Assembly: GCF_009377195.2 (NCBI RefSeq)
Contig: NZ_VJXX01000003.1
Location: 62,001-126,000, forward strand
Source: Arthrobacter bussei
Lineage (GTDB): Bacteria; Actinomycetota; Actinomycetes; Actinomycetales; Micrococcaceae
Length of the DNA stretch: 64,000 bases
Reading direction: 5' to 3'
Program-made: the position numbers and the translations under genes
Part shown: one piece after another, positions 1-64,000 of the stretch
Layout: the number at the start of each line of letters is the position of its first letter
How positions within the stretch are numbered: position 1 is the first letter of the stretch
Notes under the pieces: model-generated
What the model was told of the DNA's origin: nothing
Seen by the model: the letters and a program-made list of their open reading frames with translations, nothing else
Databases searched by the model: none

Positions 1-2
1 CC

Positions 3-1154
3 ACGGGCCTCGGCCACATGCTGAAGGGCGAGCGGTCCGAGCAGGTCTCCACGGGTGTGGACGTGCACTCGATCCGCCAGCCCGTCGGCGTCGTCGCCTG
101 CATCACGCCCTTCAACTTCCCCGCGATGGTCCCGCTGTGGATGATCGGCAGCGCGATCGCGTGCGGCAACACGGTGCTGCTGAAGCCGAGCGAGAAGGAT
201 CCGTCCTCGTCCGTGTTCATCGCCGAGCTGTTCACCGAGGCGGGACTGCCCGACGGCGTGCTGAACGTGGTGCACGGTGATCGCGAGGCCGTGGAGACCA
301 TCCTCGACCACCCGGGCGTGAAGGCGGTGAGCTTCGTCGGCTCCACCCCGATCGCGAGGACCATCTACACGCGGGCTGCCGCCAAGGGGAAGCGCGTGCA
401 GGCGCTGGGCGGTGCGAAGAACCACATGGTGGTCCTGCCCGACGCGGACCTGGACATGGCTGCCGACGCCGCGATCTCCGCCGCCTACGGCTCCGCGGGG
501 GAGCGCTGCATGGCGATCAGCGTCATGGTCGCGGTGGGCGAGATCGCGGACGATCTCGTCGAGGCGGTCCGCTCGCGCATGGCGGGCCTGAGGATCGGAC
601 CCGGCACGGACCCGTCGTCGGAGATGGGGCCGCTCATCACGGCCGAGCACCGCGACCGGGTCGCGTCCTATGTGACCGGCGCATCCTCCGAGGGCGCCAC
701 GGTGGTCGTCGACGGGACGCAGCAGGAGTTCGGCTCGGACGGCTTCTTCATCGGCGTCTCCCTCGTGGACCACGTGAAGCCGGGCATGAAGGTGTACGAC
801 GACGAGATCTTCGGGCCCGTGCTCTCCGTGGTCCGGGTGGCGACGTACGCCGACGCCGTCCGGCTCGTGAACGAGAACCAGTACGGCAACGGCGTCGCGA
901 TCTTCACGCGCGACGGCGGTGCGGCGCGGCAGTTCGAGGTCGAGGCCGAGGCCGGCATGGTGGGCGTCAACGTGCCCATCCCGGTGCCGGTGGGCACCTA
1001 CTCCTTCGGCGGCTGGAAGGACTCCCTGTTCGGGGACACGCACATGTACGGCCCGGACAGCATCCGCTTCTACACGCGGGGGAAGGTCGTCACCACGCGC
1101 TGGCCGGACCCGTCGACGTCGGCGATCGACCTCGGCTTCCCGCAGGTCGACTGA
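3..1154 (+). CDS. mmsA: Methylmalonate-semialdehyde dehydrogenase (CoA-acylating), 5'-truncated by window
   Basis: The protein matches the aldehyde dehydrogenase superfamily branch that converts methylmalonate semialdehyde to propionyl-CoA in valine and inositol breakdown. Visible family motifs are QVSTGVDVHSIRQP, ITPFNFPAMVPLWM, the NAD-domain LKPSEKDPSS, and GERCMA with the catalytic cysteine (codon 507-509). The C-terminus (FGGWKDSLFGD) is intact. Reading is open to the window edge and family members have about 100 more residues, so the start lies outside; the ATG at 18 is internal. The convergent 3-hydroxyisobutyrate-dehydrogenase-like gene fits the same pathway. The inositol paralogue IolA is the main alternative. 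Confidence 0.9.
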   Translation, partial: TGLGHMLKGERSEQVSTGVDVHSIRQPVGVVACITPFNFPAMVPLWMIGSAIACGNTVLLKPSEKDPSSSVFIAELFTEAGLPDGVLNVVHGDREAVETILDHPGVKAVSFVGSTPIARTIYTRAAAKGKRVQALGGAKNHMVVLPDADLDMAADAAISAAYGSAGERCMAISVMVAVGEIADDLVEAVRSRMAGLRIGPGTDPSSEMGPLITAEHRDRVASYVTGASSEGATVVVDGTQQEFGSDGFFIGVSLVDHVKPGMKVYDDEIFGPVLSVVRVATYADAVRLVNENQYGNGVAIFTRDGGAARQFEVEAEAGMVGVNVPIPVPVGTYSFGGWKDSLFGDTHMYGPDSIRFYTRGKVVTTRWPDPSTSAIDLGFPQVD

Positions 1155-1216
1155 GGCCTCGGCGGACGGGGCGCAGGTTCTCGCGGACGTGCGTCCCGCC
1201 CTTCGAGGAACCCCGC

Positions 1217-1242
1217 GCGGGTAGCGAGCCATCGCTGCCCGC
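1217..1242. terminator. Hairpin between convergent genes
   Basis: An 11-bp stem (GCGGGTAGCGA / TCGCTGCCCGC, one G-T wobble) with a 4-base loop lies between the stop codons of mmsA and the convergent dehydrogenase. No T-run follows, as is common for actinobacterial terminators. It could serve both strands. Confidence 0.5.
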
Positions 1243-1274
1243 AAAGGGCGACGCAGGCCCGGACGGGCGGACGG

Positions 1275-2117
1275 CTACAGTTCGGGCTTCGCGATCACCG
1301 CGATGTCGTCGTCGCCCGCGCCGGCGCGCTGTGCCTCGGTGAGCGACTGGAGGACGGCCGTGACCGCGGGCAGGGGATCGGGCGTGGAGCGCAGCATGAG
1401 GCGCGCGTCCTTCGCGAGGAGATCCGCGGAGAACTGGGTGTCGCCGAAGGTCCCGTCGGTGATGACGGGGCCCTTCATCCCGGCGATCACGCCGAGGCCG
1501 GTGCCCTTCAGCAGGTCCAGGACGGCTGCGGCGTCGAGCCCGTTGGCCTTGCCGAGGCGCAGGGCCTCGACCAGGCCCTGCAGCGTGATCCCGAGGGCGA
1601 GGTTGGCGAGCAGCTTCCCGGTCGCGGCGTCCGCCGGCGTCGCCACGCGCCGCAGGCGCTCGGCGTCGGCCCAGAGGGCTGCGAGGGGCTCGACGACGTC
1701 GATGTCCTCCGCGGCGCCCCCGAGGAGGACGCCCAGCTGTCCGGCCCGGGCCGGTGCGAGGCTCCCGATCACGGGTCCGTGGACGTAGCGGACGCCGGCG
1801 GCGGTCGCGTAGTCGGCAAACTCACGGGCATCCTCGGGGGAGACGGTGGTGACGTCGAACCAGACGGCCTCGGCCGGGACCTCCAGGCCCGAGAGCACCA
1901 CCTCGCGGACGGTGTCCGGACCGAAGAGGACCGTCATGACGACGTCGGCGTCCTGCACCGCGGCCTCGGGGGAGTCGGCGTGCGCGGCGCCGGCATCACG
2001 GAGGCGCTCCGCGGCGGCGGGCGTCCGGTTCCAGACCGCGAGGTCGTGGCCCGCCTGGAGCAGGTGCACTCCGAGCTCGTGTCCCATGCGGCCGATGCCG
2101 AGCAGTGCGATCTTCAT
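1275..2117 (-). CDS. NAD(P)-dependent 3-hydroxyisobutyrate dehydrogenase family oxidoreductase
   Basis: This 280-residue beta-hydroxyacid dehydrogenase has an N-terminal Rossmann motif (LGIGRMG), the substrate motif GPVIGSLAPARAGQLG, and a catalytic-lysine segment (TGKLLANL). The ATG at 2117 follows a GGAGG-like Shine-Dalgarno; reading continues upstream but only as antisense of the next gene. It is probably cotranscribed with the SDR gene 62 bp upstream. Family members reduce or oxidise 3-hydroxyisobutyrate, tartronate semialdehyde or related acids. The convergent mmsA makes 3-hydroxyisobutyrate (valine pathway) attractive, but the substrate is not determined by sequence. Confidence 0.85.
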   Translation of the reverse strand: MKIALLGIGRMGHELGVHLLQAGHDLAVWNRTPAAAERLRDAGAAHADSPEAAVQDADVVMTVLFGPDTVREVVLSGLEVPAEAVWFDVTTVSPEDAREFADYATAAGVRYVHGPVIGSLAPARAGQLGVLLGGAAEDIDVVEPLAALWADAERLRRVATPADAATGKLLANLALGITLQGLVEALRLGKANGLDAAAVLDLLKGTGLGVIAGMKGPVITDGTFGDTQFSADLLAKDARLMLRSTPDPLPAVTAVLQSLTEAQRAGAGDDDIAVIAKPEL

Positions 2118-2179
2118 GAAGTCCTCCGGGTAGGGGTTCGTCGGCGTGGTCCGGGCCGCCGGTGCGGCGTACCGGCCGG

Positions 2180-2845
2180 TCAGTCGGCGCTGACCTGGTG
2201 GCGGAACGTGGAGCGCTGGGTGTGGAGATCCCAGAGGATCCCGGCGAGGACCGCAGGGTCCTTCTCCGGATCGCCCTCGATGATACGGCCGCCGATGATG
2301 AGCTGCGACACCTGGATGCCCTCCTCGCCGAGCACCTCGTTCAGCAACTGGGCGTAGGCGGCCTGGCCGGCGAACGCGACCGAGGTGCCGGTCACCGCGC
2401 GGCCCGGCTTCACGGCGGACCCGCCGTTGACGAAGAGGATGGTCCCGTGGTTCTCGCCGAGGAAGCGCATGCCGGGCACCACCTGGTGGACGGCGGCCAC
2501 GGGTCCGTAGATGGAGAACTCGATGGGCCCCTTGAGGTCGGCCGGCGTGGTCTCGAGGACCGGCCGCATGAAGTCCTTCTGCGGCAGCGGGCTGTACTGC
2601 AGGACCTCGATGGGACCGAGCGTCTCCGTGGCTGCCTCCAGCGCTGCGGCGATGGACGCGGGATCGCGCACGTCGGCCGCGAATCCCCGGGCGTGGATGC
2701 CCTCCTTGCCGAGGTCCTCGGCGAGGGCGTCGAGCTTGCCCTGACTGCGGGAGATGAGGGCCACGGCCATCCCCTCGGCTCCGAAACGCCGTGCCACGGC
2801 GGCTCCGAGGCCGCGTCCTGCTCCGATGATCGCAATAGTTGTCAT
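2180..2845 (-). CDS. Atypical short-chain dehydrogenase (SDR) family protein
   Basis: A 221-residue Rossmann protein begins MTTIAIIGAGRGLGAAVA, the SDR cofactor motif. It continues with an NGGSA segment where the catalytic serine is expected. The usual YxxxK is not there: the aligned stretch reads SVAFAGQAAYAQ, so the tyrosine is replaced by Phe and the lysine is absent. It is therefore a degenerate SDR or an enzyme with altered chemistry. It lies upstream of, and probably cotranscribed with, the hydroxyisobutyrate-dehydrogenase-like gene. The function is unknown. Confidence 0.75.
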   Translation of the reverse strand: MTTIAIIGAGRGLGAAVARRFGAEGMAVALISRSQGKLDALAEDLGKEGIHARGFAADVRDPASIAAALEAATETLGPIEVLQYSPLPQKDFMRPVLETTPADLKGPIEFSIYGPVAAVHQVVPGMRFLGENHGTILFVNGGSAVKPGRAVTGTSVAFAGQAAYAQLLNEVLGEEGIQVSQLIIGGRIIEGDPEKDPAVLAGILWDLHTQRSTFRHQVSAD

Positions 2846-2924
2846 ATGGGTGCAATTGATCAGGAGGCTGGATAATTCCGCGTGGGCAGGACTGTCATGC
2901 CTTCCCGGTCCCTCTCCCGAAGCG

Positions 2925-3563
2925 TCAGGGCACCATCACGCCGAAGGGTGTCGCCGCCGTCCCGGGGAGGACATGGACCGACAGCACCTGCACCAGCGCG
3001 ATGATGCCGAGGACCAGGCCCGCCGTACCCAGTGCGCGTACCCCGCCGTGGAGCGCCGCCGCCGGACTGCCGAGGCCGATCGTGCTGACGACGACGCTCG
3101 CGAGCGCGACCGCGAGACTGCCGGGCACCAGCGGCGTGATCACCAGTGCGACGACGCCGAGGCAGAAGCCGATGATCATGAGGACGGTCCCGCGCGTGGC
3201 GTCCGCGACGTACTCGCCGGCGGGTGAGGCGGCGAGGCGACCGGTCCAACCGGTCCCGTCCCAATATCGCTCGATACCCGCGTCGTGCGTGCCCGCATAC
3301 CAGCCGGGTTCCGGAGCAGCGTCACCGGAGGCGTCGTCGACCGGGCCCTGGAACACGTCCTGCCACAACCGGGCGCGAACGCTCTCGGCAGCGGGTCCGG
3401 CAGGGAAGTGCAACTCGTCGAGCGCTGCGGCGATGCGGTCGGCCCTTCTCCCCGACGGGTCGTCGGCGGACGCGCGGGCCAGGCGGAGAGCGTCGGGCCG
3501 GCTGAAACCGGCATCCTCGAGCTGCTGCTGGAGGTGGATGCGGCGGTCGGCGCTGATGTCCAT
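2925..3563 (-). CDS. DUF2510 membrane protein
   Basis: About 212 residues. The N-terminal third is charged and helical. The middle carries the DUF2510 signature (PGWYAGTHDAGIERYWDGTGWT, given here in two parts: PGWYAG and RYWDGTGWT). The C-terminal third has about three hydrophobic segments (for example GFCLGVVALVITPLVPGSL). I chose ATG 3563 over GTG 3569 because a TAGCCT -10 box ends 6 nt before it, indicating a leaderless mRNA. DUF2510 is common in small actinobacterial membrane proteins of unknown role. Confidence 0.75.
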   Translation of the reverse strand: MDISADRRIHLQQQLEDAGFSRPDALRLARASADDPSGRRADRIAAALDELHFPAGPAAESVRARLWQDVFQGPVDDASGDAAPEPGWYAGTHDAGIERYWDGTGWTGRLAASPAGEYVADATRGTVLMIIGFCLGVVALVITPLVPGSLAVALASVVVSTIGLGSPAAALHGGVRALGTAGLVLGIIALVQVLSVHVLPGTAATPFGVMVP

Positions 3564-3569
3564 CCCCAC

Positions 3570-3575
3570 AGGCTA
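3570..3575 (-). promoter_or_regulatory. -10 box of leaderless DUF2510 gene
   Basis: TAGCCT on the minus strand is followed by 6 nt and then ATG. This spacing puts the transcription start at or next to the start codon. No clear -35 element is visible. Confidence 0.45.
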
Positions 3576-3614
3576 GGGCGGGAGTCGCCGGCCGTACAGA
3601 GCGGGGGAGCGCGA

Positions 3615-4754
3615 TCAGTGCAGGGTGCCGAGGATGGTGCGCTGGATGACGACGGCGGCCGCGCCCCGCGCCCACTGGGCGAAGTCTGACGGCTGGCGGC
3701 TCAGCCGGATCGGGACTGCCTCCGGATCGCGGTGGTAGGCGATCGAGGCCTGCACGGCCGGGGCTGCGACCTCGGCGAGGTCCATGCCCTCGCCGGAGAG
3801 CACCACGAGGTCCACCATGGTCAGGTTGGCCACGGCCGAGATCAGCAGTCCCAGGGCCGTGCCCGCGGCCTGCACCACGCGGTCCGCCACGGGGTGTCCG
3901 GCCGCCGCCAGCGCGAGGATCTCGTTGTAGCTCCTCCGTTCTCCGGTGGACGCGGCGAACTGCGAGCAGATCGCGCGGATGGTCAGGACAGCGGAGGAGC
4001 AGCCGAGGTGTCCCTCGCTGCAGCGCGGCCCGGAGGGATCCAGCGGGTAGTGCCCCGCCAGGCCGAGGCCGGCGTCGGGAGGGGCGATCACGGTGTCGTT
4101 GATGACCAGTCCGTACCCCACCCCCGCTCCCACCGTCAGGACGGCGAAGTGCTTCTCCCCACGGCCCGCGCCGAACCACTGCTCCGCGATGGTCAGGGCG
4201 ACGACGTCGTTCTCGACGACGACCGGCAGGCCGGTCCGCTGGTGCAGGAGATCGGCGAGGGGGACGTCCCGCCAGTCGAGGAACGGAGCCCGGAGGACCT
4301 CTCCGCCCGCGCCCACCTTGCCGCCGATGCTCACGCCGATCCCGCTGAATCCGCTGAGCGGGCCGAGATCGGCGATGGCCTCCACGATGGTGTCGAGGAC
4401 GTCGCCCACCCCGTGGTCGGGCAGCCTGCGCTCGGCGGAGGCGACGACGTCGGCCTTGAGATTCGTGGCGACCACCGCCGCGGAGTCGCCGGTCAGTTTG
4501 ACGCCGATGAAGCGGTGCGCGTCCGGGCTGATCTCGAGGGGCCGGACGGGCCGTCCGATGGCCGCCACGGTGGCTTCCTCCGATTCGCGCAGCACGCCCG
4601 CGTCCAGCAGCGGCTTGCTGAGCCGGGTGAGGCTCGCGACGGAGAGACCCAGGCGGGCCGCGAGGTCCGCCCGGGAGATGGGCCCGCGGATGAGCACCTC
4701 ACGCGCGAGCGCCCGGGCCGGGCTCTGGAGAGACAGCGACATGAGCGCCTGCAT
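3615..4754 (-). CDS. ROK-family transcriptional repressor
   Basis: This 379-residue protein has an N-terminal winged HTH (residues about 10-65, RADLAARLGLSVASLTRLSKPLL) followed by a ROK domain with IGVSIGGKVG, a VVENDV segment and the ATP-fold motif VLTVGAGVGYGLV. The cysteine cluster SGPRCSEGHLGCSS matches the ROK zinc motif CxxGxxGCxE except for the final Glu. It is divergent from an alpha-glucosidase gene, and a 27-bp perfect palindrome lies between them, so it probably represses that gene until a sugar or sugar phosphate binds. A second ATG (4742) is possible. Confidence 0.88.
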   Translation of the reverse strand: MQALMSLSLQSPARALAREVLIRGPISRADLAARLGLSVASLTRLSKPLLDAGVLRESEEATVAAIGRPVRPLEISPDAHRFIGVKLTGDSAAVVATNLKADVVASAERRLPDHGVGDVLDTIVEAIADLGPLSGFSGIGVSIGGKVGAGGEVLRAPFLDWRDVPLADLLHQRTGLPVVVENDVVALTIAEQWFGAGRGEKHFAVLTVGAGVGYGLVINDTVIAPPDAGLGLAGHYPLDPSGPRCSEGHLGCSSAVLTIRAICSQFAASTGERRSYNEILALAAAGHPVADRVVQAAGTALGLLISAVANLTMVDLVVLSGEGMDLAEVAAPAVQASIAYHRDPEAVPIRLSRQPSDFAQWARGAAAVVIQRTILGTLH

Positions 4755-4784
4755 GGCATCACTTCCTTCAGGCTCGGTTCCTCG

Positions 4785-4814
4785 TTGACAGTATCTTTAT
4801 TTCTACCGTAGAAA
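4785..4814 (+). promoter_or_regulatory. Promoter of alpha-glucosidase gene
   Basis: TTGACA (4785-4790) is a perfect -35 box, followed after 18 nt by TAGAAA (4809-4814). The palindromic operator covers the spacer and the -10 box, so repressor binding would block RNA polymerase. Confidence 0.65.
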
Positions 4815-4820
4815 TAAAGA
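4794..4820. promoter_or_regulatory. 27-bp palindromic operator, probably for ROK repressor
   Basis: Perfect 12-bp arms TCTTTATTTCTA and TAGAAATAAAGA flank a 3-nt centre. The AT-rich block stands out sharply from its GC-rich surroundings. It sits between the divergent ROK and alpha-glucosidase genes and can control both. Confidence 0.8.
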
Positions 4821-4879
4821 GGGGAAGGCGATTGCCTTTCCTCCGAAGAGCCGTTCCACCACCGAGAGGCCAGACCCAC

Positions 4880-6595
4880 GTGACTTCGACCGTCAATCCC
4901 GATCTCGACTCGGCCGTCGACGCGACGGCGGAGTTCGCCCCCGCTGCCCTCGACGAGCGCATACAGGACCCGAACTGGTGGCGCCAGGCCGCCGTCTACC
5001 AGATCTACCCGCGCAGCTTCGCTGATTCCAATGGCGACGGCATCGGTGACCTCAAGGGCATCACCTCGCGCATCCCCTACCTGAGGTCCCTCGGCATCGA
5101 CGCCGTCTGGCTCAGCCCGTTCTACCCGTCCGCCCTCGCGGACGGCGGCTACGACGTCGACGACTACCGCGACGTCGATCCGAAGCTCGGCACGCTCGAC
5201 GACTTCGACGAGATGATCGCCGCCCTGCACGAGGCCGGGATCAAGCTCATCGCGGACATCGTCCCCAACCACACCTCCAACCGGCACGTCTGGTTCCAGG
5301 AGGCCCTCGCCTCGCCGAAGGGCTCGGCCGCGCGCAACCGCTACATCTTCCGCGACGGCAAGGGACCGGACGGCGCCGAGCCGCCGTCGGACTGGGACTC
5401 CGTGTTCGGTGGCCCCGCCTGGGAGCGCACCGAGGACGGGCAGTGGTACATGCACATCTTCGCCCGCGAGCAGCCGGACCTGAACTGGGACAACCGGGAG
5501 GTCCGGGACGATTTCCTCACCACTCTCCGCTTCTGGTCCGACCGCGGCGTGGACGGCTTCCGCGTCGACGTGGCGCACGCCCTCACCAAGGACATGACCG
5601 AGCCGCTGCCCATGAAGGCCGCCCTCGGCTCCGAGAGCGAGAACAACAACGGGCAGCACCCGTTCTGGGACCGCGACGAGGTCCACGAGGTCTTCGCCGA
5701 GTGGCGGGCGGTGTTCAACGAGTACACCCCGCCGCGCACCGCGGTGGCCGAGGCCTGGGTCCATGCCGAGCGCCGCGCCCGCTACGCCAGCCCCGAGGGA
5801 CTGGGCCAGGCCTTCAACTTCGACCTGCTGCAGGCCGACTGGAATCCGGTACAGTTCCGCGAGATCATCACCAGGAACCTCACCGAGGCGACCTCCTCCG
5901 GGGCGTCGTCCACCTGGGTCTTCTCCAACCACGACGTCGTCCGGCACGCCACCCGTTACGGCCTCCCGGCTGCCGGCCCGGACAGCACCCCGGCGGAGAC
6001 CAGCAGGAACTGGCTGCTGAGCGGCGGCACCGAAGCCGCGCTCGACCGCGGGCTGGGCGAGCGCCGGGCGCGGGCGGTCTCGCAGCTCATGCTGGCCCTG
6101 CCCGGCTCGGCCTACGTCTACCAGGGCGAGGAGCTCGGGTTGCACGAGGTCGCGGACATCGCCGACGAGGACCGCCAGGACCCCACCTTCTTCCGCAACA
6201 CCGGTGTCGACGTGGGCCGCGACGGCTGCCGCGTCCCGCTGCCCTGGACGAAGGACGGTGCGTCCTTCGGCTTCGGCTTCGACGGGGCGCACCTGCCGCA
6301 GCCCGCCTGGTTCGGGGAGTACGCGGTCGAGGTGCAGGAGGGTGACCCCGGATCGCACCTCAGCTTCTACCGCCGCGCGCTCGACCTGCGGCGCGAGCTG
6401 CAGGGCGACGAGGACTTCACCTGGGAGGACGAGTCCGCCGCCGATGTCCTCCACTTCACGCGACCCAGTGGCTGGCACAGCATCACCAACTTCGGATCGG
6501 CGCCGGTGGACCTGCCCGCGGGACGTGTGCTGCTCAGCAGCTCGCCCCTCGAGGACGGGAAGCTCCCGGCGGACACGACGGCCTGGCTGGTCTGA
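4880..6595 (+). CDS. GH13 alpha-glucosidase (oligo-1,6-glucosidase/maltase type)
   Basis: About 571 residues, cytoplasmic (no signal peptide). All four GH13 conserved regions are visible: DIVPNHTS, GFRVDVAHAL (nucleophile Asp), VAEAWV (acid/base Glu) and FSNHDVVRHATRYG. The start WWRQAAVYQIYPRSFADSNG is typical of alpha-glucosidases acting on maltose, isomaltose or trehalose-type oligosaccharides. GTG 4880 is preferred, with GAGAGG 10 nt upstream. An upstream TTG at 4832 has a strong GAGGGG but would leave almost no leader after the predicted promoter. Likely repressed by the divergent ROK protein. Exact linkage specificity is uncertain. Confidence 0.92.
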   Translation: MTSTVNPDLDSAVDATAEFAPAALDERIQDPNWWRQAAVYQIYPRSFADSNGDGIGDLKGITSRIPYLRSLGIDAVWLSPFYPSALADGGYDVDDYRDVDPKLGTLDDFDEMIAALHEAGIKLIADIVPNHTSNRHVWFQEALASPKGSAARNRYIFRDGKGPDGAEPPSDWDSVFGGPAWERTEDGQWYMHIFAREQPDLNWDNREVRDDFLTTLRFWSDRGVDGFRVDVAHALTKDMTEPLPMKAALGSESENNNGQHPFWDRDEVHEVFAEWRAVFNEYTPPRTAVAEAWVHAERRARYASPEGLGQAFNFDLLQADWNPVQFREIITRNLTEATSSGASSTWVFSNHDVVRHATRYGLPAAGPDSTPAETSRNWLLSGGTEAALDRGLGERRARAVSQLMLALPGSAYVYQGEELGLHEVADIADEDRQDPTFFRNTGVDVGRDGCRVPLPWTKDGASFGFGFDGAHLPQPAWFGEYAVEVQEGDPGSHLSFYRRALDLRRELQGDEDFTWEDESAADVLHFTRPSGWHSITNFGSAPVDLPAGRVLLSSSPLEDGKLPADTTAWLV

Positions 6596-6600
6596 CGACC

Positions 6601-6656
6601 GGGCACTCGACGGCGGGTCACCCCGGCTCCGGGGCGGCCCCCCGTCGTAGGTGCCC
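6601..6656 (+). terminator. Nested hairpin after alpha-glucosidase gene
   Basis: GGGCAC (6601-6606) pairs with GTGCCC (6651-6656), enclosing a CGACGG/CCGTCG stem and a CCCCGG/CCGGGG core just after the stop codon. It resembles a GC-only actinobacterial terminator. Confidence 0.4.
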
Positions 6657-6750
6657 TGCCCGCAGGCAGACGCGCGGCTGCCGGATCCGCTGGGTCGGGC
6701 CTGACGCGCCCCAGCCGGGCGCCGGACCGCGGAACCGCTGCAGAGGCCTG

Positions 6751-7500
6751 ATGCGCCTGCCGGGCGTACACCCTCGGAGGGTGGGATGCTCGCCTGCGGG
6801 CACGGTTGCACAGCGTGCGGCGTCCTCGGAATACTGGGATGCCAGGCACGACGGCGGACCGACGCGGGAGGGCAGCGGCATCAGCAGGTCGAACGAGCAC
6901 GAGGAGCGCCTGCGCAGGGCCGCCCAGTACCGGGCCGCGCACGAGGGCGGCGACGCCGCCGACGCCATGGCCGAACTCGAGCGCCAGCACGACGACGGTG
7001 GCCCCGCGGAGGGCGGGATGGCGCCCCTGCGCGAGGGCGAGGACGAGGTCAGACGTGCCCGGCTGATCGTGGACCGCGCGATCGCCCGCGGAGAGTTCGA
7101 CAACCTGGCGCTCGCCGGCAAGCCCATCCCCGGGCTGGGGGAGGCCCACGACCCGGACTGGTGGGTCAAGGGCCTCATCCAGCGCGAGAACATCACGGGG
7201 CTGGGTCCGCGGGCCATCCTGCTCCGCACCGAGGACGCCGAACTCGACGACCGCCTGGACCGCCAGTACACCGAGAAACAGGTGCGGGACATCCTCGAGG
7301 ACTTCAACGACCGCGTCGTGGACGCGAGACGCCAGCTGCTCGGGGGTCCCCCCGTGATCACCCGACTCCGCGACGTCGACGCCGAGGTGGAGCGCTGGCG
7401 GTCGCGCCGGGACGCAGCCCGCCGAGCAGCCGAGGCAGCCGCTCCGCCGCAGCCCCCGAAGACGTCCTTCTGGCGGAGGGTGTGGCGCGGCTCGGCCTAG
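6751..7500 (+). CDS. DUF1992 (DnaJ homologue subfamily C member 28-like) protein
   Basis: The core from about residue 85 carries the DUF1992 hallmarks EDEVRRARLIVDRAIARGEF, LALAGKPIPGLG and DPDWWVKGLIQREN, followed by the family motif GPRAILLRTE and basic helical segments. There is no J domain. The 5' end is uncertain: ATG 6751 is the first start in the open frame, but homologous sequence seems to begin near NEHEERLRRAAQYRA (about 6892). The gene converges on the OpgC fusion gene with only 13 bp between. The molecular role of the family in bacteria is unknown. Confidence 0.72.
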   Translation: MRLPGVHPRRVGCSPAGTVAQRAASSEYWDARHDGGPTREGSGISRSNEHEERLRRAAQYRAAHEGGDAADAMAELERQHDDGGPAEGGMAPLREGEDEVRRARLIVDRAIARGEFDNLALAGKPIPGLGEAHDPDWWVKGLIQRENITGLGPRAILLRTEDAELDDRLDRQYTEKQVRDILEDFNDRVVDARRQLLGGPPVITRLRDVDAEVERWRSRRDAARRAAEAAAPPQPPKTSFWRRVWRGSA

Positions 7501-7513
7501 GCCGGAGCCGGCG

Positions 7514-10105
7514 TCAGTTGGGGATGACCGAGAACAGGACCTTCCTCTTCACCATGACCCAGATGATCAGGGTGACCACGGCGTGGATGACGAGGCCCTG
7601 CCAGAAGCTGGTGCGGTCCAGTCCCGGCAGGTTCCCGACCGCGAGCACGAAGAACACATGGACGATGAACACGTACAGGCTGGACTGCCCGAGCGGGATG
7701 TAGAGCCAGCCGAAGGCCCTGTTCAGCGGCTTCCAGAAGGAGGTTAGGATGGCATGCGCGGCGACGACGAAGAACGCCAGGTCGATCAGGCGCCCCGGCT
7801 GCATGAAGACGCGGACGTACCCGGCGTCGTACAGGCTCTCGTAGAAGCCGGCGGGGATGAACGGGAGCTGCAGGCGGAACGTCGAGTCGAGCCAGAGCAG
7901 GCCGAGTCCGAGTGCGTAGAGGCCGAGCAGCGTGCCGATGAGGATCTTGCCCCAGCTGCGGCTCAGCGTGTCGATGATGCGGCGGCGGTAGAAGCCGATC
8001 ACGATCCCGTGCACGAAGATCACCTGCCAGGTCAGCAGCGGGAACACGTCCTGGAACTGCGAATCGAGCACGCGGACGTGGACGATGCTGTCCAGCACGT
8101 ACAGCGCCCAGCTGACCAGGAGCAGCAGCCACCACAGCTTCCTGCGCAGCAGCTCGACGAGCAGCGGCACCGAGAGGGTCAGCACCACGAACAGTCCCAT
8201 GATGTTGAACGTCCACGGTCCCATGCTGAGCAGCAGCAGGTCCTGGATGGCGTAGCCGGGCGGCGGGTAGTCGAAGAGGCGTGCCGCGTTCGGGTAGAGG
8301 TCGTAGACCCGCCCGACGGCGCCCTCCCCGGTGTCCCCCGTCCCGCGGTCGGTGAAGGTGGTGATCACCGAGGCGTCGATGAACGGCACGAGCGAGAGCA
8401 GGTAGACGGCGATCACGACCCCGAGGGCGGTGAGGTAGAGGCGCAGGGCGCGCTTCATGTTGCCCTTGAGGGCGGCCCCGGAACCGAGCTTCCGGACGGC
8501 GATGGGATAGACCATCCCCATCACGACGCCGGAGAGCAGCACGAACAGCTCGGCTCCGGTGATCGCGCCGACGATGTTGAGCGCCACGAAGGACCACGGC
8601 CCCGCCACCTCGATGTGCGTGACGACGACGGCGGTGATGATCCAGCCGCGCAGCAGGTCCAGGCGCATGTCGCGCGGGTTCTGCTCGTTCGGGTAACGCC
8701 ACTGCGGCACGACCTTACGCGCCAGGCCGGCGAGGAGCACCAGCAGGAACAGCCCGACGACGGAAGCCACCAGCCAGCTCATCGCCGTGTTGGGGGAGGA
8801 CCCGGACTGCCAGACCTGGGACGTCGACTCGTTGGCGTCCTCCTGCCGGACGACGTCGGTGACGGGACCGAGGCGGAGGTCCGCAGCGGCGTCGAGCGTG
8901 TCCGTCAGCGCCGCCGTCGTCCCGTCCTCCATGCTCAGCCGCCAGTCGACGACATGGCCCTCGGCCTCCGGCTCGGGCCTCGACGCCTCGAGCCAGGCGA
9001 CCATCCCGATCTCGGGGTACTCGGCGGCGATCACCGGATCGAACAGCTGCTCCAGCCAGGCGGCTTTGATGTCGGCCTCGGGCGCACTGTCGGCGTCCTC
9101 GGGATCGAAGAGGGCCGCGGTCTGGACGAGGAACCGCTTGTCCTTCCCGGCGGCGTACTCCTTGGCGAAGTCGATCGTCGGGGCACCGGGCGCGATGCCG
9201 TAGGTACCGGCGAGCTGGTCGGCGAACTTGTCCGGCTCGGGCAGCACGGAGGTCTCGATGGCCCCGGAGTACTCGCGGGTGCCGTCGGCACTCGTCGTCG
9301 GGCCCTGCTCGTAACTGCCGAAGTGGTAGAGGGACAGGCCCACCCAGTCCACGGCGTCGTCACCCGGGTAGTACGGGGCGTAGGGGTCGTCGCCGCCGTC
9401 GATCAGGCCGTTGCCGTTCGTGTCGAGCGCGGGGACCGAGCCGGCCTCCAGGCCCTCGACGGCGCCGTACGCCTCGGTGAACGGGTACCCGGCCGCGTAG
9501 GAGGGCGCCCACACCAGGGCGGCGCCCGGCGCGCGCTCGTGCACGGCGCCCGCCACGGTCCGGAACGCGTCCACGTAGGCGTCGGGGTGCTGTCCCCAGC
9601 TGTGCCAGGTGCCGTTCATCTCCGGTGCGAAGCGGAGGAAGAACGCGGTGCGGAACTCCTCGTCGAGGCGCGCCAGAGTGTCCGCCAGGACCTCGGCGTC
9701 CGCCTCCGTCAGCTCGGTGAGCGGCTTCGAGGGCTCGAGGGTCACGACGGCGAGGGCGCCGAGTGGCGCGTCCTGCCGGACGAGGTCGGCGAGATCCCGC
9801 TCGGCGACGGCGTCCAGCGGGTAGGCGACGGGCCGGCTGAAGAACGACGGCGTGCTGCCGGTGCGGTCGGCGTAGGCGCGGGCGTTGTCCGTGGACCAGT
9901 CGAGCTCGGGGCCGAAGTACCGTCCGGCCGCGAGGCCGGTCGGGTCCCCGACCGGTGACTCGTCGGCACCCACGGTGGTGGCGGGCAGGTTCCCGGCCAG
10001 GGCATGGGCAGGGGTCCCGCCGCCGAGCACCCCGGCCACCAGGACCAGGAGGAGGATGAGGGCGCGCACGCCTGTGGGTGGCGCTGCCGTCGTCGTCGGG
10101 CTCAC
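7514..10105 (-). CDS. GH26-like domain fused to OpgC-type membrane acyltransferase
   Basis: 863 residues from GTG 10105, whose first bases overlap the stop of the upstream GT2 (GTGA, 4 bp). Residues 14-36 form a signal peptide/anchor. Residues about 45-405 resemble GH26 beta-mannanases: FLRFAPEMNGTWHSWG holds the acid/base Glu162, and a calcium-loop-like DTNGNGLIDGGDD is at 229-241. Where GH26 has its nucleophile Glu, this protein reads KRFLVQTAAL, so catalysis is doubtful. Residue 443-463 is a membrane helix. Residues about 475-860 form an OpgC/acyltransferase-3-like domain with about ten helices, RLDLLRGW and His497. Inference: it binds an exported glycan and decorates it with acyl groups. 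Confidence 0.85.
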   Translation of the reverse strand: MSPTTTAAPPTGVRALILLLVLVAGVLGGGTPAHALAGNLPATTVGADESPVGDPTGLAAGRYFGPELDWSTDNARAYADRTGSTPSFFSRPVAYPLDAVAERDLADLVRQDAPLGALAVVTLEPSKPLTELTEADAEVLADTLARLDEEFRTAFFLRFAPEMNGTWHSWGQHPDAYVDAFRTVAGAVHERAPGAALVWAPSYAAGYPFTEAYGAVEGLEAGSVPALDTNGNGLIDGGDDPYAPYYPGDDAVDWVGLSLYHFGSYEQGPTTSADGTREYSGAIETSVLPEPDKFADQLAGTYGIAPGAPTIDFAKEYAAGKDKRFLVQTAALFDPEDADSAPEADIKAAWLEQLFDPVIAAEYPEIGMVAWLEASRPEPEAEGHVVDWRLSMEDGTTAALTDTLDAAADLRLGPVTDVVRQEDANESTSQVWQSGSSPNTAMSWLVASVVGLFLLVLLAGLARKVVPQWRYPNEQNPRDMRLDLLRGWIITAVVVTHIEVAGPWSFVALNIVGAITGAELFVLLSGVVMGMVYPIAVRKLGSGAALKGNMKRALRLYLTALGVVIAVYLLSLVPFIDASVITTFTDRGTGDTGEGAVGRVYDLYPNAARLFDYPPPGYAIQDLLLLSMGPWTFNIMGLFVVLTLSVPLLVELLRRKLWWLLLLVSWALYVLDSIVHVRVLDSQFQDVFPLLTWQVIFVHGIVIGFYRRRIIDTLSRSWGKILIGTLLGLYALGLGLLWLDSTFRLQLPFIPAGFYESLYDAGYVRVFMQPGRLIDLAFFVVAAHAILTSFWKPLNRAFGWLYIPLGQSSLYVFIVHVFFVLAVGNLPGLDRTSFWQGLVIHAVVTLIIWVMVKRKVLFSVIPN

Positions 10106-12174
10106 GCCTTCGCGTCCTGCCGGGCCTTCGCCTCCGCGATGTCCGCCTGGTAGTGCTCGTAGCCGCGGTAGCGCACGGCTTCGATGATCACGCTGAAGAT
10201 CACGAGGTCGAAGATCACCCAGACGATGTTCACCGACGTGCCCAGGATGTCGGCCTGTCCCACGAGCATGCGGATGATGCCGATGATCACGGCGGCGACC
10301 AGCAGGCCCATCGCCCACAGCTGGGGCTTCACGAGGTCCCAGCGGAGCTGGTGGTCCTGCTGCAGGGTCTTCGGCGTCACGGCGAAGTCCAGGCTCCGCC
10401 CGAGGTACACGTTGCCGAACGCCGAGGTGATGGACCGGATCCAGATGGGGAACAGGGCGAGGGAGTACTGCTGCCCGCGCCAGGTCTTGACCCCCTTGCC
10501 GACGACGGCGAAGAGCAGCTGGTTGACCAGCAGGAAGGGGATGAGGCGGATGAAGAACTCCGTGCTGATGGAGTTCACGGGGAGGATGCCGAAGATCAGG
10601 TAGATGATCGGCGCGGCGATGTAGATGATCGCCGCGAAACCCGAGAGGTAGCTCCACATGGTCGCCCCGTACATCAGTTTCTGGGCGATCGTGAGGCCCT
10701 TCTGCGCGAAGGGGTTCTCGCGGAACAGTACCTGGATGGTGCCCTGTGCCCAGCGCAGGCGCTGTGTGAGCATGGAGTTCAGGTCCTCCGGTGCCAGTCC
10801 GTCGGCGAGCTTCTCGTGGTGGTAGGCCGTCTCCCACTTCAGGGAGTGCAGGCGCATGCACGTGGCCATGTCCTCCGTGACGGAGATGGTGGCCATGGGC
10901 ATCACGGCCTGCGCCTCGCCGCCGCGGTCCGCGTTGACCGACTCGATGAGCACCCGGACGGCGTCGATCGCGGCGAGCGGCGACCAGGAGCGCTGGGCGA
11001 GCTGGTCGAGCGCGGCGTCGTCGACGACGGCGAGTCCGGGCGTGCTGATGGAGGCGTCCTGCAGTCCCTCCTCCAGTCCGATGATGTCGAGGTCCGCGAG
11101 GGAGGCGAGGTCCTCGTGGAAGGCGGCGATGTCCGCGGCGACGAGCCCGCGGGTCACGGCCTGCATGCGCTGCTGGAACTCGTAGGTGACCTCGGAGATG
11201 CCATGGCCCTTCCCGAGGCGCCGGCGCACGCGCCGGATGTCCTTCGCCACGAGGTCGAGGGCTTCCTCGACCCGCTCTGAGTCGGGGCCGAGCCCCTTCT
11301 TGGCCTTGGCGATGACCTTGTCCGAGGTCTTCAGGGCCTTGTGGAGGGCCAGCTCGATCTCGGAGACGTACCGGGTGACGCCGAGCTGCATGAGGGCCTC
11401 GCGGCGGATGATCGCGTTGGACCCGCAGAAGAAGGCGGCGTTCCAGCCGTCCTTGCCCTGCTGGATGGGGCCGTAGAACAGGGGTGCCTGGCTGCCCAGG
11501 GGATCGGAGTCCGGGACGTTGACGAACACCTGCGGCGTCTGGACCAGGGCCATCTTCTCGTTCGTGAAGTAGCCGAGCGTCCGGTCGAGGATGAGCGGAT
11601 CGGGGATCTGGTCGGCGTCCAGGATCACGAGGAACTCCCCGTCGGTGGACATCAGGGCGTTGTTGAGGTTGCCGGCCTTCGCATGGCGCGGCATGTCCTT
11701 CCAGTCGGCGGAGCGCGTGATCCAGCCGATACCCTCCGCCTCGGCTGCTGCGCGCACCTCGGCGCGGTTGCCGTCGTCGAGGATCCACGTCCGGTGCGGG
11801 TAGCGGATGGCCTTGGCGGCGCGGGCCGTGGTGAGGACGAGGTCCAGCGGTTCGTTGTAGGTGGTGATGAAGACATCGACGGTGAGGCCTTCGGGTGCCT
11901 CGGGCGGCGTGCGCTTCTTCAGCTTCCACACCGTGAAGCCGAACAGCAGGGAGTCGATCAGGGAGTAGGTCTCCGCGAGGATCAGCGGGATGGCGATCCA
12001 CCAGGCATCCCAGTTGATGGAGAAGAGCCATCGCCAGACGATGTAGTTGATGCCCAGTACCGCGGTGACCAGCACGATCGCCCGGATGAGGAGCGTCCTG
12101 CCCTTCGGGAGGTCGTCATGCGCTGCGCTGCGCCGGGCGCGCTCGGACGGCCCGATCGGCGGAGTGTTCCCCAT
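10102..12174 (-). CDS. Cellulose-synthase-like processive GT2 glycosyltransferase
   Basis: 690 residues. Two N-terminal membrane helices (31-50, 56-78) precede a GT2 domain with LDDG (Asp133/134), DAD (186-188), TED (433-435) and QRLRW (471-475), the D,D,D,QxxRW set of BcsA-type processive synthases. About five C-terminal helices (residues 505-665) follow. There is no PilZ domain. The gap between DAD and TED is 247 residues, about 150 more than in BcsA; the insertion (about 266-428) is charged and partly coiled-coil. ATG 12174 is chosen because upstream frame is antisense. It is translationally coupled to the GH26-OpgC gene. The polymer made is unknown. Confidence 0.88.
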   Translation of the reverse strand: MGNTPPIGPSERARRSAAHDDLPKGRTLLIRAIVLVTAVLGINYIVWRWLFSINWDAWWIAIPLILAETYSLIDSLLFGFTVWKLKKRTPPEAPEGLTVDVFITTYNEPLDLVLTTARAAKAIRYPHRTWILDDGNRAEVRAAAEAEGIGWITRSADWKDMPRHAKAGNLNNALMSTDGEFLVILDADQIPDPLILDRTLGYFTNEKMALVQTPQVFVNVPDSDPLGSQAPLFYGPIQQGKDGWNAAFFCGSNAIIRREALMQLGVTRYVSEIELALHKALKTSDKVIAKAKKGLGPDSERVEEALDLVAKDIRRVRRRLGKGHGISEVTYEFQQRMQAVTRGLVAADIAAFHEDLASLADLDIIGLEEGLQDASISTPGLAVVDDAALDQLAQRSWSPLAAIDAVRVLIESVNADRGGEAQAVMPMATISVTEDMATCMRLHSLKWETAYHHEKLADGLAPEDLNSMLTQRLRWAQGTIQVLFRENPFAQKGLTIAQKLMYGATMWSYLSGFAAIIYIAAPIIYLIFGILPVNSISTEFFIRLIPFLLVNQLLFAVVGKGVKTWRGQQYSLALFPIWIRSITSAFGNVYLGRSLDFAVTPKTLQQDHQLRWDLVKPQLWAMGLLVAAVIIGIIRMLVGQADILGTSVNIVWVIFDLVIFSVIIEAVRYRGYEHYQADIAEAKARQDAKA

Positions 12175-12450
12175 GCTTCTGTGCTCTCCATCTGTTGCGC
12201 GCACGCGCGGGCGCGTCGCTTCGGTGACTTGTGTGCGCCGGGCCGGCCGCACTGAGACGCTCACCGGGCCACGAGGGACCGTGCAGCATGCACCAAAGGT
12301 ACCCGAGCGTGCTGCCGCTGCCACGTCGGGCATCGACTTGCGGTAATGCTGGGCACAATCTGCGCCGGACCATGGCACCGGCCGCATCCCGGTGCGCGAG
12401 GATTGAAGGGCCGGCACCGCGTGTGCGTGCCGGTGCCGCTGGGGCAGCCG

Positions 12451-12529
12451 CCCGGCGAGAAGGGCAAACCCGGTGCGAACCGGCGACGCAAAGCCACGGG
12501 ACCCCAGGGGTCAGCCGGGCTACCGAACC
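12451..12529 (+). promoter_or_regulatory. Cyclic-di-GMP-I (GEMM-I) riboswitch
   Basis: The leader of the GH16-like gene carries the conserved blocks GGGCAAACC (12462-12470), GACGCAAAGCCACGGG (12485-12500) and CAGCCGGGCTACCG (12512-12525). Between the first two is a perfect hairpin CCGGT-GCGA-ACCGG whose GNRA tetraloop (12475-12478) matches the docking loop of the class, and GACC-CCAG-GGTC forms the second helix. The Shine-Dalgarno AGAAGG (12530-12535) directly follows the 3' strand and the ATG is at 12543, so control is probably at translation initiation. On or off polarity cannot be read from sequence. Confidence 0.88.
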
Positions 12530-12542
12530 AGAAGGCGTGTGC

Positions 12543-13919
12543 ATGCTCCGTCGTCCAGCACTCCGTTCCGCCCTCAGCGGGGTCCTCTCGGCCCTCCTGC
12601 TCGCCGTCGCCGTACCCACGCCGGTCCTCGCGGCGGATACGACCCCGATGGCGGCCGTTCCCGGTCCCGTGGGTGATTTCGCCTGGAAGGGCCTCAACTG
12701 GGAGAAGCGCTGGTGGAGCGGCGCACCGAACTACAACAAGCGGTTCGATCCCGCCAACGTCAGCAGCCCTGACGCCAACGGCCACGTGACCATGACGCTG
12801 TCGAATCCGACCGGCGCCGCAACCATCGGCGCCGAGTTCAACACGACCCGTCACGGCTTCGGCTACGGCACCTACAGCACCACCATCGAGAAGGACCTCA
12901 CCACGCTCCAGAAGGAGGTGGTGTGGGGCTGCCTGTTCACCTACGACCCCGCCGTCGCCCCGGGCTACAACGAGATGGACCTGTGCGAGGCCAGCTCGTG
13001 GGGCGGCGGCAGCAACTACGGCCAGGTGTGGCCCATCACGCAGGGGCACGGCTACTGGTTCGACGCGAGCAAGGGACCCGGGGTCGGCAACGACACGGCG
13101 ATCTTCGGCGTCACGAACCATCCGATCCTCACGCATCGCATGGTGTGGGAGCCGGACAGGCTGACGTTCGAGACCTTCGCGGGGGAAGGCTACGGCGGCC
13201 CCCTGCTCAAGCGGACGGTGATGCAGGGCCCGAACGTCCCTGAGCCGGCCCGGGAGACCATCCACTTCAACCTCTGGGTGACCGACGGCGGGGGAGGGGA
13301 TCCGGCCCAGGTGAAACCGGAGAAGGTGGTGGTGAGGGACTTCTCGTTCACGCCTGCGCCGGTGACGGTTCCCGCCCCGTCGCCGACGGTTCCTGCGCCG
13401 TCGCCGTCCGCGAGTCCGGCGCCGACCGTTCCTGCGCCGTCGCCGTCCGCGAGTCCGGCGCCGACCGTTCCTGCGCCGTCGCCGTCCGCGAGTCCGTCGC
13501 CCACCGTTCCTGCGCCGACACCTACGCCGACGAAGCCGGCCCCGACACCGAGCCCGTCACCGACCGTACCTGCGCCGACGCCGACGAAGCCGGCCCCGAC
13601 ACCGAGCCCGTCACCGACCGTTCCTGCGCCGACGAAGCCGGCCCCGACACCCACGCCCACGGCGAGTCCGTCGCCGAAGCCGCCCGCCCTGCCCAGCGCC
13701 ATCACGCTCGCGGCCAGGAACACCACGGTGCATCGGCTGTACGCCACGACGCTGACGTGGTCCGGGGCTCAGGGGTCCACGGTCACCCTGGTGGCCAACG
13801 GAAGTCGCCGCCCGGTCGTGAACTCGGGCCGGATGGCGACCTCGTCGAAGACACCCTCGGCGCGGTACCAGATCTGTGACGCGTCCCGCTGCTCGCCGAT
13901 CGTCCTCGGCGGGCGCTGA
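12543..13919 (+). CDS. Secreted GH16-like (concanavalin-fold) protein with Pro-rich linker
   Basis: 458 residues. An N-terminal signal peptide ends near VLAADT. Residues about 40-275 form a GH16/lectin-like beta-jellyroll with [11 protein letters not shown], the catalytic-type motif EMDLCE (ExDxxE) and a C-terminal FNLWVTDG strand. Then comes a Pro/Ser/Thr linker of about 110 residues with repeats of [15 protein letters not shown]-terminal module follows ([18 protein letters not shown] ... [10 protein letters not shown]) like the small Fn3-related domains of secreted actinobacterial hydrolases. The ATG lies 13 nt after a cyclic-di-GMP riboswitch, and the gene is divergent from the GT2/OpgC operon. 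It may trim or bind that polysaccharide; the substrate is unknown. Confidence 0.82.
13389..13505 (+). repeat. Three tandem 39-bp repeats encoding Pro-rich linker
   Basis: Copies start at 13389, 13428 and 13467, each encoding [13 protein letters not shown] or a close variant. A second family of longer units with ACGAAGCCGGCCCCGACACC follows to about 13650. The array is in frame, so copy-number change would alter linker length without frameshift. Confidence 0.85.
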
Positions 13920-13954
13920 CGCCGCACCCGACCAGGCGGTCGACGACGGCGCAC

Positions 13955-13980
13955 GGTCCGCTGCCGGGCCCCGGCGGACC
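13955..13980. terminator. Hairpin between convergent genes
   Basis: GGTCCGC and GCGGACC flank an inner CCGG/CCGG pairing in the 60-bp gap between the GH16-like gene and the convergent reductase. It probably ends transcription from either side. Confidence 0.4.
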
Positions 13981-14663
13981 TACATGTCGGCGTAGCGCCG
14001 GGCCTGTTCGAGTGCTTCGCGCATTGCGTCCGCGGCGAGCCGGGGCCCGTAGGCGGCTGTGTCCCGCTGGAAGCGCCACCCCTCGGCGAGCGGCCCGGCG
14101 TCGACGGTGTCGAAGCCGAACTCGTCGAGCAGTTCGGCGACGGCCTGCTTCGCATCGGAATCGTCCCCGGCGATCGGCAGGGCGCGGCGGTCCGGTGTCC
14201 CCGCAGGTGTCCCGTCCGTGGTCAGCTGCGCGAAGTGGATGTTGTTGAAGACCTTCACCACGGAGGAACCGGGCAGGTGGCGCTGCACGAGCTCGCTCGT
14301 CGTCGTGCTCTCGTCGTCGAGCTCGGCGATGTGGCCGTCGCGCTCGGGGTAGTAGTTGCACGTGTCGATGACGAGCTTGCCGGCGAGTGGCTGTGCGGGA
14401 ACCGCTCCGATGTCCTTCAGCGGGATCGTGACGACGACGACGTCGCCCTGCGTCGCCGCGTCCTCCGCGGTGCCGGCGCGGGCTCCGTCACCGAGCTCCG
14501 CGACGAGGTCCTGCAGCGTCTCCGGTCCACGGGAGTTGCTCATGATCACCCGGTAGCCGCGCTCCACGGCGAGGCGCGCCAGGTGCGAGCCGATGTTGCC
14601 GCTGCCGATGAAGCCGATGGTGCTGCGGGGTGCCCCCGACGGTGCTGCCATATTCTCTGTCAT
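13980..14663 (-). CDS. NADPH-dependent F420-reductase-like / NAD(P)-binding oxidoreductase
   Basis: About 227 residues. The N-terminal Rossmann motif IGFIGSGNIGSHLA is followed by MSNSRGPE, which binds the NADP phosphate in the F420H2:NADP oxidoreductase family (COG2085). DVVVVTIPLKDI and the segment VVKVFNNIHFAQL are also typical. The start is uncertain: ATG 14663 and ATG 14651 are close and the Shine-Dalgarno is poorly spaced for both. Related proteins reduce F420 or small carbonyl compounds; nothing nearby tells which. It stands alone downstream of the response regulator gene. Confidence 0.75.
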   Translation of the reverse strand: MTENMAAPSGAPRSTIGFIGSGNIGSHLARLAVERGYRVIMSNSRGPETLQDLVAELGDGARAGTAEDAATQGDVVVVTIPLKDIGAVPAQPLAGKLVIDTCNYYPERDGHIAELDDESTTTSELVQRHLPGSSVVKVFNNIHFAQLTTDGTPAGTPDRRALPIAGDDSDAKQAVAELLDEFGFDTVDAGPLAEGWRFQRDTAAYGPRLAADAMREALEQARRYADM

Positions 14664-14742
14664 GCCCTCCACAACCCCCTTCAGCGGTGGATATTCCTGC
14701 CGGACGTCCTGTCCGGGGCCTCCACGACGGCGCACGGGCCGG

Positions 14743-15495
14743 TCAACCCTGCCCGGCGTCCGTCCACACGTAGAACTTCTCCGGCCGTCCGGCGGACCCG
14801 TACTGCGGCACGATGCGCGCCTGCCCGCGTGAGACCAGGAATTCCAGGTAGCGCCGGGCACTCACGCGGGCCATGCCGAGGCGGTCGGCGACATCGGACG
14901 CCGACGTCCCCCGGCCGTGCCCCCGGAGGTCCAGCATGACGGCATCGAGCGTCGGCGCGGAGAGCCCCTTCGGGGTCGCCAGCGTGGCGGTGCGGGTGGT
15001 CCCCGGGACCGCTCCGCTCGGCGCCGTCGTGCGCAGGAGCTGGTCGATCCGCCCCTGGTCGAGGGCCGAGGCACCCTCCGACGCGTGCGAGTGGAGCTCA
15101 CGCCGGTACTCCACGTAGTGGTCCAGGCGCTGGTTGAGCACGGCGGCGCTGAACGGCTTCACGAGGTAGTGCAGCACGCCACCCGCGACGGCGGCCCGCA
15201 CGGTGTCGAGCTCCCGCGCCGCGGTGATCGCGATGACGTCGAGCGGTTCGCCGGGCCGGTTCCGCAGGGCGCGCAGCACGTCGATGCCCGTTATGTCGGG
15301 GAGGTGGATGTCGAGCAGGACGAGGCGGGGTCGCAGCAGCTCCGCGAGCTCCAGCGCCCGCGCACCCGTATGAGCGGCGCCCACGACGTCGAAGGCCCCG
15401 TGCGCGAGCAGGAACCCCGTGTGGATGCCGGCCACCTCGTGGTCGTCGTCGACCACGAGCGTCGGGATCAGGGGTACGGCGGGTGGCGTGCTCAT
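14743..15495 (-). CDS. Response regulator of CitB/DcuR type
   Basis: 250 residues. The receiver domain (10-125) has the acidic pocket VVDDDHE, phosphoacceptor Asp62 (LVLLDIHLP) and Lys113 (LVKPF). A linker leads to a C-terminal HTH (about 185-240, TSASDVADRLGMARVSARRYLEFLV). The layout is that of CitB, DcuR and related regulators of di- and tricarboxylate uptake. Its ATG overlaps the kinase stop by 4 bp, so the two are translationally coupled. The divergent tctCBA operon is the obvious target. Confidence 0.9.
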   Translation of the reverse strand: MSTPPAVPLIPTLVVDDDHEVAGIHTGFLLAHGAFDVVGAAHTGARALELAELLRPRLVLLDIHLPDITGIDVLRALRNRPGEPLDVIAITAARELDTVRAAVAGGVLHYLVKPFSAAVLNQRLDHYVEYRRELHSHASEGASALDQGRIDQLLRTTAPSGAVPGTTRTATLATPKGLSAPTLDAVMLDLRGHGRGTSASDVADRLGMARVSARRYLEFLVSRGQARIVPQYGSAGRPEKFYVWTDAGQG

Positions 15496-17102
15496 GGCAC
15501 CTGCAGGGTGGTGCGCGGGGCGTCGACGAGCGAGGGTGCCAGCCAGACGGTGAACTCCGCGCCACCGAGCTCGGCGTCGTCCACGACCACGTGCCCGGAC
15601 CGCCGCCGCGCGATGCGGTCCACGAGTGCGAGCCCGAAGCCCCGAGTCCCCGTGTGACCGCCGTCCTTCGTGGAGTAGCCGGAGGAGAAGATGCCGTCGA
15701 CGTCCCCGGGCGCCACACCCGGCCCGTTGTCCGCGACCTCGATCCGGACGGCGTCGGGCTCCGTGTGCAGGAGGACCGTGATGGCGCCGTCGGTCCGCCC
15801 GCTCCCCGTGACGGCCTCCATCGCGTTGTCGATCAGGATGCCGAGGACGGTGACGACGTCGGTGGTGCCGTCGGGTTCCAGTGTCGAGGTGTCGTCGATC
15901 GAGAGGGTGATGCCCTTCTCCGCGGCGATGGTGCTCTTGGTCATGAGCAGGCTCGCGGCATCGGGGTCCTGGATGCCCGGCGCGATGGTCCCCGACACGA
16001 GGGAGCCGCCGTGCCCGGAGCGGGAGATGAAGTCGACCGCCTGGTCGGTGCGGCCGAGCTCGAGCAGGCCGGAGATGGTGTGCATGCGGTTGGCGAACTC
16101 GTGCGCCTGTGCACGGAGGGCCTGGGTCGCGTCGCGCTCGCCGTCGAGGTCGGTGAGCAGCTGGTAGAGCTCGGTGCGGTCGCGGAGGATCATGACGCGG
16201 CCCACGCGCGTGCCGTCCACGAGGGCGTCCGAGGTGCGGGCGAGCAGCACGCGCTCGCCGGACAGGACGGTCTCGTCGGTGTCCGCGGGGTCGGTCAGGA
16301 GGCGGGCGAGGGCCGGCTCCATCACGTCCTCGGCCCGCTGGCCCGTGGCGGCGTCGTCGAGGTCCAGCAACCGCTTGGCCTCGTCGTTCAGCAGGGCGAT
16401 CCGGTGGTGCTCGTCGACCGCCACCATGCCCTCGCTGATGCCGTGGATCATGGCGTCCCGCGTCTCGAGGAGCGAGGCGATCTGCTCGGGCTCGAGGCGG
16501 TAGATCCGCCGCCACACGAGCCGGGAGATCCAGATGGCGCCGGCGGACCCGACGAGGGCCGCGACGATCAGCCAGGCGAGCAGGCGGGGCAGGTCCTCGT
16601 ACAGGTCGGCGTCGAGCTCGGCCTCCAACGTGCCGACCGACGCGGTGCCGATGATCTCGCCGCCGTCACCGTAGATGGGGACCTTGACGCGCCAGGACTT
16701 GCCGAGGGTGCCGGTCTGGGTCCCGACGAAGATGTCTCCGGAGAGGGGGATGGAGGGGTCGGTGGAGACCAGCTGCCCGATGAGCTCGGGATTGGGGTGG
16801 GAGTACCGGATCCCGTCGGCATCCGTGACCACCACGTAGGTCACCCCGGTGGACTGGCGGATGAGATCGGCGATGGGCTGGATGGCGGCGCTGGGATCGG
16901 GCTGGTCGAAGGCCTCCACGACGGACGGCAGCTGCGCCACGGACTGCGCGACGCCGACCATGCGGTCCTCGTACTGCTCGCGGATCTGGAGTCGCTGCAT
17001 GGCGACGGCCGTGGACCCGGCGACGGCGACGATGACGAGCACGATGGTCAGCTGCAGGAAGAACAGCTGCGATCGAAGCGACATCGTCCTGATCATCCTC
17101 AC
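15492..17102 (-). CDS. Sensor histidine kinase of CitA/DcuS type
   Basis: 536 residues. Membrane helix 1 (about 11-33), an extracytoplasmic Cache/PASP sensor (about 38-165, with [19 protein letters not shown]), helix 2 (172-195), a cytoplasmic PAS domain (about 210-310), then the short H-box HEFANRMH (His334) and an HATPase domain with [15 protein letters not shown] and [10 protein letters not shown]. This is the CitA/DcuS architecture that senses carboxylates directly. It is the first gene of the pair and is divergent from tctC, whose product binds such substrates. Confidence 0.92.
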
Positions 17103-17200
17103 AGTGTGACACGCTGCGTCGCGTCACACCCGGGCCGTCCGAGCACGTGGACCGAATCCCGTGACCACAAAGACCAATACGAGCACTACGACCGCATGCT

Positions 17201-17229
17201 TTACCGCCGCGAAGGGGCCTTCCTACCCT
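17201..17229 (+). promoter_or_regulatory. Candidate promoter of tctCBA operon
   Basis: TTACCG (17201-17206), 17-nt spacer, TACCCT (17224-17229). This is the best -35/-10 pair upstream of tctC and would give a leader of about 65 nt. Confidence 0.35.
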
Positions 17230-17241
17230 GAGGACAGCAGT

Positions 17242-17257
17242 GGTGATCCGCATCACA
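17242..17257. promoter_or_regulatory. CRP/GlxR-like binding site
   Basis: GGTGATCCGCATCACA matches the CRP-family consensus TGTGA-N6-TCACA with one mismatch and contains a perfect GTGAT/ATCAC inverted repeat. A second inverted repeat, CGCTCG-GCA-CGAGCG, lies at 17263-17277. Both are in the divergent region between the kinase gene and tctC, so cAMP-dependent catabolite control and response-regulator binding are both plausible. Confidence 0.5.
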
Positions 17258-17302
17258 TCTCCCGCTCGGCACGAGCGACCACATCTCAAGGAAGAGAACA
17301 TC

Positions 17303-18310
17303 ATGACGATCGATCGCACAACGGCGCGCCGTTCGACCCTCACCGCCCTGGCCCTCGCCTCCGCCCTCGCCCTCTCCGCCTGCAGCTCCATGACGGAGAG
17401 CACGACGGCGGGCGAGGAGAGCGGCGCCATCGAGAAGCTCAACATCGTGGTCCCCGCCGATCCCGGCGGAGGATGGGACCAGACGGGCCGTGCCATGGAG
17501 ACGGACCTCAAGGAGAACGACCTCGTCAGCAATGCCTCCGTGGTCAACGTCGGTGGTGCCGGCGGCACCAACGGCCTCGCGCAGCTCGCCACCGAGACGG
17601 ATCCGAACACGCTGATGGTCATGGGCTACGTCATGGTCGGTGCGGTCGAGACCAACAACGCCGCCAACCGGATCGAGGACACCACGCCGATCGCCCGCCT
17701 GACCGAGGAACCCCTCGTGATCGTGGTCCCCGCGGACTCGCCGTACCAGACCGTGCAGGACCTGCTCGACGACATCGAGTCCAAGGGCCAGGGCGTCTCC
17801 ATCACGGGCGGCTCCGCCGGCGGAGCCGACCACATCCTCGCCGGGTCCGTGCTGAAGGAAGCGGGCATCACCCCCGACAACCTGAACTACATCCCGTACT
17901 CCGGCGGAGGCGAGTCCCTCGCGGCGCTCCTCGGCAACAAGGTGAACGCCGGGATCTCGGGTGTCGGTGAGTACGCGGAGCAGGTGAACGCGGGCAAGCT
18001 GCGCGCCCTCGCGGTCTCCGGCGAGGAAGCCGCCCCGCAGCTGCCCGACACCCCCACCCTCACCGAGGAGGGCATCGACCTGGTCCTCACCAACTGGCGC
18101 GGCGTCGTGGCCCCCGGGAACATCGACGATGCCCAGGCGGAGAAGCTGACGCAGCTGGTCACCGACCTCCACGAGACCGAGACCTGGACGGCCACGCTCG
18201 AGGAGAACAACTGGTCGGATGCCTTCCTCGCCGGCGAGGAGTTCCAGACCTTCCTCGACGAGGACATCGCCAGCGTCAAGACGACCCTCACCGACATCGG
18301 GCTGCTCTAG
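17303..18310 (+). CDS. tctC: Tripartite tricarboxylate transporter substrate-binding lipoprotein
   Basis: 335 residues. The signal peptide ends in a lipobox (ALSAC, Cys24 region), so the protein is anchored on the outside of the membrane. The mature domain has the TctC/Bug hallmark [19 protein letters not shown], which wraps the carboxylate, plus [11 protein letters not shown] and [12 protein letters not shown] 17303 has AAGGAAG upstream at good spacing; in-frame sequence further 5' is intergenic. It heads the tctC-tctB-tctA-usp operon and is divergent from a citrate-type two-component system. Substrate is probably a tricarboxylate, not proven. Confidence 0.93.
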
Positions 18311-18313
18311 GCC

Positions 18314-18856
18314 ATGAGTACCTCAGTACAGAACGCCCCCGGGAGCGGCACGGCAGCCGCTCCCGGAGCGCCGGTCGGTGAGCTGGTCTTCGCGCTCATC
18401 ATCGTGAGCATCGGCGTGGTCGGGTTCGTGGCGGGCGCCGGTATCCAGACCCCGCCGTCGGCCAGTGACATCGGCCCCCGTGCCTTCCCCTTCGCCGTCT
18501 CCGCCCTGCTCGTCGTGGTCGGGGCGGGCCTGGTCCTCCAGGTCCTCCGCGGCCACCGCGGCGCGGCCGACGAGGGTGAGGACGTGGACCTCGAGGCGAA
18601 GACCGACTGGCTGACGGTCGGCAAGCTCAGCGGGTTCGTCCTGCTGCACGCCTTCCTGATCGTGCCGCTCGGCTGGCCCGTCGCCGCCGCGCTCCTGTTC
18701 TTCGGCGCCGCCTGGTCGCTCGGAGCCCGCCCGTGGTGGCGCAACCTCATGACCGCGATCATCCTGGCGCTGGTGCTGCAGTTCGTCTTCGGCGGGCTGC
18801 TCGGCGTGTCTCTCCCACCCGGTTTCCTGGAAGGGTTCGGTGTCTTCGGTGGATAA
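18314..18856 (+). CDS. tctB: Tripartite tricarboxylate transporter small membrane subunit
   Basis: 180 residues with four predicted helices, including LVFALIIVSIGVVGFVAGAG near the start and a C-terminal LMTAIILALVLQFVFGGLLG. The segment PSASDIGPRAFPFAVSALLV is typical of TctB (dmPFPRxvx). It starts 3 nt after tctC and overlaps tctA by 17 bp, which fits a coupled operon. It works with TctA as the small permease subunit. Confidence 0.9.
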   Translation: MSTSVQNAPGSGTAAAPGAPVGELVFALIIVSIGVVGFVAGAGIQTPPSASDIGPRAFPFAVSALLVVVGAGLVLQVLRGHRGAADEGEDVDLEAKTDWLTVGKLSGFVLLHAFLIVPLGWPVAAALLFFGAAWSLGARPWWRNLMTAIILALVLQFVFGGLLGVSLPPGFLEGFGVFGG

Positions 18857-20468
18857 TTTCTTCCTGCTCATGGAGGGCTTCGCCACGGCGATGCAGCCGA
18901 TGTACCTCCTCTATGCGCTCGGCGGCGTCCTCGTCGGCACCGCCGTCGGCGTGCTGCCGGGTATCGGGCCGGCCATGACCGTGGCCCTGCTCATGCCCAT
19001 CACGTACAGCCTGGAGCCGACGGCGGCGATCATCGTCTTCGCCGGTATCTACTACGGCGGGATGTACGGCGGGTCGACGACGTCCATCCTGCTCAACACC
19101 CCCGGGGAATCGTCCTCGATCGTCACGGCGCTCGAGGGCAACAAGATGGCCAAGGCCGGCAGGGGAGCGGCAGCCCTGGCGACGGCGGCGGTCGGCTCCT
19201 TCGTGGCCGGCACCATCGCGACGGTGCTGCTGAGCTTCGTGGCCCCCTACGTCGCGGCCTTCGCCGTGCAGATCGGCCCCGTCGAGTACGTGGCCCTGAT
19301 GGTCGTCGCCTTCCTCACGGTCGGAGCGCTGCTCGGGTCCTCGGTGCTGCGCGGGCTCGCCTCGCTGGGCCTCGGCCTGTTCATCGCCCTCGTCGGCTTC
19401 GATGCGCTCACCGCCCAGCAGCGCTACACCTTCGGCAGCCCCTTCCTCGCGGACGGGATCGACGTCGTCCTCGTGGCGGTCGCGCTGTTCGCCGTCGGCG
19501 AGGCGCTCTACGTGGGCTCGCGGCTGCGCCACGGCCCGATCAAGATCATCCCCGTCACCGGCGGCTGGACCAGTTGGCTCCGTAAGGAGGACCTGCGCCG
19601 CTCGTGGAAGCCCTGGCTCCGCGGCACGGCGATCGGCTTCCCGGTCGGGACCATCCCGGCCGGCGGAGCGGACGTCGCGACCTTCCTGTCCTACGCCTCG
19701 GAGCGCAAGCTCGCCAAGGGGGAGAACAAGAAGCAGTTCGGCAAGGGTGCCATCGAGGGTGTCGCCGGGCCGGAGGCCGCCAACAACGCGGCAGCCGCGG
19801 GTGTGCTCGTGCCCCTGCTGACGCTCGGCATCCCGACCACGGCGACCGCCGCGATGATGCTGGTGGCGTTCCAGCGCTACCAGATCCCGGTGGGCCCGCA
19901 GCTCTTCGAGTCCAACAGCACGCTGGTGTGGGCGCTCATCGCAAGCCTCTACGTCGGCAACCTGATGCTGCTGGTGCTCAACCTGCCGCTGGTCGGCATC
20001 TGGGTCAAGATCCTCCAGATCCCCCGGCCCTACCTCTACTCGGGCATCCTGGTGTTCGCCGTCCTCGGTGCGTTCTCGGTGAACTTCACGCCGATCGACG
20101 TCATCATCCTGCTGATCGTGGGCATCCTCGGGTTCTTCATGCGCCGCTACGGCTACCCGATCGCGCCGATGGTGGTGGGACTCATCCTCGGGCCCATCTT
20201 CGAGAGCCAGCTGCGGCGCTCGCTCGCGATCTCACAGGGTGATCCCGTGGCACTCGTCCAGTCGCCGGTCGCGGCCACCATCTACGTGGTGCTCGTCGTG
20301 ATCTTCGCGCTGTCCATGCTGCTGAAGCGCCGGCAGCGCCAGTTCGAGGCGATGGTGGTGGCGAACGCCGACGCCCCCGACGTCGTCCGTGGTTCCGCCA
20401 CGGCACCCGAGACCGCCGCCGCTCCCGTGACGAGCGCACCCGACACCCGAGAGGACACCGACCGATGA
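18840..20468 (+). CDS. tctA: Tripartite tricarboxylate transporter large membrane subunit
   Basis: 542 residues, polytopic. Motifs of the DUF112/TctA family are present: [40 protein letters not shown], and the second-half [20 protein letters not shown] with [16 protein letters not shown] 18840 has GGAAGGG 4 nt upstream; GTG 18849 is the alternative. The C-terminal 40 residues are an Ala/Pro-rich tail. It forms the cation-driven transport channel of the TTT system. Confidence 0.93.
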
Positions 20469-20860
20469 GCAGCATCGTGGTGGGCTACGTGCCCAACGCC
20501 CTGGGCGAGGCCGCCGTCACGCAGGCGGTGGAGGAGGCGCGGCGTCGAGGCGCCGAGCTCGTGGTGATCAACACCACCCGGGCGGACCGCCTCGTCAACC
20601 CGGCGTACGCGGATTCCGAGGACGTCTCCAAGCTCGAGGGCATGCTGAACGCCACGGGGGTGCCCTACTCGATCCGGCACAGCATCTCCGAGGCCACGGC
20701 GGCCGAGGAAGTGGTCGACGTGGCGGAGGAGATCGATGCGGAGCTGATCGTGATCGGGCTGCGCCACAGGACACCGGTGGGCAAGCTGATCATGGGTTCG
20801 ACGGCGCAGACGATCCTGCTCTCCGCCCGCTGCAACGTCCTCGCGGTCAAGCTGCCCTGA
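20465..20860 (+). CDS. UspA-family universal stress protein
   Basis: 131 residues with the Usp fold: [16 protein letters not shown] at the start and the nucleotide-loop motif GLRHRTPVGKLIMGSTAQ near residue 100. The ATG overlaps the tctA stop (ATGA), so it is the last, coupled gene of the transporter operon. Usp genes accompany several TRAP/TTT transporters, where an ATP- or AMP-binding regulatory role is suspected. The role here is inference. Confidence 0.88.
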   Translation: MSSIVVGYVPNALGEAAVTQAVEEARRRGAELVVINTTRADRLVNPAYADSEDVSKLEGMLNATGVPYSIRHSISEATAAEEVVDVAEEIDAELIVIGLRHRTPVGKLIMGSTAQTILLSARCNVLAVKLP

Positions 20861-20877
20861 CGCCCTGACGCACAACT

Positions 20878-20917
20878 CACGACGCCGGCCCCCTCCATGG
20901 AGGTGACCGGCGTCGTG
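20878..20917 (+). terminator. Terminator of tct operon
   Basis: CACGACGCCGG and CCGGCGTCGTG form a perfect 11-bp stem 17 nt after the usp stop. The 18-nt loop contains its own palindrome CCTCCATGGAGG. Confidence 0.7.
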
Positions 20918-20982
20918 CTGTGGCAGGCGTCACAGGTCTTCCACCGTGCGGATCGGGTGTCCGGCGACGACCTACCTGTAGC

Positions 20983-21018
20983 AGGACGGGCCCCATCCGC
21001 CCCCTCGGGGCCCGTCCT
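20983..21018. terminator. Second strong hairpin before GAF gene
   Basis: AGGACGGGCCCC and GGGGCCCGTCCT pair perfectly around a 12-nt loop. It lies 65 bp after the first terminator and 85 bp before the GAF gene. It could be a back-up terminator or a leader structure of the GAF gene; only C/T-rich sequence, no clean T-run, follows. Confidence 0.5.
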
Positions 21019-21102
21019 GTCTCCCACGCTTGTGCAAACGTTCGGTAAAGCTTTGGTCCGGAGGGCCCGAATGCCGCCCTGGCTTGATGCGGAGCAGGGA
21101 GG

Positions 21103-21699
21103 ATGAAGATATCCCTCCCCACTTCCGGGAACTGGTCTCACCCCATCGAGCGGATCCACCTTTTGCCCTTCTCGCCACCCCCCGGAGCGCCCGTCGCTCT
21201 GGACCCGTCCATCACCCTCCCCTCGCGGCGGGAGTCCGAGCGCCAGCGCCTGCGCTCCCTGCGCCGCACCGGGCTGCTCGACTCGCCGCAGGAGGAGCGG
21301 TTCGACCGCCTGACCCGGGATGCCCAGTCCTATTTCGGCGTGCAGACCGTGATCATCTCCTTCATCTCCGAGGACCGTCAGTTCCTCAAGTCCTTCGTCG
21401 GAGACCTGCCACGCACCATCCCCCGGGACCTCGCCCTGTGCGATACCACGATCAAGCAGGACGGACTCCTGCTGATCCCGGACATGCGGGTCGACCCGCG
21501 GTTCAGCACCCACCCCTTCGTGCTCGGGGAGCCCTTCGCCCGCTTCTACGCGGGCATACCGCTGCGCGGTCCGAGCGGATGGTTCGTGGGTAGCCTGTGC
21601 CTCGTCGACACGGAGCCCCGCCACCTCTGCGCCAGGGAGCGGGCGTATCTCGGCACGCTGGCAGACCTGGCCGAGATCGAGGTGAACGCGGGCGCCTGA
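21103..21699 (+). CDS. GAF domain protein
   Basis: 198 residues. The segment LRSLRRTGLLDSPQEERFDRLTRDA is the typical lead-in of stand-alone GAF proteins. It is followed by GVQTVIISFISEDRQFLKS, DLALCDTTIKQDG and FYAGIPLRGPSGWFVGSLCLVD. There is no output domain, so it may sense a small ligand or redox state and act through a partner. The start is uncertain; GGAG lies 8 nt upstream of ATG 21103, and the first 40 residues are Pro-rich and may not be part of the fold. Confidence 0.8.
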   Translation: MKISLPTSGNWSHPIERIHLLPFSPPPGAPVALDPSITLPSRRESERQRLRSLRRTGLLDSPQEERFDRLTRDAQSYFGVQTVIISFISEDRQFLKSFVGDLPRTIPRDLALCDTTIKQDGLLLIPDMRVDPRFSTHPFVLGEPFARFYAGIPLRGPSGWFVGSLCLVDTEPRHLCARERAYLGTLADLAEIEVNAGA

Positions 21700-21718
21700 A
21701 GCGCGTACCCGCTGCCCG

Positions 21719-22135
21719 TCAGGCCTGCGGAGCGAAGAGTTCGAGGGCGATGTTGTCCGGGTCCCGGAACTCGAGGATGCAGCCTGCGCCGATGTCCTTC
21801 ACGCCGCCGTGCGCGATGCCCCGACCGTCGAGGAACGCCGCGGCGTCGTCGAGCACGGAGCGGTCGGCGACGGTGAAGGCCAGGTGGTCGAGCCCCACGC
21901 GGTTCTCACTGAAGCGGTCCTCGGCCACCGGCCGCAGGCCGAGCAGGGTGTCGCCGAGCTGGTAGATGACGCCGCCGTACAGGAACCCGAGCTGCTCACG
22001 GGTGGCGTCGTCCGCGTCCTCGGGTACCTCGAAGGCCACGGGCAGCCCGAAGACGGCGTCGTAGAAGGCCCGGGAGGCATCGATGTCGGTGACCGTGAGG
22101 CGGACGTGGGCGTAGGCCTTGATGGGGATCGTCAT
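21719..22135 (-). CDS. VOC (glyoxalase/bleomycin-resistance fold) family protein
   Basis: 138 residues. AYAHVRLTVTDIDASRAFYDAVFG is the first beta-alpha module, and LDHLAFTVADRSVLDDAAAFL with CILEFRDPDNIALELFAP is the second, with metal-ligand-type His and Glu at the expected places. ATG 22135 is the first start of the family-like sequence. It is probably a metal-dependent enzyme or binding protein; the substrate is unknown. Confidence 0.82.
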   Translation of the reverse strand: MTIPIKAYAHVRLTVTDIDASRAFYDAVFGLPVAFEVPEDADDATREQLGFLYGGVIYQLGDTLLGLRPVAEDRFSENRVGLDHLAFTVADRSVLDDAAAFLDGRGIAHGGVKDIGAGCILEFRDPDNIALELFAPQA

Positions 22136-22243
22136 GACCGGAGTCTCGCATGCTCCGCCCGGTCGATGCTCCCGCGTCCACCCACCGGACAGCGCCGCCG
22201 CCGTCACGGGAATGCGCGACGCCCGGGGTGCGCTTCACCGGGT

Positions 22244-23263
22244 ATGAAGAAGATCGGATTCCTGTCCTTCGGCCACTACCAGGACGTGCGCGGTTCCCTG
22301 GTGCCCACCGCGCAGGAGGCCCTCGTGCAGGCCGTGGAGCTGGCCGTGGCCGCCGAGGAGCTCGGCGTCGACGGCGCGTACATGCGTGTCCACCACTTCG
22401 CGCCGCAGTACTCGGCACCGTTCCCGCTGCTCGCGGCCATGGCCGCGAGGACGAGGACCATCGAGCTCGGCACGGGCGTGATCGACATGCGCTACGAGAA
22501 TCCGCTGTACATGGCGGAGGAGGCGGCCGTCACCGACCTCATCAGCAACAGGCGCCTCCAGCTCGGCATCAGCCGCGGTTCCCCGGAGACCGCCCTCGAG
22601 GGCTCCCGGGCCTTCGGCTACCAGCCGGAGGAGGGAGGCACCGACGCCGACCTCGCGCGGGACAAGGCAGCGCTGTTCCGCCGGGCCATCGCGGGCCACG
22701 GCATCGCCGAGCCCAATCCCCGGATGTCCGGCAGCACTGCCCGGCTGCCGGTGGACCCGCTCTCGCCGGGTCTGCCCGAGCGCATCTGGTGGGGGTCGGG
22801 TACGAGGGCCACGGCACAGTGGGCGGGGGAGCAGGGCATGAACCTGATGAGCTCCACCCTGCTCACCGAGGACACCGGGGTCCCCTTCGACGAGCTGCAG
22901 GCCGAGCAGATCGACATCTTCCGGAAAGCCTGGGCGGACGCAGGGCACGGCTGGACGCCGAGGGTCTCGGTCAGCCGGAGCATCCTGCCGATCGTGAGCG
23001 AGGCGGACGAGTACTACTTCGGCATCCAGGCCCAGCGCGAGTCCCGCGACCAGGTGGGCATCCTCGACGGCGCCCGGTCCCGCTTCGGCCGCAGCTACAT
23101 CGGTGCTCCGGACGTCATCGCCGAACAGCTCGCCGCCGATGCCGCCGTGCAGTCCGCGGACACCCTCCTCGTCACCATCCCCAACCAGCTCGGTGTGGAT
23201 TTCAATGCCGCCCTGCTCGGGAACATCGTCTCCCTCGTGGGGCCGGCGGCCGGCCTCCGCTGA
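22244..23263 (+). CDS. LLM-class flavin-dependent oxidoreductase
   Basis: 339 residues with luciferase-like monooxygenase features: GFLSFGHYQDV, EELGVDGAYMRVHHF (the EH-type segment of the fold), TRTIELGTGVIDMRYENPLYMAEEAA, and RRLQLGISRGSPE. These use FMN or F420. The ATG at 22244 is in the 108-bp divergent gap from the VOC gene. The substrate is not indicated by the neighbours. Confidence 0.87.
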   Translation: MKKIGFLSFGHYQDVRGSLVPTAQEALVQAVELAVAAEELGVDGAYMRVHHFAPQYSAPFPLLAAMAARTRTIELGTGVIDMRYENPLYMAEEAAVTDLISNRRLQLGISRGSPETALEGSRAFGYQPEEGGTDADLARDKAALFRRAIAGHGIAEPNPRMSGSTARLPVDPLSPGLPERIWWGSGTRATAQWAGEQGMNLMSSTLLTEDTGVPFDELQAEQIDIFRKAWADAGHGWTPRVSVSRSILPIVSEADEYYFGIQAQRESRDQVGILDGARSRFGRSYIGAPDVIAEQLAADAAVQSADTLLVTIPNQLGVDFNAALLGNIVSLVGPAAGLR

Positions 23264-23275
23264 GAGGCACGGCGG

Positions 23276-23896
23276 TCAGCGAGGCTTCCGTGGGAGCAGG
23301 ATCGACGGCGGGGACCCCGGGTTCCGTGCGACGTCCATCCCCTGGCGTAGCCGCGAGAGGGCGGTGCTGACCCGGAGGCGCAACGTGGACCGGTCGACAC
23401 CCAGTGTCCTCGCCGCATCGGCATGGGTCAGGCCGCCGAAGTAGGCGAGTTCGAGCGCCTCCACCTGCTCGGGCGTCAGCAGGGACAGCGCGTGTCCGGC
23501 CGCCCCGGCGGCGATCGCGGGCAGCAGGGGCTGCTCGCCTCGGGCCCGGGTGCTCGCGGATGCGGCCGCCCTGGCGCCGTCGACCGCGCAGCGGTGCGTG
23601 AGGCTGACGAGCCAGCTCTCGGCCGAGCCCAGCGTGCGCCGGTAGGTGTGCGCGCGGGCCCAGACACGGACGTAGATGTCCCGCGTGACCTCGGCACTCG
23701 CTGCCTCGTCCGCGAGGACGCGGCGTACCAGCGCGTAGACGCTGCCGGCCGTCCGGCGATACAGCTCCTCGAAGGCCCGGCGATTACCCGTCGCGACCCG
23801 CTCTATCAGGGCAGCCAGGTCCGGGCGGGGGAGCTGGACGCCGGTGGCGTCCCGGCCGGGGGAGGAGATCCGGACCCTGCGCACCGGCGGCCTCAT
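23276..23896 (-). CDS. ECF-type RNA polymerase sigma factor (SigK-like)
   Basis: 206 residues. Region 2 is at about 26-95 (GNRRAFEELYRRTAGSVYAL, DIYVRVWARAHTY) and region 4 at about 145-190 (LTPEQVEALELAYFGGLTHADAARTLGVD, then LRLRVSTALSRLR). There is no region 3, as in ECF factors. Its ATG overlaps the stop of the upstream 95-residue gene (ATGA), so the two are coupled. No classical anti-sigma gene follows. Confidence 0.88.
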   Translation of the reverse strand: MRPPVRRVRISSPGRDATGVQLPRPDLAALIERVATGNRRAFEELYRRTAGSVYALVRRVLADEAASAEVTRDIYVRVWARAHTYRRTLGSAESWLVSLTHRCAVDGARAAASASTRARGEQPLLPAIAAGAAGHALSLLTPEQVEALELAYFGGLTHADAARTLGVDRSTLRLRVSTALSRLRQGMDVARNPGSPPSILLPRKPR

Positions 23897-24180
23897 TGCG
23901 CCAGGCCGGATCCGATCAGCCGCCCGGCCTCTCCCGGCCGGGACAACCGGTCCACGTCACGCAGGGCATGCAGTTGCTCGTCGCAGCGGTGGATATCACC
24001 GACGGCCCGCGCGAGTTCCCAGGCGGCGCCGTCGCGCTCCTCCTCCCGGCGGGGATCGGCGGACACGTCCGCGCAGGCACGGCGCAGGGCGAACATCGTC
24101 TCGAGCAACCGGGCGCGGGTGTCCTCGAGAAGCGTCAACTGCTCCTGCTCGGCGGTAGACAGGGCATTGTCGAAGTACAT
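23893..24180 (-). CDS. Small helical protein coupled to sigma factor
   Basis: 95 residues, almost wholly charged helix: AEQEQLTLLEDTRARLLETM and AWELARAVGDIHRCDEQLHAL. It has no membrane segment, signal peptide or zinc motif. ATG 24180 is preceded by an AGG at short spacing. It is the first gene of a two-gene operon with the ECF sigma factor. I do not recognise a family. A soluble regulator of the sigma factor is possible but only from position. Confidence 0.6.
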   Translation of the reverse strand: MYFDNALSTAEQEQLTLLEDTRARLLETMFALRRACADVSADPRREEERDGAAWELARAVGDIHRCDEQLHALRDVDRLSRPGEAGRLIGSGLAQ

Positions 24181-24610
24181 GTGAGACCTCACCGGCGTCG
24201 ACCGTGCCGGTCCTTCCAGCACGGATCGTGCTTCGATGCGGATGCGTGGACGCCGGGGCGCCTGTGGCCCAGAGTAGGCAGGCCTGCGCACAAAGGACAG
24301 TCCGACGCTCCCGGCGGTGCTTCCCGATGCCCAAGCGTTATCAGACCGACCCCACCGCTTCCACCGCCATCCCTGCTCCCACCATCGCGATCGTTCCGGC
24401 GGGCAACATCCCACCGTCCCACGACTCCCGCCCGAAGACCAGAGCCCGGCGAATTCCCTTGCCGGGTGCGGAACGCGGTCCTACTCTCGGTCGGGGACGG
24501 AGCTCACCGGCACTGCGCCGCAGGTGGGTTCCGGCAGGATCTCCGCTTCCACCCGGATGTTCCGGCGATTCCCTGCGCCCGCCATCGACACCACCCACGA
24601 GGAGAACCCC
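24181..24610. other. 430-bp intergenic region without gene
   Basis: Divergent region between the sigma operon and the secreted esterase. Open frames here lack family features and a convincing start. TACTCT boxes occur on both strands (near 24281 on the minus strand, near 24483 on the plus strand) and could be -10 elements. A GGAAC (24470 region), the usual ECF -35 core, also occurs; no matching -10 was found. Confidence 0.4.
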
Positions 24611-25531
24611 TTGAGACCGACACGCCTCACCCGCGCCTCCGCCACGGCGATCGCCGTCACCTCCCTCCTGCTCGGTACCGCGCTCAGCGGATCCGCGGCT
24701 CCCTCCCTTCCGGCCGTGACGGCCGCCGTCGAGCCCGCGGCGGTGGTCGCGGCCAACCCCTACGAGCGCGGCCCGGCCCCGACCCGGGCGAGCATCGAGG
24801 CGTCCCGCGGAAGCTTCGTCACGGCGACCACCACGGTGTCCCGCACTGCAGCGCGCTCCTTCGGTGGCGGCACCATCTACTACCCGAGCACGACGACGGC
24901 GGGCACCTTCGGCGCCGTGGCGATCTCGCCCGGGTACACGGCGTCGCAGTCGAGCATCTCGTGGCTGGGGCCGCGCCTCGCGTCGCAGGGCTTCGTGGTC
25001 ATCACCATCGACACCCTCTCCCGCTACGACCAGCCCTCCGAGCGGGGTGACCAGCTCAACGCGGCCCTCACCTACCTGACGCAGTCGAGTTCCGTACGCG
25101 ACCGCATCGACCCGACGCGCCTCGCGGTCATGGGCCACTCGATGGGTGGCGGCGGCACGCTGCAGGCCGCGAAGGACAACCCGGCGCTCCAGGCCACCAT
25201 CGGCATGACCCCGTACAACCTGGACAAGACGTGGCCCGAGGTGACGACCCCGAGCCTCATCATCGGCGCGCAGAACGACAGCGTGGCTCCCGTCAGCCGC
25301 CACGCCGTCCCCTTCTACAACGGATTGACGAACCTGTCCCAGAAGGCATACGTGGAACTCCGGGGAGCGTCGCACTACGCACCGAACACGAGCAACACGA
25401 CCATCGCGTCGACGAGCATCTCCTGGCTCAAGAGGTTCGTCGACGACGACCTGCGGTACTCGCAGTTCCTCTGCCCGGCGCCCGGCACCAGCACGGCCGT
25501 CTCCGACTACCGGACACCCTGCGGGTACTGA
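24611..25531 (+). CDS. Secreted polyester hydrolase (cutinase / PET-hydrolase-like)
   Basis: 306 residues from TTG 24611, with GAGGAG about 7 nt upstream. Signal peptide (1 to about 30) is followed by the hallmark NPYERGPAPT of actinobacterial cutinases such as TfCut2 and LCC. The rest of the fold is collinear: SFGGGTIYYPS, GAVAISPGYTASQSSISWLG (oxyanion Tyr109), GHSMGGGG (Ser177), QNDSVAP (Asp223), GASH (His255). Cys288 and Cys304 form the usual C-terminal disulfide. There is no second active-site disulfide of the Ideonella PETase kind. The aromatic-clamp Trp before NLDKTW is Tyr202. Likely substrates are cutin-like or synthetic polyesters and short esters; activity on PET is not shown by sequence. 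Confidence 0.9.
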   Translation: MRPTRLTRASATAIAVTSLLLGTALSGSAAPSLPAVTAAVEPAAVVAANPYERGPAPTRASIEASRGSFVTATTTVSRTAARSFGGGTIYYPSTTTAGTFGAVAISPGYTASQSSISWLGPRLASQGFVVITIDTLSRYDQPSERGDQLNAALTYLTQSSSVRDRIDPTRLAVMGHSMGGGGTLQAAKDNPALQATIGMTPYNLDKTWPEVTTPSLIIGAQNDSVAPVSRHAVPFYNGLTNLSQKAYVELRGASHYAPNTSNTTIASTSISWLKRFVDDDLRYSQFLCPAPGTSTAVSDYRTPCGY

Positions 25532-25610
25532 CGGCTCCCGATCCCAGCCGGCCGACCGGCACGGGCATCAGCAGGACCGCCCCCGCCACACGGCGGCGGC
25601 GGTCCTGCTG

Positions 25611-26330
25611 TCAGGCGACCGGGGTACCGGTGCCGCCCGTCAGCTCCAGCGCGACGTCCGCCACCGAGCGCCGGCTTTCCTCGGCACGGGTGACCAGTTC
25701 GCGGAAGGCCGCCCGGTCGTCGATGCCGAGTTGCGCCATGAGGATCCCCTTGGCCATCCCGATGCGATCGCGCAGATGCAGGGCCGCGGAGAGCTCCGAA
25801 CGGATCTGCTGCGGCGTCTCGGTCGTCTGGACATGGCTGAGCAGTGCGGCGGCCGGGACGGCGAAGCGCGTCAGAGCCCGCTCCGTGGTCTCGTCGAACG
25901 CGCCGGCGTCCGTGGAGTAGACCTTCATGGCCCCGATCGTCGTGCGGCCCTGGATGAGGGGCACGCTCTGGCACGAGCGGACCGACATCGCGGCAGCGGC
26001 TGCGGCCCAGCGGGCCCACCGCTGGTCCGGCGCCAGGGTGTCGTCCGTCCTGACCGGGCTCGCGGTGGACCAGGCGCTCAGGCACGGTCCCTCGGAGAGT
26101 TCGTACTGCAGCTCGTCCGCGCGGCGGACCAGGGTGTCGGTGGCGCCGGTGCTGGTGCGCTGTCCCTCATGGATGAGGGAGACCCCGGCGCCGACCGCGC
26201 CCGGGATGAGGTCGCGGGCTGCTTCCGCGAGGAGGTCGATGGCGTGCTGCACCGTCTGTTCCGTGAGGAGGAGGCCGCGGACGCGGCCGAAGACGACGGC
26301 TAGTTCGTTGAGGTTGGGCTCTGAGTCCAA
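25611..26330 (-). CDS. GAF-ANTAR regulator 1
   Basis: 239 residues. An N-terminal GAF domain (about 25-165: GVSLIHEGQRTSTGATDTLV, LSEGPCLSAWSTASPVRTDD) is followed by a C-terminal ANTAR RNA-binding domain (about 175-230: RDRIGMAKGILMAQLGIDDRAAF). ANTAR domains bind paired hexaloop hairpins and relieve termination. I place the start at TTG 26330, 6 nt after GAGG; the long upstream frame is antisense to the next gene. It is divergent from the second GAF-ANTAR gene, 240 bp away. Confidence 0.85.
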   Translation of the reverse strand: MDSEPNLNELAVVFGRVRGLLLTEQTVQHAIDLLAEAARDLIPGAVGAGVSLIHEGQRTSTGATDTLVRRADELQYELSEGPCLSAWSTASPVRTDDTLAPDQRWARWAAAAAAMSVRSCQSVPLIQGRTTIGAMKVYSTDAGAFDETTERALTRFAVPAAALLSHVQTTETPQQIRSELSAALHLRDRIGMAKGILMAQLGIDDRAAFRELVTRAEESRRSVADVALELTGGTGTPVA

Positions 26331-26570
26331 GGGAGACCTCGAAATGTCCTGACGCCGGATGTGCCGGCTCTCTTCGGCGCCCCCTGCTGGACAAGGATCA
26401 AGATAGCGATTCCGGGGGTGGTCAGGCAAATCCTGGCCGGCCCGACACGCGGTCCGGTCTAGCCCGGAAGGATCACGCGTCGGTAGCATGGTCCGCAGTT
26501 GTTGAGCAGCCGGCAGCTTTGTTGTTCGTGGTGCCCGTGCCCGGGCGCCCGGATCATGAGGGGGTAGGCG

Positions 26571-27311
26571 ATGGGGAACGACGTCGGAATCCGTCCGGAG
26601 ACGGACCTGCAGGGCTTTCTGCAGGACCTCGTGGTCGCCAGCGCGGGTCTCGACGATTTCCTCGAGGGATTCGTGGAAGCGACGTCCGCCGCTCCCGGGT
26701 TCGAACCCCATGACACGACCACGAGCGTCGCACGCCTCAGGCCGCGGGCCCATCCCCTCCTCGTCGGATCCACGAGAGATGCACGGCGTCTCGCGCGGCT
26801 CGAGGTCCACCTGCACGACGGTCCGTCCGTGCGGGCCGCCGCGAGCGGCCGGACCGTCGGGGTTCCGGACTTCTCGTTCGCCGGCGAGGACCCGCTCTTC
26901 GGCTCCGCCGCGCTCCGTCATGGGGTGCGCTCGGCCTTATCGACGCCGATCGCCGTCCAGGGCCCGGAACGGGCGGTGATCACGTACTACTCATCGCGGC
27001 CCTCGTCCTTCACCGACGAACACCGCTGCGCCACGGAGCGCTTCGCCGCTGCAGGCGCCACGTCCCTGGGGCTGGCGCTGCGGCTCGCCCGGCTCAGGGA
27101 CCGCGCCGATCACCTCGCGGCCGCCATGGAATCCCGCACCACCATCGATCTCGCCGCAGGGGTCATGATGGCCCAGAACAGGTGCAGCCAGGAGGAGGCC
27201 ATCGAGATCCTTCGCGCTGCCTCGAGTGCTCGGAACATGAAGCTCCGTGAGCTCGCCCGGAACGTGCTGACCAGTACGGTCGACGCCCCCGTCTCGACCC
27301 ACTTCGACTGA
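26571..27311 (+). CDS. GAF-ANTAR regulator 2
   Basis: 246 residues from ATG 26571 with GAGGGGG upstream. GAF domain residues about 12-165 (EVHLHDGPSVRAAASGRTVGV, STPIAVQGPERAVITYYS) and ANTAR residues about 180-235 (ESRTTIDLAAGVMMAQNRCSQEEAIEIL). The DLAAGVMMAQ core fits the ANTAR helical bundle. A TAGCAT box at about 26485-26495 may be its -10. It is one of three paralogues within 2.6 kb. Confidence 0.85.
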   Translation: MGNDVGIRPETDLQGFLQDLVVASAGLDDFLEGFVEATSAAPGFEPHDTTTSVARLRPRAHPLLVGSTRDARRLARLEVHLHDGPSVRAAASGRTVGVPDFSFAGEDPLFGSAALRHGVRSALSTPIAVQGPERAVITYYSSRPSSFTDEHRCATERFAAAGATSLGLALRLARLRDRADHLAAAMESRTTIDLAAGVMMAQNRCSQEEAIEILRAASSARNMKLRELARNVLTSTVDAPVSTHFD

Positions 27312-27440
27312 GCCCCCTGCGTCCCGGCCGCTGCGCACCGCCCTCGGACCGGCGGCGCGCAGCCGGTCAGGGGCAGATCGGCGCGCAGCCGATCAGGAGC
27401 GGTTCAGGGGGATCCGTCGGTTCAGGGCTGCTCCGTCGGT

Positions 27441-28151
27441 TCAGGGACGCTCCGTCGCCGACGCGACGACGCGCTCGGCGACCAGTCGCAGCTTGACGTT
27501 CCTGCTGCTCGACGCGCGCTGCAGGATGGCCAGAGCATCCGCCTGCGAGCACGTGTTCTGGAACATGATGATGCCGACAGCGGTGTTGATGGTCTGCCGC
27601 GAGGACAGTGCAGCCTCCAGGTCGTGCCGCTCGTCATCGGCGGATGCTGCGCGCACGGCGAAGCGGAGGGAGGAGGATGCGGCCTCGGCCAGCGCCTCCG
27701 CGGCCCTGATGCCGGCCGGGTCGAACGCATCGACCCGGCTCGAGTAGAGGTTCAGTGCGGCCATGCCGCTGGTCTCGAGGGCGAACGAGACGCCGAGGAT
27801 GGAGCGGATGTGCCCGGTGTCGAGCCTCGCGAGATAGGCGGGCCAGCGCGAGTCCGTCGATGTATCGCGGCAGTACACGGATGACTGCGTCTGGGCGGCC
27901 AGCAGGCACGGCCCCTCGTGGAAGCGGTTCTGGAACTCGTCCGCACGGCGCGCCACGTCGTCGCTCGCAGCCAGGGTCCCGGCCCTCTTCCGACGTACGA
28001 GCGTGATGGCGCAGGAGACGTCTCCGGTGGAGGACAGTCGCTGCGCAGCCATCACCGCGAACTCGTCCAGGAACTCCTGGATGCCTGCGGTCTCCGTCAA
28101 CAGCGCGAACAGATCGTCGTTGACGTCGCTCAGCACTTCCTGTTCGGTCAC
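27441..28151 (-). CDS. GAF-ANTAR regulator 3
   Basis: 236 residues from GTG 28151, with AAGGA 4 nt upstream and a TAGGAT -10 at 28192-28197. GAF domain (about 10-160: FHEGPCLLAAQTQSSVYCRD, ILGVSFALETSGMAALNLYS) then ANTAR (about 175-230: SRQTINTAVGIIMFQNTCSQADALAIL). It faces regulator 2 tail to tail. Like its neighbours it should act on RNA antitermination; the target hairpins were not found in this window. Confidence 0.86.
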   Translation of the reverse strand: MTEQEVLSDVNDDLFALLTETAGIQEFLDEFAVMAAQRLSSTGDVSCAITLVRRKRAGTLAASDDVARRADEFQNRFHEGPCLLAAQTQSSVYCRDTSTDSRWPAYLARLDTGHIRSILGVSFALETSGMAALNLYSSRVDAFDPAGIRAAEALAEAASSSLRFAVRAASADDERHDLEAALSSRQTINTAVGIIMFQNTCSQADALAILQRASSSRNVKLRLVAERVVASATERP

Positions 28152-28270
28152 AATTCCTTCCTGGCGTCGCGGGCCCCATCCCGTTCGACACATCCTACGC
28201 CGCGGCTCCGGTTCGAGGCCCGGTACCGGATCCTGTCGGCCGGCGCACCGCAGCCCGATCCCGCCTCCCG

Positions 28271-29257
28271 TCACCGATCGAGGTCGAGGTCGGCGAGCGA
28301 GCTCCTGGCAGCCCTGTCGGCCTGTTCGGCGGCCTCGAGCGCTTCCTGCGTGGACTCCTCTTCACGACGCCGGGCCGCGGCCTCCTCATCGAGGTCCGCG
28401 AGCTCCCTGCGCAGGGCGCCGATGCGGTCCTCGAGGTCCTCGAGGGTAGCTGTCAGGCCGTCCCTCCGCGTGGCGATCCGCTGCACGGCCCGCTCCGCCC
28501 GGGCTGCCTCGTCCTGAGCACTCTCGAGAGCGTCCCGGGCCGCCCGCGCCGTGGCCTCCGCGGCCGGCCGGCCGGCCGACCGCTTCGGGGGCGATGCCCG
28601 TCCCGGCCGGCGGGCGTCCTCGGCGCCGCCCCTGCCGAGGCTGTCCGTGCTGCCGTCCTCGTCCGGGTCGTCCGGGTCGTCCGGGTCGTCCGGGTCGTCC
28701 GGGTCGTCCGCGTCGTCCGCGTCGTCCACCGGGCGCGCCGGGGCCTCGAACGGGCCACCGACCGCGCCGTCCAGGTCCACCGCCTCCCACCCCGTGGCTT
28801 CCAGCGTCCGGACGAGCCGCCCGGTCAGGACGGCCTCTGCCGCGGCGGGATCGGCGAGTGCCGCCCGGAGCGTCTGTTCGACGTCGGGCAGGGCGGCAGG
28901 TCCGACGTCGTGCCCCGCCTCGGACGCCGCGTCGAGGGATTGCCGGGCGACGGCGGCGATGAGGCGCTGCCGCTGCTGCCCGAGGGCATGCAACTGCGCA
29001 CGGTCGGGACTCGACTGCGCCTCCCTCAGGGACGCCGCGAGCTCGAGCACCTGCTCCACCTCCTCCCGACGGCGGGAGACGAGCAGGTTGACGAGCCACG
29101 CGGCGGACGAGGGCTTGGGGAGCTTCCGCAGGGTAGCGGCGAGGTCCTTGTCACCGCCCTGCGCGGCCTCCTTCGCGGCGAGGTTCCTCGCCGCGACGAA
29201 CCCGTCGAGGGGGAGGGCGTAGAGGGCTGCAGCCCTGTCCACCAGGTCCATGCTCAA
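28271..29257 (-). CDS. Hypothetical coiled-coil protein with DD(P/A) repeat
   Basis: 328 residues. The N-terminal part (1-165) is helical (LDGFVAARNLAAKEAA, RKLPKPSSAAWLVNLL), a pattern seen in conserved actinobacterial hypotheticals. A low-complexity acidic run of DDP/DDA units follows (about 177-200). The C-terminal 100 residues are a predicted coiled coil rich in Glu/Arg. No signal or membrane helix. I do not know its role; the shape suggests a cytoplasmic scaffold or DNA-associated protein. Confidence 0.65.
   Translation of the reverse strand: MSMDLVDRAAALYALPLDGFVAARNLAAKEAAQGGDKDLAATLRKLPKPSSAAWLVNLLVSRRREEVEQVLELAASLREAQSSPDRAQLHALGQQRQRLIAAVARQSLDAASEAGHDVGPAALPDVEQTLRAALADPAAAEAVLTGRLVRTLEATGWEAVDLDGAVGGPFEAPARPVDDADDADDPDDPDDPDDPDDPDEDGSTDSLGRGGAEDARRPGRASPPKRSAGRPAAEATARAARDALESAQDEAARAERAVQRIATRRDGLTATLEDLEDRIGALRRELADLDEEAAARRREEESTQEALEAAEQADRAARSSLADLDLDR
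28661..28729 (-). repeat. Tandem 9-bp repeat (DDP/DDA codons)
   Basis: About seven to eight copies of a GTCCGGGTC/GTCCGCGTC unit encode Asp-Asp-Pro or Asp-Asp-Ala in the hypothetical protein. The nearly perfect copies suggest recent slippage expansion. Confidence 0.85.
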
Positions 29258-29316
29258 GCCCTCCTCGTCTGCGTCAGGTGGTGCGGGTCGGCGTGTGGTC
29301 GTGAGTCCGGTCCCGG

Positions 29317-30060
29317 TCAGGGCGCGAGGTCCTCCAACCGGCCCACGGGAAGCGCGATCCAGCCCTCGCGGCCCGCCTGGTCGCGGTACTCCGCGGGGAC
29401 GGGATGCGTCAGCCCGAGGGCGTGGGCCCGTGCTGCCAGCGCGGCGATGACGGCGTCGAAGGCATCGTCGGAGTGCTCCATCAGGCGCCGGTCCTCAGGC
29501 CGGAGGAGCAGCCACGGTGCCCGCTCGAGGAGACGGGCCAGCAGCATCGCGCGGATGCCGGCGTCGTTCTTGTAGCCCTTCGTCCCGAAGTCCCAGACGC
29601 GCAGGGTGGCCCCGGGATAGACCTCGACGGCGGTCCCGCCACCGGAGCGGTCCACGGGCGTCCCGAGGGCTGCGCCCACCGCGTCGAGGAGCACGGCGCA
29701 GTGCATGGCGGTCAGACCGAGGCGGTCCGTGGCGACGCTGAGCGGCCACCTGCCCGTGATCTCCCGCGTGGCGCGGTCCGTCGCGCGGTAGGAGAGCCGG
29801 CGTCGCCAGGCCATCCCCCCGTCGAGGCCCGCGTCCACCCGCTCCCCGGCGGCATGGCGCGTGATGAAGGAGACGAAGTCGTCCGGCCAGCCGAAGGCGC
29901 AGTCGATCCCGAGACGCTCGACGTCCGGGGCGACGGCGGCGATGTCCGCGTCGGCGATGCCGAGCCGCACGTCGACCGTCACGGCGGTCCCGGACCAGTC
30001 GAGGACGGCGAGGGCCGTCCCCCGGGATTCCGCGGCGAGGTCCACTCCGGCTGTCAGCAC
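29317..30060 (-). CDS. DUF429 domain protein (RNase H-like fold)
   Basis: 247 residues from GTG 30060. TAGVDLAAESRGTALAVLDW is the first strand of an RNase H-like fold, GIDCAFGWPDDFVSF holds the second acidic site, and RRLMEHSDDAFDAVIAALAARAH the third. These are the DUF429 conserved blocks; some relatives are predicted nucleases. A perfect TATAAT box ends 5 nt before the GTG, so the mRNA is probably leaderless or nearly so. No functional partner is evident. Confidence 0.82.
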   Translation of the reverse strand: MLTAGVDLAAESRGTALAVLDWSGTAVTVDVRLGIADADIAAVAPDVERLGIDCAFGWPDDFVSFITRHAAGERVDAGLDGGMAWRRRLSYRATDRATREITGRWPLSVATDRLGLTAMHCAVLLDAVGAALGTPVDRSGGGTAVEVYPGATLRVWDFGTKGYKNDAGIRAMLLARLLERAPWLLLRPEDRRLMEHSDDAFDAVIAALAARAHALGLTHPVPAEYRDQAGREGWIALPVGRLEDLAP

Positions 30061-30065
30061 CCCCG

Positions 30066-30071
30066 ATTATA
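30066..30071 (-). promoter_or_regulatory. Consensus TATAAT -10 box of DUF429 gene
   Basis: A perfect TATAAT on the minus strand lies 5 nt upstream of the GTG start. The -35 region is weak (TCGTCA at 17 nt). Confidence 0.55.
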
Positions 30072-30189
30072 GGCATCGAGGCGGCGCCTGACGACGGGAA
30101 TCCGCCCCTGTGCCGACCTGCGGGGCAGGGGTTCAGATGGATACGGCCCGCCGGGCCGTTCGGCCGTCCGACGCATCCCAGGAGATCCC

Positions 30190-30999
30190 GTGTACACCTC
30201 GGTCGCAGACCAGACCACCGACCAGCTGGGTGGACCCCTCAGCGTCCTCGTCCGGCAGAAACGCGACCACGTGAAGCTCGACGCACTGATGGAGCAGCTC
30301 AGGGGTACCACCGGCGAGGAGCAGGCCGCCGTGCTGCTCAGGATCTATCGGCTCGTCTTCCCGCACGCGTTCGCCGAGGAGTCCGTGCTCTGGCCCGTGA
30401 TGCGGCGCGTCCTTCCGGACGGCGGGGACCTCACCCTCGAGGTGGAGCGGGAGCACCAGGAGGTCAACGAGCTCGTCAGGCGCCTCGAGGGACTCGACGA
30501 CGGCTCGCCCGAGCGCGCCGACGTCCTCGGGCGGCTCACGGAGGTGCTCGACGACGACGTCCGTGACGAGGAGGACGCCCTGTTCCCGCGGCTCCAGGCC
30601 CGGGTGTCCCGCCGGGAGTTGCAGGTGCTGGGCGTGCTCTGGGAGGTCGTGCGCCGGATCGCCCCGACCCGGGCGCACCCCGTGGTCGCCCGCAGGCCGC
30701 CGGGCAACGTCGTCGCGGCCCTCCCGCTCTCCGTCCTCGACCGCCTGCGGGACGTCGTCGACCGAGGGGTCCTCACGGCGCCGAACGCGATCACCCCGGC
30801 GCTGCACCACGCCAGTTCGGCGCTGGCGCGCGCCTCGCACGCCGTCGAACTGCTGCCGATCATGCGGTCGGGGGAGGATCCGTCCACGCGGTACATCGCC
30901 GGCCGGCCGCCTTTCCCCTGGGCTGCGGTGGCCCTCGCCGCTTCGGCCGTCGCGTTGCTCGGCGCCGGGGCGGTCCGGGCGGCGCGGAGGGCGGGCTAG
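30190..30999 (+). CDS. Hemerythrin-like (HHE) domain protein with C-terminal membrane helix
   Basis: 269 residues. Helical-bundle ligands are visible: RDHVKLD, PHAFAEESVLWP (HxxxEE) and EREHQEVNEL. The fourth helix reads DDDVRDEEDALFP where most members have HVRDEE, so one iron-binding His is replaced by Asp. A hydrophobic helix near the C-terminus (AAVALAASAVALLGAGAV) would tether it to the membrane. Start GTG 30190. Hemerythrin-like proteins sense or bind O2, NO or iron; here the metal site may be weakened. Confidence 0.8.
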   Translation: MYTSVADQTTDQLGGPLSVLVRQKRDHVKLDALMEQLRGTTGEEQAAVLLRIYRLVFPHAFAEESVLWPVMRRVLPDGGDLTLEVEREHQEVNELVRRLEGLDDGSPERADVLGRLTEVLDDDVRDEEDALFPRLQARVSRRELQVLGVLWEVVRRIAPTRAHPVVARRPPGNVVAALPLSVLDRLRDVVDRGVLTAPNAITPALHHASSALARASHAVELLPIMRSGEDPSTRYIAGRPPFPWAAVALAASAVALLGAGAVRAARRAG

Positions 31000-31152
31000 C
31001 CGCCGGCGCGCCGTCCGTCACGTCCCCCGGCGTACGGCACGCGTGTGGCGCCACGTGTCCGGGCGGTGTGTACTGGGCTGATCGCCACTCCGGCAGCCGG
31101 TACCGTCCGCATCGGTCCGGCGCCGACCCCGACGCATGGAGAGGACGTCCCG

Positions 31153-31308
31153 ATGGAAGCCCGATGCCCCAGTTGCGGTTCCGCCCTGATCGAACTGAGT
31201 GAGGACCAGTGGCCTGCGGAAGGGCCCGTACCGGCGGGAACGCTCGCCGTGTACCAGTGCGAGCGGAACCACCGCATCACCGTGGGGGAGACACAGGTCT
31301 CCGCCTGA
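31153..31308 (+). CDS. Small zinc-ribbon-like protein
   Basis: 51 residues: MEARCPSCGSALIELSED with CxxC, a short loop and YQCERNH supplying a third Cys and a His. The ATG at 31153 follows GGAGAGGA at good spacing, and reading further 5' is intergenic. Size and ligand layout fit a single zinc knuckle. Function is unknown. Confidence 0.6.
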   Translation: MEARCPSCGSALIELSEDQWPAEGPVPAGTLAVYQCERNHRITVGETQVSA

Positions 31309-31414
31309 CCGGACCGACGGGGCAGCCGGAGGTCTCGCAGCCAGGCGTCGTCCGGTCGTCACGTCGACGAATGATCAGTCGGTCGCCGTCAGGGACCCCT
31401 GGTCATCGTGCGGA

Positions 31415-31648
31415 TCAAGGTCCGCCGGTCCTGGCGTCGTCGATCAGGCGGGTCAGTTCGTCGCGGAGTGCGCGCGCCTCGTCGACCGAGAGTTCGAGCT
31501 GCTGGTCCTGTTCCACCCAGCCGATGTGCACCATCGGATTCCCGTCCGGACCGGGAGAGGGCGAGAGTCCCACGGCGAGCGCCCGGCCTCCCGTGTGCGT
31601 CACGTCGCCGACGATCAGTTCGCCGCCGTCGTCCTCCGCTACTGCCAT
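31415..31648 (-). CDS. Small conserved hypothetical protein
   Basis: 77 residues beginning MAVAEDDGGELIVGDVTHTG, with the C-terminal helix SVDEARALRDELTRLIDDA. ATG 31648 is preceded by GGGAGG at 5 nt. It is soluble and acidic with no recognised domain. It follows a lipoprotein gene on the same strand with a 100-bp gap. Confidence 0.55.
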   Translation of the reverse strand: MAVAEDDGGELIVGDVTHTGGRALAVGLSPSPGPDGNPMVHIGWVEQDQQLELSVDEARALRDELTRLIDDARTGGP

Positions 31649-31748
31649 GATGCCTCCCGGTCGTCGCGTCCTGATGTCCGTGTCCCCCATGCTAGGCGCG
31701 CCCCGCACCACTGTGTCCAGCAGGAGATGTGCGCGGCGGGTGGACGGG

Positions 31749-32195
31749 TCATCCGGCATCGGCGGGCCGGACCGCCAGGTTCGGATGCAGCAGCTCGAAG
31801 CCCTCGTCCGTGAGGTCGTTGCGGTCGACGTCGTCGGGCAGCAGGACCGCGGTCACCCGGCTGTCGCGGATGGTCGCGCCGGCTGCCCCGCGGGCGAGCG
31901 GTGCGCACTCGAGCCCCACACCGATCCCTTCCTCGATCAGGAGGCACACCGTGTCCTCGTCGCTGTTCCCCTGCACCGGCCGTGCCGCGAAGTACTCGAC
32001 GCCGTCGCGCTCGGCGAGGAAGCGGGTGGTCGCGAGGTCGATCCCGTCGAGGTCCGTCCGGATGGTCAGCTGGTCCCGATCGGTCTGCTCCTGATCCAGG
32101 AGGCCGAGCACCGGGCCCGAGCAGGCCGTCAGGCCGAGGACGGAGAGACCGATGCCTGCTGCCAGGAGGCGGGAGCGGGGGACCGGACGGTGCAT
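31749..32195 (-). CDS. Putative lipoprotein
   Basis: 148 residues. The signal peptide RLLAAGIGLSVLGLTAC ends in lipobox LTAC, so the mature protein is anchored outside. The mature part, with ATTRFLAERDGVEYFAARPV and a Cys pair (TVCLLIEEGIGVGLEC), suggests a small disulfide-bonded domain. AGGAG lies 4 nt before ATG 32195. Divergent from an SDR gene through a palindromic promoter region. No known family. Confidence 0.7.
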   Translation of the reverse strand: MHRPVPRSRLLAAGIGLSVLGLTACSGPVLGLLDQEQTDRDQLTIRTDLDGIDLATTRFLAERDGVEYFAARPVQGNSDEDTVCLLIEEGIGVGLECAPLARGAAGATIRDSRVTAVLLPDDVDRNDLTDEGFELLHPNLAVRPADAG

Positions 32196-32241
32196 GGGAC
32201 TCCTAGGGCGACGGGACGGGATGGGGACCGCCGGGCGTGGT

Positions 32242-32275
32242 CCCAGCCTAGCGAAGCCCACCGACCTAGGCTGGG
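32242..32275. promoter_or_regulatory. Divergent promoters within 10-bp inverted repeat
   Basis: CCCAGCCTAG (32242-32251) and CTAGGCTGGG (32266-32275) are perfect inverted repeats 14 bp apart. Each arm contains a TAGGCT -10 box reading outward. The rightward box (32267-32272) lies 6 nt before the SDR ATG, so that mRNA is leaderless; the leftward one gives the lipoprotein mRNA a leader of about 40 nt. Confidence 0.5.
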
Positions 32276-32278
32276 CGC

Positions 32279-33091
32279 ATGGACACCACCTACCCCCTCA
32301 GCGGGCGCTCCTTCGTCGTGACCGGGGTGAGCCGCCGCAAGGGCATCGGCCACGCCGTCGCCGCACGCCTGGCCGACCTGGGCGCCGGCCTGTTCCTCCA
32401 CCACTACGCGCCCCACGACGAGGAGCAGCCGTGGGGCGCGGATCGACTCGAGGACGTCGTCGACTCCGTCGGCGCACGGCTCCGCGGGGGCGCCTCCCTC
32501 GCGCACGGCAGTGTCGACCTCGCGGAGGACGACGGCGCCGAGCGGCTCATCGAGCTGGCCGGCGCCTCGCTCGGACACCTGGACGGTCTCATCTGCAACC
32601 ACGCGCGCAGCGGCGGGGACGGCACCCTCGACGAGATCACGGGCGAAGCCCTCGACGCCCACTGGCGGGTGAACACGCGGTCCACCATCCTCGCCACCAG
32701 GTTCTTCGCCGACCAGCACGACGGCCGGGAGGGCGGGCGCGTCATCTGGATGACGTCCGGGCAGGTGGCGGGCCCCATGCCGTCGGAGATCGCCTACGCG
32801 GCGTCGAAGGCCGCGCTCGCAGGGCTGACGGCGTCGGTCGCGGACCGGCTCATCGAGCGGCGGATCGTCCTCAACACGGTGAATCCGGGACCGGTGAACA
32901 CGGGCTATCTCGACCCGGACACCGCGGACCGGCCGCTCGAGACGCTCCAGGCCGTGCTGGCGCACTTCCCGGGCGGGCGCTTCGGGGAGCCGGACGATCC
33001 CGCGCGGCTCATCGCGTGGCTCGTGAGTGACGAGGGCCGGTGGATGGTGGGCCAGGTGCTCAGCTCGGAGGGCGGCTTCCGCCGCTGGTGA
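32279..33091 (+). CDS. SDR-family oxidoreductase
   Basis: 270 residues. Cofactor motif VTGVSRRKGIGHAVA, LICNHARSGG at the NNAG position, catalytic Ser in WMTSGQVAG and YAASK as the YxxxK motif, followed by VNPGPVNTGYL and a C-terminal GQVLSSEGGF typical of FabG-like enzymes. All catalytic residues are present, unlike the SDR at 2180-2845. Start ATG 32279 is probably leaderless. Substrate unknown. Confidence 0.87.
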   Translation: MDTTYPLSGRSFVVTGVSRRKGIGHAVAARLADLGAGLFLHHYAPHDEEQPWGADRLEDVVDSVGARLRGGASLAHGSVDLAEDDGAERLIELAGASLGHLDGLICNHARSGGDGTLDEITGEALDAHWRVNTRSTILATRFFADQHDGREGGRVIWMTSGQVAGPMPSEIAYAASKAALAGLTASVADRLIERRIVLNTVNPGPVNTGYLDPDTADRPLETLQAVLAHFPGGRFGEPDDPARLIAWLVSDEGRWMVGQVLSSEGGFRRW

Positions 33092-33170
33092 CGCCGGCAG
33101 CGCCGGGCTGGTCGGTGGGGAGGGCGACGACGGCGGACGCCGCCCGGGCAGCAGATCGACGGGGCATGGT

Positions 33171-34868
33171 TCATGCCCGGTGGGCTGCCCGCTCGAACAC
33201 CACGCGGCCGCCCACGATCGTCAGGTCCGCGCGGAGCCGGTGCAGGGCGGGACCGTCGGGCCCGAACGGATCGGCCGAGAGGACCGCGAGATCGGCCGGT
33301 GCCCCCGGCCGCAGCACGCCCGCGGGCGAGCGCGTCACCCGGGCCGACCCGGCGGTGTAGGCACTCAGCGCCGTCGTGAGGTCTAGGGCCTCCGCGGGGA
33401 CCAGCGGTCCTGTGTCGCCGTGGTCCGGGTGCGCCCGATGCACCGCGACGTGGATCGCCTGCCAGGGATCGGCGTCGGAGACGGGCCAGTCCGAGCCCAT
33501 CGCCAGGGGTGCTCCGCCCGCGAGCATCGACGCGAACGGGTACTGCCACCGCGCGCGCTCCGCCCCGATCAGCGGGACGGTGAGGGAACGCATCTGCTCG
33601 TCGCTGCAGGCCCAGAGCGCCTGGGCGTTGACCGTGACCCCGAGGTGGCCGAAGCGGGGGACGTCGTCCGGGTGCACGAGTTGCACGTGCGCCATCGTGT
33701 GCCGGGGCTCCCAGGATCGCGATCCGCCCGGCGTGGGGTGCAGCGCCACCGCGGCGCGGCCGACGGCGTCGAGGGCCGTCCGGACGGCCCGGTCCCCGAT
33801 GGCGTGCAGGTGGAGGTCGAACCGGGCCGCCTCCAGGGCCTCGGCCGCGGCGTCCAGCACCTCGGGTGGGAGGTACGTGGGGCCTCGGTCCGTCCCGGTC
33901 CGGCCCCCGCACGTGCACCCGGCGCTTTCGTAGGGCTCGAGCATGGCAGCGGTGCGGTTCTCCGGGACGCCGTCGACCATGATCTTGGCGCTCGACGTCG
34001 GGAACCCGGCGGCGGCGTTCAGGTCCCGGCGGGCACCGAAGGAGTCGACGAGGCCGGGGAGGTCCCCGAGCGTGAGGCCGCGGGGCACCCAGAGAGCACC
34101 CGAGGCCCGTCCGGTCAGGCGGCCGGAGGCGGCGAGGGAGCGGTACGCCGGGGCGGCGTCGGGGTAGCCGGCGTACTCGCCGATGATCGCCTCCTGCCAC
34201 CCCGTGACGCCGAGAGCGTGCAGGTGCGCCTGACCGTGGAGGATGCCCGCTTCCACGGCCTCCCGGGTGATCGGCGGGAGCAGCCGGGCCACGAGCGACA
34301 TGGCGCCCTCGTGCAGGATCCCGCTCGCCGAGCCGTCCGGCCTCCGGCCGATCCTCCCGTCCGCCGGATCGGGGGTGCGGTCGTCGATGCCGGCGAGTCG
34401 CAGCGCCGCGGTGTTCACCCAGGCGCTGTGGTGGTCACGGTTGATGAGGTAGACGGGTCGGTGGGGGACGGCGGTATCGAGCACGGAGGCGTCCGGGAAC
34501 CCGCCGTCGTAGTGTCCCTTGTACCAGCCGGCGCCGGTGATCCAGGGGGAGTCGCGGGAGTCGGTGGAGCGGGCGTACCGGGACACCGCGGCCTGCACCT
34601 CGTCGGCTCCCCCGCAGTGCCCGACGTCGCACGCGAGCGCCTCGATGCCTCCCATGAACGTGTGGGCGTGCGCGTCGATGAGGCCCGGGGTCACGAGGCG
34701 GCCGCGCAGATCTACGATCCCGGTGCGCGGACCGGAGGCGGCGCGGACCGCCGCCTCCGGTCCGACGGCGGTGATCCTGCCGCACTCGACGGCGACAGCG
34801 GTGCCGGTGGGGTGCACGGAGAACCCGTTGAAGACCCGGCCACCCCGCAGGACGAGGTCAGCAGTCAC
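33171..34868 (-). CDS. YtcJ-like metal-dependent amidohydrolase
   Basis: 565 residues. The N-terminal beta-sandwich (LVLRGGRVFNGF) leads into the barrel with metal motif DAHAHTF, followed by HLHAIGDRAVRTALD, TMAHVQLVHP and MGSDWPVSDADPW. The C-terminal LRPGAPADLAVLSADPFG completes the composite domain. This is the amidohydrolase_3/YtcJ family, whose members hydrolyse N-formyl or imide bonds of varied substrates. GTG 34868 is the start. It is not obviously in an operon. Confidence 0.88.
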   Translation of the reverse strand: MTADLVLRGGRVFNGFSVHPTGTAVAVECGRITAVGPEAAVRAASGPRTGIVDLRGRLVTPGLIDAHAHTFMGGIEALACDVGHCGGADEVQAAVSRYARSTDSRDSPWITGAGWYKGHYDGGFPDASVLDTAVPHRPVYLINRDHHSAWVNTAALRLAGIDDRTPDPADGRIGRRPDGSASGILHEGAMSLVARLLPPITREAVEAGILHGQAHLHALGVTGWQEAIIGEYAGYPDAAPAYRSLAASGRLTGRASGALWVPRGLTLGDLPGLVDSFGARRDLNAAAGFPTSSAKIMVDGVPENRTAAMLEPYESAGCTCGGRTGTDRGPTYLPPEVLDAAAEALEAARFDLHLHAIGDRAVRTALDAVGRAAVALHPTPGGSRSWEPRHTMAHVQLVHPDDVPRFGHLGVTVNAQALWACSDEQMRSLTVPLIGAERARWQYPFASMLAGGAPLAMGSDWPVSDADPWQAIHVAVHRAHPDHGDTGPLVPAEALDLTTALSAYTAGSARVTRSPAGVLRPGAPADLAVLSADPFGPDGPALHRLRADLTIVGGRVVFERAAHRA

Positions 34869-35029
34869 AGCGCCCGGATTCCTGTGGCGCCCGGCCCGGC
34901 GCGTCCCGGCCGAGCGGCGTCGTGCGCCCCGTGCCGGCTGCCGGCCGCGCCGGACGCACCCTCGTCGCTCTCTCTTCCGCCGGTCCGTCGGCCGGCACCA
35001 CCGGGGTGAGGCGCAGCATCCGGGAGCGG

Positions 35030-36004
35030 CTAGAAGCCGACGAGCGGGTGCGGGACGTAGTGCTCCTCGAGGGCACGGACCTCGTCCTCGGAGAGCTCGA
35101 TGTCCAGGGACGCGAGGGCGTCCTCGAGGTGGTGGGGCTTGCCGACGCCGACGATCGGGGTGGACACGACCGGATTCCGGGACACCCAGGCGAGGGCCAC
35201 CTGCGCCCGCGTCACCCCGCGGTCCGCCGCGACGGCTCCGACGGCGTCCGAGACGCGGCGGTCGGCGTCGAGCGTGCCGTAGAGGGTCTTGCCGAACTGG
35301 TCGGATTCGGACCGCGACGTCGTCTCGTCCCAGGGCCGGGCGAGCTTGCCGCGGGCGAGCGGGCTCCAGGGGAGGACGCCGATGCCCTGGTCCGCGCAGA
35401 GCCCGTACATCTCGCGTTCCTCCTCGCGGTTAATCAGGTTGTAGTGGTCCTGCATCGACACGAAGCGGGTCCAGCCGTTCATGCGCTGCAGGTACAGGGC
35501 CTTGGAGAACTGCCACGCGTACATGGAGGACGCACCGAGGTAGCGCACCTTGCCGGCCTTCACGACGTCGTGCAGGGCCTCGAGCGTCTCCTCCAGCGGT
35601 GTCGTGGGGTCGAACCGGTGGATCTGGTAGAGGTCCACGTAGTCCGTGCCGAGCCGCCGCAGGCTGTTGTCCAGTTCCGCCATGATCGCCTTGCGGGAGA
35701 GGCCCGCGCCGTTCGGGCCCTCGTGCATGCGGCCGTGCACCTTCGTGGCGATCACGATGTCCTCGCGGCGTGTGAACTCGGCCAGCGCCCGGCCCACGAT
35801 CTCCTCGCTCGAGCCGTCGGAGTAGACGTTGGCGGTGTCGAAGAACGTGATGCCGGCGTCGACCGCTGCCCTGATCAGGGGGCGGCTCTCCTCCTCGGGC
35901 AGCGTCCAGGCGTGATTGCCCCGATCCGGCGTGCCATAGCTCATGCAGCCGAGGGCGATGGGGGAGATGTCGAGTCCGGTGGAGCCGAGTTTCACGTAGC
36001 GCAT
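35030..36004 (-). CDS. Aldo/keto reductase
   Basis: 324 residues with the AKR barrel: LGSTGLDISPIALGCMSYG, FFDTANVYSDGSSEE (Asp and Tyr of the tetrad), VIATKVHG (Lys), and DLYQIHRFDP (His). VSTPIVGVGKPHHLEDAL is the C-terminal cofactor loop. The 'YxDGxSEE' and 'TKVHG' wording fits the AKR11-14 type of soluble NADPH enzymes. A TAGGGT box about 40 nt upstream may be its -10. Substrate unknown. Confidence 0.9.
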   Translation of the reverse strand: MRYVKLGSTGLDISPIALGCMSYGTPDRGNHAWTLPEEESRPLIRAAVDAGITFFDTANVYSDGSSEEIVGRALAEFTRREDIVIATKVHGRMHEGPNGAGLSRKAIMAELDNSLRRLGTDYVDLYQIHRFDPTTPLEETLEALHDVVKAGKVRYLGASSMYAWQFSKALYLQRMNGWTRFVSMQDHYNLINREEEREMYGLCADQGIGVLPWSPLARGKLARPWDETTSRSESDQFGKTLYGTLDADRRVSDAVGAVAADRGVTRAQVALAWVSRNPVVSTPIVGVGKPHHLEDALASLDIELSEDEVRALEEHYVPHPLVGF

Positions 36005-36120
36005 GGGTGACCTTCTGCCGACGTCGGGGATGTCCTCCCCACCCTAGTCCCGGGGCTCGGTGACCGGTACGCGAGGAGGCGCGGGTCAGGCACCCATCAC
36101 CCCATTCTGCGTCAGGCGGC

Positions 36121-36126
36121 TACGAT
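36121..36126 (+). promoter_or_regulatory. Candidate -10 box of LOV-GGDEF-EAL gene
   Basis: TACGAT fits the actinobacterial TANNNT pattern and would give a leader of about 67 nt. The -35 region is not clear. Confidence 0.3.
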
Positions 36127-36199
36127 CCTTGCTAGGAGGCCGCCAGGCCACGGACCGCGGCCGGGATCACCGTGGCACTGCGCAGCGGGAGGGCGGAAC

Positions 36200-38230
36200 A
36201 TGCACGGGGTGAACGGGCCGCACTTCGGCGAGGGCAGGGTGCCGGAGGATCTGCTCATCCAGGCGATGGCCGCCACGTCCGAGATCTCGCTCATCGCCGA
36301 CGCCGACCAGAAGATCCTGCACGTCTCCGATTCCTTCGTGAACATCACCGGGTACGGCCGTGAGGAGGCGCTCGGGCGCAATTGCCGCATGCTGCAGGGC
36401 CCGGGCACCGACCCGGAGACGACGGCGGCCATCCGCCACGCCCTCACCGCGGGCACGCCCTTCAACGGGGAGATCCTCAACTACCGCAAGGACGGTTCTG
36501 CCTTCTGGAACGCGCTGCGCATCACGCCGCTGCGGTCCGCGAGCGGCGCCGTCACGCATTTCGTCAGTGTCCAGCGGGACATCAACACCAGGATGGCGCT
36601 CCACGAACAGCTGCGTTTCCAGGCCCTGCACGACCAGGTGACGGGTCTGCCCAACCGCGCGGCCATGGGGGAGCGCATCAGACTGCTCCTCGGGTCCGGC
36701 CCGGCGGGGGAGCACGTCACCGCCATCGGGCTGATCGACCTCGACGACTTCCGCGACATCAACAACAGCTACGGCCACGAGGCCGGGGACGAGCTCCTGC
36801 GGGAGTGGGCACTGCGGCTGCAGGGGCTGCTCCGCGACGGGGACGTCCTCGGCAGGATGGGTGGCGACGAGTTCCTCGTGATCTTCAGGGACATCCCGCC
36901 GGCGGACGCGGAGGCCGCCTTCCACCGGTTGCTCGAGCCCCTGCTCGAGATGGCCGGGACGCCCTTCCTGGTCGGCGGCAGCGACGTCACGATCGGGATG
37001 AGCATGGGGATCGCCCTGCTGCCTGCCGAGGGCGCCGATGATGCCGCCGTCCTCCGCGTGGCCGACGAAGCGCTCTACGCCGTGAAGCAGCGCAAGGCCG
37101 ACCGCGTGCAGTGGTGGGAACTCGGGGCTCCCGTCGGAGGGGAGCCGGACCCGGACGTGACGGGCGACGACGGCCCGGTAGGACCGCCCGAGGAGATCGG
37201 GCGGTCCTACCGGCGGGCCCTGGACACGGGTGTCGTGGTCTATCTCCAGCCGGTGGTCGACCTCAGGAAGGGGGGCGTCCACCTCTTCGAGGCGCTCGCA
37301 CGGCTGGAGCTGCCGGGCGGTCGTCTCGCCGCGCCCGGCGAGTTCCTGCCCCACCTCGACGCCGCCGATCTCGACCGGCTGTTCTCGCGGGTGCTCGACG
37401 ACTCACTGGACCGTTTCAGCGCCTGGTACCGCGACGGCGTCTGCGACGGGATCTCGGTGAACCTGCCGCCCTCCGTGCTCCTGCGCCCGGCCCTGGTCGG
37501 CGACCTGGCATACTCGCTCGTCCGGCACGGAGTGCCCGCCCGATGCCTCACGCTGGAGCTCCTGGAGTCGGACAGCGTCGATTCCGAGGCGCAGAGCGAG
37601 GTGCTGCAGGAGATCGCCGGGCTCGGCGTCGGTGTGGCGATGGATGATCTCGGAGCCGGCTACAGCAGTCTCAAGCGCCTCTCCACACTGCCGTTCACCA
37701 CCATCAAGCTGGACCGTGATCTCCTCGCGGGCATCCACACGCGCCCCACGGATGCCCTGAGCATGATCGCCACCCTGATCCAGATGGGCCGGGACTTCGG
37801 GATGAAGGTGGTGATCGAGGGCATCGAGGACCGCAGCGTCGCCGAGGCCGTGACGGTGCTGGGTGCCGCCCTCGGGCAGGGGTACTACTTCTGCCGGCCC
37901 ATCCCGGCTGCCGAGGTGCCCGCCTTCGCCGGCCGCTTCGGCGAGGCCTTCCACCCCAATCGCTTCCGGACCCACCTCGGAGCGCTCGCCTACCACTGGC
38001 AGTTCGCGCGCCTCGGATCCCCGCACCCGCGCGAGCTCGCGGACTGTCCGCTCAGCCACTTCCTGTCCGCGGTCGGCTCGCCGACCGACGTGGAGCGCTG
38101 GCACGCACAGCAGCACGACGGGCGCGCGGTGCACCTCGGCGCCGGACAGCTCATGGTCGACTGGCTCGTCCAGCAGGTCCGGTTGGCGGCCGAGCAGGTC
38201 AGCGCCCTCCCGGTGGCCGGCGCATCCTGA
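36200..38230 (+). CDS. LOV-GGDEF-EAL cyclic-di-GMP signalling protein
   Basis: 676 residues. LOV domain (about 20-130): GRNCRMLQG with flavin-binding Cys62, plus Asn94 (ILNYRKDG), Asn104 (FWNAL) and Gln125 (FVSVQRDI), the full FMN-adduct set. GGDEF domain (about 140-305) is intact (221-225) with an inhibitory I-site RDGD (212-215). EAL domain (about 335-575) keeps EALAR (364-368), Asn421, Glu453, DD 482-483, Lys503 and Glu540. Both making and breaking cyclic-di-GMP are possible. The C-terminal 100 residues carry His599, Cys616, His635 and His639, which resemble a zinc-binding CZB set. No membrane helix, so a cytoplasmic blue-light and possibly zinc sensor. Confidence 0.92.
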   Translation: MHGVNGPHFGEGRVPEDLLIQAMAATSEISLIADADQKILHVSDSFVNITGYGREEALGRNCRMLQGPGTDPETTAAIRHALTAGTPFNGEILNYRKDGSAFWNALRITPLRSASGAVTHFVSVQRDINTRMALHEQLRFQALHDQVTGLPNRAAMGERIRLLLGSGPAGEHVTAIGLIDLDDFRDINNSYGHEAGDELLREWALRLQGLLRDGDVLGRMGGDEFLVIFRDIPPADAEAAFHRLLEPLLEMAGTPFLVGGSDVTIGMSMGIALLPAEGADDAAVLRVADEALYAVKQRKADRVQWWELGAPVGGEPDPDVTGDDGPVGPPEEIGRSYRRALDTGVVVYLQPVVDLRKGGVHLFEALARLELPGGRLAAPGEFLPHLDAADLDRLFSRVLDDSLDRFSAWYRDGVCDGISVNLPPSVLLRPALVGDLAYSLVRHGVPARCLTLELLESDSVDSEAQSEVLQEIAGLGVGVAMDDLGAGYSSLKRLSTLPFTTIKLDRDLLAGIHTRPTDALSMIATLIQMGRDFGMKVVIEGIEDRSVAEAVTVLGAALGQGYYFCRPIPAAEVPAFAGRFGEAFHPNRFRTHLGALAYHWQFARLGSPHPRELADCPLSHFLSAVGSPTDVERWHAQQHDGRAVHLGAGQLMVDWLVQQVRLAAEQVSALPVAGAS

Positions 38231-38296
38231 GCCGCAAGGGGTCACGCCGCTCTGCGCGGTGAGACTGCAGCCGCCCGCTTAGGGCAGGATGGCTAC

Positions 38297-39622
38297 GTGA
38301 CAGAAGCAGACGCCGCTAGCCCGGACACCGAGACCCCGTCTCCACGACGGTCTGCGCGGCGATGGAAGCCCACGCCCCGGCCGGCCCCTGAGGCTCACGG
38401 CTCGTCCGTCGCCCGCCGCTTCCGGCCGCACGCCTTCGCCGACGGCCTGAAGGCGAGTGCCGCGTGGACGGCGCGCTGCATCATCGTCCTCGCCGGACTG
38501 GTGGTCCTCTGGTACCTCACGAAGGCACTGTGGTCCATCGTCCTGCCCACGCTCTTCGCCCTCCTGCTCGCCTCGGTGCTCTGGCCCGTGAACAGGTTCC
38601 TGCGCCGCGGCCTCCCGAAGGTCCTCGCCGCACTCGTGACTCTGCTGGGGTTCATCGGGATCGTCGTCGGGATCGGGGCCCTGACCATCCCCGCGATCGC
38701 GAGCGGCGTCACGGACCTCTCCGGACTCGCGCGGGACAACATCGCCGACCTCGCCGCGTTCGTGGCCGGGCCGCCGCTGAACCTCGACACCCCGAACCTC
38801 GACAGCATCGTGGACACGGCACTGAGCCAGGTGCAGGCCAACGTGGGGAACATCGTCAGCGGCATCACGACGGGCCTCGGCGAGCTGACGTCCGGCACGG
38901 TGGTGGTGCTGCTGGCCCTCGTCTTCACCTTCTTCTGCCTCAAGGACGGCGACCGCTTCATGCCCTGGGCGGCGCGCTGGACCAACTCGACGGCGTTCGG
39001 CCACGCGTCCATGATCGCGAGCGGCACGTGGAAGGCCCTCTCCTCCTACATCTTCGCGCAGGCCACGGTGGCTCTGGTCGATGCCGTGTTCATCGGGCTC
39101 GGCCTGGTGCTCCTCGACATCCCGCTCGCCGTCCCGCTGGCCGTGCTGGTGTTCTTCTCCGCCTTCATCCCGGTGGTCGGGGCGATCGTCTCCGGGCTCG
39201 TCGCGACGCTCGTCGCCTTCCTCGCCTACGGCTGGGTGAGCGCGCTCGCGGTGCTCGGGCTCGTGGTCCTGGTCCAGCAGCTCGAGAGCAACTTCATCCA
39301 GCCCCTGCTCGTCGGGCGGACCCTCGAGATCCACCCCGCCGTCGTGCTCGCCTCGGTGACGGCCGGCGGCACGCTCTTCGGGATCATCGGGGCGTTCCTC
39401 GCTGTCCCCACGACGGCGGTGGCGATCGTGGTGCTGCGGTACCTGCGCGACCAGTCGATCGAGAACAGACCGGAGACCGGCGTCGCGTCGGGGGACCCCG
39501 ACGCCGTTCCGCCGCCGCCGAGCAGGGCGTCCGACGAGGGACCGGCCGCGACGGCGTCGGACGGCGAACCCAGTGCCCCGGCGGGACCGGTGGGGCACCG
39601 CTCGGAGCAGTCCGGTGACTAG
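38297..39622 (+). CDS. AI-2E family permease-like transporter
   Basis: 441 residues, about eight helices. Family blocks are present: LPTLFALLLASVLWPVNRFL, FTFFCLKDGDRFMPW, and FFSAFIPVVGAIVSG with ESNFIQPLLVGR near the C-terminus. The Pro-rich N-terminal 45 and C-terminal 60 residues are cytoplasmic and low complexity. Known members export AI-2 or exchange Na+/H+; the substrate here is unknown. GTG 38297; the downstream dehydrogenase start lies inside its last codons. Confidence 0.86.
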   Translation: MTEADAASPDTETPSPRRSARRWKPTPRPAPEAHGSSVARRFRPHAFADGLKASAAWTARCIIVLAGLVVLWYLTKALWSIVLPTLFALLLASVLWPVNRFLRRGLPKVLAALVTLLGFIGIVVGIGALTIPAIASGVTDLSGLARDNIADLAAFVAGPPLNLDTPNLDSIVDTALSQVQANVGNIVSGITTGLGELTSGTVVVLLALVFTFFCLKDGDRFMPWAARWTNSTAFGHASMIASGTWKALSSYIFAQATVALVDAVFIGLGLVLLDIPLAVPLAVLVFFSAFIPVVGAIVSGLVATLVAFLAYGWVSALAVLGLVVLVQQLESNFIQPLLVGRTLEIHPAVVLASVTAGGTLFGIIGAFLAVPTTAVAIVVLRYLRDQSIENRPETGVASGDPDAVPPPPSRASDEGPAATASDGEPSAPAGPVGHRSEQSGD

Positions 39623-40592
39623 GCGGCCGGTCGTCGCCGTCCTCGAGGGAGCCCGCCCGGTGCGCGGACTCGAGCGCGTGGCCGGACTCGCCGACGTCCG
39701 CATCGCGCAGGCCCCGGACCTGGACCGGGCGCTCGACGGCGCGGAGGTGCTCTTTCTCTGGGACTACTTCTCCGGTGCGCTGCCCGCGGCCTGGCACGCC
39801 GCGGGCTCGCTGCGCTGGCTGCACGTCGCGGCGGCCGGGGTGGACAGGCTGCTGTTCCCGGAGCTGGTGGCCTCCGACGTCGTCGTCACGAACGCCCACG
39901 GCATCTTCGACCAGCCGATGGCCGAGTACGTCCTCGGCGGCATGCTGCACACGGCCAAGGGGTTCGGTCCACTCCGCGACCGGCAGAACGAAGGCGTCTG
40001 GGCGTGGCGTGAGGGCAGGAACATCGCCGGGACCCGGGCCCTGGTGGTGGGTACCGGCAGCATCGGCCGCCACACGGCCCGCCTGCTCCGCGCGGTCGGT
40101 GTGCGGGTCGAGGGGGTGGGTCGCACCGCGCGCGGGGACGACGACGCCTTCGGCCGCGTGCACGCCTCGACCGACCTGGAGCGGATCGTCGGCGACGTCG
40201 ACTGGCTCGTCCTCGTCGCACCGCTCACCCCGGCCACCGAGCATCTCGTGGACGCCCGGGTCATCGACGCCCTCCCGCCCACGGCCGTGCTGGTCAACGC
40301 AGGGCGCGGTCGGCTCGTCGACGAGGACGCCCTCGTGCGGCGCCTGACCGCGGGAACCCTGGCCGGAGCCGTGCTCGACACCTTCGCCGTCGAGCCGCTG
40401 CCCGGGGACCACCCGCTCTGGTCCCTGCCGTCGGTGCTCGTGACGCCGCATATGGCGAGCAATGCCGATTCGTGGCTGGATGATCTCGCCGCTCAGTTCG
40501 AACGCAACTTCCTGCTGTGGGCCGCAGGGGAGCCGCTCCCCGGAGTGGTCGACAAGGCCCTCGGGTACGTACCGTCGCGCCCCGTGCCCTAG
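39615..40592 (+). CDS. D-2-hydroxyacid dehydrogenase family protein
   Basis: 325 residues. The Rossmann motif VVGTGSIGRHTA, then LTPATEHLVDARVIDAL, NAGRGRLVDEDAL (Arg), the Glu-containing TFAVEPLPGDHPLW and LVTPHMAS with the catalytic His are all in order. The catalytic Arg is in the NAGRGR block, as in this family. GTG 39615 with GGAG 7 nt upstream overlaps the transporter stop by 8 bp. It probably reduces a 2-keto acid. It is convergent with the next gene, overlapping by 4 bp. Confidence 0.87.
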   Translation: MTRRPVVAVLEGARPVRGLERVAGLADVRIAQAPDLDRALDGAEVLFLWDYFSGALPAAWHAAGSLRWLHVAAAGVDRLLFPELVASDVVVTNAHGIFDQPMAEYVLGGMLHTAKGFGPLRDRQNEGVWAWREGRNIAGTRALVVGTGSIGRHTARLLRAVGVRVEGVGRTARGDDDAFGRVHASTDLERIVGDVDWLVLVAPLTPATEHLVDARVIDALPPTAVLVNAGRGRLVDEDALVRRLTAGTLAGAVLDTFAVEPLPGDHPLWSLPSVLVTPHMASNADSWLDDLAAQFERNFLLWAAGEPLPGVVDKALGYVPSRPVP

Positions 40593-41536
40593 GCGGGTGA
40601 TCCGGTCACGGCCAGGTCCTCCCGCCACCAGCGGACGGTCTCCGCGGCAGCCTGTCCGAGAGGCGTCGGGGTGCGCCCGAGGAGTCGCTCGGAGGCCGAG
40701 GAATCCATGACGAAGGGCCGGTCGAACTGGTAGGCCATCTCGGCGACCTCCCGCACGGACGGCAGTACCGTACCGAGCGCCCGCAGCAGCCACCCGGGAA
40801 TGCCCCTGAGCGGAGGCACGGCGACGCCCGCCTCCAGAGCGAAAGCCTCCGCCATCGCGCGCTGGGACAGCGCCGGGAGGGTGGGTGCGTGCAGCACCCG
40901 GTCCGCGGCGCGGGGCAGGCCGGCCGCGGTGATCATCGCCGCCGCGAGATCGGGCACGTACGTGAAGGAGTGCGGTGCCCCGGGGTCGCCGACCAGCTGG
41001 ATCGCCTTGCCCGCCAGGATGGCCGGGATCATCCGTTCACCCGCGTGGGCGGTGCGGGCCCGCGGACCGTAGAAGTCCGAGGCGATGACCGAGACCGTGG
41101 ACGCCGGCGAGGCCGCCCTCGCCGCCAGGAGTGCCGTCCGGACGCCGCGCTTGCCCCCGGCGGCCGCGCGCTCGGCGTCCTCGGTCATGACGGCGTCAGG
41201 GTTGCTGTAGGAGTACAGGCTTTCCGGGAACACGACGACGGCGCCCTCGCGATGTGCCGCGTCGAGTATCACGGCCTCGGCGGCGGGGAGTTCGCGCCGC
41301 CAGGCTTCTGCGGTGTACGCGCTGCCGTGGATGCAGTGGAAGACGGCGGCGGCCCCGGCGATGGCCGAGGCCAGTGCCGCGGGGTCCGAGGCATCCGCCC
41401 GCAGCCTCTCCACCGACGGGTGGTCGGGACCGCTGCCCGAGCGCGTGAGGAGGCGGACGGTGTCACCGCGCTGTGCCAGCTGCTCGGCGATGGTCCAGCC
41501 GACGGGTCCTGCTCCGGTGACGACGTAGAGCGTCAT
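40589..41536 (-). CDS. NAD(P)-binding epimerase-like oxidoreductase under TetR control
   Basis: 315 residues of extended-SDR type: TLYVVTGAGPVGWTIAEQLA, VFHCIHGSAYT, SYTSYSN-like SLYSYSNPDAV and a VIASDFYGPRA segment. It lacks a clear catalytic YxxxK and resembles NmrA/epimerase sensors or reductases. AAAGG lies 7 nt before ATG 41536. The 130-bp gap to the divergent tetR gene contains two operator palindromes, so the TetR protein almost surely controls it. Confidence 0.8.
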   Translation of the reverse strand: MTLYVVTGAGPVGWTIAEQLAQRGDTVRLLTRSGSGPDHPSVERLRADASDPAALASAIAGAAAVFHCIHGSAYTAEAWRRELPAAEAVILDAAHREGAVVVFPESLYSYSNPDAVMTEDAERAAAGGKRGVRTALLAARAASPASTVSVIASDFYGPRARTAHAGERMIPAILAGKAIQLVGDPGAPHSFTYVPDLAAAMITAAGLPRAADRVLHAPTLPALSQRAMAEAFALEAGVAVPPLRGIPGWLLRALGTVLPSVREVAEMAYQFDRPFVMDSSASERLLGRTPTPLGQAAAETVRWWREDLAVTGSPA

Positions 41537-41561
41537 GATCATGCCTTTCGTGGACGGAAGA

Positions 41562-41576
41562 GAGAGCGCTGCTCTC
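41562..41576. promoter_or_regulatory. TetR operator 1
   Basis: GAGAGC-GCT-GCTCTC, a perfect 6-bp inverted repeat, between the divergent oxidoreductase and tetR genes. It shares the AGAGCNNTGCTCT pattern with operator 2. Confidence 0.75.
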
Positions 41577-41611
41577 AGAAGCAAGTGTGAGCACCGTCGT
41601 CGTAGAAGTCA

Positions 41612-41624
41612 AGAGCAGTGCTCT
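41612..41624. promoter_or_regulatory. TetR operator 2
   Basis: AGAGCA-G-TGCTCT, a perfect 13-bp palindrome 36 bp from operator 1. A half-site TGCTCT recurs at 41638-41643 inside the tetR promoter spacer. Confidence 0.8.
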
Positions 41625-41630
41625 CATAAG

Positions 41631-41660
41631 TTGACGGTGCTCTCGCCAGCATGCGAGGCT
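41631..41660 (+). promoter_or_regulatory. Promoter of tetR gene
   Basis: TTGACG (41631-41636), 18-nt spacer, GAGGCT (41655-41660), then 6 nt to ATG 41667: a probably leaderless transcript. The spacer holds a TGCTCTC half-site, consistent with autorepression. Confidence 0.5.
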
Positions 41661-41666
41661 GACGTC

Positions 41667-42368
41667 ATGCCAGGAACACCGCGGGCCCGGGCCCGGGAGC
41701 AGACGCTCGGAGACATCACCAGCATCGGGCGCCGCCACCTCGCCGAGGTCGGCGCTGCCGCGCTCTCCCTGCGCGCGGTGGCGCGGGAACTCGGAGTCGT
41801 CTCGTCCGCCGTCTACCGCTACGTGGCCAACCGTGACGAGTTGCTGACGCTCCTCGTCGTCGATGCCTACACCGAACTGGGGGACGAGGTCGATGCGGCG
41901 GTGGAGGCCGCGGGTCCGGCCGCCGTCGACCGCTTCACAGCGCTGGCGCAGGCGGTGCGCACCTGGGCCGTCCGCGAGCCGTCGCGCTATGCGCTGCTCT
42001 ACGGCAGCCCCGTCCCGGGATACGCCGCACCGGCCGAACGCACCACGGCCGAGGGCACGCGCGTGGTCACGCTGCTCGCTCTGATCATCGACGGTGCCTG
42101 GCGGTCGGGGGAGCTCGACGACACGGCCGCACCCGTCGCGGCCACGCTCGAACCGGATCTGCGGGCCATCAGCGATCAGCTCTCACTCGCCGTGCCGGAC
42201 CGGGTGATCGCGGCAACGGTGCAGGCCTGGTCCGCCCTCTTCGGTGCCGTCTCCTTCGAGGTCTTCGGCCAGTACGGTCGGTCCACCTTCGCCGACCCGG
42301 CGGCGCTCTTCGACCTCGTGGCGGACCGGATCGCCGTCCAGCTCGGGCTCCGGCGGCCCGGCGGCTGA
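41667..42368 (+). CDS. TetR-family repressor with WHG-type C-terminal domain
   Basis: 233 residues. The N-terminal HTH (about 14-60) reads SLRAVARELGVVSSAVYRYVANRDELL, the classical TetR recognition helix. The C-terminal ligand domain contains RYALLYGSPVPGYAAP, the usual WHG-subfamily (TetR_C_13) motif. ATG 41667 is supported by the leaderless promoter spacing. It should repress the divergent epimerase-like gene and itself by the AGAGCNNTGCTCT operators. Inducer unknown. Confidence 0.9.
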   Translation: MPGTPRARAREQTLGDITSIGRRHLAEVGAAALSLRAVARELGVVSSAVYRYVANRDELLTLLVVDAYTELGDEVDAAVEAAGPAAVDRFTALAQAVRTWAVREPSRYALLYGSPVPGYAAPAERTTAEGTRVVTLLALIIDGAWRSGELDDTAAPVAATLEPDLRAISDQLSLAVPDRVIAATVQAWSALFGAVSFEVFGQYGRSTFADPAALFDLVADRIAVQLGLRRPGG

Positions 42369-42469
42369 CGCCTCCCGCGCTCCGTCGGGGCAGACCGGAA
42401 GATTGGCGCACGCTGCGCACCGAATGAGAGACTGGCCGCTGCCGCCACCACCCCGACCAGGAGCAACCC

Positions 42470-43729
42470 GTGCGCATCCGCCTGCCCCGCCCGGAGACCC
42501 GGAACACCGCCCGCTCGGTCTGGCTGTTCTTCGCGGTCATCCACGCGGGCTTCCTGGCCCGGCTGCTGCCGTTCATCATCGGCGGGGGAGTGCTCAGCGA
42601 CATCCGGTTCTACCGCGAATGGGCCTACAGCGCACTGGGCGACGGCGTCTGGGAAGGCATCGACACGGCGTGGGTGTACCCCGTGGGGGCGCTCGCACCC
42701 ATGGTGCTCGCCGCTGCCTTCGGTCCCTACCCGTACCAGCTGGCCTGGTTCGTGCTCTTCGCCGGACTCAACGCCCTGGGAACCGCAGCCCTGCTGCGGC
42801 GCGGCACGCCGTCGTCGTTCACCGCCGCGTACTGGTGGCTGACCGCGACCGCGCTGCTCGGTCCCGTTGCCGTCGGCAGGATCGACGGGCTGACGGCCCC
42901 GCTCGTCATCACGGGGCTCCTCGTCGTCGCCGCTCGCCCCTTCGTCGCCTCCCTGCTGCTCAGCGCCGCCACCTGGATGAAGGTGTGGCCCGCCGCCGTC
43001 GTGCTCGCGGCGCTCGTGGTGGTCCGGGACGGCAGGCTGCGCATCGTGGCGGCCGGCCTCGCCCTCACCGCCGCGATCGCCGCAGCGGTCGCGGCCTTCG
43101 GGGACGTCCGGAACCTCACCGGCTTCCTCAGCGCCCAGGGCGCCCGTGGCATGCAGCTCGAGGCTCCGCTCAGCACCCCCGGTGTCTGGCAGGCCATCAC
43201 CGGCTCCTCGGGCGCCTACTTCTTCGAGGACGAGGTCATCAACACCATGGAGGTGCGGGGCGCGCTCAGCGGCGTGGTCGGCGACCTCATGACGCCGCTG
43301 CTGGTCCTGACCGTGCTGCTGGTGGCTGCCGTCCTCGCCGTCGCCCTGCACCGCGGGGCCGCCGCCACGAGCCTGCTCGCCACCGGTTCGCTCGCCCTCG
43401 TCGCCACGCTCGTGGTCTTCAACAAGGTCGGCTCCCCGCAGTTCATGCTGTGGATCGCGGCGGTGATCGCCGCGGGGCTGGTCCTGGACGGCGCGGCCGG
43501 CTGGCGGTACCCCGCCCTCGCGATGCTGGCCACGGCCGCCCTCACCACGCTGGTCTACCCGGTGTTCTACGACGCCCTGCGCTACGAGCTCAACCCCGCT
43601 GTCGCCGTCCTGCTCACCCTGCGCAACCTGCTCGTCGTGAGTATCTTCGTCTGGTCCCTCGTGCGCCTCGGACGGCTCGCAGCCGGCACCCGAACGGCAG
43701 GGTCCGCACCATCCGTCAGGGGTGCCTGA
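42470..43729 (+). CDS. GT87-type membrane glycosyltransferase-like protein
   Basis: 419 residues with about 10-11 helices. An early loop after helix 1 has GGGVLSDIRFYREWAYSAL, matching the acidic catalytic loop of GT-C polyprenyl-mannosyl/arabinosyl transferases (GT87/DUF2029), and GRIDGLTAPLV and SAATWMKVWPAAVVLAAL are typical. Such enzymes use lipid-linked sugars at the outer membrane face for cell-wall glycans. GTG 42470. Its end overlaps the convergent epimerase gene by 14 bp. Exact sugar unknown. Confidence 0.8.
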   Translation: MRIRLPRPETRNTARSVWLFFAVIHAGFLARLLPFIIGGGVLSDIRFYREWAYSALGDGVWEGIDTAWVYPVGALAPMVLAAAFGPYPYQLAWFVLFAGLNALGTAALLRRGTPSSFTAAYWWLTATALLGPVAVGRIDGLTAPLVITGLLVVAARPFVASLLLSAATWMKVWPAAVVLAALVVVRDGRLRIVAAGLALTAAIAAAVAAFGDVRNLTGFLSAQGARGMQLEAPLSTPGVWQAITGSSGAYFFEDEVINTMEVRGALSGVVGDLMTPLLVLTVLLVAAVLAVALHRGAAATSLLATGSLALVATLVVFNKVGSPQFMLWIAAVIAAGLVLDGAAGWRYPALAMLATAALTTLVYPVFYDALRYELNPAVAVLLTLRNLLVVSIFVWSLVRLGRLAAGTRTAGSAPSVRGA

Positions 43730-44567
43730 CGCCGTCCCCGGCGAGCACGGCGCGGTACCCCTCGCGGTAGGTCGGGTAGGTGAACGAGAAGCCCGACGCA
43801 CGCAGGCGGCTGCTGTCCACGCGACGGGCCCCGCCCCGGACCGGACCGCCGGAGGCGCCTCCCGCCGGCGGCTCCGGCAGGGTGAGCTCGGCGGCGAGGA
43901 AGCGCAGCACCTCGCCGAGGTCCACGGGCAGTTCGTCGCTGCCGAGGTACATCCGCTCCGGTTCCTCGACGTCCAGCACGAGGTGCACGATCGCGGCGGC
44001 GGCGTCGTCCCGGTGGATCCGGTTGGTCCACTGCACCTCCTGCGGCAGGACCGCGCTCCCGCCGGTCACCTGGTCGATGAGACGCGTGCGCCCCGGACCA
44101 TAGATGCCGGAGAGGCGCAGCACCGTCCCGTGGTCGGTCCGCGCGAGGAGGACGTCCTCGGCCTCCTTCACGAGACGTGCGGTCGGGGCGGTGCTCTCCG
44201 CGGGTGAGTCCTCGGACACCCAGTCACCCCCGAAATCCCCGTACACGGCGGTGGAGGAGACGAAGAGGACCCGGCGCGGGGTGACGCCGTCGCGCTCGAG
44301 GGCATCGAGCACGTTGCCGGTCGCGTCCACGTAGGCGCTGCGGTACGCCTCCTCCGTCCTGCCGCCCGCCGCGGTGGCGATGACGACGACGTCGGTGTCA
44401 GCCGGGACGGGTGGCAGCGGCTGCGTCAGGTCGGCGCGCACCCCCTCGATGCCCGTCGGCAGGCGTTCCGGCGAGCGGCGCCAGCCGACCACGCGCTGTC
44501 CCCGTGCGGCGAGCCGCAGCCCGACCTCCGTGCCCAGGTCCCCGCATCCCGCGATCAGTACCGTCAT
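43716..44567 (-). CDS. NAD-dependent epimerase/SDR, YeeZ-like
   Basis: 283 residues. TVLIAGCGDLGTEVGLRLAA at the start is the YeeZ-like Rossmann motif (GxGxxG), then VLFVSSTAVYGDFGGDWVSE with the serine and YGD, and LRLSGIYGPGRTRLI. The catalytic lysine position is not obvious, as in related YeeZ proteins. A TAGACT -10 box at 44618-44623 gives a leader of about 43 nt. Function unknown. Confidence 0.82.
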   Translation of the reverse strand: MTVLIAGCGDLGTEVGLRLAARGQRVVGWRRSPERLPTGIEGVRADLTQPLPPVPADTDVVVIATAAGGRTEEAYRSAYVDATGNVLDALERDGVTPRRVLFVSSTAVYGDFGGDWVSEDSPAESTAPTARLVKEAEDVLLARTDHGTVLRLSGIYGPGRTRLIDQVTGGSAVLPQEVQWTNRIHRDDAAAAIVHLVLDVEEPERMYLGSDELPVDLGEVLRFLAAELTLPEPPAGGASGGPVRGGARRVDSSRLRASGFSFTYPTYREGYRAVLAGDGVRHP

Positions 44568-44615
44568 GCGTCGTCCGTCCTTCCGTCACGGGCCTGGTTC
44601 GGCCACGTCCGACCG

Positions 44616-44728
44616 CCAGTCTAGGGCGGTGCCGGGCGTGGAGTTTCCGGCCGTGGCGGTGCCGGTATCGAGGCACCGGCATCGGAGCGCCGGCACGGCA
44701 GGGGGCCAGGGGCAACGCCGTAGACTGG
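44616..44728. promoter_or_regulatory. Mirror-image TAGACT promoters of divergent genes
   Basis: CCAGTCTA (44616-44623) and TAGACTGG (44721-44728) are exact reverse complements. Each supplies a TAGACT -10 box, leftward for the epimerase and rightward for the SRPBCC gene. Between them GGTGCC/GGCACC and several CCGGCAC/GTGCCGG elements can form hairpins. Confidence 0.4.
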
Positions 44729-44791
44729 CCCGCGGCGCCCCGCTTTCACCGGGCCGGGGTCCGGCCAGGTATCCGAGCGAGGGGGGAACGC

Positions 44792-45289
44792 ATGGGACGG
44801 GTGATCTCGGTCCAGGACAGCGTGGTGATCGCGCAGTCACCGCAGGTGCTGTACGGCATGATCAGCGACGTGGTGCGGATGGGCGAGTGGAGCCCGGAGA
44901 ACAGGGGAGCGGTGCTCGCCGCACCGGGCGCGCCCGTAGGGGTGGGGACGGTGTTCGACGGCGCCAACAGGCGGGGGCGGGTCAGCTGGACCACCCGCTG
45001 CACCGTGACGGCCGCGGAGCCGGGCCGGGAGTTCGCCTTCCGCGTCCATGCGATCGGCGGGCGGACGCGGCGCCTGCCCGCGAGGATCGCCGAATGGCGG
45101 TACACCTTCGAGGAGCACGACGGCGGCACGCTCGTCACCGAGACCTGGACGGACGACCGGCCCTGGCACGATGCCGCGGCCCGCGCCTTCGACTATGTCG
45201 CGACGGGTGGCACGACCTTCGCCGCCTTCCAGCGCGGCAACATCCGCCGGACCCTCAGGAATCTGAAGGCCGCGGCCGAGACCGCCTGA
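44792..45289 (+). CDS. SRPBCC-family (START/Bet v1-like) protein
   Basis: 165 residues: QDSVVIAQSPQVLYGMISDVVRMGEWSPE is the typical first strand-helix of the polyketide-cyclase/START fold, and EWRYTFEEHDGGTLVTETW the central sheet. A hydrophobic ligand pocket is expected. GAGGGGGGAACGC precedes ATG 44792. It ends at a strong terminator shared with the convergent genes. Ligand unknown. Confidence 0.85.
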   Translation: MGRVISVQDSVVIAQSPQVLYGMISDVVRMGEWSPENRGAVLAAPGAPVGVGTVFDGANRRGRVSWTTRCTVTAAEPGREFAFRVHAIGGRTRRLPARIAEWRYTFEEHDGGTLVTETWTDDRPWHDAAARAFDYVATGGTTFAAFQRGNIRRTLRNLKAAAETA

Positions 45290-45322
45290 AGTCCGCTGGA
45301 GCCGGGAGGTCCCGGCATGGAG

Positions 45323-45355
45323 GAGGCAGGATCACCGTGGTGGTGATCCTGCCTC
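45323..45355. terminator. Strong bidirectional terminator
   Basis: GAGGCAGGATCACC and GGTGATCCTGCCTC form a perfect 14-bp stem with a 5-nt loop, 33 bp after the SRPBCC stop and downstream of the convergent glutaminase/remnant genes. Confidence 0.85.
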
Positions 45356-45370
45356 TTCCGGAGCCTGTGC

Positions 45371-45520
45371 TCAGCGGCGACTTCGCCTGGTCGCCGACCG
45401 CAGCTGGATGATCCGCACCGCACCTACGAGCGCGACGATGGCCCCGCCGCCGACGGGAAGAGTGCCAGGCCGAGGGCGATGGATCCTTCGAAGCCGAACG
45501 CGGCCAGGACGCGGCGAGGG
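45371..45520 (-). pseudogene. Frameshifted remnant, possibly a YeaQ/YmgE-like small membrane protein
   Basis: Two overlapping frames join to a plausible membrane C-terminus: RVLAAFGFEGSIALGLALF in one, then PVGGGAIVALVGAVRIIQL in the next. The second part resembles the last helix of GlsB/YeaQ/YmgE proteins. There is no start codon or N-terminal half; the remnant abuts the glutaminase stop. A single one-base change would restore the joint frame. The family assignment is weak. Confidence 0.35.
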
Positions 45521-45522
45521 CG

Positions 45523-47337
45523 CTAGCCGCGGATGCGCACCGCGGTCTCCCGGAGGTACAGGTCCACCCGCGTGTAGGCGTCCCGGGTCAGGGCCTTCCA
45601 CAGTTCCACGGCGAGCGGCGGATCCTCCTTCTCGATGCTCCTGATGGCCTGGGCCGTGAGGACCTTCACATGGACGTCCTCGAGGGCCTTCACCGTGGTC
45701 TCCTGCCGGTCGTCGCTGCCGAGGGCCAGCTCCCCGAAGGTCATGCCGGCGCTCAGCGTGGTCAGCCTGAGCCGCTCGCCGGAAGGACCGGGTACCGACG
45801 TGGCGATCTTCCCGGACAGGATGAAGAACACCCCGCCGAAGCTCTGCCCGACGCGGCGCACCACGTGCCCCTTCTCGTAGGTCCTGTCCTCCATGCGGAG
45901 CGTCAGTGCCTCGACGGCCTCCTCGGACAGCGGGCTCAGGGCGGGGCACTGGGCCACCTCCACCCGTGCGGGCAGGACCAGATCGCCGCCGTAGCGGGTG
46001 ATCAGCTCGTTCTCGCACCACTCCACGGCGGCTGTGCGCGTGTCGAAGGTCGGCACGGCGCCGTCGACGTCCTTGAAGGTCTCGGCGAGGGTGCTCTCGC
46101 CGTCGATCAGCACCAGCTCGCAGTCCACCGCCTCGAGGTTCGCCCGGACCTCGCCGAGCAGGCGCAGCGACACGTCCGCCACCTCGTCGACGCGGCGCAG
46201 GTCGAGGATCACGAAATCGACGTCGTCGTCCAGCCCGCTGAGCTCGCGCACCATCGACTCGGTCCCCGCGAAGAGCAGGTCCCCGTTGAGCTCGATCACC
46301 ATGGCGCGGTGGCCGTGGCCGCGGAGGACCTCCATGGCCTCGTCGGTCCTGCGGATACCCGACGGCGCCGCCGTGATGTCGTAGGTGGCGCGGATGGCCG
46401 AGCGCCCGGCGCGTGCGGCCCGGACGAAGTGCAGTTCCATGTCGCGGGAGAGCCGCTGGCTGGTGGCCATCCCGCGGACGCTGCTCCCGTGCTCGTCCAG
46501 GGGCGGGGAGTACACGGCGAGTCCCACCTGACCCGGCAGGACGGCGATGGTGCCACCGCCCACCCCGCTCTTCGCCGGCATGCCGACGGTGCTGATCCAC
46601 GAACCGGCGTCGTCGTACATGCCGCACGTCGTCATCACCGAGAGGACGCGCTCGACGGCGAGGATGTCCATCGCCTCCACCCCGGTGAGCGGATTCCGGC
46701 CCGAGTTCGCGAGCGTCGCGGCCATGACGGAGAGGTCGACGCAGTTGACCATGACCGAGCACTGGCGGAAGTAGTCCTCGATGACCGGCGTCGGATCGTC
46801 CTCGATGATGTCGAAGGAGCGCAGGAGGTATGCGAGGGCGCGGTTCCGGTGCCCGTGTTCCAGCTCCGACCGGAAGATCTCCTGGTCCACGCCGAGCTGC
46901 CGGCCGGCGAACGCCGAATAGGCGTTCACGATCCGCTTGAACCGCGTGTTGCCGCCGCGAGACTGGACCAGCGACGTGGCCGTCAGGGCTCCGGCGTTGA
47001 TCATCGCGTTCGACGGGCGCCCCGTCCCCGGTGCGAGGGAGACCTCGTTGAAGGAATCCCCCGACGGCTCGACGTCCACCTTCGCGTCGACCGCCTCCAT
47101 GCCGAGGTCCGCGAGAGCGAGTCCGTACGTGAAGGGCTTGGAGATCGACTGGATGGTGAACTCCTCGCGGGTGTCACCGACCTCGTACATGTAGCCGTCC
47201 ACGGTGGTCAGGCAGATGCCGAAGTTGTCCGGATCGACGTTCGCCATGGCGGGGATGGTGCTGTACGGCTTGCCGTCCCGCAGCTCGGAGATCTCCCGGT
47301 GGATGGTCCTGAGGTACGTGTCGATCGGCGATTCCAT
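45523..47337 (-). CDS. glsA: Glutaminase fused to STAS and cyclic-nucleotide-binding domains
   Basis: 604 residues. The first 310 are a complete class A glutaminase: SISK (Ser64, Lys67), PSNAMINAGAL, and SGVGGGTIAVLPGQ. Next is a STAS domain (about 340-440; HRAMVIELNGDLLF, VDFVILDLRRVDEV). The last 130 residues are a cNMP-binding fold (GHVVRRVGQSFGGVFFILSG, SAGMTFGELALGSDDRQ) with the FGEL phosphate-cassette wording. It should hydrolyse glutamine to glutamate under control of a nucleotide or another protein. TAGGCT lies 7 nt before ATG 47337, so it is probably leaderless. Confidence 0.92.
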   Translation of the reverse strand: MESPIDTYLRTIHREISELRDGKPYSTIPAMANVDPDNFGICLTTVDGYMYEVGDTREEFTIQSISKPFTYGLALADLGMEAVDAKVDVEPSGDSFNEVSLAPGTGRPSNAMINAGALTATSLVQSRGGNTRFKRIVNAYSAFAGRQLGVDQEIFRSELEHGHRNRALAYLLRSFDIIEDDPTPVIEDYFRQCSVMVNCVDLSVMAATLANSGRNPLTGVEAMDILAVERVLSVMTTCGMYDDAGSWISTVGMPAKSGVGGGTIAVLPGQVGLAVYSPPLDEHGSSVRGMATSQRLSRDMELHFVRAARAGRSAIRATYDITAAPSGIRRTDEAMEVLRGHGHRAMVIELNGDLLFAGTESMVRELSGLDDDVDFVILDLRRVDEVADVSLRLLGEVRANLEAVDCELVLIDGESTLAETFKDVDGAVPTFDTRTAAVEWCENELITRYGGDLVLPARVEVAQCPALSPLSEEAVEALTLRMEDRTYEKGHVVRRVGQSFGGVFFILSGKIATSVPGPSGERLRLTTLSAGMTFGELALGSDDRQETTVKALEDVHVKVLTAQAIRSIEKEDPPLAVELWKALTRDAYTRVDLYLRETAVRIRG

Positions 47338-47382
47338 GCTTCCCAGCCTACGGGCGCGGCCGGGCGCAGATTGCCCGACCGG

Positions 47383-47847
47383 TCAGCGCGTGCGCAGGGT
47401 GTGCCGGATGGAGAGGACGAAGAGCTGGGCGACGGCGGTGGCGAGGCCGAGGAGGATCAGCGGCGGGGCCGCGGGATTCATCCAGTAGACCCAAGGTGTC
47501 ATGGCGTAGGCGCTCGTCGCCCCGTCCCCGACCTGTGTCGCCATCTGCTGTTCGAACAGCATGGGCCCGCTGAGAATGTAGAAGCCGACGCCTGTCAGCA
47601 TGGCGGCCGCCACCCAGATCCAGACGTCGAGAGGATTGCGGGGTCGTGGCTCCTCGGTCACCTGCACGGTGTCCGGCCCCACCTCGACGATCCCCAGGGT
47701 GGCTGCCTCATCGGGCGGGGTAACGGGAAGGGCAGGCGCGGGAGGGGCCTCGGAGATCATCCGCGGCCCCGCATCGGTGGCGCCGCCCCGCTGGTAGATG
47801 CCCTCGTAGCGGGGATCGTAGGTGCCCTGCAACCGGTCCGTGCTCAT
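47383..47847 (-). CDS. Small membrane protein
   Basis: 154 residues. The N-terminal half is hydrophilic and Pro-rich (APALPVTPPDEAATL). Helix 1 is PLDVWIWVAAAMLTGVGFYI and helix 2 is PPLILLGLATAVAQLFVLSI, with a short loop between. GGAGGAAC precedes ATG 47847. No known family; it sits just upstream of the glutaminase gene on the same strand. Confidence 0.65.
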   Translation of the reverse strand: MSTDRLQGTYDPRYEGIYQRGGATDAGPRMISEAPPAPALPVTPPDEAATLGIVEVGPDTVQVTEEPRPRNPLDVWIWVAAAMLTGVGFYILSGPMLFEQQMATQVGDGATSAYAMTPWVYWMNPAAPPLILLGLATAVAQLFVLSIRHTLRTR

Positions 47848-48071
47848 CGGTGTTCCTCCCCCTGGACTGTCGAATGCTGTCCAGTAAAGCACGGCGCTGA
47901 TCGTCGGGCCCCGCCGTCACCTGCGCGCCGCGAGCTCGTCGAGCAGGCGCTCCTCGGCGTCGTGCCCCGGGGCGATGCCGCGTTGCCCGCGCTGCCCGAT
48001 CCGACACCGGCCCATGATTGGATCAGGATCACCTGCCCAGCCGGTGGAGCAGGCCAGGACCGGAAGGAACC

Positions 48072-48743
48072 ATGCCACCCCGATCAGCACGCACGTCGAC
48101 CGAAGCCCCTCGACTCTCCCTGCGTGCACCGTCGAACCTCACGCGTGTCGACGACCCGGTGCTCCTCGACGGCGAGCACCGGGAGGGCGAGCTCTACGCG
48201 CGGGCCGTGCTCGATGCGGCCGACCTCGCGGGCATCACGCTGCAGGAATGCCTGCTGCAGGGTGTCTCCCTCGACGGGACGGAGCTGCGGGGCGCGCGCT
48301 TCCTCGAGTGTTCCTTCGAGGACCTGTTCGCGCCGGTGTTCCGGGCCTCCCGCACCAGCTGGCGGGAGACGTCCCTGCGCGGTACGCGCTGGGGGTCCGC
48401 CGAGCTGTACGACAGCCGGTTCGACGCCGTGCACCTCGACGGCGGGAAGCTCGACTTCGTGAACCTGCGCGGTGCCCGCCTCACGGATGTGCTGATCAGC
48501 GGGTGCATCATCGGCGAACTGGACCTCACGGGCTGCACGGCCACACGCGTGGCCCTGCAGGACTGCACCGTCGGCACGCTCACGCTCGACGGCGCCCGGC
48601 TCAGGGACACGGACCTGCGGACGAGCAGCTTCCGCACCATCAACGGTATCGACGGGCTGCGGGGAGCGATCATCGACGACGCGCAGCTGCTCCTCCTCGC
48701 GCCGTTCCTCGCCGAGAGCATGGGCCTCCGGGTGGAGGCCTGA
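48072..48743 (+). CDS. Pentapeptide-repeat protein
   Basis: 223 residues. Repeats of A(D/N)LxX type run from about residue 45 to 195: ADLAGITLQECLLQGVSLDG, LRGARFLECSFEDL, LRGARLTDVLISGC, LDGARLRDTDLRTSSF. They would fold as a right-handed quadrilateral beta-helix. GGAAGGAACC precedes ATG 48072. Such proteins often mimic DNA or scaffold others (for example Qnr/MfpA act on gyrase). Nothing here shows which. Confidence 0.85.
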   Translation: MPPRSARTSTEAPRLSLRAPSNLTRVDDPVLLDGEHREGELYARAVLDAADLAGITLQECLLQGVSLDGTELRGARFLECSFEDLFAPVFRASRTSWRETSLRGTRWGSAELYDSRFDAVHLDGGKLDFVNLRGARLTDVLISGCIIGELDLTGCTATRVALQDCTVGTLTLDGARLRDTDLRTSSFRTINGIDGLRGAIIDDAQLLLLAPFLAESMGLRVEA

Positions 48744-48786
48744 CGCCGGCGCCGGGGGTGCCGGCGGGCGTTGTCAGGTAGGGGCA

Positions 48787-48957
48787 GCGCCCGGGCTCGT
48801 CCCCGGACCGATCGCCCTCGGGCAGTGTCGGCGTCCTGGCTCGTCCCCGGACAGATAGCTGTCGGGCAGGGTCAGCGCCCTGCTTCGTGCCAGCGGGCGT
48901 CGTCGTGCAGGGTCAGCGTCCTGGCTCGTCCCCGGACCGATCGCCGTCGTCCCGGGC
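48787..48957. repeat. Four degenerate 44-bp tandem repeats spanning the CPBP stop codon
   Basis: Copies start at 48787, 48831, 48875 and 48916 (44, 44, 41 and about 42 bp), with core GGCTCGTCCCCGGACCGATC. The fourth copy holds the GDRSGDEPGR C-terminus of the CPBP gene, and its TCA stop lies at the junction with the third copy. The other three copies are noncoding relics downstream. Confidence 0.8.
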
Positions 48958-50334
48958 CTCCTGGCCGTCACCAGTTCCCGGGCGCGCCGACGTCGCGGCC
49001 GGGGTCGCCGCGGGGTAGCCCGGACCGGACGGGTAGGGCGTGCCGGCGGGGTGGCCCGGACCGCCCGGATGCGAGGGTCCGGACGGATGACGGTCGGCGG
49101 TGTAGTCGCGCCCCGGTGCGGTCTGCGCAGAGCCTGCCCGCGGGCGGTCGACCGGCGATCCGAACGGGTCCTGCCACGGCGGGCGCTGCAGGGGTGCCGG
49201 CGTCGGCCCGACCGGATGCTGGACCAGCGGGGAAGGGGAGGGGGCAGTGATCGGGGCGTCGACGTGCCCGTCGGTCCCGTACCGGCCCGTCCCGTACTGG
49301 GTCGGGTCCCAGGATCGGGCCTGAGCCGGGACGCCGGAGACGGCGTGCATCCCACCGGGGAAGCCGGGGTGTGCGCCCTGGCCGGTTCCCGCGGGTACGG
49401 GGTCGGGCCGGCCCGCCGTAGGATCGGCCGCACCGGTGCGTGTCCGTCCGATCCCGCGCCGGTTCGCCAGCCGCACGATCACGGCTGCCGTGACGGCCAT
49501 GGTCGCCACCGAGACGACCAGCCCGCCCACCGAGCCCTCGGTGTTGTTCACGTCCACCACCCCGACCGCGCCGAGGACGAAGATGGTCATGTTGTTGATC
49601 GCGTGGACGGCGATCGCCGCCTCCAGTCCGCCTGTACGCCAGGTGATCCACCCGGCGAACAGGGCGAAGATCGCGACGTCGGCCTGGCCGAGGGGATCGT
49701 ACCCGTGACCAAGGACGAAGAGGGGGATGGGGAGGAGGATCGCGAAGGCCGGATGCCGCAGCCAGCCGCCGATCGCCTGCATCAGGTATCCGCGGAACAC
49801 GTACTCCTCGGCGGCCGCCTGGAACGGGACCGCGAGCAGGGAGAGCGCGAGCATGATCCACAGGATCGATGTGTCCTGCTGACCGGACGGCGCTGGGCCT
49901 TCCTCGGGGAACACCACGGTGAGGAGGGTCGAGACGAGCAGGCTCGCGAGGAAGACGGCGATCGCCGCGACGACGCAGGTCACCAGCCAGCGCCAGCGGA
50001 TCCGCCCCGCCACGGAGGAGAGCAGGCCGATGGGCTTCGGGCCGATGATGAACGTCGCCATGCCCAGGGCGGGGATCATGAGGATCAGGGACACCAGGGT
50101 GACGGCGAAGATCGCCGGGTTGCTGAGATCGAGCGCCTCCGCAGCCGCCATGATCTGCTGTGTGTCGGCGGAGGTCGCGAGCGCCGCGACCACGCCGACG
50201 ACGAGCAGCAGCACGGTGAGCGCGAGGTAGAAGGCCAGTCCGAGCAGTCCGGTCAGGAGCGGTTTCCACCACCGGTACTGTGGCCATGAACGGGCGAGGC
50301 GGTGGTACGCGTAGTGCTGGTCGAGCTGATCCAT
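48913..50334 (-). CDS. CPBP-family intramembrane glutamic protease
   Basis: 473 residues. About eight helices occupy residues 25-295. The protease motifs are present: EEYVFRG (EExxxR), FVLGHG (FxxxH) and AVHAINN (HxxxN). Family members are Rce1/Abi-like proteases. A long Pro/Gly/His-rich hydrophilic tail (about 305-473) follows, ending in the repeated sequence of the locus. It is 4 bp from the upstream YoaK gene, so they form an operon. Target unknown. Confidence 0.87.
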   Translation of the reverse strand: MDQLDQHYAYHRLARSWPQYRWWKPLLTGLLGLAFYLALTVLLLVVGVVAALATSADTQQIMAAAEALDLSNPAIFAVTLVSLILMIPALGMATFIIGPKPIGLLSSVAGRIRWRWLVTCVVAAIAVFLASLLVSTLLTVVFPEEGPAPSGQQDTSILWIMLALSLLAVPFQAAAEEYVFRGYLMQAIGGWLRHPAFAILLPIPLFVLGHGYDPLGQADVAIFALFAGWITWRTGGLEAAIAVHAINNMTIFVLGAVGVVDVNNTEGSVGGLVVSVATMAVTAAVIVRLANRRGIGRTRTGAADPTAGRPDPVPAGTGQGAHPGFPGGMHAVSGVPAQARSWDPTQYGTGRYGTDGHVDAPITAPSPSPLVQHPVGPTPAPLQRPPWQDPFGSPVDRPRAGSAQTAPGRDYTADRHPSGPSHPGGPGHPAGTPYPSGPGYPAATPAATSARPGTGDGQEARDDGDRSGDEPGR

Positions 50335-50338
50335 GCTC

Positions 50339-51079
50339 CTACCGTAATGCGGTTTCCTTGGCGTTCTCCGCCGTCGCCGAGCGGCGGTCCGCGCGATGGC
50401 GCAAGTGCCCCGCCAGGGTCACGACGCCGGACAGCAGTGCGGACACGGCGATGCCCAGCCACAGGTCCACCTTCAGGGTGAGTGCCCCGACGACGGCACC
50501 GGCCATGATGAGCGCGATGGCGGAGAAGCGGCGCGCCCAGAAGGGACTCCTGCCGCCGGCCAGCCGGGAGTCGGACGCGAGGCCCGTGATGGTGGAGGTG
50601 ACGACGACGGTGGTGATCTCGGCGACCTTGAGGCGCTTCGCCGTCGCGGCCTGGATGCCCATCGCGGTGGCGAGCACCGACGTCGTGATGCTGCCCAGGA
50701 TCTCCGCGGCGTGCACGTCGACGAGGGCCACGTAGACGGCGAGCGCGGTGAGTCCGAGCGTCACGGTGAGCAGCGTGCTCGAGGTGCGCCCCGACCAGCC
50801 CTCCGGTCCCTTCCGCAGCACCCGCCCGGCCAGAGCCGCGCCGACCATGAAGAAGACGAGGGCGAGGGCGGGCCGGAGGATCGGGAGGTCCGCCCCGCCG
50901 GCGAAGGCCATCCCCAGGAGGACGACGTTGCCCGTCATGTTGCCGGTGAAGACGCGGTCGAGCCCGAGGTAGCCGACGGCGTCGATCACGCCCGTCGAGA
51001 AGGTGAGGACGAGCATGAGCCACAGGTGCAGGCGGTCCGTTGCGACGCGCGGGTTCTTCTTCGCCTTCTTCTTCGTCAT
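50339..51079 (-). CDS. YoaK-family (DUF1275) membrane protein
   Basis: 246 residues with six or more helices. DUF1275 blocks are clear: TFSTGVIDAVGYLGLDRVFT, GNMTGNVVLLGMA, and MGIQAATAKRLKVAEITTVVVTSTITG. The basic start MTKKKAKKNPR would stay inside. GAGGGAATTC precedes the ATG. It shares an overlapping divergent promoter region with the ABC operon. Function is unknown; several relatives are seen near transporters. Confidence 0.88.
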   Translation of the reverse strand: MTKKKAKKNPRVATDRLHLWLMLVLTFSTGVIDAVGYLGLDRVFTGNMTGNVVLLGMAFAGGADLPILRPALALVFFMVGAALAGRVLRKGPEGWSGRTSSTLLTVTLGLTALAVYVALVDVHAAEILGSITTSVLATAMGIQAATAKRLKVAEITTVVVTSTITGLASDSRLAGGRSPFWARRFSAIALIMAGAVVGALTLKVDLWLGIAVSALLSGVVTLAGHLRHRADRRSATAENAKETALR

Positions 51080-51099
51080 GAATTCCCTCGGTAACAGTC

Positions 51100-51149
51100 T
51101 TGAAACGAATGTATACGAAGCTTATCGTCGTACGAGCGATTGTATTCAA
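51100..51149. promoter_or_regulatory. Overlapping divergent promoters (ABC operon / YoaK)
   Basis: Plus strand: TTGAAA (51100-51105), 17 nt, TATCGT (51123-51128). Minus strand: TTGAAT (51149-51144), 17 nt, GATAAG (51126-51121). The unusually AT-rich block stands out, and the two -10 boxes overlap, so the two directions should compete. Confidence 0.6.
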
Positions 51150-51223
51150 TCCCTTCACTCGTGCAGAAGCTGTATCCCGCAGCGCAGCAGCAGTTCCGTC
51201 CCGTCCGTTCGTGAGGAACCCCC

Positions 51224-52915
51224 ATGCAGCACCAGAACCAGCACGTGCAGGCCCGCAGTGTGCGCGGCAGGAGGTCCGGCAGAGCCGCCGGACTCCTGGC
51301 CGCCGCCGCCCTCGCGGTCACGGCACTGACCGCCTGCCAACCGATCCAGCCCCTGCCGGCGGCGCCTGTGCGCGAGGACGTGACGGGCGTTCCCCTCGGG
51401 GAAGCGACGATCCGGGAGGGCGGTGACCTCGTGATGGCGCTCTCTGCCGAACCGGACCGCCTCGACCCGACGACGTCGTCCTCCCTCTACACGCGGTACG
51501 TCATGCAGACCATGTGCCAGAAGCTCTACGACATCGACGCCGAGGGGGAGATCGTCCCGCAGCTCGCCACCGCGCTGCCGGAGGTCTCCGAGGACGGCCT
51601 CACGGTCACCATCCCGGTCCGCACGGACGCCGTGTTCGCGGACGGTGTCCCGTTCGACGCCGAGGCCGTCCGGACCACGCTCGAACGCCACCTGACCCTC
51701 GAGGGCTCCACCCGCAAGAGCGAACTGGGCCCGATCGCCGGGATCCGCGCGGTCGGCGAGGACCGTGTCGAGATCAGCTACGAGCGGCCGTTCGCTCCCC
51801 TGACCGCCGCGCTCGCCGACCGCGCCGGGATGATGCTCTCGCCACAGGCCATCGCCGAGAACGGTGCGGACTTCGGCACCAGCCCGGTCTGCGTGGGGCC
51901 GTTCAAGTTCGTGGACCGCGTGCCCCAGACCTCGATCACCGTGGAGCGCGATCCGCTCTACTACGACGCCGAGGACGTCCACCTCGACACCATCACCTAC
52001 CGCATCATCACGGACGCCAACATCAGGGCCGCGAACCTGCGTTCCGGCGACGTCCAGGTGGCGGACACCATCTCCCCGCAGGACGTCGACGCGCTGCTCA
52101 AGGAGGACGGCGTGGGCGTGCTCCAGGTCGGTTCCCTCGGCTACCAGGCCCTCACCGTGAACGTCGGCAACGTGGACGGTGCGGGGGAGCCGCCCGGCAC
52201 CATCGACACGCCCGTCGCCCAGGAGAGTGCCATCAGGATGGCGCTGTCCATGTCGATCGACCGTGAGGCACTGGTCAACACCGTGTTCAACAGCTGGTTC
52301 GAACCCGCCTGCTCCCCGGTGTCCCCGGACAGCCCGTACTCCTCCGCGCCGAGCGAGGCCTGTCCGCCCTACGACCCGGAAGGCGCCCGGCAGCTGCTCG
52401 AGGACGCCGGCGTCGAGACTCCGTACCCGCTGGAGATGCAGGTCACCAACACCCCGGACACCCTGCGCTTCGGCCAGGCCCTGCAGGCCGCGGTGGCGGA
52501 CGGCGGCTTCGACCTCACCGTGGTGCCCGTGGAGTACTCCACGCTCCTCGACGTGCAGTCGCAGGGCGATTTCGAGGCGCTGCAGCTCGGCTGGTCCGGG
52601 CGGATCGACCCGCACGGCAACATGTTCAACTTCCTCTCGACCGGTGGCGGCAACAACTACTCCGGCTACAGCAACCCGGAACTGGACGAGGTGCTCACGA
52701 GTGCGGCGCAGATCAACGACGTCGAGGGCCGCGCGGAGCTCTACGGCAAGGCCGTCGAGCTCGTGCAGCGCGACAACCCGATCCTCTACCTCTACCGCCA
52801 GCGGAACCTGACCGCCTACAGCACCGACGTCGTCGGCGTCGAGACCTTCACGGACGGCGTGGTCCACCTGAGCGACGCCGCGTTCATCGAGCCCACCGAC
52901 GAGACGGAGAACTGA
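51224..52915 (+). CDS. ABC transporter substrate-binding lipoprotein, peptide/nickel family
   Basis: 563 residues. Signal peptide with lipobox LTAC (residues about 20-39), then SBP family 5 features: GGDLVMALSAEPDRLDPTTS, YDIDAEGEIVPQLATALPEVS, and the ligand loop region DTISPQDVDALL. The C-terminal half has DREALVNTVFNSWFEPA. It heads the operon of two permeases, gamma-glutamyltransferase and a double ATPase, so its ligand is likely a peptide or gamma-glutamyl compound. ATG 51224. Confidence 0.92.
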   Translation: MQHQNQHVQARSVRGRRSGRAAGLLAAAALAVTALTACQPIQPLPAAPVREDVTGVPLGEATIREGGDLVMALSAEPDRLDPTTSSSLYTRYVMQTMCQKLYDIDAEGEIVPQLATALPEVSEDGLTVTIPVRTDAVFADGVPFDAEAVRTTLERHLTLEGSTRKSELGPIAGIRAVGEDRVEISYERPFAPLTAALADRAGMMLSPQAIAENGADFGTSPVCVGPFKFVDRVPQTSITVERDPLYYDAEDVHLDTITYRIITDANIRAANLRSGDVQVADTISPQDVDALLKEDGVGVLQVGSLGYQALTVNVGNVDGAGEPPGTIDTPVAQESAIRMALSMSIDREALVNTVFNSWFEPACSPVSPDSPYSSAPSEACPPYDPEGARQLLEDAGVETPYPLEMQVTNTPDTLRFGQALQAAVADGGFDLTVVPVEYSTLLDVQSQGDFEALQLGWSGRIDPHGNMFNFLSTGGGNNYSGYSNPELDEVLTSAAQINDVEGRAELYGKAVELVQRDNPILYLYRQRNLTAYSTDVVGVETFTDGVVHLSDAAFIEPTDETEN

Positions 52916-52916
52916 C

Positions 52917-53870
52917 ATGGGCCGCTACCTCCTCACCCGGCTCTGGCAGTCGGTCGTCACCCTCGTCCTCGCCTCCCTCGTCGTCTTCATCGGCGTGCGC
53001 CAGCTGCCCGGTGACCCCGCCCTCGCCATGGCGGGGGAGGAGGCGACGCCGGAACAGCTCGCCGCCGTGCGCGCCGACATGGGCCTCGACCAGCCACTCG
53101 TGACCCAGTACCTGGCGTTCGTGCGGAACACGTTCAGCGGTGACTTCGGTGAATCGACCCGCACGGGGACACCGGTCACCGAACTGATTGCCACCACGCT
53201 GCCCGTCACGCTGTGGCTCTCGGCCTACGCGATCGTGGTGGCCATCGTGATCGGCATCCTCTTCGGGGTCATCGCGGAGCGGTTCCGTGGCCGCTGGCCC
53301 GAGTGGGTCGCCAACGCCTTCGCCCTCGTCGGCCTGTCCGTGCCGAACTTCTGGCTCGGCATCCTCGCCATCCTCTACCTCGCGGTGACGCTCGGCTGGT
53401 TCCCCGCCTCCGGCTACGTCGACGTGTTCTCGGACCCGCTGCGGGGGCTGTACTACCTGACCCTGCCCGCGCTGATCCTCGGCACGGGTCTCGCCGCGGT
53501 CATCATGCGCCAGACGAGGGCGTCGATGATCGAGACCATGACCACCGACTACGTGCGGACCGCGCGGGCCAAGGGGCTCGGCCGCGGGCGGGTCCTCGTG
53601 CGCTACGGCCTGCGGAACTCCCTGATCGTCGTCGTGACCATCGTGGGCCTCCAGCTCGGCGGCCTCATCTCGGGCGCCGTGGTCACCGAGCGGATCTTCG
53701 CCCTGCCGGGCTTCGGCAAGCTCACGCTCGACGCCGTCTTCACCCGCGACTATCCCGTGATCCAGGCCGTGGTGCTCATCATCACCGTCAGCTACATCCT
53801 CATCAACCTCGCCGTGGACATCCTGTACTCGGTGGTCAATCCCAAGATCCGCGTCGGAGGAGCCAACTGA
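52917..53870 (+). CDS. ABC transporter permease, DppB type
   Basis: 317 residues with the N-terminal GRYLLTRLWQSVVTLVLASLVVFIGVRQLPGDPA and a binding-protein-dependent permease domain; the EAA-type loop TDYVRTARAKGLGRGRVLVRYGLRNSL contacts the ATPase. Six helices. It starts 1 nt after the SBP stop and overlaps the next permease, so the operon is tightly coupled. Confidence 0.92.
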   Translation: MGRYLLTRLWQSVVTLVLASLVVFIGVRQLPGDPALAMAGEEATPEQLAAVRADMGLDQPLVTQYLAFVRNTFSGDFGESTRTGTPVTELIATTLPVTLWLSAYAIVVAIVIGILFGVIAERFRGRWPEWVANAFALVGLSVPNFWLGILAILYLAVTLGWFPASGYVDVFSDPLRGLYYLTLPALILGTGLAAVIMRQTRASMIETMTTDYVRTARAKGLGRGRVLVRYGLRNSLIVVVTIVGLQLGGLISGAVVTERIFALPGFGKLTLDAVFTRDYPVIQAVVLIITVSYILINLAVDILYSVVNPKIRVGGAN

Positions 53871-54760
53871 TGGCCGTCGAAACCCTGCCCCCGAAAGCGG
53901 GAGGCGCCGGCCTCGGCTCCGGCCGCGGCCGCATCCTGTCCTCCCTCCGGCACAACCCGCTGGGCATCACGGGCGGCATCATGCTCGTCGCCGTGGTGCT
54001 GGCCGGACTGCTCGCCCCGCTCCTCGCGCCCTACTCGCCGTCGGAGGTGCACTTCGACACGCCCTTCCAGCGGCCACTGACCGAGGGCTTCCCGCTCGGC
54101 ACGGACGATCTCGGGCGTGACATCCTCTCGCGCCTGCTCTTCGGCATCCAGACCTCGCTGCAGGTCGGTGTGCTCTCGGTCCTCCTCGCCGTCGTCATCG
54201 GGACGCCCCTCGGCCTGCTCGCGGGCTACTCCCGCGGGTTCGACGCCGTGATCTCCCGCCTCACCGACGTCACCCTCGCCTTCCCGTTCCTCATCATCGC
54301 CGTCGGACTCGCCGCCATCAGCGGGCCGAGCCTCGGCAATGCGGCGATCGCCCTCGGTATCGCCCAGATCCCCACCATGATCCGGGTGGTCCGCGGCGAG
54401 ACGCTGCGCATCAAGGAGAGCGACTTCGTGCTCGGGGCCCGCACCATGGACGCCTCGCCCACCTGGATCATGCTGCGGCACGTGCTGCCCAACGCGACGT
54501 CCGCCATCATCGTCCAGGCCACGGTCATCATGCCCGTCGCCGTGATCGGGGAGGCACTCCTGTCCTTCCTGGGGCTCGGCATCCAGCCGCCCACGCCGAG
54601 CCTCGGCATCATGCTCTCCGACGCCCAGCAGTACATCTTCCGCGCGCCCAGCGCGGCGATCTTCCCGGGCATCGCGATCGCGCTGATCTGCCTGGCCTTC
54701 AACCTCTTCGGCGATGCCCTGCGCGACGCCTTCGACCCGACGAACACCACCCGGAAGTGA
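53870..54760 (+). CDS. ABC transporter permease, DppC type
   Basis: 296 residues. The N-terminal helix and loop LGTDDLGRDILSRLLFG are typical of DppC/OppC, followed by the permease domain with EAA loop SDFVLGARTMDASPTWIMLRHVLPN. ATG 53870 overlaps the DppB stop by 1 nt (TGATG). It pairs with the DppB-type permease to form the pore. Confidence 0.92.
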   Translation: MAVETLPPKAGGAGLGSGRGRILSSLRHNPLGITGGIMLVAVVLAGLLAPLLAPYSPSEVHFDTPFQRPLTEGFPLGTDDLGRDILSRLLFGIQTSLQVGVLSVLLAVVIGTPLGLLAGYSRGFDAVISRLTDVTLAFPFLIIAVGLAAISGPSLGNAAIALGIAQIPTMIRVVRGETLRIKESDFVLGARTMDASPTWIMLRHVLPNATSAIIVQATVIMPVAVIGEALLSFLGLGIQPPTPSLGIMLSDAQQYIFRAPSAAIFPGIAIALICLAFNLFGDALRDAFDPTNTTRK

Positions 54761-56574
54761 CCACGATGACGTACACACCCCCTCCCTCCTTCACCACCAG
54801 GCCCACCCTGCAGGGAACGTTCGGCATGACCGCCTCGACGCATTGGCTCGCCACCGCGTCGGCCCAGGCCGTGCTCGAGCGCGGTGGCAACGCCTTCGAC
54901 GCCGCCGTGGCCGGGGCCTTCGTCCTGCACGTCGTCGAGCCGCACCTCAACGGCCCCGGCGGGGACATGACCGGGGTGTTCGCGACCGCGGCGGAACCCG
55001 GCAGGCCCGTGGTCCTCATGGGCCAGGGCCCCGCACCCGCGGCCGCGACCCGCGAGCACTACCTCGCCGAGGGCCTCGAACTCGTCCCCGGCGCCGGGGC
55101 GCTCGCCGCAGCGGTGCCCGCCGCCGTCGACGCCTGGCTGGTCCTGCTCCGTGACCACGGGACCTGGGAGCTGGAGGACGTCCTCGCCTTCGCCATCGGG
55201 TACGCCCGCGACGGCCACCCGATCGTCGGGCGCGTCGGCGCGACCATCGCCGCCGTCGCCGACCTCTTCACCGAGCACTGGCCCACCTCGGCCGCCCTGT
55301 GGATGCCCGAGGGCCGGCCGCCGCGCGAGGGCGAGCTCATCCGCAACGAGGCCTACGCCCGCGTGCTCGGGTCACTGGTCGGTGCGGCCGCCGACGGCGG
55401 GACGCGCGAGGAGCGCATCGACGCGGCCCGGCTCGAGTGGCGGACCGGCCTCGTGGCCCAGGCCGCCGCGGAGTTCGTGCGGACGCCCCACCGGCACTCC
55501 TCCGGACTCGACCACGCCGGCGTGATCACCGTGGAGGACTTCGCAGGCTTCGAGGCGGGCTACGAGGAGGCGACCACCCTCGAGTTCCGCGGGTACACCA
55601 TCGCGAAGACCGGGCCCTGGGGCCAGGGCCCGGCCCTGCTGCAGACCCTCGCGATCCTCGACGGCTTCGACGACGAGCGTCTGGACCCCTCGACGGCGAT
55701 CGGCGCCCACACCATCCTCGAGGCGCAGAAGCTCGCGATCGCCGACCGTGAGGCGTACTACGGCGACGCCGACGTGCCCATGGAGTACCTGCTCTCGGCG
55801 GAGTACGCCGCCGAACGCCGCGCGCTCATCACCGACGAGGCCTCCCGGGAGTTCCGGCCGGGCACCGTCCCGGGCGTCGAGCCCTTCACGCCACCGCTCC
55901 GCACGGGCTACACGCCGCCGGCGCTGGCGGACGGCAGCGGCTTCGCCGGGGTCGGGGAGCCGACGGTGTCCCGCAGCGGCGAGACCCGCGGGGACACCTG
56001 CCACATCGACGTCGTCGACGCGCACGGCAACATGGTCTCCGCGACACCGAGCGGCGGCTGGCTGCAGTCCTCGCCGGCCATCCCCGAGCTCGGCTTCTGC
56101 CTGGGCTCGCGCCTGCAGATGACCTGGCTCGAGGAGGGCGGCCCGTCCACGCTGCAGGCCGGGAAGCGGCCCCGCACCACGCTCACCCCGACCCTCGTCC
56201 TGAAGGACGGACGGCCCGTGGCCGCCCTCGGGTCCCCGGGCGGGGACCAGCAGGACCAGTGGCAGCTGCTCTACCTCCTGCGGACGATCGTCGGCGGGTA
56301 CTCGCCCCAGCAGGCCGTCGACGCGCCGTCCCTGCACACGACGTCCATCCCCGGGTCCTTCTGGCCGCGTACCTGGGAGCCGGGCGGCGCCGTGGTCGAG
56401 GACCGGCTCGGCGAGGACGTGATCACGGACCTCGAACGCCGCGGCCATGTCGTCACGCGCGCAGGGGACTGGTCGCTCGGCCGCCTGTCCTCCGTCACCA
56501 AGGACCACGCGACGGGCGTGCTGTCCGCCTCCGCCAACCCCCGAGGAGCACAGGGCTATGCTGCAGGACGCTGA
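54757..56574 (+). CDS. Gamma-glutamyltransferase family protein
   Basis: 605 residues. The N-terminal part has STHWLATASAQAVLERGGNAFDAAV, HLNGPGGD and GATI-type elements of GGT. The autoprocessing site where a Thr starts the small subunit reads GDTCHIDVVDAHGNMVSATPSGG, so Thr414 takes the catalytic place, although GGT usually has GTTH. No signal peptide, so it is likely cytoplasmic, unlike classic GGT. It should cleave or transfer gamma-glutamyl groups of an imported compound. GTG 54757 overlaps the permease stop; ATG 54766 is an alternative. Confidence 0.9.
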   Translation: MTTMTYTPPPSFTTRPTLQGTFGMTASTHWLATASAQAVLERGGNAFDAAVAGAFVLHVVEPHLNGPGGDMTGVFATAAEPGRPVVLMGQGPAPAAATREHYLAEGLELVPGAGALAAAVPAAVDAWLVLLRDHGTWELEDVLAFAIGYARDGHPIVGRVGATIAAVADLFTEHWPTSAALWMPEGRPPREGELIRNEAYARVLGSLVGAAADGGTREERIDAARLEWRTGLVAQAAAEFVRTPHRHSSGLDHAGVITVEDFAGFEAGYEEATTLEFRGYTIAKTGPWGQGPALLQTLAILDGFDDERLDPSTAIGAHTILEAQKLAIADREAYYGDADVPMEYLLSAEYAAERRALITDEASREFRPGTVPGVEPFTPPLRTGYTPPALADGSGFAGVGEPTVSRSGETRGDTCHIDVVDAHGNMVSATPSGGWLQSSPAIPELGFCLGSRLQMTWLEEGGPSTLQAGKRPRTTLTPTLVLKDGRPVAALGSPGGDQQDQWQLLYLLRTIVGGYSPQQAVDAPSLHTTSIPGSFWPRTWEPGGAVVEDRLGEDVITDLERRGHVVTRAGDWSLGRLSSVTKDHATGVLSASANPRGAQGYAAGR

Positions 56575-58216
56575 GAACATCCTGGAGGTCTCCGACCTCG
56601 ACGTCACCTTCGGCGGGACCCCGGTGCTGCACCGCATCGGGTTCTCGATGCGGCGCGGGGAGCGCGTGGCGATCGTCGGCCAGTCCGGTTCGGGAAAGTC
56701 GACGGCCATCGGTGCGATCCTCCGCCTGCTGCCCGGGAGCGGGCGCATCACCCACGGGTCGATCGTCCTCGGAGCCGGACGGACGCGCGGTGGTGTCGAG
56801 GACCTCGCGACGGCGACCGAGCCGGTCATGCGGAGCATCCGGGGCCAGCGCGTCGGGCTCGTACCGCAGGACCCCATGTCCAACCTCAACCCGGCCATGA
56901 AGATCGGTCCGCAGGTCGCCGACGCCCTCGTCGCAAGCCGCCGCGACCTCGGGGCCGAGGGGAAGCTGGACCGCGCCGAGGTGAAGAGGCGAGCGGTCGC
57001 CCTCCTCACGGAGGCGGGCATCCCCGACGCCGAGCGCCGGTACGGCCAGTACCCGCACGAGTTCTCGGGCGGCATGCGCCAGCGCGTCCTCATCGCCATC
57101 GCCCTCGCGGGTGAGCCAGAACTCCTGATCGCCGACGAGCCGACCTCCGCCCTGGACGTCACCGTGCAGCGGCAGATCCTCAACCACCTGCAGTCGCTCG
57201 TGGATGCGCGCGGCACCTCCCTGCTGTTCATCACGCACGATCTCGGGCTCGCCGCGGACCGCACCGACCGCATCATCGTCATGTCCGAGGGGCGGATCGT
57301 GGAGGTCGGGACGCCCCGGCAGATCCTCCTCGACCCGCAGGAGGAGTACACGAAGCAGCTCGTGGCGGCTGCCCCCTCGGTCGCGGCGGCGCTCGACGCC
57401 GACCCCCTCGCCGAGACTCCGGCCGCACGGAGCGAACCCATCCTGGTGGTGCGCAACCTCGTGAAGGAGTTCGCCCTGCGCGGCCAGCGCGGCGGGACCG
57501 TGCGTGCCGTGAACGACGTCTCCTTCCAGGTGGAGCGCGGCACCACCACGGCGGTGGTGGGCGAGTCCGGTTCGGGCAAGACCACGGTGGCGCGCATCAT
57601 CCTCGGGCTGGAGTCGGCGTCCTCCGGGGAGGCCCTGATCGACGGCGCGTCGCTCACGACCACCCGGGGCGCACAGCGGCGCGCGCTGCGCCGCATGGTG
57701 CAGCCCGTGTTCCAGGATCCCTACGGATCGCTCGATCCGACCTACAGCATCGAGCGGCTCATCGACGAGCCGCTACGCATCTTCGGTGTCGGGGACCGGG
57801 AGAGCAGGCGCGAGCGGGTCGCGGAACTCCTGGACCAGGTGGCGCTGCCGCGTGGGGTGGCCCAGCGCCGCCCGAACGAGCTCTCCGGGGGCCAGCGGCA
57901 GCGCGTCGCGATCGCCCGGGCCCTCGCGCTCGAACCCGAGCTGCTCATCTGCGACGAGGCCGTCTCGGCGCTCGACGTCCTCGTCCAGGACCAGATCCTC
58001 ACGCTGCTCGCCGACCTGCAGGACCGGCTCGGCCTCACCTACCTGTTCATCACGCACGATCTCTCGGTGGTGCGGCAGATCGCCCACGACGTCGTCGTCA
58101 TGAGATCGGGGGACGTGGTGGAGAGCGGTACCGTGGACGAGGTCTTCAACCGCCCTCGGGCGGACTACACGAAGGAGCTTCTTGGAGCCATCCCGGGCGC
58201 GGCGTTTGCGGCCTGA
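56558..58216 (+). CDS. Dual-ATPase ABC transporter subunit (DppD-DppF fusion)
   Basis: 552 residues containing two complete ABC domains. First: Walker A GQSGSGKST, signature FSGGMRQR, Walker B LLIADEPTSALD. Second: Walker A GESGSGKTT, signature LSGGQRQR, Walker B LLICDEAVSALD. Fusing both ATPases in one chain is common for this subfamily in actinobacteria. ATG 56558 (GAGGAG upstream) lies inside the end of the GGT gene (17-bp overlap); longer frames upstream are antisense-like. Confidence 0.93.
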   Translation: MLQDAENILEVSDLDVTFGGTPVLHRIGFSMRRGERVAIVGQSGSGKSTAIGAILRLLPGSGRITHGSIVLGAGRTRGGVEDLATATEPVMRSIRGQRVGLVPQDPMSNLNPAMKIGPQVADALVASRRDLGAEGKLDRAEVKRRAVALLTEAGIPDAERRYGQYPHEFSGGMRQRVLIAIALAGEPELLIADEPTSALDVTVQRQILNHLQSLVDARGTSLLFITHDLGLAADRTDRIIVMSEGRIVEVGTPRQILLDPQEEYTKQLVAAAPSVAAALDADPLAETPAARSEPILVVRNLVKEFALRGQRGGTVRAVNDVSFQVERGTTTAVVGESGSGKTTVARIILGLESASSGEALIDGASLTTTRGAQRRALRRMVQPVFQDPYGSLDPTYSIERLIDEPLRIFGVGDRESRRERVAELLDQVALPRGVAQRRPNELSGGQRQRVAIARALALEPELLICDEAVSALDVLVQDQILTLLADLQDRLGLTYLFITHDLSVVRQIAHDVVVMRSGDVVESGTVDEVFNRPRADYTKELLGAIPGAAFAA

Positions 58217-58922
58217 GCAGGATGCCGCGGCCCCGCAGCGCGTCCTCGACGCGATCCGCCGCGACATCATCTTCGGGACGCTCCTGCCCGGCGTCCGGGT
58301 GACGGAGGCCGCACTGGCCACGAAGTACGGTGTCTCGCGCGTCCCTGTCCGCGAGGCGCTGCGGGCCCTGGAGGCCGAAGGCTTCGTCGAGTCGAAGCCC
58401 TATGCGGGGTCCACGGTCGCGGAGATCCCGCTCGACGACGCCGAGGACCTCTTCGCGGTGCGCGGCGTCATCGAGTCCACCATCGCGCGCCGGGCGGCGC
58501 GCCGCGCGGCCGCGCAGTTCGCCGCGGACGCCCCCAGCACACAGTGGTGGTCGGCGCGCCGGGCACTCGCGGACATCCTCGACGACGGAGACCGCGCGGT
58601 GGCCGCCGATGCCCTCGCGGACCTCCCCGAACTCAACATCCGCTTCCACCTGGGCGTCGCGGAGCTCAGCGGCAGTGCCTCGCTCGCGGCCCTGCTGCGC
58701 CAGATCTCGGGGAAGATCGAGTGGCTGTACGCGGCGGACGTGGACAACCGCGGCAAGCAGTCCTGGGGTGAGCACCGGCTGATCATGGCGGCCATCGACG
58801 CGGGCAGCGAGGCGGAGGCAGAACGCCTGATGGCCGGCCACGTGGGCTCCTCGCACCGCGGGTACATGGAGCGCTTCGCCACGCCCCGGGATGCAGGCGG
58901 CGGGACCGTCCCCCGGGACTGA
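58182..58922 (+). CDS. GntR-family (FCD) transcriptional regulator
   Basis: 246 residues. N-terminal winged HTH (about 18-85: LDAIRRDIIFGTLLPGVRVTE, VSRVPVREALRALEAEGFVE) and an all-helical FCD ligand domain (about 92-235: FAVRGVIESTIARRAARR). The start TTG 58182 overlaps the ATPase gene by 35 bp, so it is the last gene of the peptide-transport operon and probably controls it in response to the imported compound or its breakdown product. Confidence 0.88.
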   Translation: MEPSRARRLRPEQDAAAPQRVLDAIRRDIIFGTLLPGVRVTEAALATKYGVSRVPVREALRALEAEGFVESKPYAGSTVAEIPLDDAEDLFAVRGVIESTIARRAARRAAAQFAADAPSTQWWSARRALADILDDGDRAVAADALADLPELNIRFHLGVAELSGSASLAALLRQISGKIEWLYAADVDNRGKQSWGEHRLIMAAIDAGSEAEAERLMAGHVGSSHRGYMERFATPRDAGGGTVPRD

Positions 58923-59056
58923 GGTCCCGGGGGCGCGGATCACGGACGGGCCGTTCACCGGGACCGAGGTCGCGAGGCGGAGCGGCCGCGGACCGGGTGC
59001 ATACGCTGGGGGAACGGGCAGGCGCCGGTGCGCGCGGGACGCCGCCGGTGATCCGG

Positions 59057-60313
59057 CTACAGGAACGGGCGCAGCGGCGCGAGGATGGCCTCGCTCACGC
59101 GGGCCACCAGATGCCGGCTGTCCCATTCCTCCTTGCTGAGGACGCGGCTGTTGGAGGAGTCCACCTCGAAGATCCGTTCCATGGTCGAGGCGAGGGCGCG
59201 GTCGAAGATCTCGAGGTTGATCTCGTAGTTGCCGGTCAGGCTCAGGCGGTCGATGTTGGCGGTACCGACGGTGCTCCACTCGCCGTCGATCGTCGCGGTC
59301 TTCGCGTGGATCATGGAGTTCTGGTACAGCAGGATCTGCACGCCCGCGCCGATCAGGGAGGAGTAGAACCCGCGCGAGAGCCAGTCCGAGACCACATGGT
59401 TGGAGTCCTCGGGCAGGATCACGCGGACGTCCACGCCCCGGCGGCTGGCCCGGAGCAGAGCGTCGAGGATCTGCCGGTCGGGGATGAAGTAGGCCGTCGT
59501 GATGAAGATGTGGTGCCGCGCGCGGTTGATCGCGTCCAGATAGATCCCCCGGATGGGGAACACGAGGTTCGCGGGGATGTTGTTCACCGCGCGGATGCGC
59601 GGCTCCCAGAAGGAGGCGCTGAGGTCGGGGAGCTCGGGCCGGCGCGGGATGGCCCTCAGGTTCCAGAACCCGGCGAAGGCCTCGCGGAGCTCCCAGACCG
59701 AGGGACCGCGGATCTCCAGGTGCGTGTCCCGCCACTTCGTCGCGTACAGGGAGCCGATGTTGTAGCCGCCCACGAAGCCCACTTCGTCGTCGACCACGAG
59801 GACCTTGCGGTGGTCGAAGCCGGTGCCCCGGATGTTCGTGAAGACGATGGAGGGCCGGAGCACGGGGAAGCGGTAGGCGTTGACGCGTGGATGCCAGGCG
59901 TAGAAGAACGGGTTGACCACGAGGTTCGCGAACCCGTCGTAGATCACGAAGACCTTCACGCCGCGCTCCGCGGCCCGGTTCACGGCGTCGCGGAAGCGCG
60001 CCCCGACCTCGTCACCCTTCCAGATGTAGGTCTCGAGCAGTACCTGGTGCTCGGCCCGGTCGATCGCGGCGATCATCGCGTCGAAGAGGTCCTCGCCGTA
60101 CGTGTAGACCGTGGTGTCGGTGTCGGCGATCCTCGTGTGGAACGTCCCCGGCTGCGGGAAGCCCGGCCGCTTGCGGCGCTGGCGCTTCTGATAGGTGTCC
60201 ACGGCGACCAGGCCCGCGATCACCACCGCCTGTGCCGAGAACAGGCCGAGAGCGGCCCGCTTCATCGTGACCCGGGCGAAGCCCATCACCGTCTTCTGCT
60301 TGAACCAGCCCAT
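59057..60313 (-). CDS. Cardiolipin-synthase-like phospholipase D family protein
   Basis: 418 residues. A membrane helix at about 22-38 anchors the protein; the rest is cytoplasmic or external PLD domain. Two HKD motifs are intact: DHRKVLVVDD (His168, Lys170, Asp175) and IHAKTATIDG (His336, Lys338, Asp343), each followed by the usual GG.N or GT.N. This fits transfer of phosphatidyl groups to phosphatidylglycerol, making cardiolipin. ATG 60313 precedes the helix; reading upstream has an ATG at 60340. Confidence 0.9.
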   Translation of the reverse strand: MGWFKQKTVMGFARVTMKRAALGLFSAQAVVIAGLVAVDTYQKRQRRKRPGFPQPGTFHTRIADTDTTVYTYGEDLFDAMIAAIDRAEHQVLLETYIWKGDEVGARFRDAVNRAAERGVKVFVIYDGFANLVVNPFFYAWHPRVNAYRFPVLRPSIVFTNIRGTGFDHRKVLVVDDEVGFVGGYNIGSLYATKWRDTHLEIRGPSVWELREAFAGFWNLRAIPRRPELPDLSASFWEPRIRAVNNIPANLVFPIRGIYLDAINRARHHIFITTAYFIPDRQILDALLRASRRGVDVRVILPEDSNHVVSDWLSRGFYSSLIGAGVQILLYQNSMIHAKTATIDGEWSTVGTANIDRLSLTGNYEINLEIFDRALASTMERIFEVDSSNSRVLSKEEWDSRHLVARVSEAILAPLRPFL

Positions 60314-60362
60314 ATGCCCAGCGTATCGCCTCGTCGGCACCGGCCCGCCGGGGGCGGCCGGG

Positions 60363-61106
60363 TCAGTGCCCGCCGACCTCGAGGGCCTGCGTCACGGCGG
60401 TGTCAACGCCCGCACGCCAGGGGAAGCCGTGCCCCGGGAGCACCGTCCTCGCCGCTGTGGCCCGCAGCGCCTCCAGCGACCGCAGCGCCGTGGCGGTGTC
60501 CGCGGTCGCCGCGCGCGCGACCACCTGCGGTCCGGGGTGGCCGGTGTACGGATCGAGGGTCACGAGGGCATCACCGCTGATCACCGCGTCGCGGTCGGGG
60601 AAGTGGAGCCCGCAGTGGCCCTTCGTGTGACCGGGCGTCGGCACGAGCAGCGGTGCGCCGGGCAGCGCTGCGGCCGCCTCGGGGGTGAGCGGGAGGGTGT
60701 CCGCCACGCCCTTGACCATCAGGGCACCCGCCGCCGTCATCCGGGCGAGGCCGGGGACGGCGCGGGGATACCGGAGCGGGTACAGGAAGGGCGTGCGCTC
60801 ACGCTCGTAGCTGTAGGGGTGCGCCGCGATACGGGCGTCGTCGGGGTGGCAGTACACGGGGATTCCGTAGCGCGACCTCAGGTGCTCGGCGGTGCCCACG
60901 TGGTCGAAGTGCCCGTGGGTCAGGACGACCCCCCGGATGTCCGCGACGGGACGGCCGATCCGCTCCATCGCCTCCAGCAGCAGGCCCTTCGAGCGCGGCA
61001 GGCCCGTGTCCACGAGCAGCACGCCGTCGTCGTCCTCCACGAGGTAGACGTTCGTCCTCGCGTACTCGAGGTAGTGGATCCCCGGGGCGATGTCCGTCCT
61101 GATCAT
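60363..61106 (-). CDS. Metallo-beta-lactamase fold hydrolase
   Basis: 247 residues. Metal motifs are THGHFDHVG (HxHxDH), TPGHTKGHC (His), SGDALVTLD (Asp) and LPGHGFPW (His). No signal peptide. The fold and size fit MBL hydrolases related to glyoxalase II or quorum-lactonase types. ATG 61106. Neighbours do not indicate the substrate. Confidence 0.88.
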   Translation of the reverse strand: MIRTDIAPGIHYLEYARTNVYLVEDDDGVLLVDTGLPRSKGLLLEAMERIGRPVADIRGVVLTHGHFDHVGTAEHLRSRYGIPVYCHPDDARIAAHPYSYERERTPFLYPLRYPRAVPGLARMTAAGALMVKGVADTLPLTPEAAAALPGAPLLVPTPGHTKGHCGLHFPDRDAVISGDALVTLDPYTGHPGPQVVARAATADTATALRSLEALRATAARTVLPGHGFPWRAGVDTAVTQALEVGGH

Positions 61107-61315
61107 GCTGTGCCTCACTCGTTCTCGTGGTGTGCCGGTCCCTGGTTCCGACCCTAGGCAGGCGGTGGCGTGGCGACAAGGAGGACGGTGCGGCGCTGCC
61201 GGGGTTTCCATCGGCGCCCCCAGTGGCTACGTTGGGGACAGCAGGACAGGCACGGCGCCCGAGCGCGGAAGCGGAGCACTCGAGGGTCGGGAGGCCGATC
61301 CTCGGGAGGCACGGG

Positions 61316-61597
61316 ATGATGACGGGCATGAGCCAGCAGGAGCAGCAGCGCCTGACGTGCGCCGCTTTCCGCTCGACCACACTGTCGACGTACGACCTGT
61401 GGCTGCGGTACTTCAGCCTCGGCGGCAACGCCGGTGAGGAGGAGGTGGACGCCTACCTCTACAGCTCACTGTTGCTCCCGCCCTTCGAGCGGGACGTCCT
61501 CGCGCTCGCCGTCAACGAATTCATCGCCGACCAGCCCCCGGCGCCCCGGGCGCCGTACGGCGGCATGGAGGGCCCGACGGCGCCCGCTCCCGGCTAG
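61316..61597 (+). CDS. Small conserved hypothetical protein
   Basis: 93 residues with STTLSTYDLWLRYFSLGGNA, EVDAYLYSSLLLPPFERDVL and a Pro-rich C-terminus. GGAGG lies 7 nt before ATG 61316; later ATGs at 61319 and 61328 are possible. The pattern (LxLRYFxLGGNAxxxEVDAYL) looks like a conserved actinobacterial helical protein, but I do not know its role. Its stop overlaps the convergent SRAP gene by 4 bp. Confidence 0.65.
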   Translation: MMTGMSQQEQQRLTCAAFRSTTLSTYDLWLRYFSLGGNAGEEEVDAYLYSSLLLPPFERDVLALAVNEFIADQPPAPRAPYGGMEGPTAPAPG

Positions 61598-62349
61598 AGC
61601 AGGGTCTGCTGGTCGGCGTCCGCCGTCACGTCCCCGGGCAGCGGGTCGATGAGCTCGGGCCCGTTGTTGCGCACGGACCCCACGCGGGGTCCCACGAGTC
61701 GGGGGAGCAGATGCGGATCGGGGATGGCGTCCAGAAGTTCCTGCACCGCCGGGCGCGCATCGTTCCGGGGGTCGAGCCAGTCGCCGCGCAGTCCGGCGGG
61801 GACGATCACCGGGGTGCGGTCGTGGATCTCACCGAGGGCGTCGCTCGCCGGTCGGGTGATGATGCTGCAGCTGACCACCCAGGTGCCCTTCGGGTGTTCC
61901 TCGGACGCCGTCGCCGGGTCACGCCAGAACTCGTACAGGCCCGCGAATCCGAGGTGGCCGCCGTCCGGCCCGTGGAGGTAGATGGGGGTCTTGGTGCCGT
62001 CGTCGTTCTTCCGCCACTCGTAGTAGCCGTCCGCCGGGACGATCCCGCGGCGCTTGAGGGCGGCGGCGCGGAACGATGGCTTCTCGAGGAGGGTCTCGCT
62101 GCGGGCGTTGATCATGCGCGAGCCCACGGACGCGGACTTCGACCAGGACGGGATGAGCCCCCACCGTGCCGGTTCCAGCCACCGGGTCAGTTCACCCGTC
62201 TCCGGGTCGAGGCGTTCGACGACGAGCTGCACGGTATCGGTGGGAGCCACGTTCCAGGACGGCTCCACCTCGTCCCCGACCGCCTCGTCCACCTCGAAGG
62301 CATCGATGAGGTCGGCCTTGTTGCCGGCGATCACGAATCGTCCGCACAT
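61594..62349 (-). CDS. SOS-response-associated peptidase (YedK/HMCES family)
   Basis: 251 residues beginning MCGRFV, which leaves the catalytic Cys2 at the N-terminus after Met removal. Other SRAP motifs are WNVAPTDTV, ARWGLIPSWSK, RMINARSETL (Asn, Arg), YYEWRK (Glu) and a C-terminal IHDRTPVIV with His. The protein cross-links to abasic sites in single-stranded DNA and shields them. ATG 62349. Convergent with the small upstream gene. Confidence 0.93.
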   Translation of the reverse strand: MCGRFVIAGNKADLIDAFEVDEAVGDEVEPSWNVAPTDTVQLVVERLDPETGELTRWLEPARWGLIPSWSKSASVGSRMINARSETLLEKPSFRAAALKRRGIVPADGYYEWRKNDDGTKTPIYLHGPDGGHLGFAGLYEFWRDPATASEEHPKGTWVVSCSIITRPASDALGEIHDRTPVIVPAGLRGDWLDPRNDARPAVQELLDAIPDPHLLPRLVGPRVGSVRNNGPELIDPLPGDVTADADQQTLL

Positions 62350-62419
62350 GGCGCCCTGGTCCTTCCGTCGTCTGCCGCGCCGGTGGCCCCGCGGGTGAGC
62401 GGGCCACCGGCGGGGGTGC

Positions 62420-62830
62420 CTACTTCTTCTTGCGGTCCAGCAGCAGTGCGAGGGCGATCCCGACCATCCAGATGTCCTTCGCGACGGACGTGCCGTCCTG
62501 CGTGGGACGGACGCCGTCCTCCTGCGTGAGCTCCGGGGTGCGGAAGTACATGGTCATCATGCCCGCCGAGAAGGCCAGGAGCCCGAGGCCCGCGAGCCGG
62601 CTCGGGATGAACGGTGCGAGCAGCGCCGAGCCGACGGCGATCTCCGAGGCGGCGAGGACCTTGCCGAACTGCTGGGCCTCGAGCTGGCTGAACTGCGGGA
62701 AGGCCTTCGACGCCATGGCCTGCAGGTAGCCGGCCGAGCCCTCGTCGAGGCTCGTCTTGCCGAGGCCGGAGTTCAGGATGAAGGCGCCGGTGGTGAGGCG
62801 GAGCGGTACGTGGCTGGGGCGGAAACCCAT
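62420..62830 (-). CDS. DoxX-family membrane protein
   Basis: 136 residues with four hydrophobic segments (for example IAVGSALLAPFIPSRLAGLG and WMVGIALALLLDRKKK). The loop and helices match DoxX/SURF4-like small membrane proteins. ATG 62830. It lies alone, 71 bp upstream (in its own direction) of the SRAP gene. DoxX relatives act in thiol/oxidative stress; the role here is unknown. Confidence 0.8.
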   Translation of the reverse strand: MGFRPSHVPLRLTTGAFILNSGLGKTSLDEGSAGYLQAMASKAFPQFSQLEAQQFGKVLAASEIAVGSALLAPFIPSRLAGLGLLAFSAGMMTMYFRTPELTQEDGVRPTQDGTSVAKDIWMVGIALALLLDRKKK

Positions 62831-62904
62831 GGTGGTGCCTTTCGTCGGGGGGAGCTGGAGAGCTTGGTCCGCTTGTGAGCCTACGGCCGCTACTGCCGGG
62901 GCCG

Positions 62905-63303
62905 CTAGTCCTGTCCGGTGGGCCCGGCGACACCACCGGCCCGACGGGTGCCCTCGACCTCAGGGAGGTCGGCGCCCGCCACGAAGGCGCAGAGCTGGAC
63001 GCGCACCTCCGCACCCTCCGCCCGGTCGCCGAGGGCGTGCCGGACGGCGGTCGCGACGCGGCGCACGAGGGCAGGGCCCGGATACTCGGCCAGCCCGGCG
63101 AAGCGGATGTGCACCACGAGGGTCCCTGCTTCCTCCCGGAGTCCCACGAGTCCCTCCCCGTCCGTGGCGGCGACCGTGCGGGCACGGCCCGCCTCGAGGA
63201 TGGTGCGGAGGGCGGAGTGCGGGGGATAGAGACCCGCGACACCCTCGGTCGCCGTGACCTGCACCTCGATTGCGCGGGCGAGGTCCGGGAGGTCCGTGGT
63301 CAT
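62905..63303 (-). CDS. Asp23-related alkaline-shock-like protein
   Basis: 132 residues: DLARAIEVQVTATEGVAGLY and VHIRFAGLAEYPGPALVRRV are the alternating strand-helix of Asp23/Gls24-like domains. ATG 63303 overlaps the stop of the upstream ZAS-Asp23 gene (ATGA). It is the third gene of a sigma factor operon cut by the window edge. Envelope-stress related by family; direct function unknown. Confidence 0.65.
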   Translation of the reverse strand: MTTDLPDLARAIEVQVTATEGVAGLYPPHSALRTILEAGRARTVAATDGEGLVGLREEAGTLVVHIRFAGLAEYPGPALVRRVATAVRHALGDRAEGAEVRVQLCAFVAGADLPEVEGTRRAGGVAGPTGQD

Positions 63304-63911
63304 GGCTGGTCCTCTCCGGCGCCGTCGGTCCCGAACAGGTCGGTGACCGTGATGTCCACGCCCTGGATGTCGAGCTCGGTGTGGGTGGTGAGCGCCTCGG
63401 CGACGGCGGAGCGCAGCGCGTCCACGAGGGTGGGGAGGCGGTAGCCGTGCAGGGCCGTGACGTTGAGCTCGACGCGGGTCCGCGCACCGGGCTCGGTGAT
63501 GTCGCCGTGCAGGCGGCACTTGCCGATGGTCACGCCGTCGATGTCGTCCCCGGTCCGCCGGATGAGGGCGACGACGGCACCCTCCGTCTCCGAGAGACCG
63601 TCATCGGGATCGTCCGAGGCGATCGGGATGGAGCGGCCGGCACGGGTCTCCAGCCGGAGGTTGGAGAGGATGTCCTGCAGCCAGCCGTCGGACTCGGCGG
63701 CGGTGCGGGCGTCGTCCTCCGCGAGCGACCGCGTCAGGTCCCCGAGCGAGCGGAGGCTCGCCAGGCCAGACTGGCACTGGGGACACTGCCGGTAGTGGCC
63801 CTCGTAGGGCGAGCTGCCGGTGGCCAGGTAATCGGCAAGCTCGTCGAGGGAGTGGCCGCAGTCGTCCGCGAGGGAGTGATCGCCGACCCTGCGCGTGTCG
63901 TCCTCGCTCAT
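63300..63911 (-). CDS. Asp23/Gls24 protein with N-terminal ZAS-like anti-sigma motif
   Basis: 203 residues from ATG 63911. The N-terminal region contains HYRQCPQC (HxxxCxxC), the zinc-binding motif of ZAS anti-sigma factors, preceded by a helix LDELADYLATG. The C-terminal half (about 100-200) is an Asp23/Gls24-like domain (VVALIRRTGDDIDGVTIGKC, VELNVTALHGYRLPTLVDAL). Its ATG overlaps the stop of the sigma gene. Inference: it holds the sigma factor inactive until envelope or redox stress. Confidence 0.75.
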   Translation of the reverse strand: MSEDDTRRVGDHSLADDCGHSLDELADYLATGSSPYEGHYRQCPQCQSGLASLRSLGDLTRSLAEDDARTAAESDGWLQDILSNLRLETRAGRSIPIASDDPDDGLSETEGAVVALIRRTGDDIDGVTIGKCRLHGDITEPGARTRVELNVTALHGYRLPTLVDALRSAVAEALTTHTELDIQGVDITVTDLFGTDGAGEDQP

Positions 63912-64000
63912 CGCCACCCCTCCATGTCCCTCATCAGCCTAGCGCGGGCCCGGGCGAGGCGTCCCCGGACGCTCTCGCTGGTCAGGCCGAGCTGTTCCGC
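63908..64000 (-). CDS. RNA polymerase sigma factor, C-terminal end only
   Basis: The last 30 codons read AEQLGLTSESVRGRLARARA and then RLMRDMEGWR before the stop. This is the recognition helix and tail of sigma-70 region 4. The rest lies outside the window. The stop overlaps the ATG of the ZAS-Asp23 gene, so this is a sigma/anti-sigma/Asp23 operon. Confidence 0.8.
   Translation of the reverse strand, partial: AEQLGLTSESVRGRLARARARLMRDMEGWR

Follow-up and report, generated by a model that had tools for sequence, protein, structure and literature searches.

The leader of a gene for a secreted GH16-fold, glucanase-like protein of Arthrobacter bussei probably holds a cyclic-di-GMP-I riboswitch that acts on translation and belongs to a genus-wide riboregulon. 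The identity and position of the aptamer are matters of observation. When the window, by which is meant the whole 64,000-nucleotide stretch that was analysed, was scanned with cmscan and 4227 Rfam families, the sole match over gathering threshold was RF01051 (c-di-GMP-I, or GEMM-I) at 12453-12527 of the forward strand, with 61.3 bits against a cut-off of 35, an E-value of 1.5e-9, and coverage of model positions 1-87 of 87 so that it is complete at both ends. The original prediction had assigned the leader to this class from the sequence alone, and the covariance search bears it out; the three conserved blocks (GGCAAA, GACGCAAAG and GGGCUACCGAA) and the GNRA-loop hairpin, GGU-GCGA-ACC, that it had named are likewise in the sequence. 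It had placed the Shine-Dalgarno one base after the aptamer. Actually two bases lie between 12527 and the AGAAGG that is read from the sequence at 12530-12535 (+), 7 nt before the AUG; the ATG of the GH16-like gene is at 12543, 16 bases past the last model position.

On the 5′ side the aptamer is abutted by a hairpin, here termed P0 (12438-12456, +), which is outside the paired part of RF01051 and was recognised from covariation in the genus leaders, and further out an inverted repeat read from the sequence, GCCGGCAC ... GTGCCGGT (12410-12434, +), could form a hairpin at the 5′ end. A consensus scan of 12175-12600 gave no promoter-like and no intrinsic-terminator-like site. Plain minimum-energy folding gave three stretches of the window leader no stability beyond that of shuffles (z 1.22, -0.49 and 0.67), so that the evidence for a riboswitch comes from the covariance model and from comparison. 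Plasmid origin was tried as well, and 12380-12560 had no match in a plasmid collection. By its sequence the window element is an ordinary member of a known riboswitch class.

How widely is the aptamer distributed, and what does it precede? The window’s own genome (3.63 Mb, 42 contigs) has three RF01051 matches, at 65.2, 61.3 and 58.9 bits, and within the genus conservation is evident from 48 copies in 32 of 38 genomes. Since a family-wide sample had RF01051 in 23 of 295 genomes, these being 19 of the 22 genus members listed plus four others, it is concentrated in the genus Arthrobacter. The genes behind the 48 aptamers, typed by motif, comprise 22 OmpR-type response regulators, 18 GH26-like secreted proteins, six GH16-like proteins and two left untyped by motif, one of which encodes a GH5 protein (L099) and the other is masked by N (L042). 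The 18 GH26 assignments are all consistent with where the riboswitch-type GH26 gene was located in the genomes. The second copy in the own genome (L004 10001-11329) precedes a secreted GH26-like protein (PF02156, 3.9e-10) with an IPT/TIG-like domain, and the third (L005 10001-11021) an OmpR-type receiver/winged-helix response regulator. The view that a hydrolase-like gene is the riboswitch target thus stands for the GH16-like gene and needs widening to a response regulator and a GH26-like protein. A short ORF begins at the first ATG, 12-19 nt past the aptamer, in 20 of the 22 leaders of regulators, and all of these 20 but L043 have the stop of that ORF overlapping an ATG in the regulator frame (19 leaders), the overlap being of the ATGAATAG, ATGAGTAG or ATGA type; in the remaining two of the 22 the first ATG opens the regulator itself. 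The arrangement suggests a putative leader peptide translationally coupled to the response regulator. No published description of a riboregulon of response regulator, GH26-like and GH16-like proteins was found in the literature searched, which was mainly in the form of titles and the starts of abstracts. Outside the genus, a GEMM-I riboswitch was also seen at L136 (G135 C97), in a genome with four riboswitch matches; the longest ORF there starts 123 nt downstream and its likeness to AraC-type regulators is by eye only.

Alignment of the 48 genus leaders, 46 of them distinct, reveals features beyond the class description. P0 has both-side changes at 7 of its 7 pairs, with 81.4% of cells paired among the 46 distinct leaders, and the window copy (row L002) keeps 6 of the 7 as standard pairs; this covarying hairpin 5′ of the aptamer is new. 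The covariation score of the whole leader structure is 0.175 versus 0.100 in shuffles, none of 500 being as high, in a control in which relatedness remains. Beside the ligand pocket a Watson-Crick P1 amounts to 0-2 adjacent pairs in 47 of the 48 leaders, one in the window copy, in a comparison of genus leaders alone. P1 is optional for membership of RF01051, being unpaired in the Rfam model, and its canonical form is absent from the window copy. The lack of P1 is also new, as are the uniform spacing considered below and, from sister lineages, two other conserved leaders and one aptamer without a ligand core.

Two further columns are invariant, a G in 48 of 48 leaders and, as the first C of the 3′ CC block, a C in 48 of 48; we take these to be the equivalents of Vc2 G20 and C92. 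The first of them bears on the identity of the ligand. GEMM-I members with specificity for another cyclic dinucleotide, c-AMP-GMP, exist, to judge from titles cited in PMC9262584, and the genus aptamers might in principle sense that molecule instead. That is very improbable given the unvarying G and a genome that has six GGDEF and five EAL matches, even if the G20 position, in what was drawn from PMC9262584, contributes to selectivity without being a hard filter. Binding of c-di-GMP by the window copy, and its action on translation, are what the sequence comparison would predict.

At what level would such binding act? With only two bases between the aptamer and the Shine-Dalgarno, the ligand-bound fold would be expected to change ribosome access to the start of the GH16-like gene. 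The first ATG follows the end of the aptamer by 12-21 nt in 48 of 48 leaders, which favours a control of translation initiation exerted near the aptamer. A transcriptional mode, Rho-dependent or otherwise, or control through mRNA stability has its precedent in Vc1 of Vibrio cholerae, for which neither an apparent terminator nor an anti-Shine-Dalgarno is reported and whose mechanism is called unclear in the sections of PMC4744006 drawn on here; set against the constant spacing, and against a window leader in which no intrinsic terminator was found, control at such levels is unlikely. The direction of the predicted translational effect is harder to read. When free folds were compared with folds in which the aptamer was enforced, the Shine-Dalgarno was more open in the latter for 12 of 22 regulator, 8 of 18 GH26 and 4 of 6 GH16 leaders, which is no consistent sign (L029 was counted with 6 of its 18 aptamer pairs mapped, and three leaders with 74- or 76-nt matches were cut at 75). 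Sequestration of the Shine-Dalgarno by the GGGCUACC arm of the aptamer was attractive by eye in several GH26 leaders and was rejected as it proved no better than in shuffles: with 39 leaders (the other nine of the 48 being repeats or having no Shine-Dalgarno that was recognised) Wilcoxon p was 0.46 for 16 regulator, 0.49 for 15 GH26 and 0.31 for six GH16 leaders, and the pairing is weak in the window copy. Because of the inconsistent opening and the lack of enrichment of this hairpin over shuffles, no expression platform was identified. Known class I c-di-GMP switches go both ways, ON and OFF, as given in the portion of PMC6366702 used. For the GH16-like gene we lean, if only slightly, to ligand lowering translation, because a compact aptamer near the start would compete with the ribosome and no separate anti-Shine-Dalgarno was found.

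The regulated gene occupies 12543-13919 (+), 459 codons with the stop, and its product, as seen from a model, PDB matches and an alignment, has a signal peptide, a GH16-like domain at about residues 34-272, a Pro/Thr/Ser-rich linker and a short C-terminal part, the signal peptide and linker being judged by eye. It has no Pfam match at E up to 10 and none in NCBIfam; none of the 38 aligned rows matched a Pfam glycosidase family at E up to 1, and PDB searched by sequence gave nothing for the domain. An AlphaFold2 model from the 38 rows (pLDDT 72.3, pTM 0.72) has as its top structural matches in PDB GH16-type beta-glucanases, the best being 3o5s (E 2.8e-10, TM 0.76 by target length). The match list is headed by Bacillus (1,3;1,4)-beta-glucanases, with beta-glucanases and laminarinases at the top, and the other enzymes among the best 50 matches we take to be mostly GH16 also. 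The residues E144, D146 and E149 form an ExDxxE that is invariant in 38 of 38 rows, and ExDxxE (or ExDxE) is the GH16 catalytic motif. The secreted GH16-like product of the original prediction is upheld by the modelled fold, and the protein is probably an active one; as it is without a curated-profile match it is not filed as a GH16 member. Among named relatives the nearest is that of Arthrobacter sp. Leaf234, whose protein is 97% identical.

Do the orthologues have the same leader? With a model built from the 48 genus leaders, the riboswitch is strong (88 to 110 bits) in six of 46 named GH16 loci, L048, L049, L056, L059, L076 and L085. Only L085 is independent of the model, since the other five are records of genomes whose leaders went into it (same contigs or equal scores). 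Within the genus, five of 11 near full-length copies of the gene are without the riboswitch. The expectation of a shared leader upstream of orthologues therefore held for a minority, the other named loci having one of three further leaders or, by eye, none of these in three cases. Leader D, in L088 (7853-7943) and L089 (7781-7871), scores 33.8 and 24.0 bits; it keeps P0 and the outer helices and has lost most of the ligand core, GACGCAAAG being replaced, and by eye the former core residues are now paired as an extension of the P1b hairpin. Leader X, assigned by eye in 20 loci of Arthrobacter and Pseudarthrobacter (L050-L055, L057, L058, L064, L065, L067, L068, L071, L075, L080, L082, L084, L087, L092 and L093), has two hairpins and then a GGGGCG Shine-Dalgarno region that is repeated in the first hairpin. 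Either of these two GGGGCG-type segments, one of which is over the Shine-Dalgarno, can pair with the same upstream strand, which is what a switch would require; covariation in leader X is little (two pairs) and gives no support to the alternative pairing. Leader Y, similarly assigned in 15 loci of Paenarthrobacter and relatives (L060-L063, L066, L069, L070, L072, L073, L077-L079, L081, L083 and L086), contains two hairpins that covary, and its Shine-Dalgarno is preceded by an invariant TCTGGGCGCATCA segment; six pairs are changed on both sides, and the score is 0.268 versus 0.159. One X and one Y leader had no Rfam match at E up to 1, and at gathering level there was none in another five loci of X and another one of Y except for a c-di-AMP riboswitch elsewhere in L050.

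Is the copy in the window then a non-functional relic, with only the regulator and GH26 copies responding? Most named relatives have another leader on the GH16-like gene and two keep a related one without the ligand core, as a relic might lead one to expect. Against this the window copy keeps the whole core, scores between the genome’s other two copies, and has its riboswitch shared by the near relatives L048, L049 and L056, all of which leaves a relic with little probability and a functional riboswitch as the preferred reading. A tree of the GH16-like genes places each of X, Y and D in a group of its own, with modest support for X (85/71) and D sister to Y (91/86), and the seven riboswitch rows, the window included, are scattered outside these groups and need two changes. 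The tree, rooted at its midpoint, fits a putative ancestral riboswitch replaced or decayed in daughter lineages, with gain in several lineages also possible. The fuller proposal, that the riboswitch was ancestral, that D is its collapse, and that control of the same secreted glucanase module passed to X and Y as undescribed regulatory RNAs, is tentative and on balance rather unlikely. Such change of leader type on a single gene would allow riboswitch gain, decay and replacement to be studied.

X and Y were also considered as widespread new riboswitches, and this was rejected: at E of 0.001 or less X was seen in at least eight and Y in at least five of 295 family genomes, counts that are lower bounds because 14 to 17 candidates were scored per genome. 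The genomes with a match have one each, except for two in G215. The better rows that hold a GH16-like gene are L120-L122 for Y and L125-L129 for X; the weak rows L123, L124 and L132 look like chance. Leader X also precedes other genes, namely those for an RHS-repeat protein (L133), its near-copy L130 and an unassigned protein (L131).

A response regulator recurs in the loci with leader X. All 20 encode one near the GH16-like gene, and it belongs to the subfamily of the regulator that the riboswitch controls, although L087 aligns with it partly and L053 and L080 in pieces; it is divergent and within about 0.5 kb upstream in 19 of the 20, L057 having it next to a second copy of GH16. At E 1e-8 it is absent from the examined flanks of all 15 type Y loci. 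That the type X-locus regulators are orthologues of the riboswitch-controlled one was considered and rejected, the near full-length matches being 43-48% identical. As paralogues of the latter in the own genome are 58, 48 and 47% identical, some of them thus being no more distant, only the regulator subfamily is shared. The occurrence together of this subfamily, c-di-GMP enzymes and the GH16-like gene in different lineages by different means supports one functional module. Separately, a GGDEF-EAL protein-coding region is in the same window at 36623-37900 (+). In the own genome one paralogue of the riboswitch-controlled regulator is about 0.2 kb from a GGDEF-EAL gene (G000:C9:1599717-1601907).

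Divergent from the riboswitch gene is the polysaccharide synthase operon that had been noted beside it, and its first gene (10102-12174, -) indeed encodes a BcsA/cellulose-synthase-like GT2 synthase (PF03552, PF00535) that matches BcsA structures with a best E of 9.9e-68; its 342.2 bits with NCBIfam CelA TIGR03030 are under the cut-off of 699.1. The GTG start of the following gene (7514-10105, -), for a fused GH26-like and OpgC acyltransferase-like protein (PF10129, 4.7e-49; PF02156, 3.2e-4), overlaps the synthase stop. That the synthase is without PilZ was confirmed by a Pfam scan at E up to 0.001, and PilZ was found in none of the 38 genus genomes, a control search having found it in five of 14 well-known genomes. 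In view of this absence, RNA may be a major c-di-GMP receptor in the genus. The absence does not show that the synthase ignores c-di-GMP, because BgsA of S. meliloti is without PilZ and yet its C-terminal peptide can bind c-di-GMP, according to the part of PMC10374906 consulted.

The original prediction went further in suggesting that c-di-GMP, through the one switch, could set a balance between the polymer of the neighbouring synthase and its processing by the GH16-like protein. The two genes lie side by side and diverge in the window as they do in L048 and L056, and the synthase is beside a riboswitch-bearing GH16 gene in G000 (the window’s genome), G020 and G032 and beside a riboswitch-bearing GH26 gene in G005, G010 and G031; its neighbour in G021 and G027 is a GH26 relative without a riboswitch match. 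With adjacency in just two of the 46 named GH16 loci, and no synthase relative in the flanks of the other 44 (examined for up to 8 kb, less at contig ends), the neighbourhood is not general. Three of the 10 genus genomes with a GH16-like gene are without the synthase, and the polymer is only a putative substrate. What fares better is the genomic association with the GH26 gene. Of the 38 genus genomes, 25 have the synthase; the riboswitch-type GH26 gene is in 23 of these 25, with the riboswitch in front in 18 of the 23, and in none of the 13 genomes lacking the synthase, a co-occurrence with a Fisher p of 1.9e-8 when related genomes are treated as independent. The balance model is partly supported and as a whole has less than an even chance. 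The likeliest reading is that c-di-GMP governs a secreted glycan-processing module through a riboregulon, which would extend to an OmpR-type response regulator, usually by way of a short overlapping leader ORF, and to secreted GH26-like and GH16-like proteins, and which would work alongside the PilZ-less cellulose-synthase-like operon. A sensor set before two enzyme families and a regulator suggests signal-controlled handling of an outer polysaccharide. The class call first made for this leader is correct, the mechanism is more modest than was stated and the biology wider: the response regulator, GH26 and GH16 genes are a concrete, testable set of c-di-GMP outputs and point to a c-di-GMP-linked exopolysaccharide system whose polymer is perhaps a mixed-linkage beta-glucan.

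By analogy the nearest functional parallel is Vc1, which is upstream of gbpA. There too an aptamer of the same class stands before the gene for a secreted carbohydrate-related protein, with neither terminator nor anti-Shine-Dalgarno apparent. In Vc1, as the excerpted part of PMC4744006 has it, the aptamer is in the first 111 nt and the translation start 225-244 nt from the transcript start, in contrast to an AUG only 16 nt past the aptamer in the window, and ligand raises expression. For Vc2 and Cd1, members of the same class, the portion of PMC9262584 drawn on describes Vc2 as a translational OFF switch for which P1 is essential and Cd1 as without a P1 helix and acting at the transcriptional level. 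The genus leaders resemble Cd1 in this and differ from Vc2, which needs P1, as 47 of 48 have no Watson-Crick P1 of at least three pairs and a covarying 5′ hairpin is present. The (1,3;1,4)-beta-glucan synthases BgsA and RiGT2 are, like the window synthase, BcsA-like, and they are discussed in connection with c-di-GMP, BgsA being also without PilZ (PMC10374906, in part); the window synthase differs in its OpgC/GH26-like partner, and the likeness to BgsA is one of description. Finally, in cmrRST of C. difficile an upstream c-di-GMP riboswitch controls OmpR-family response regulators, as stated in the part of PMC12548384 used, so that an OmpR-family regulator as target is common to both; the lineage is another one, and the Arthrobacter regulator, usually with its overlapping leader ORF, shares its riboswitch type with secreted glycosidase-like proteins.
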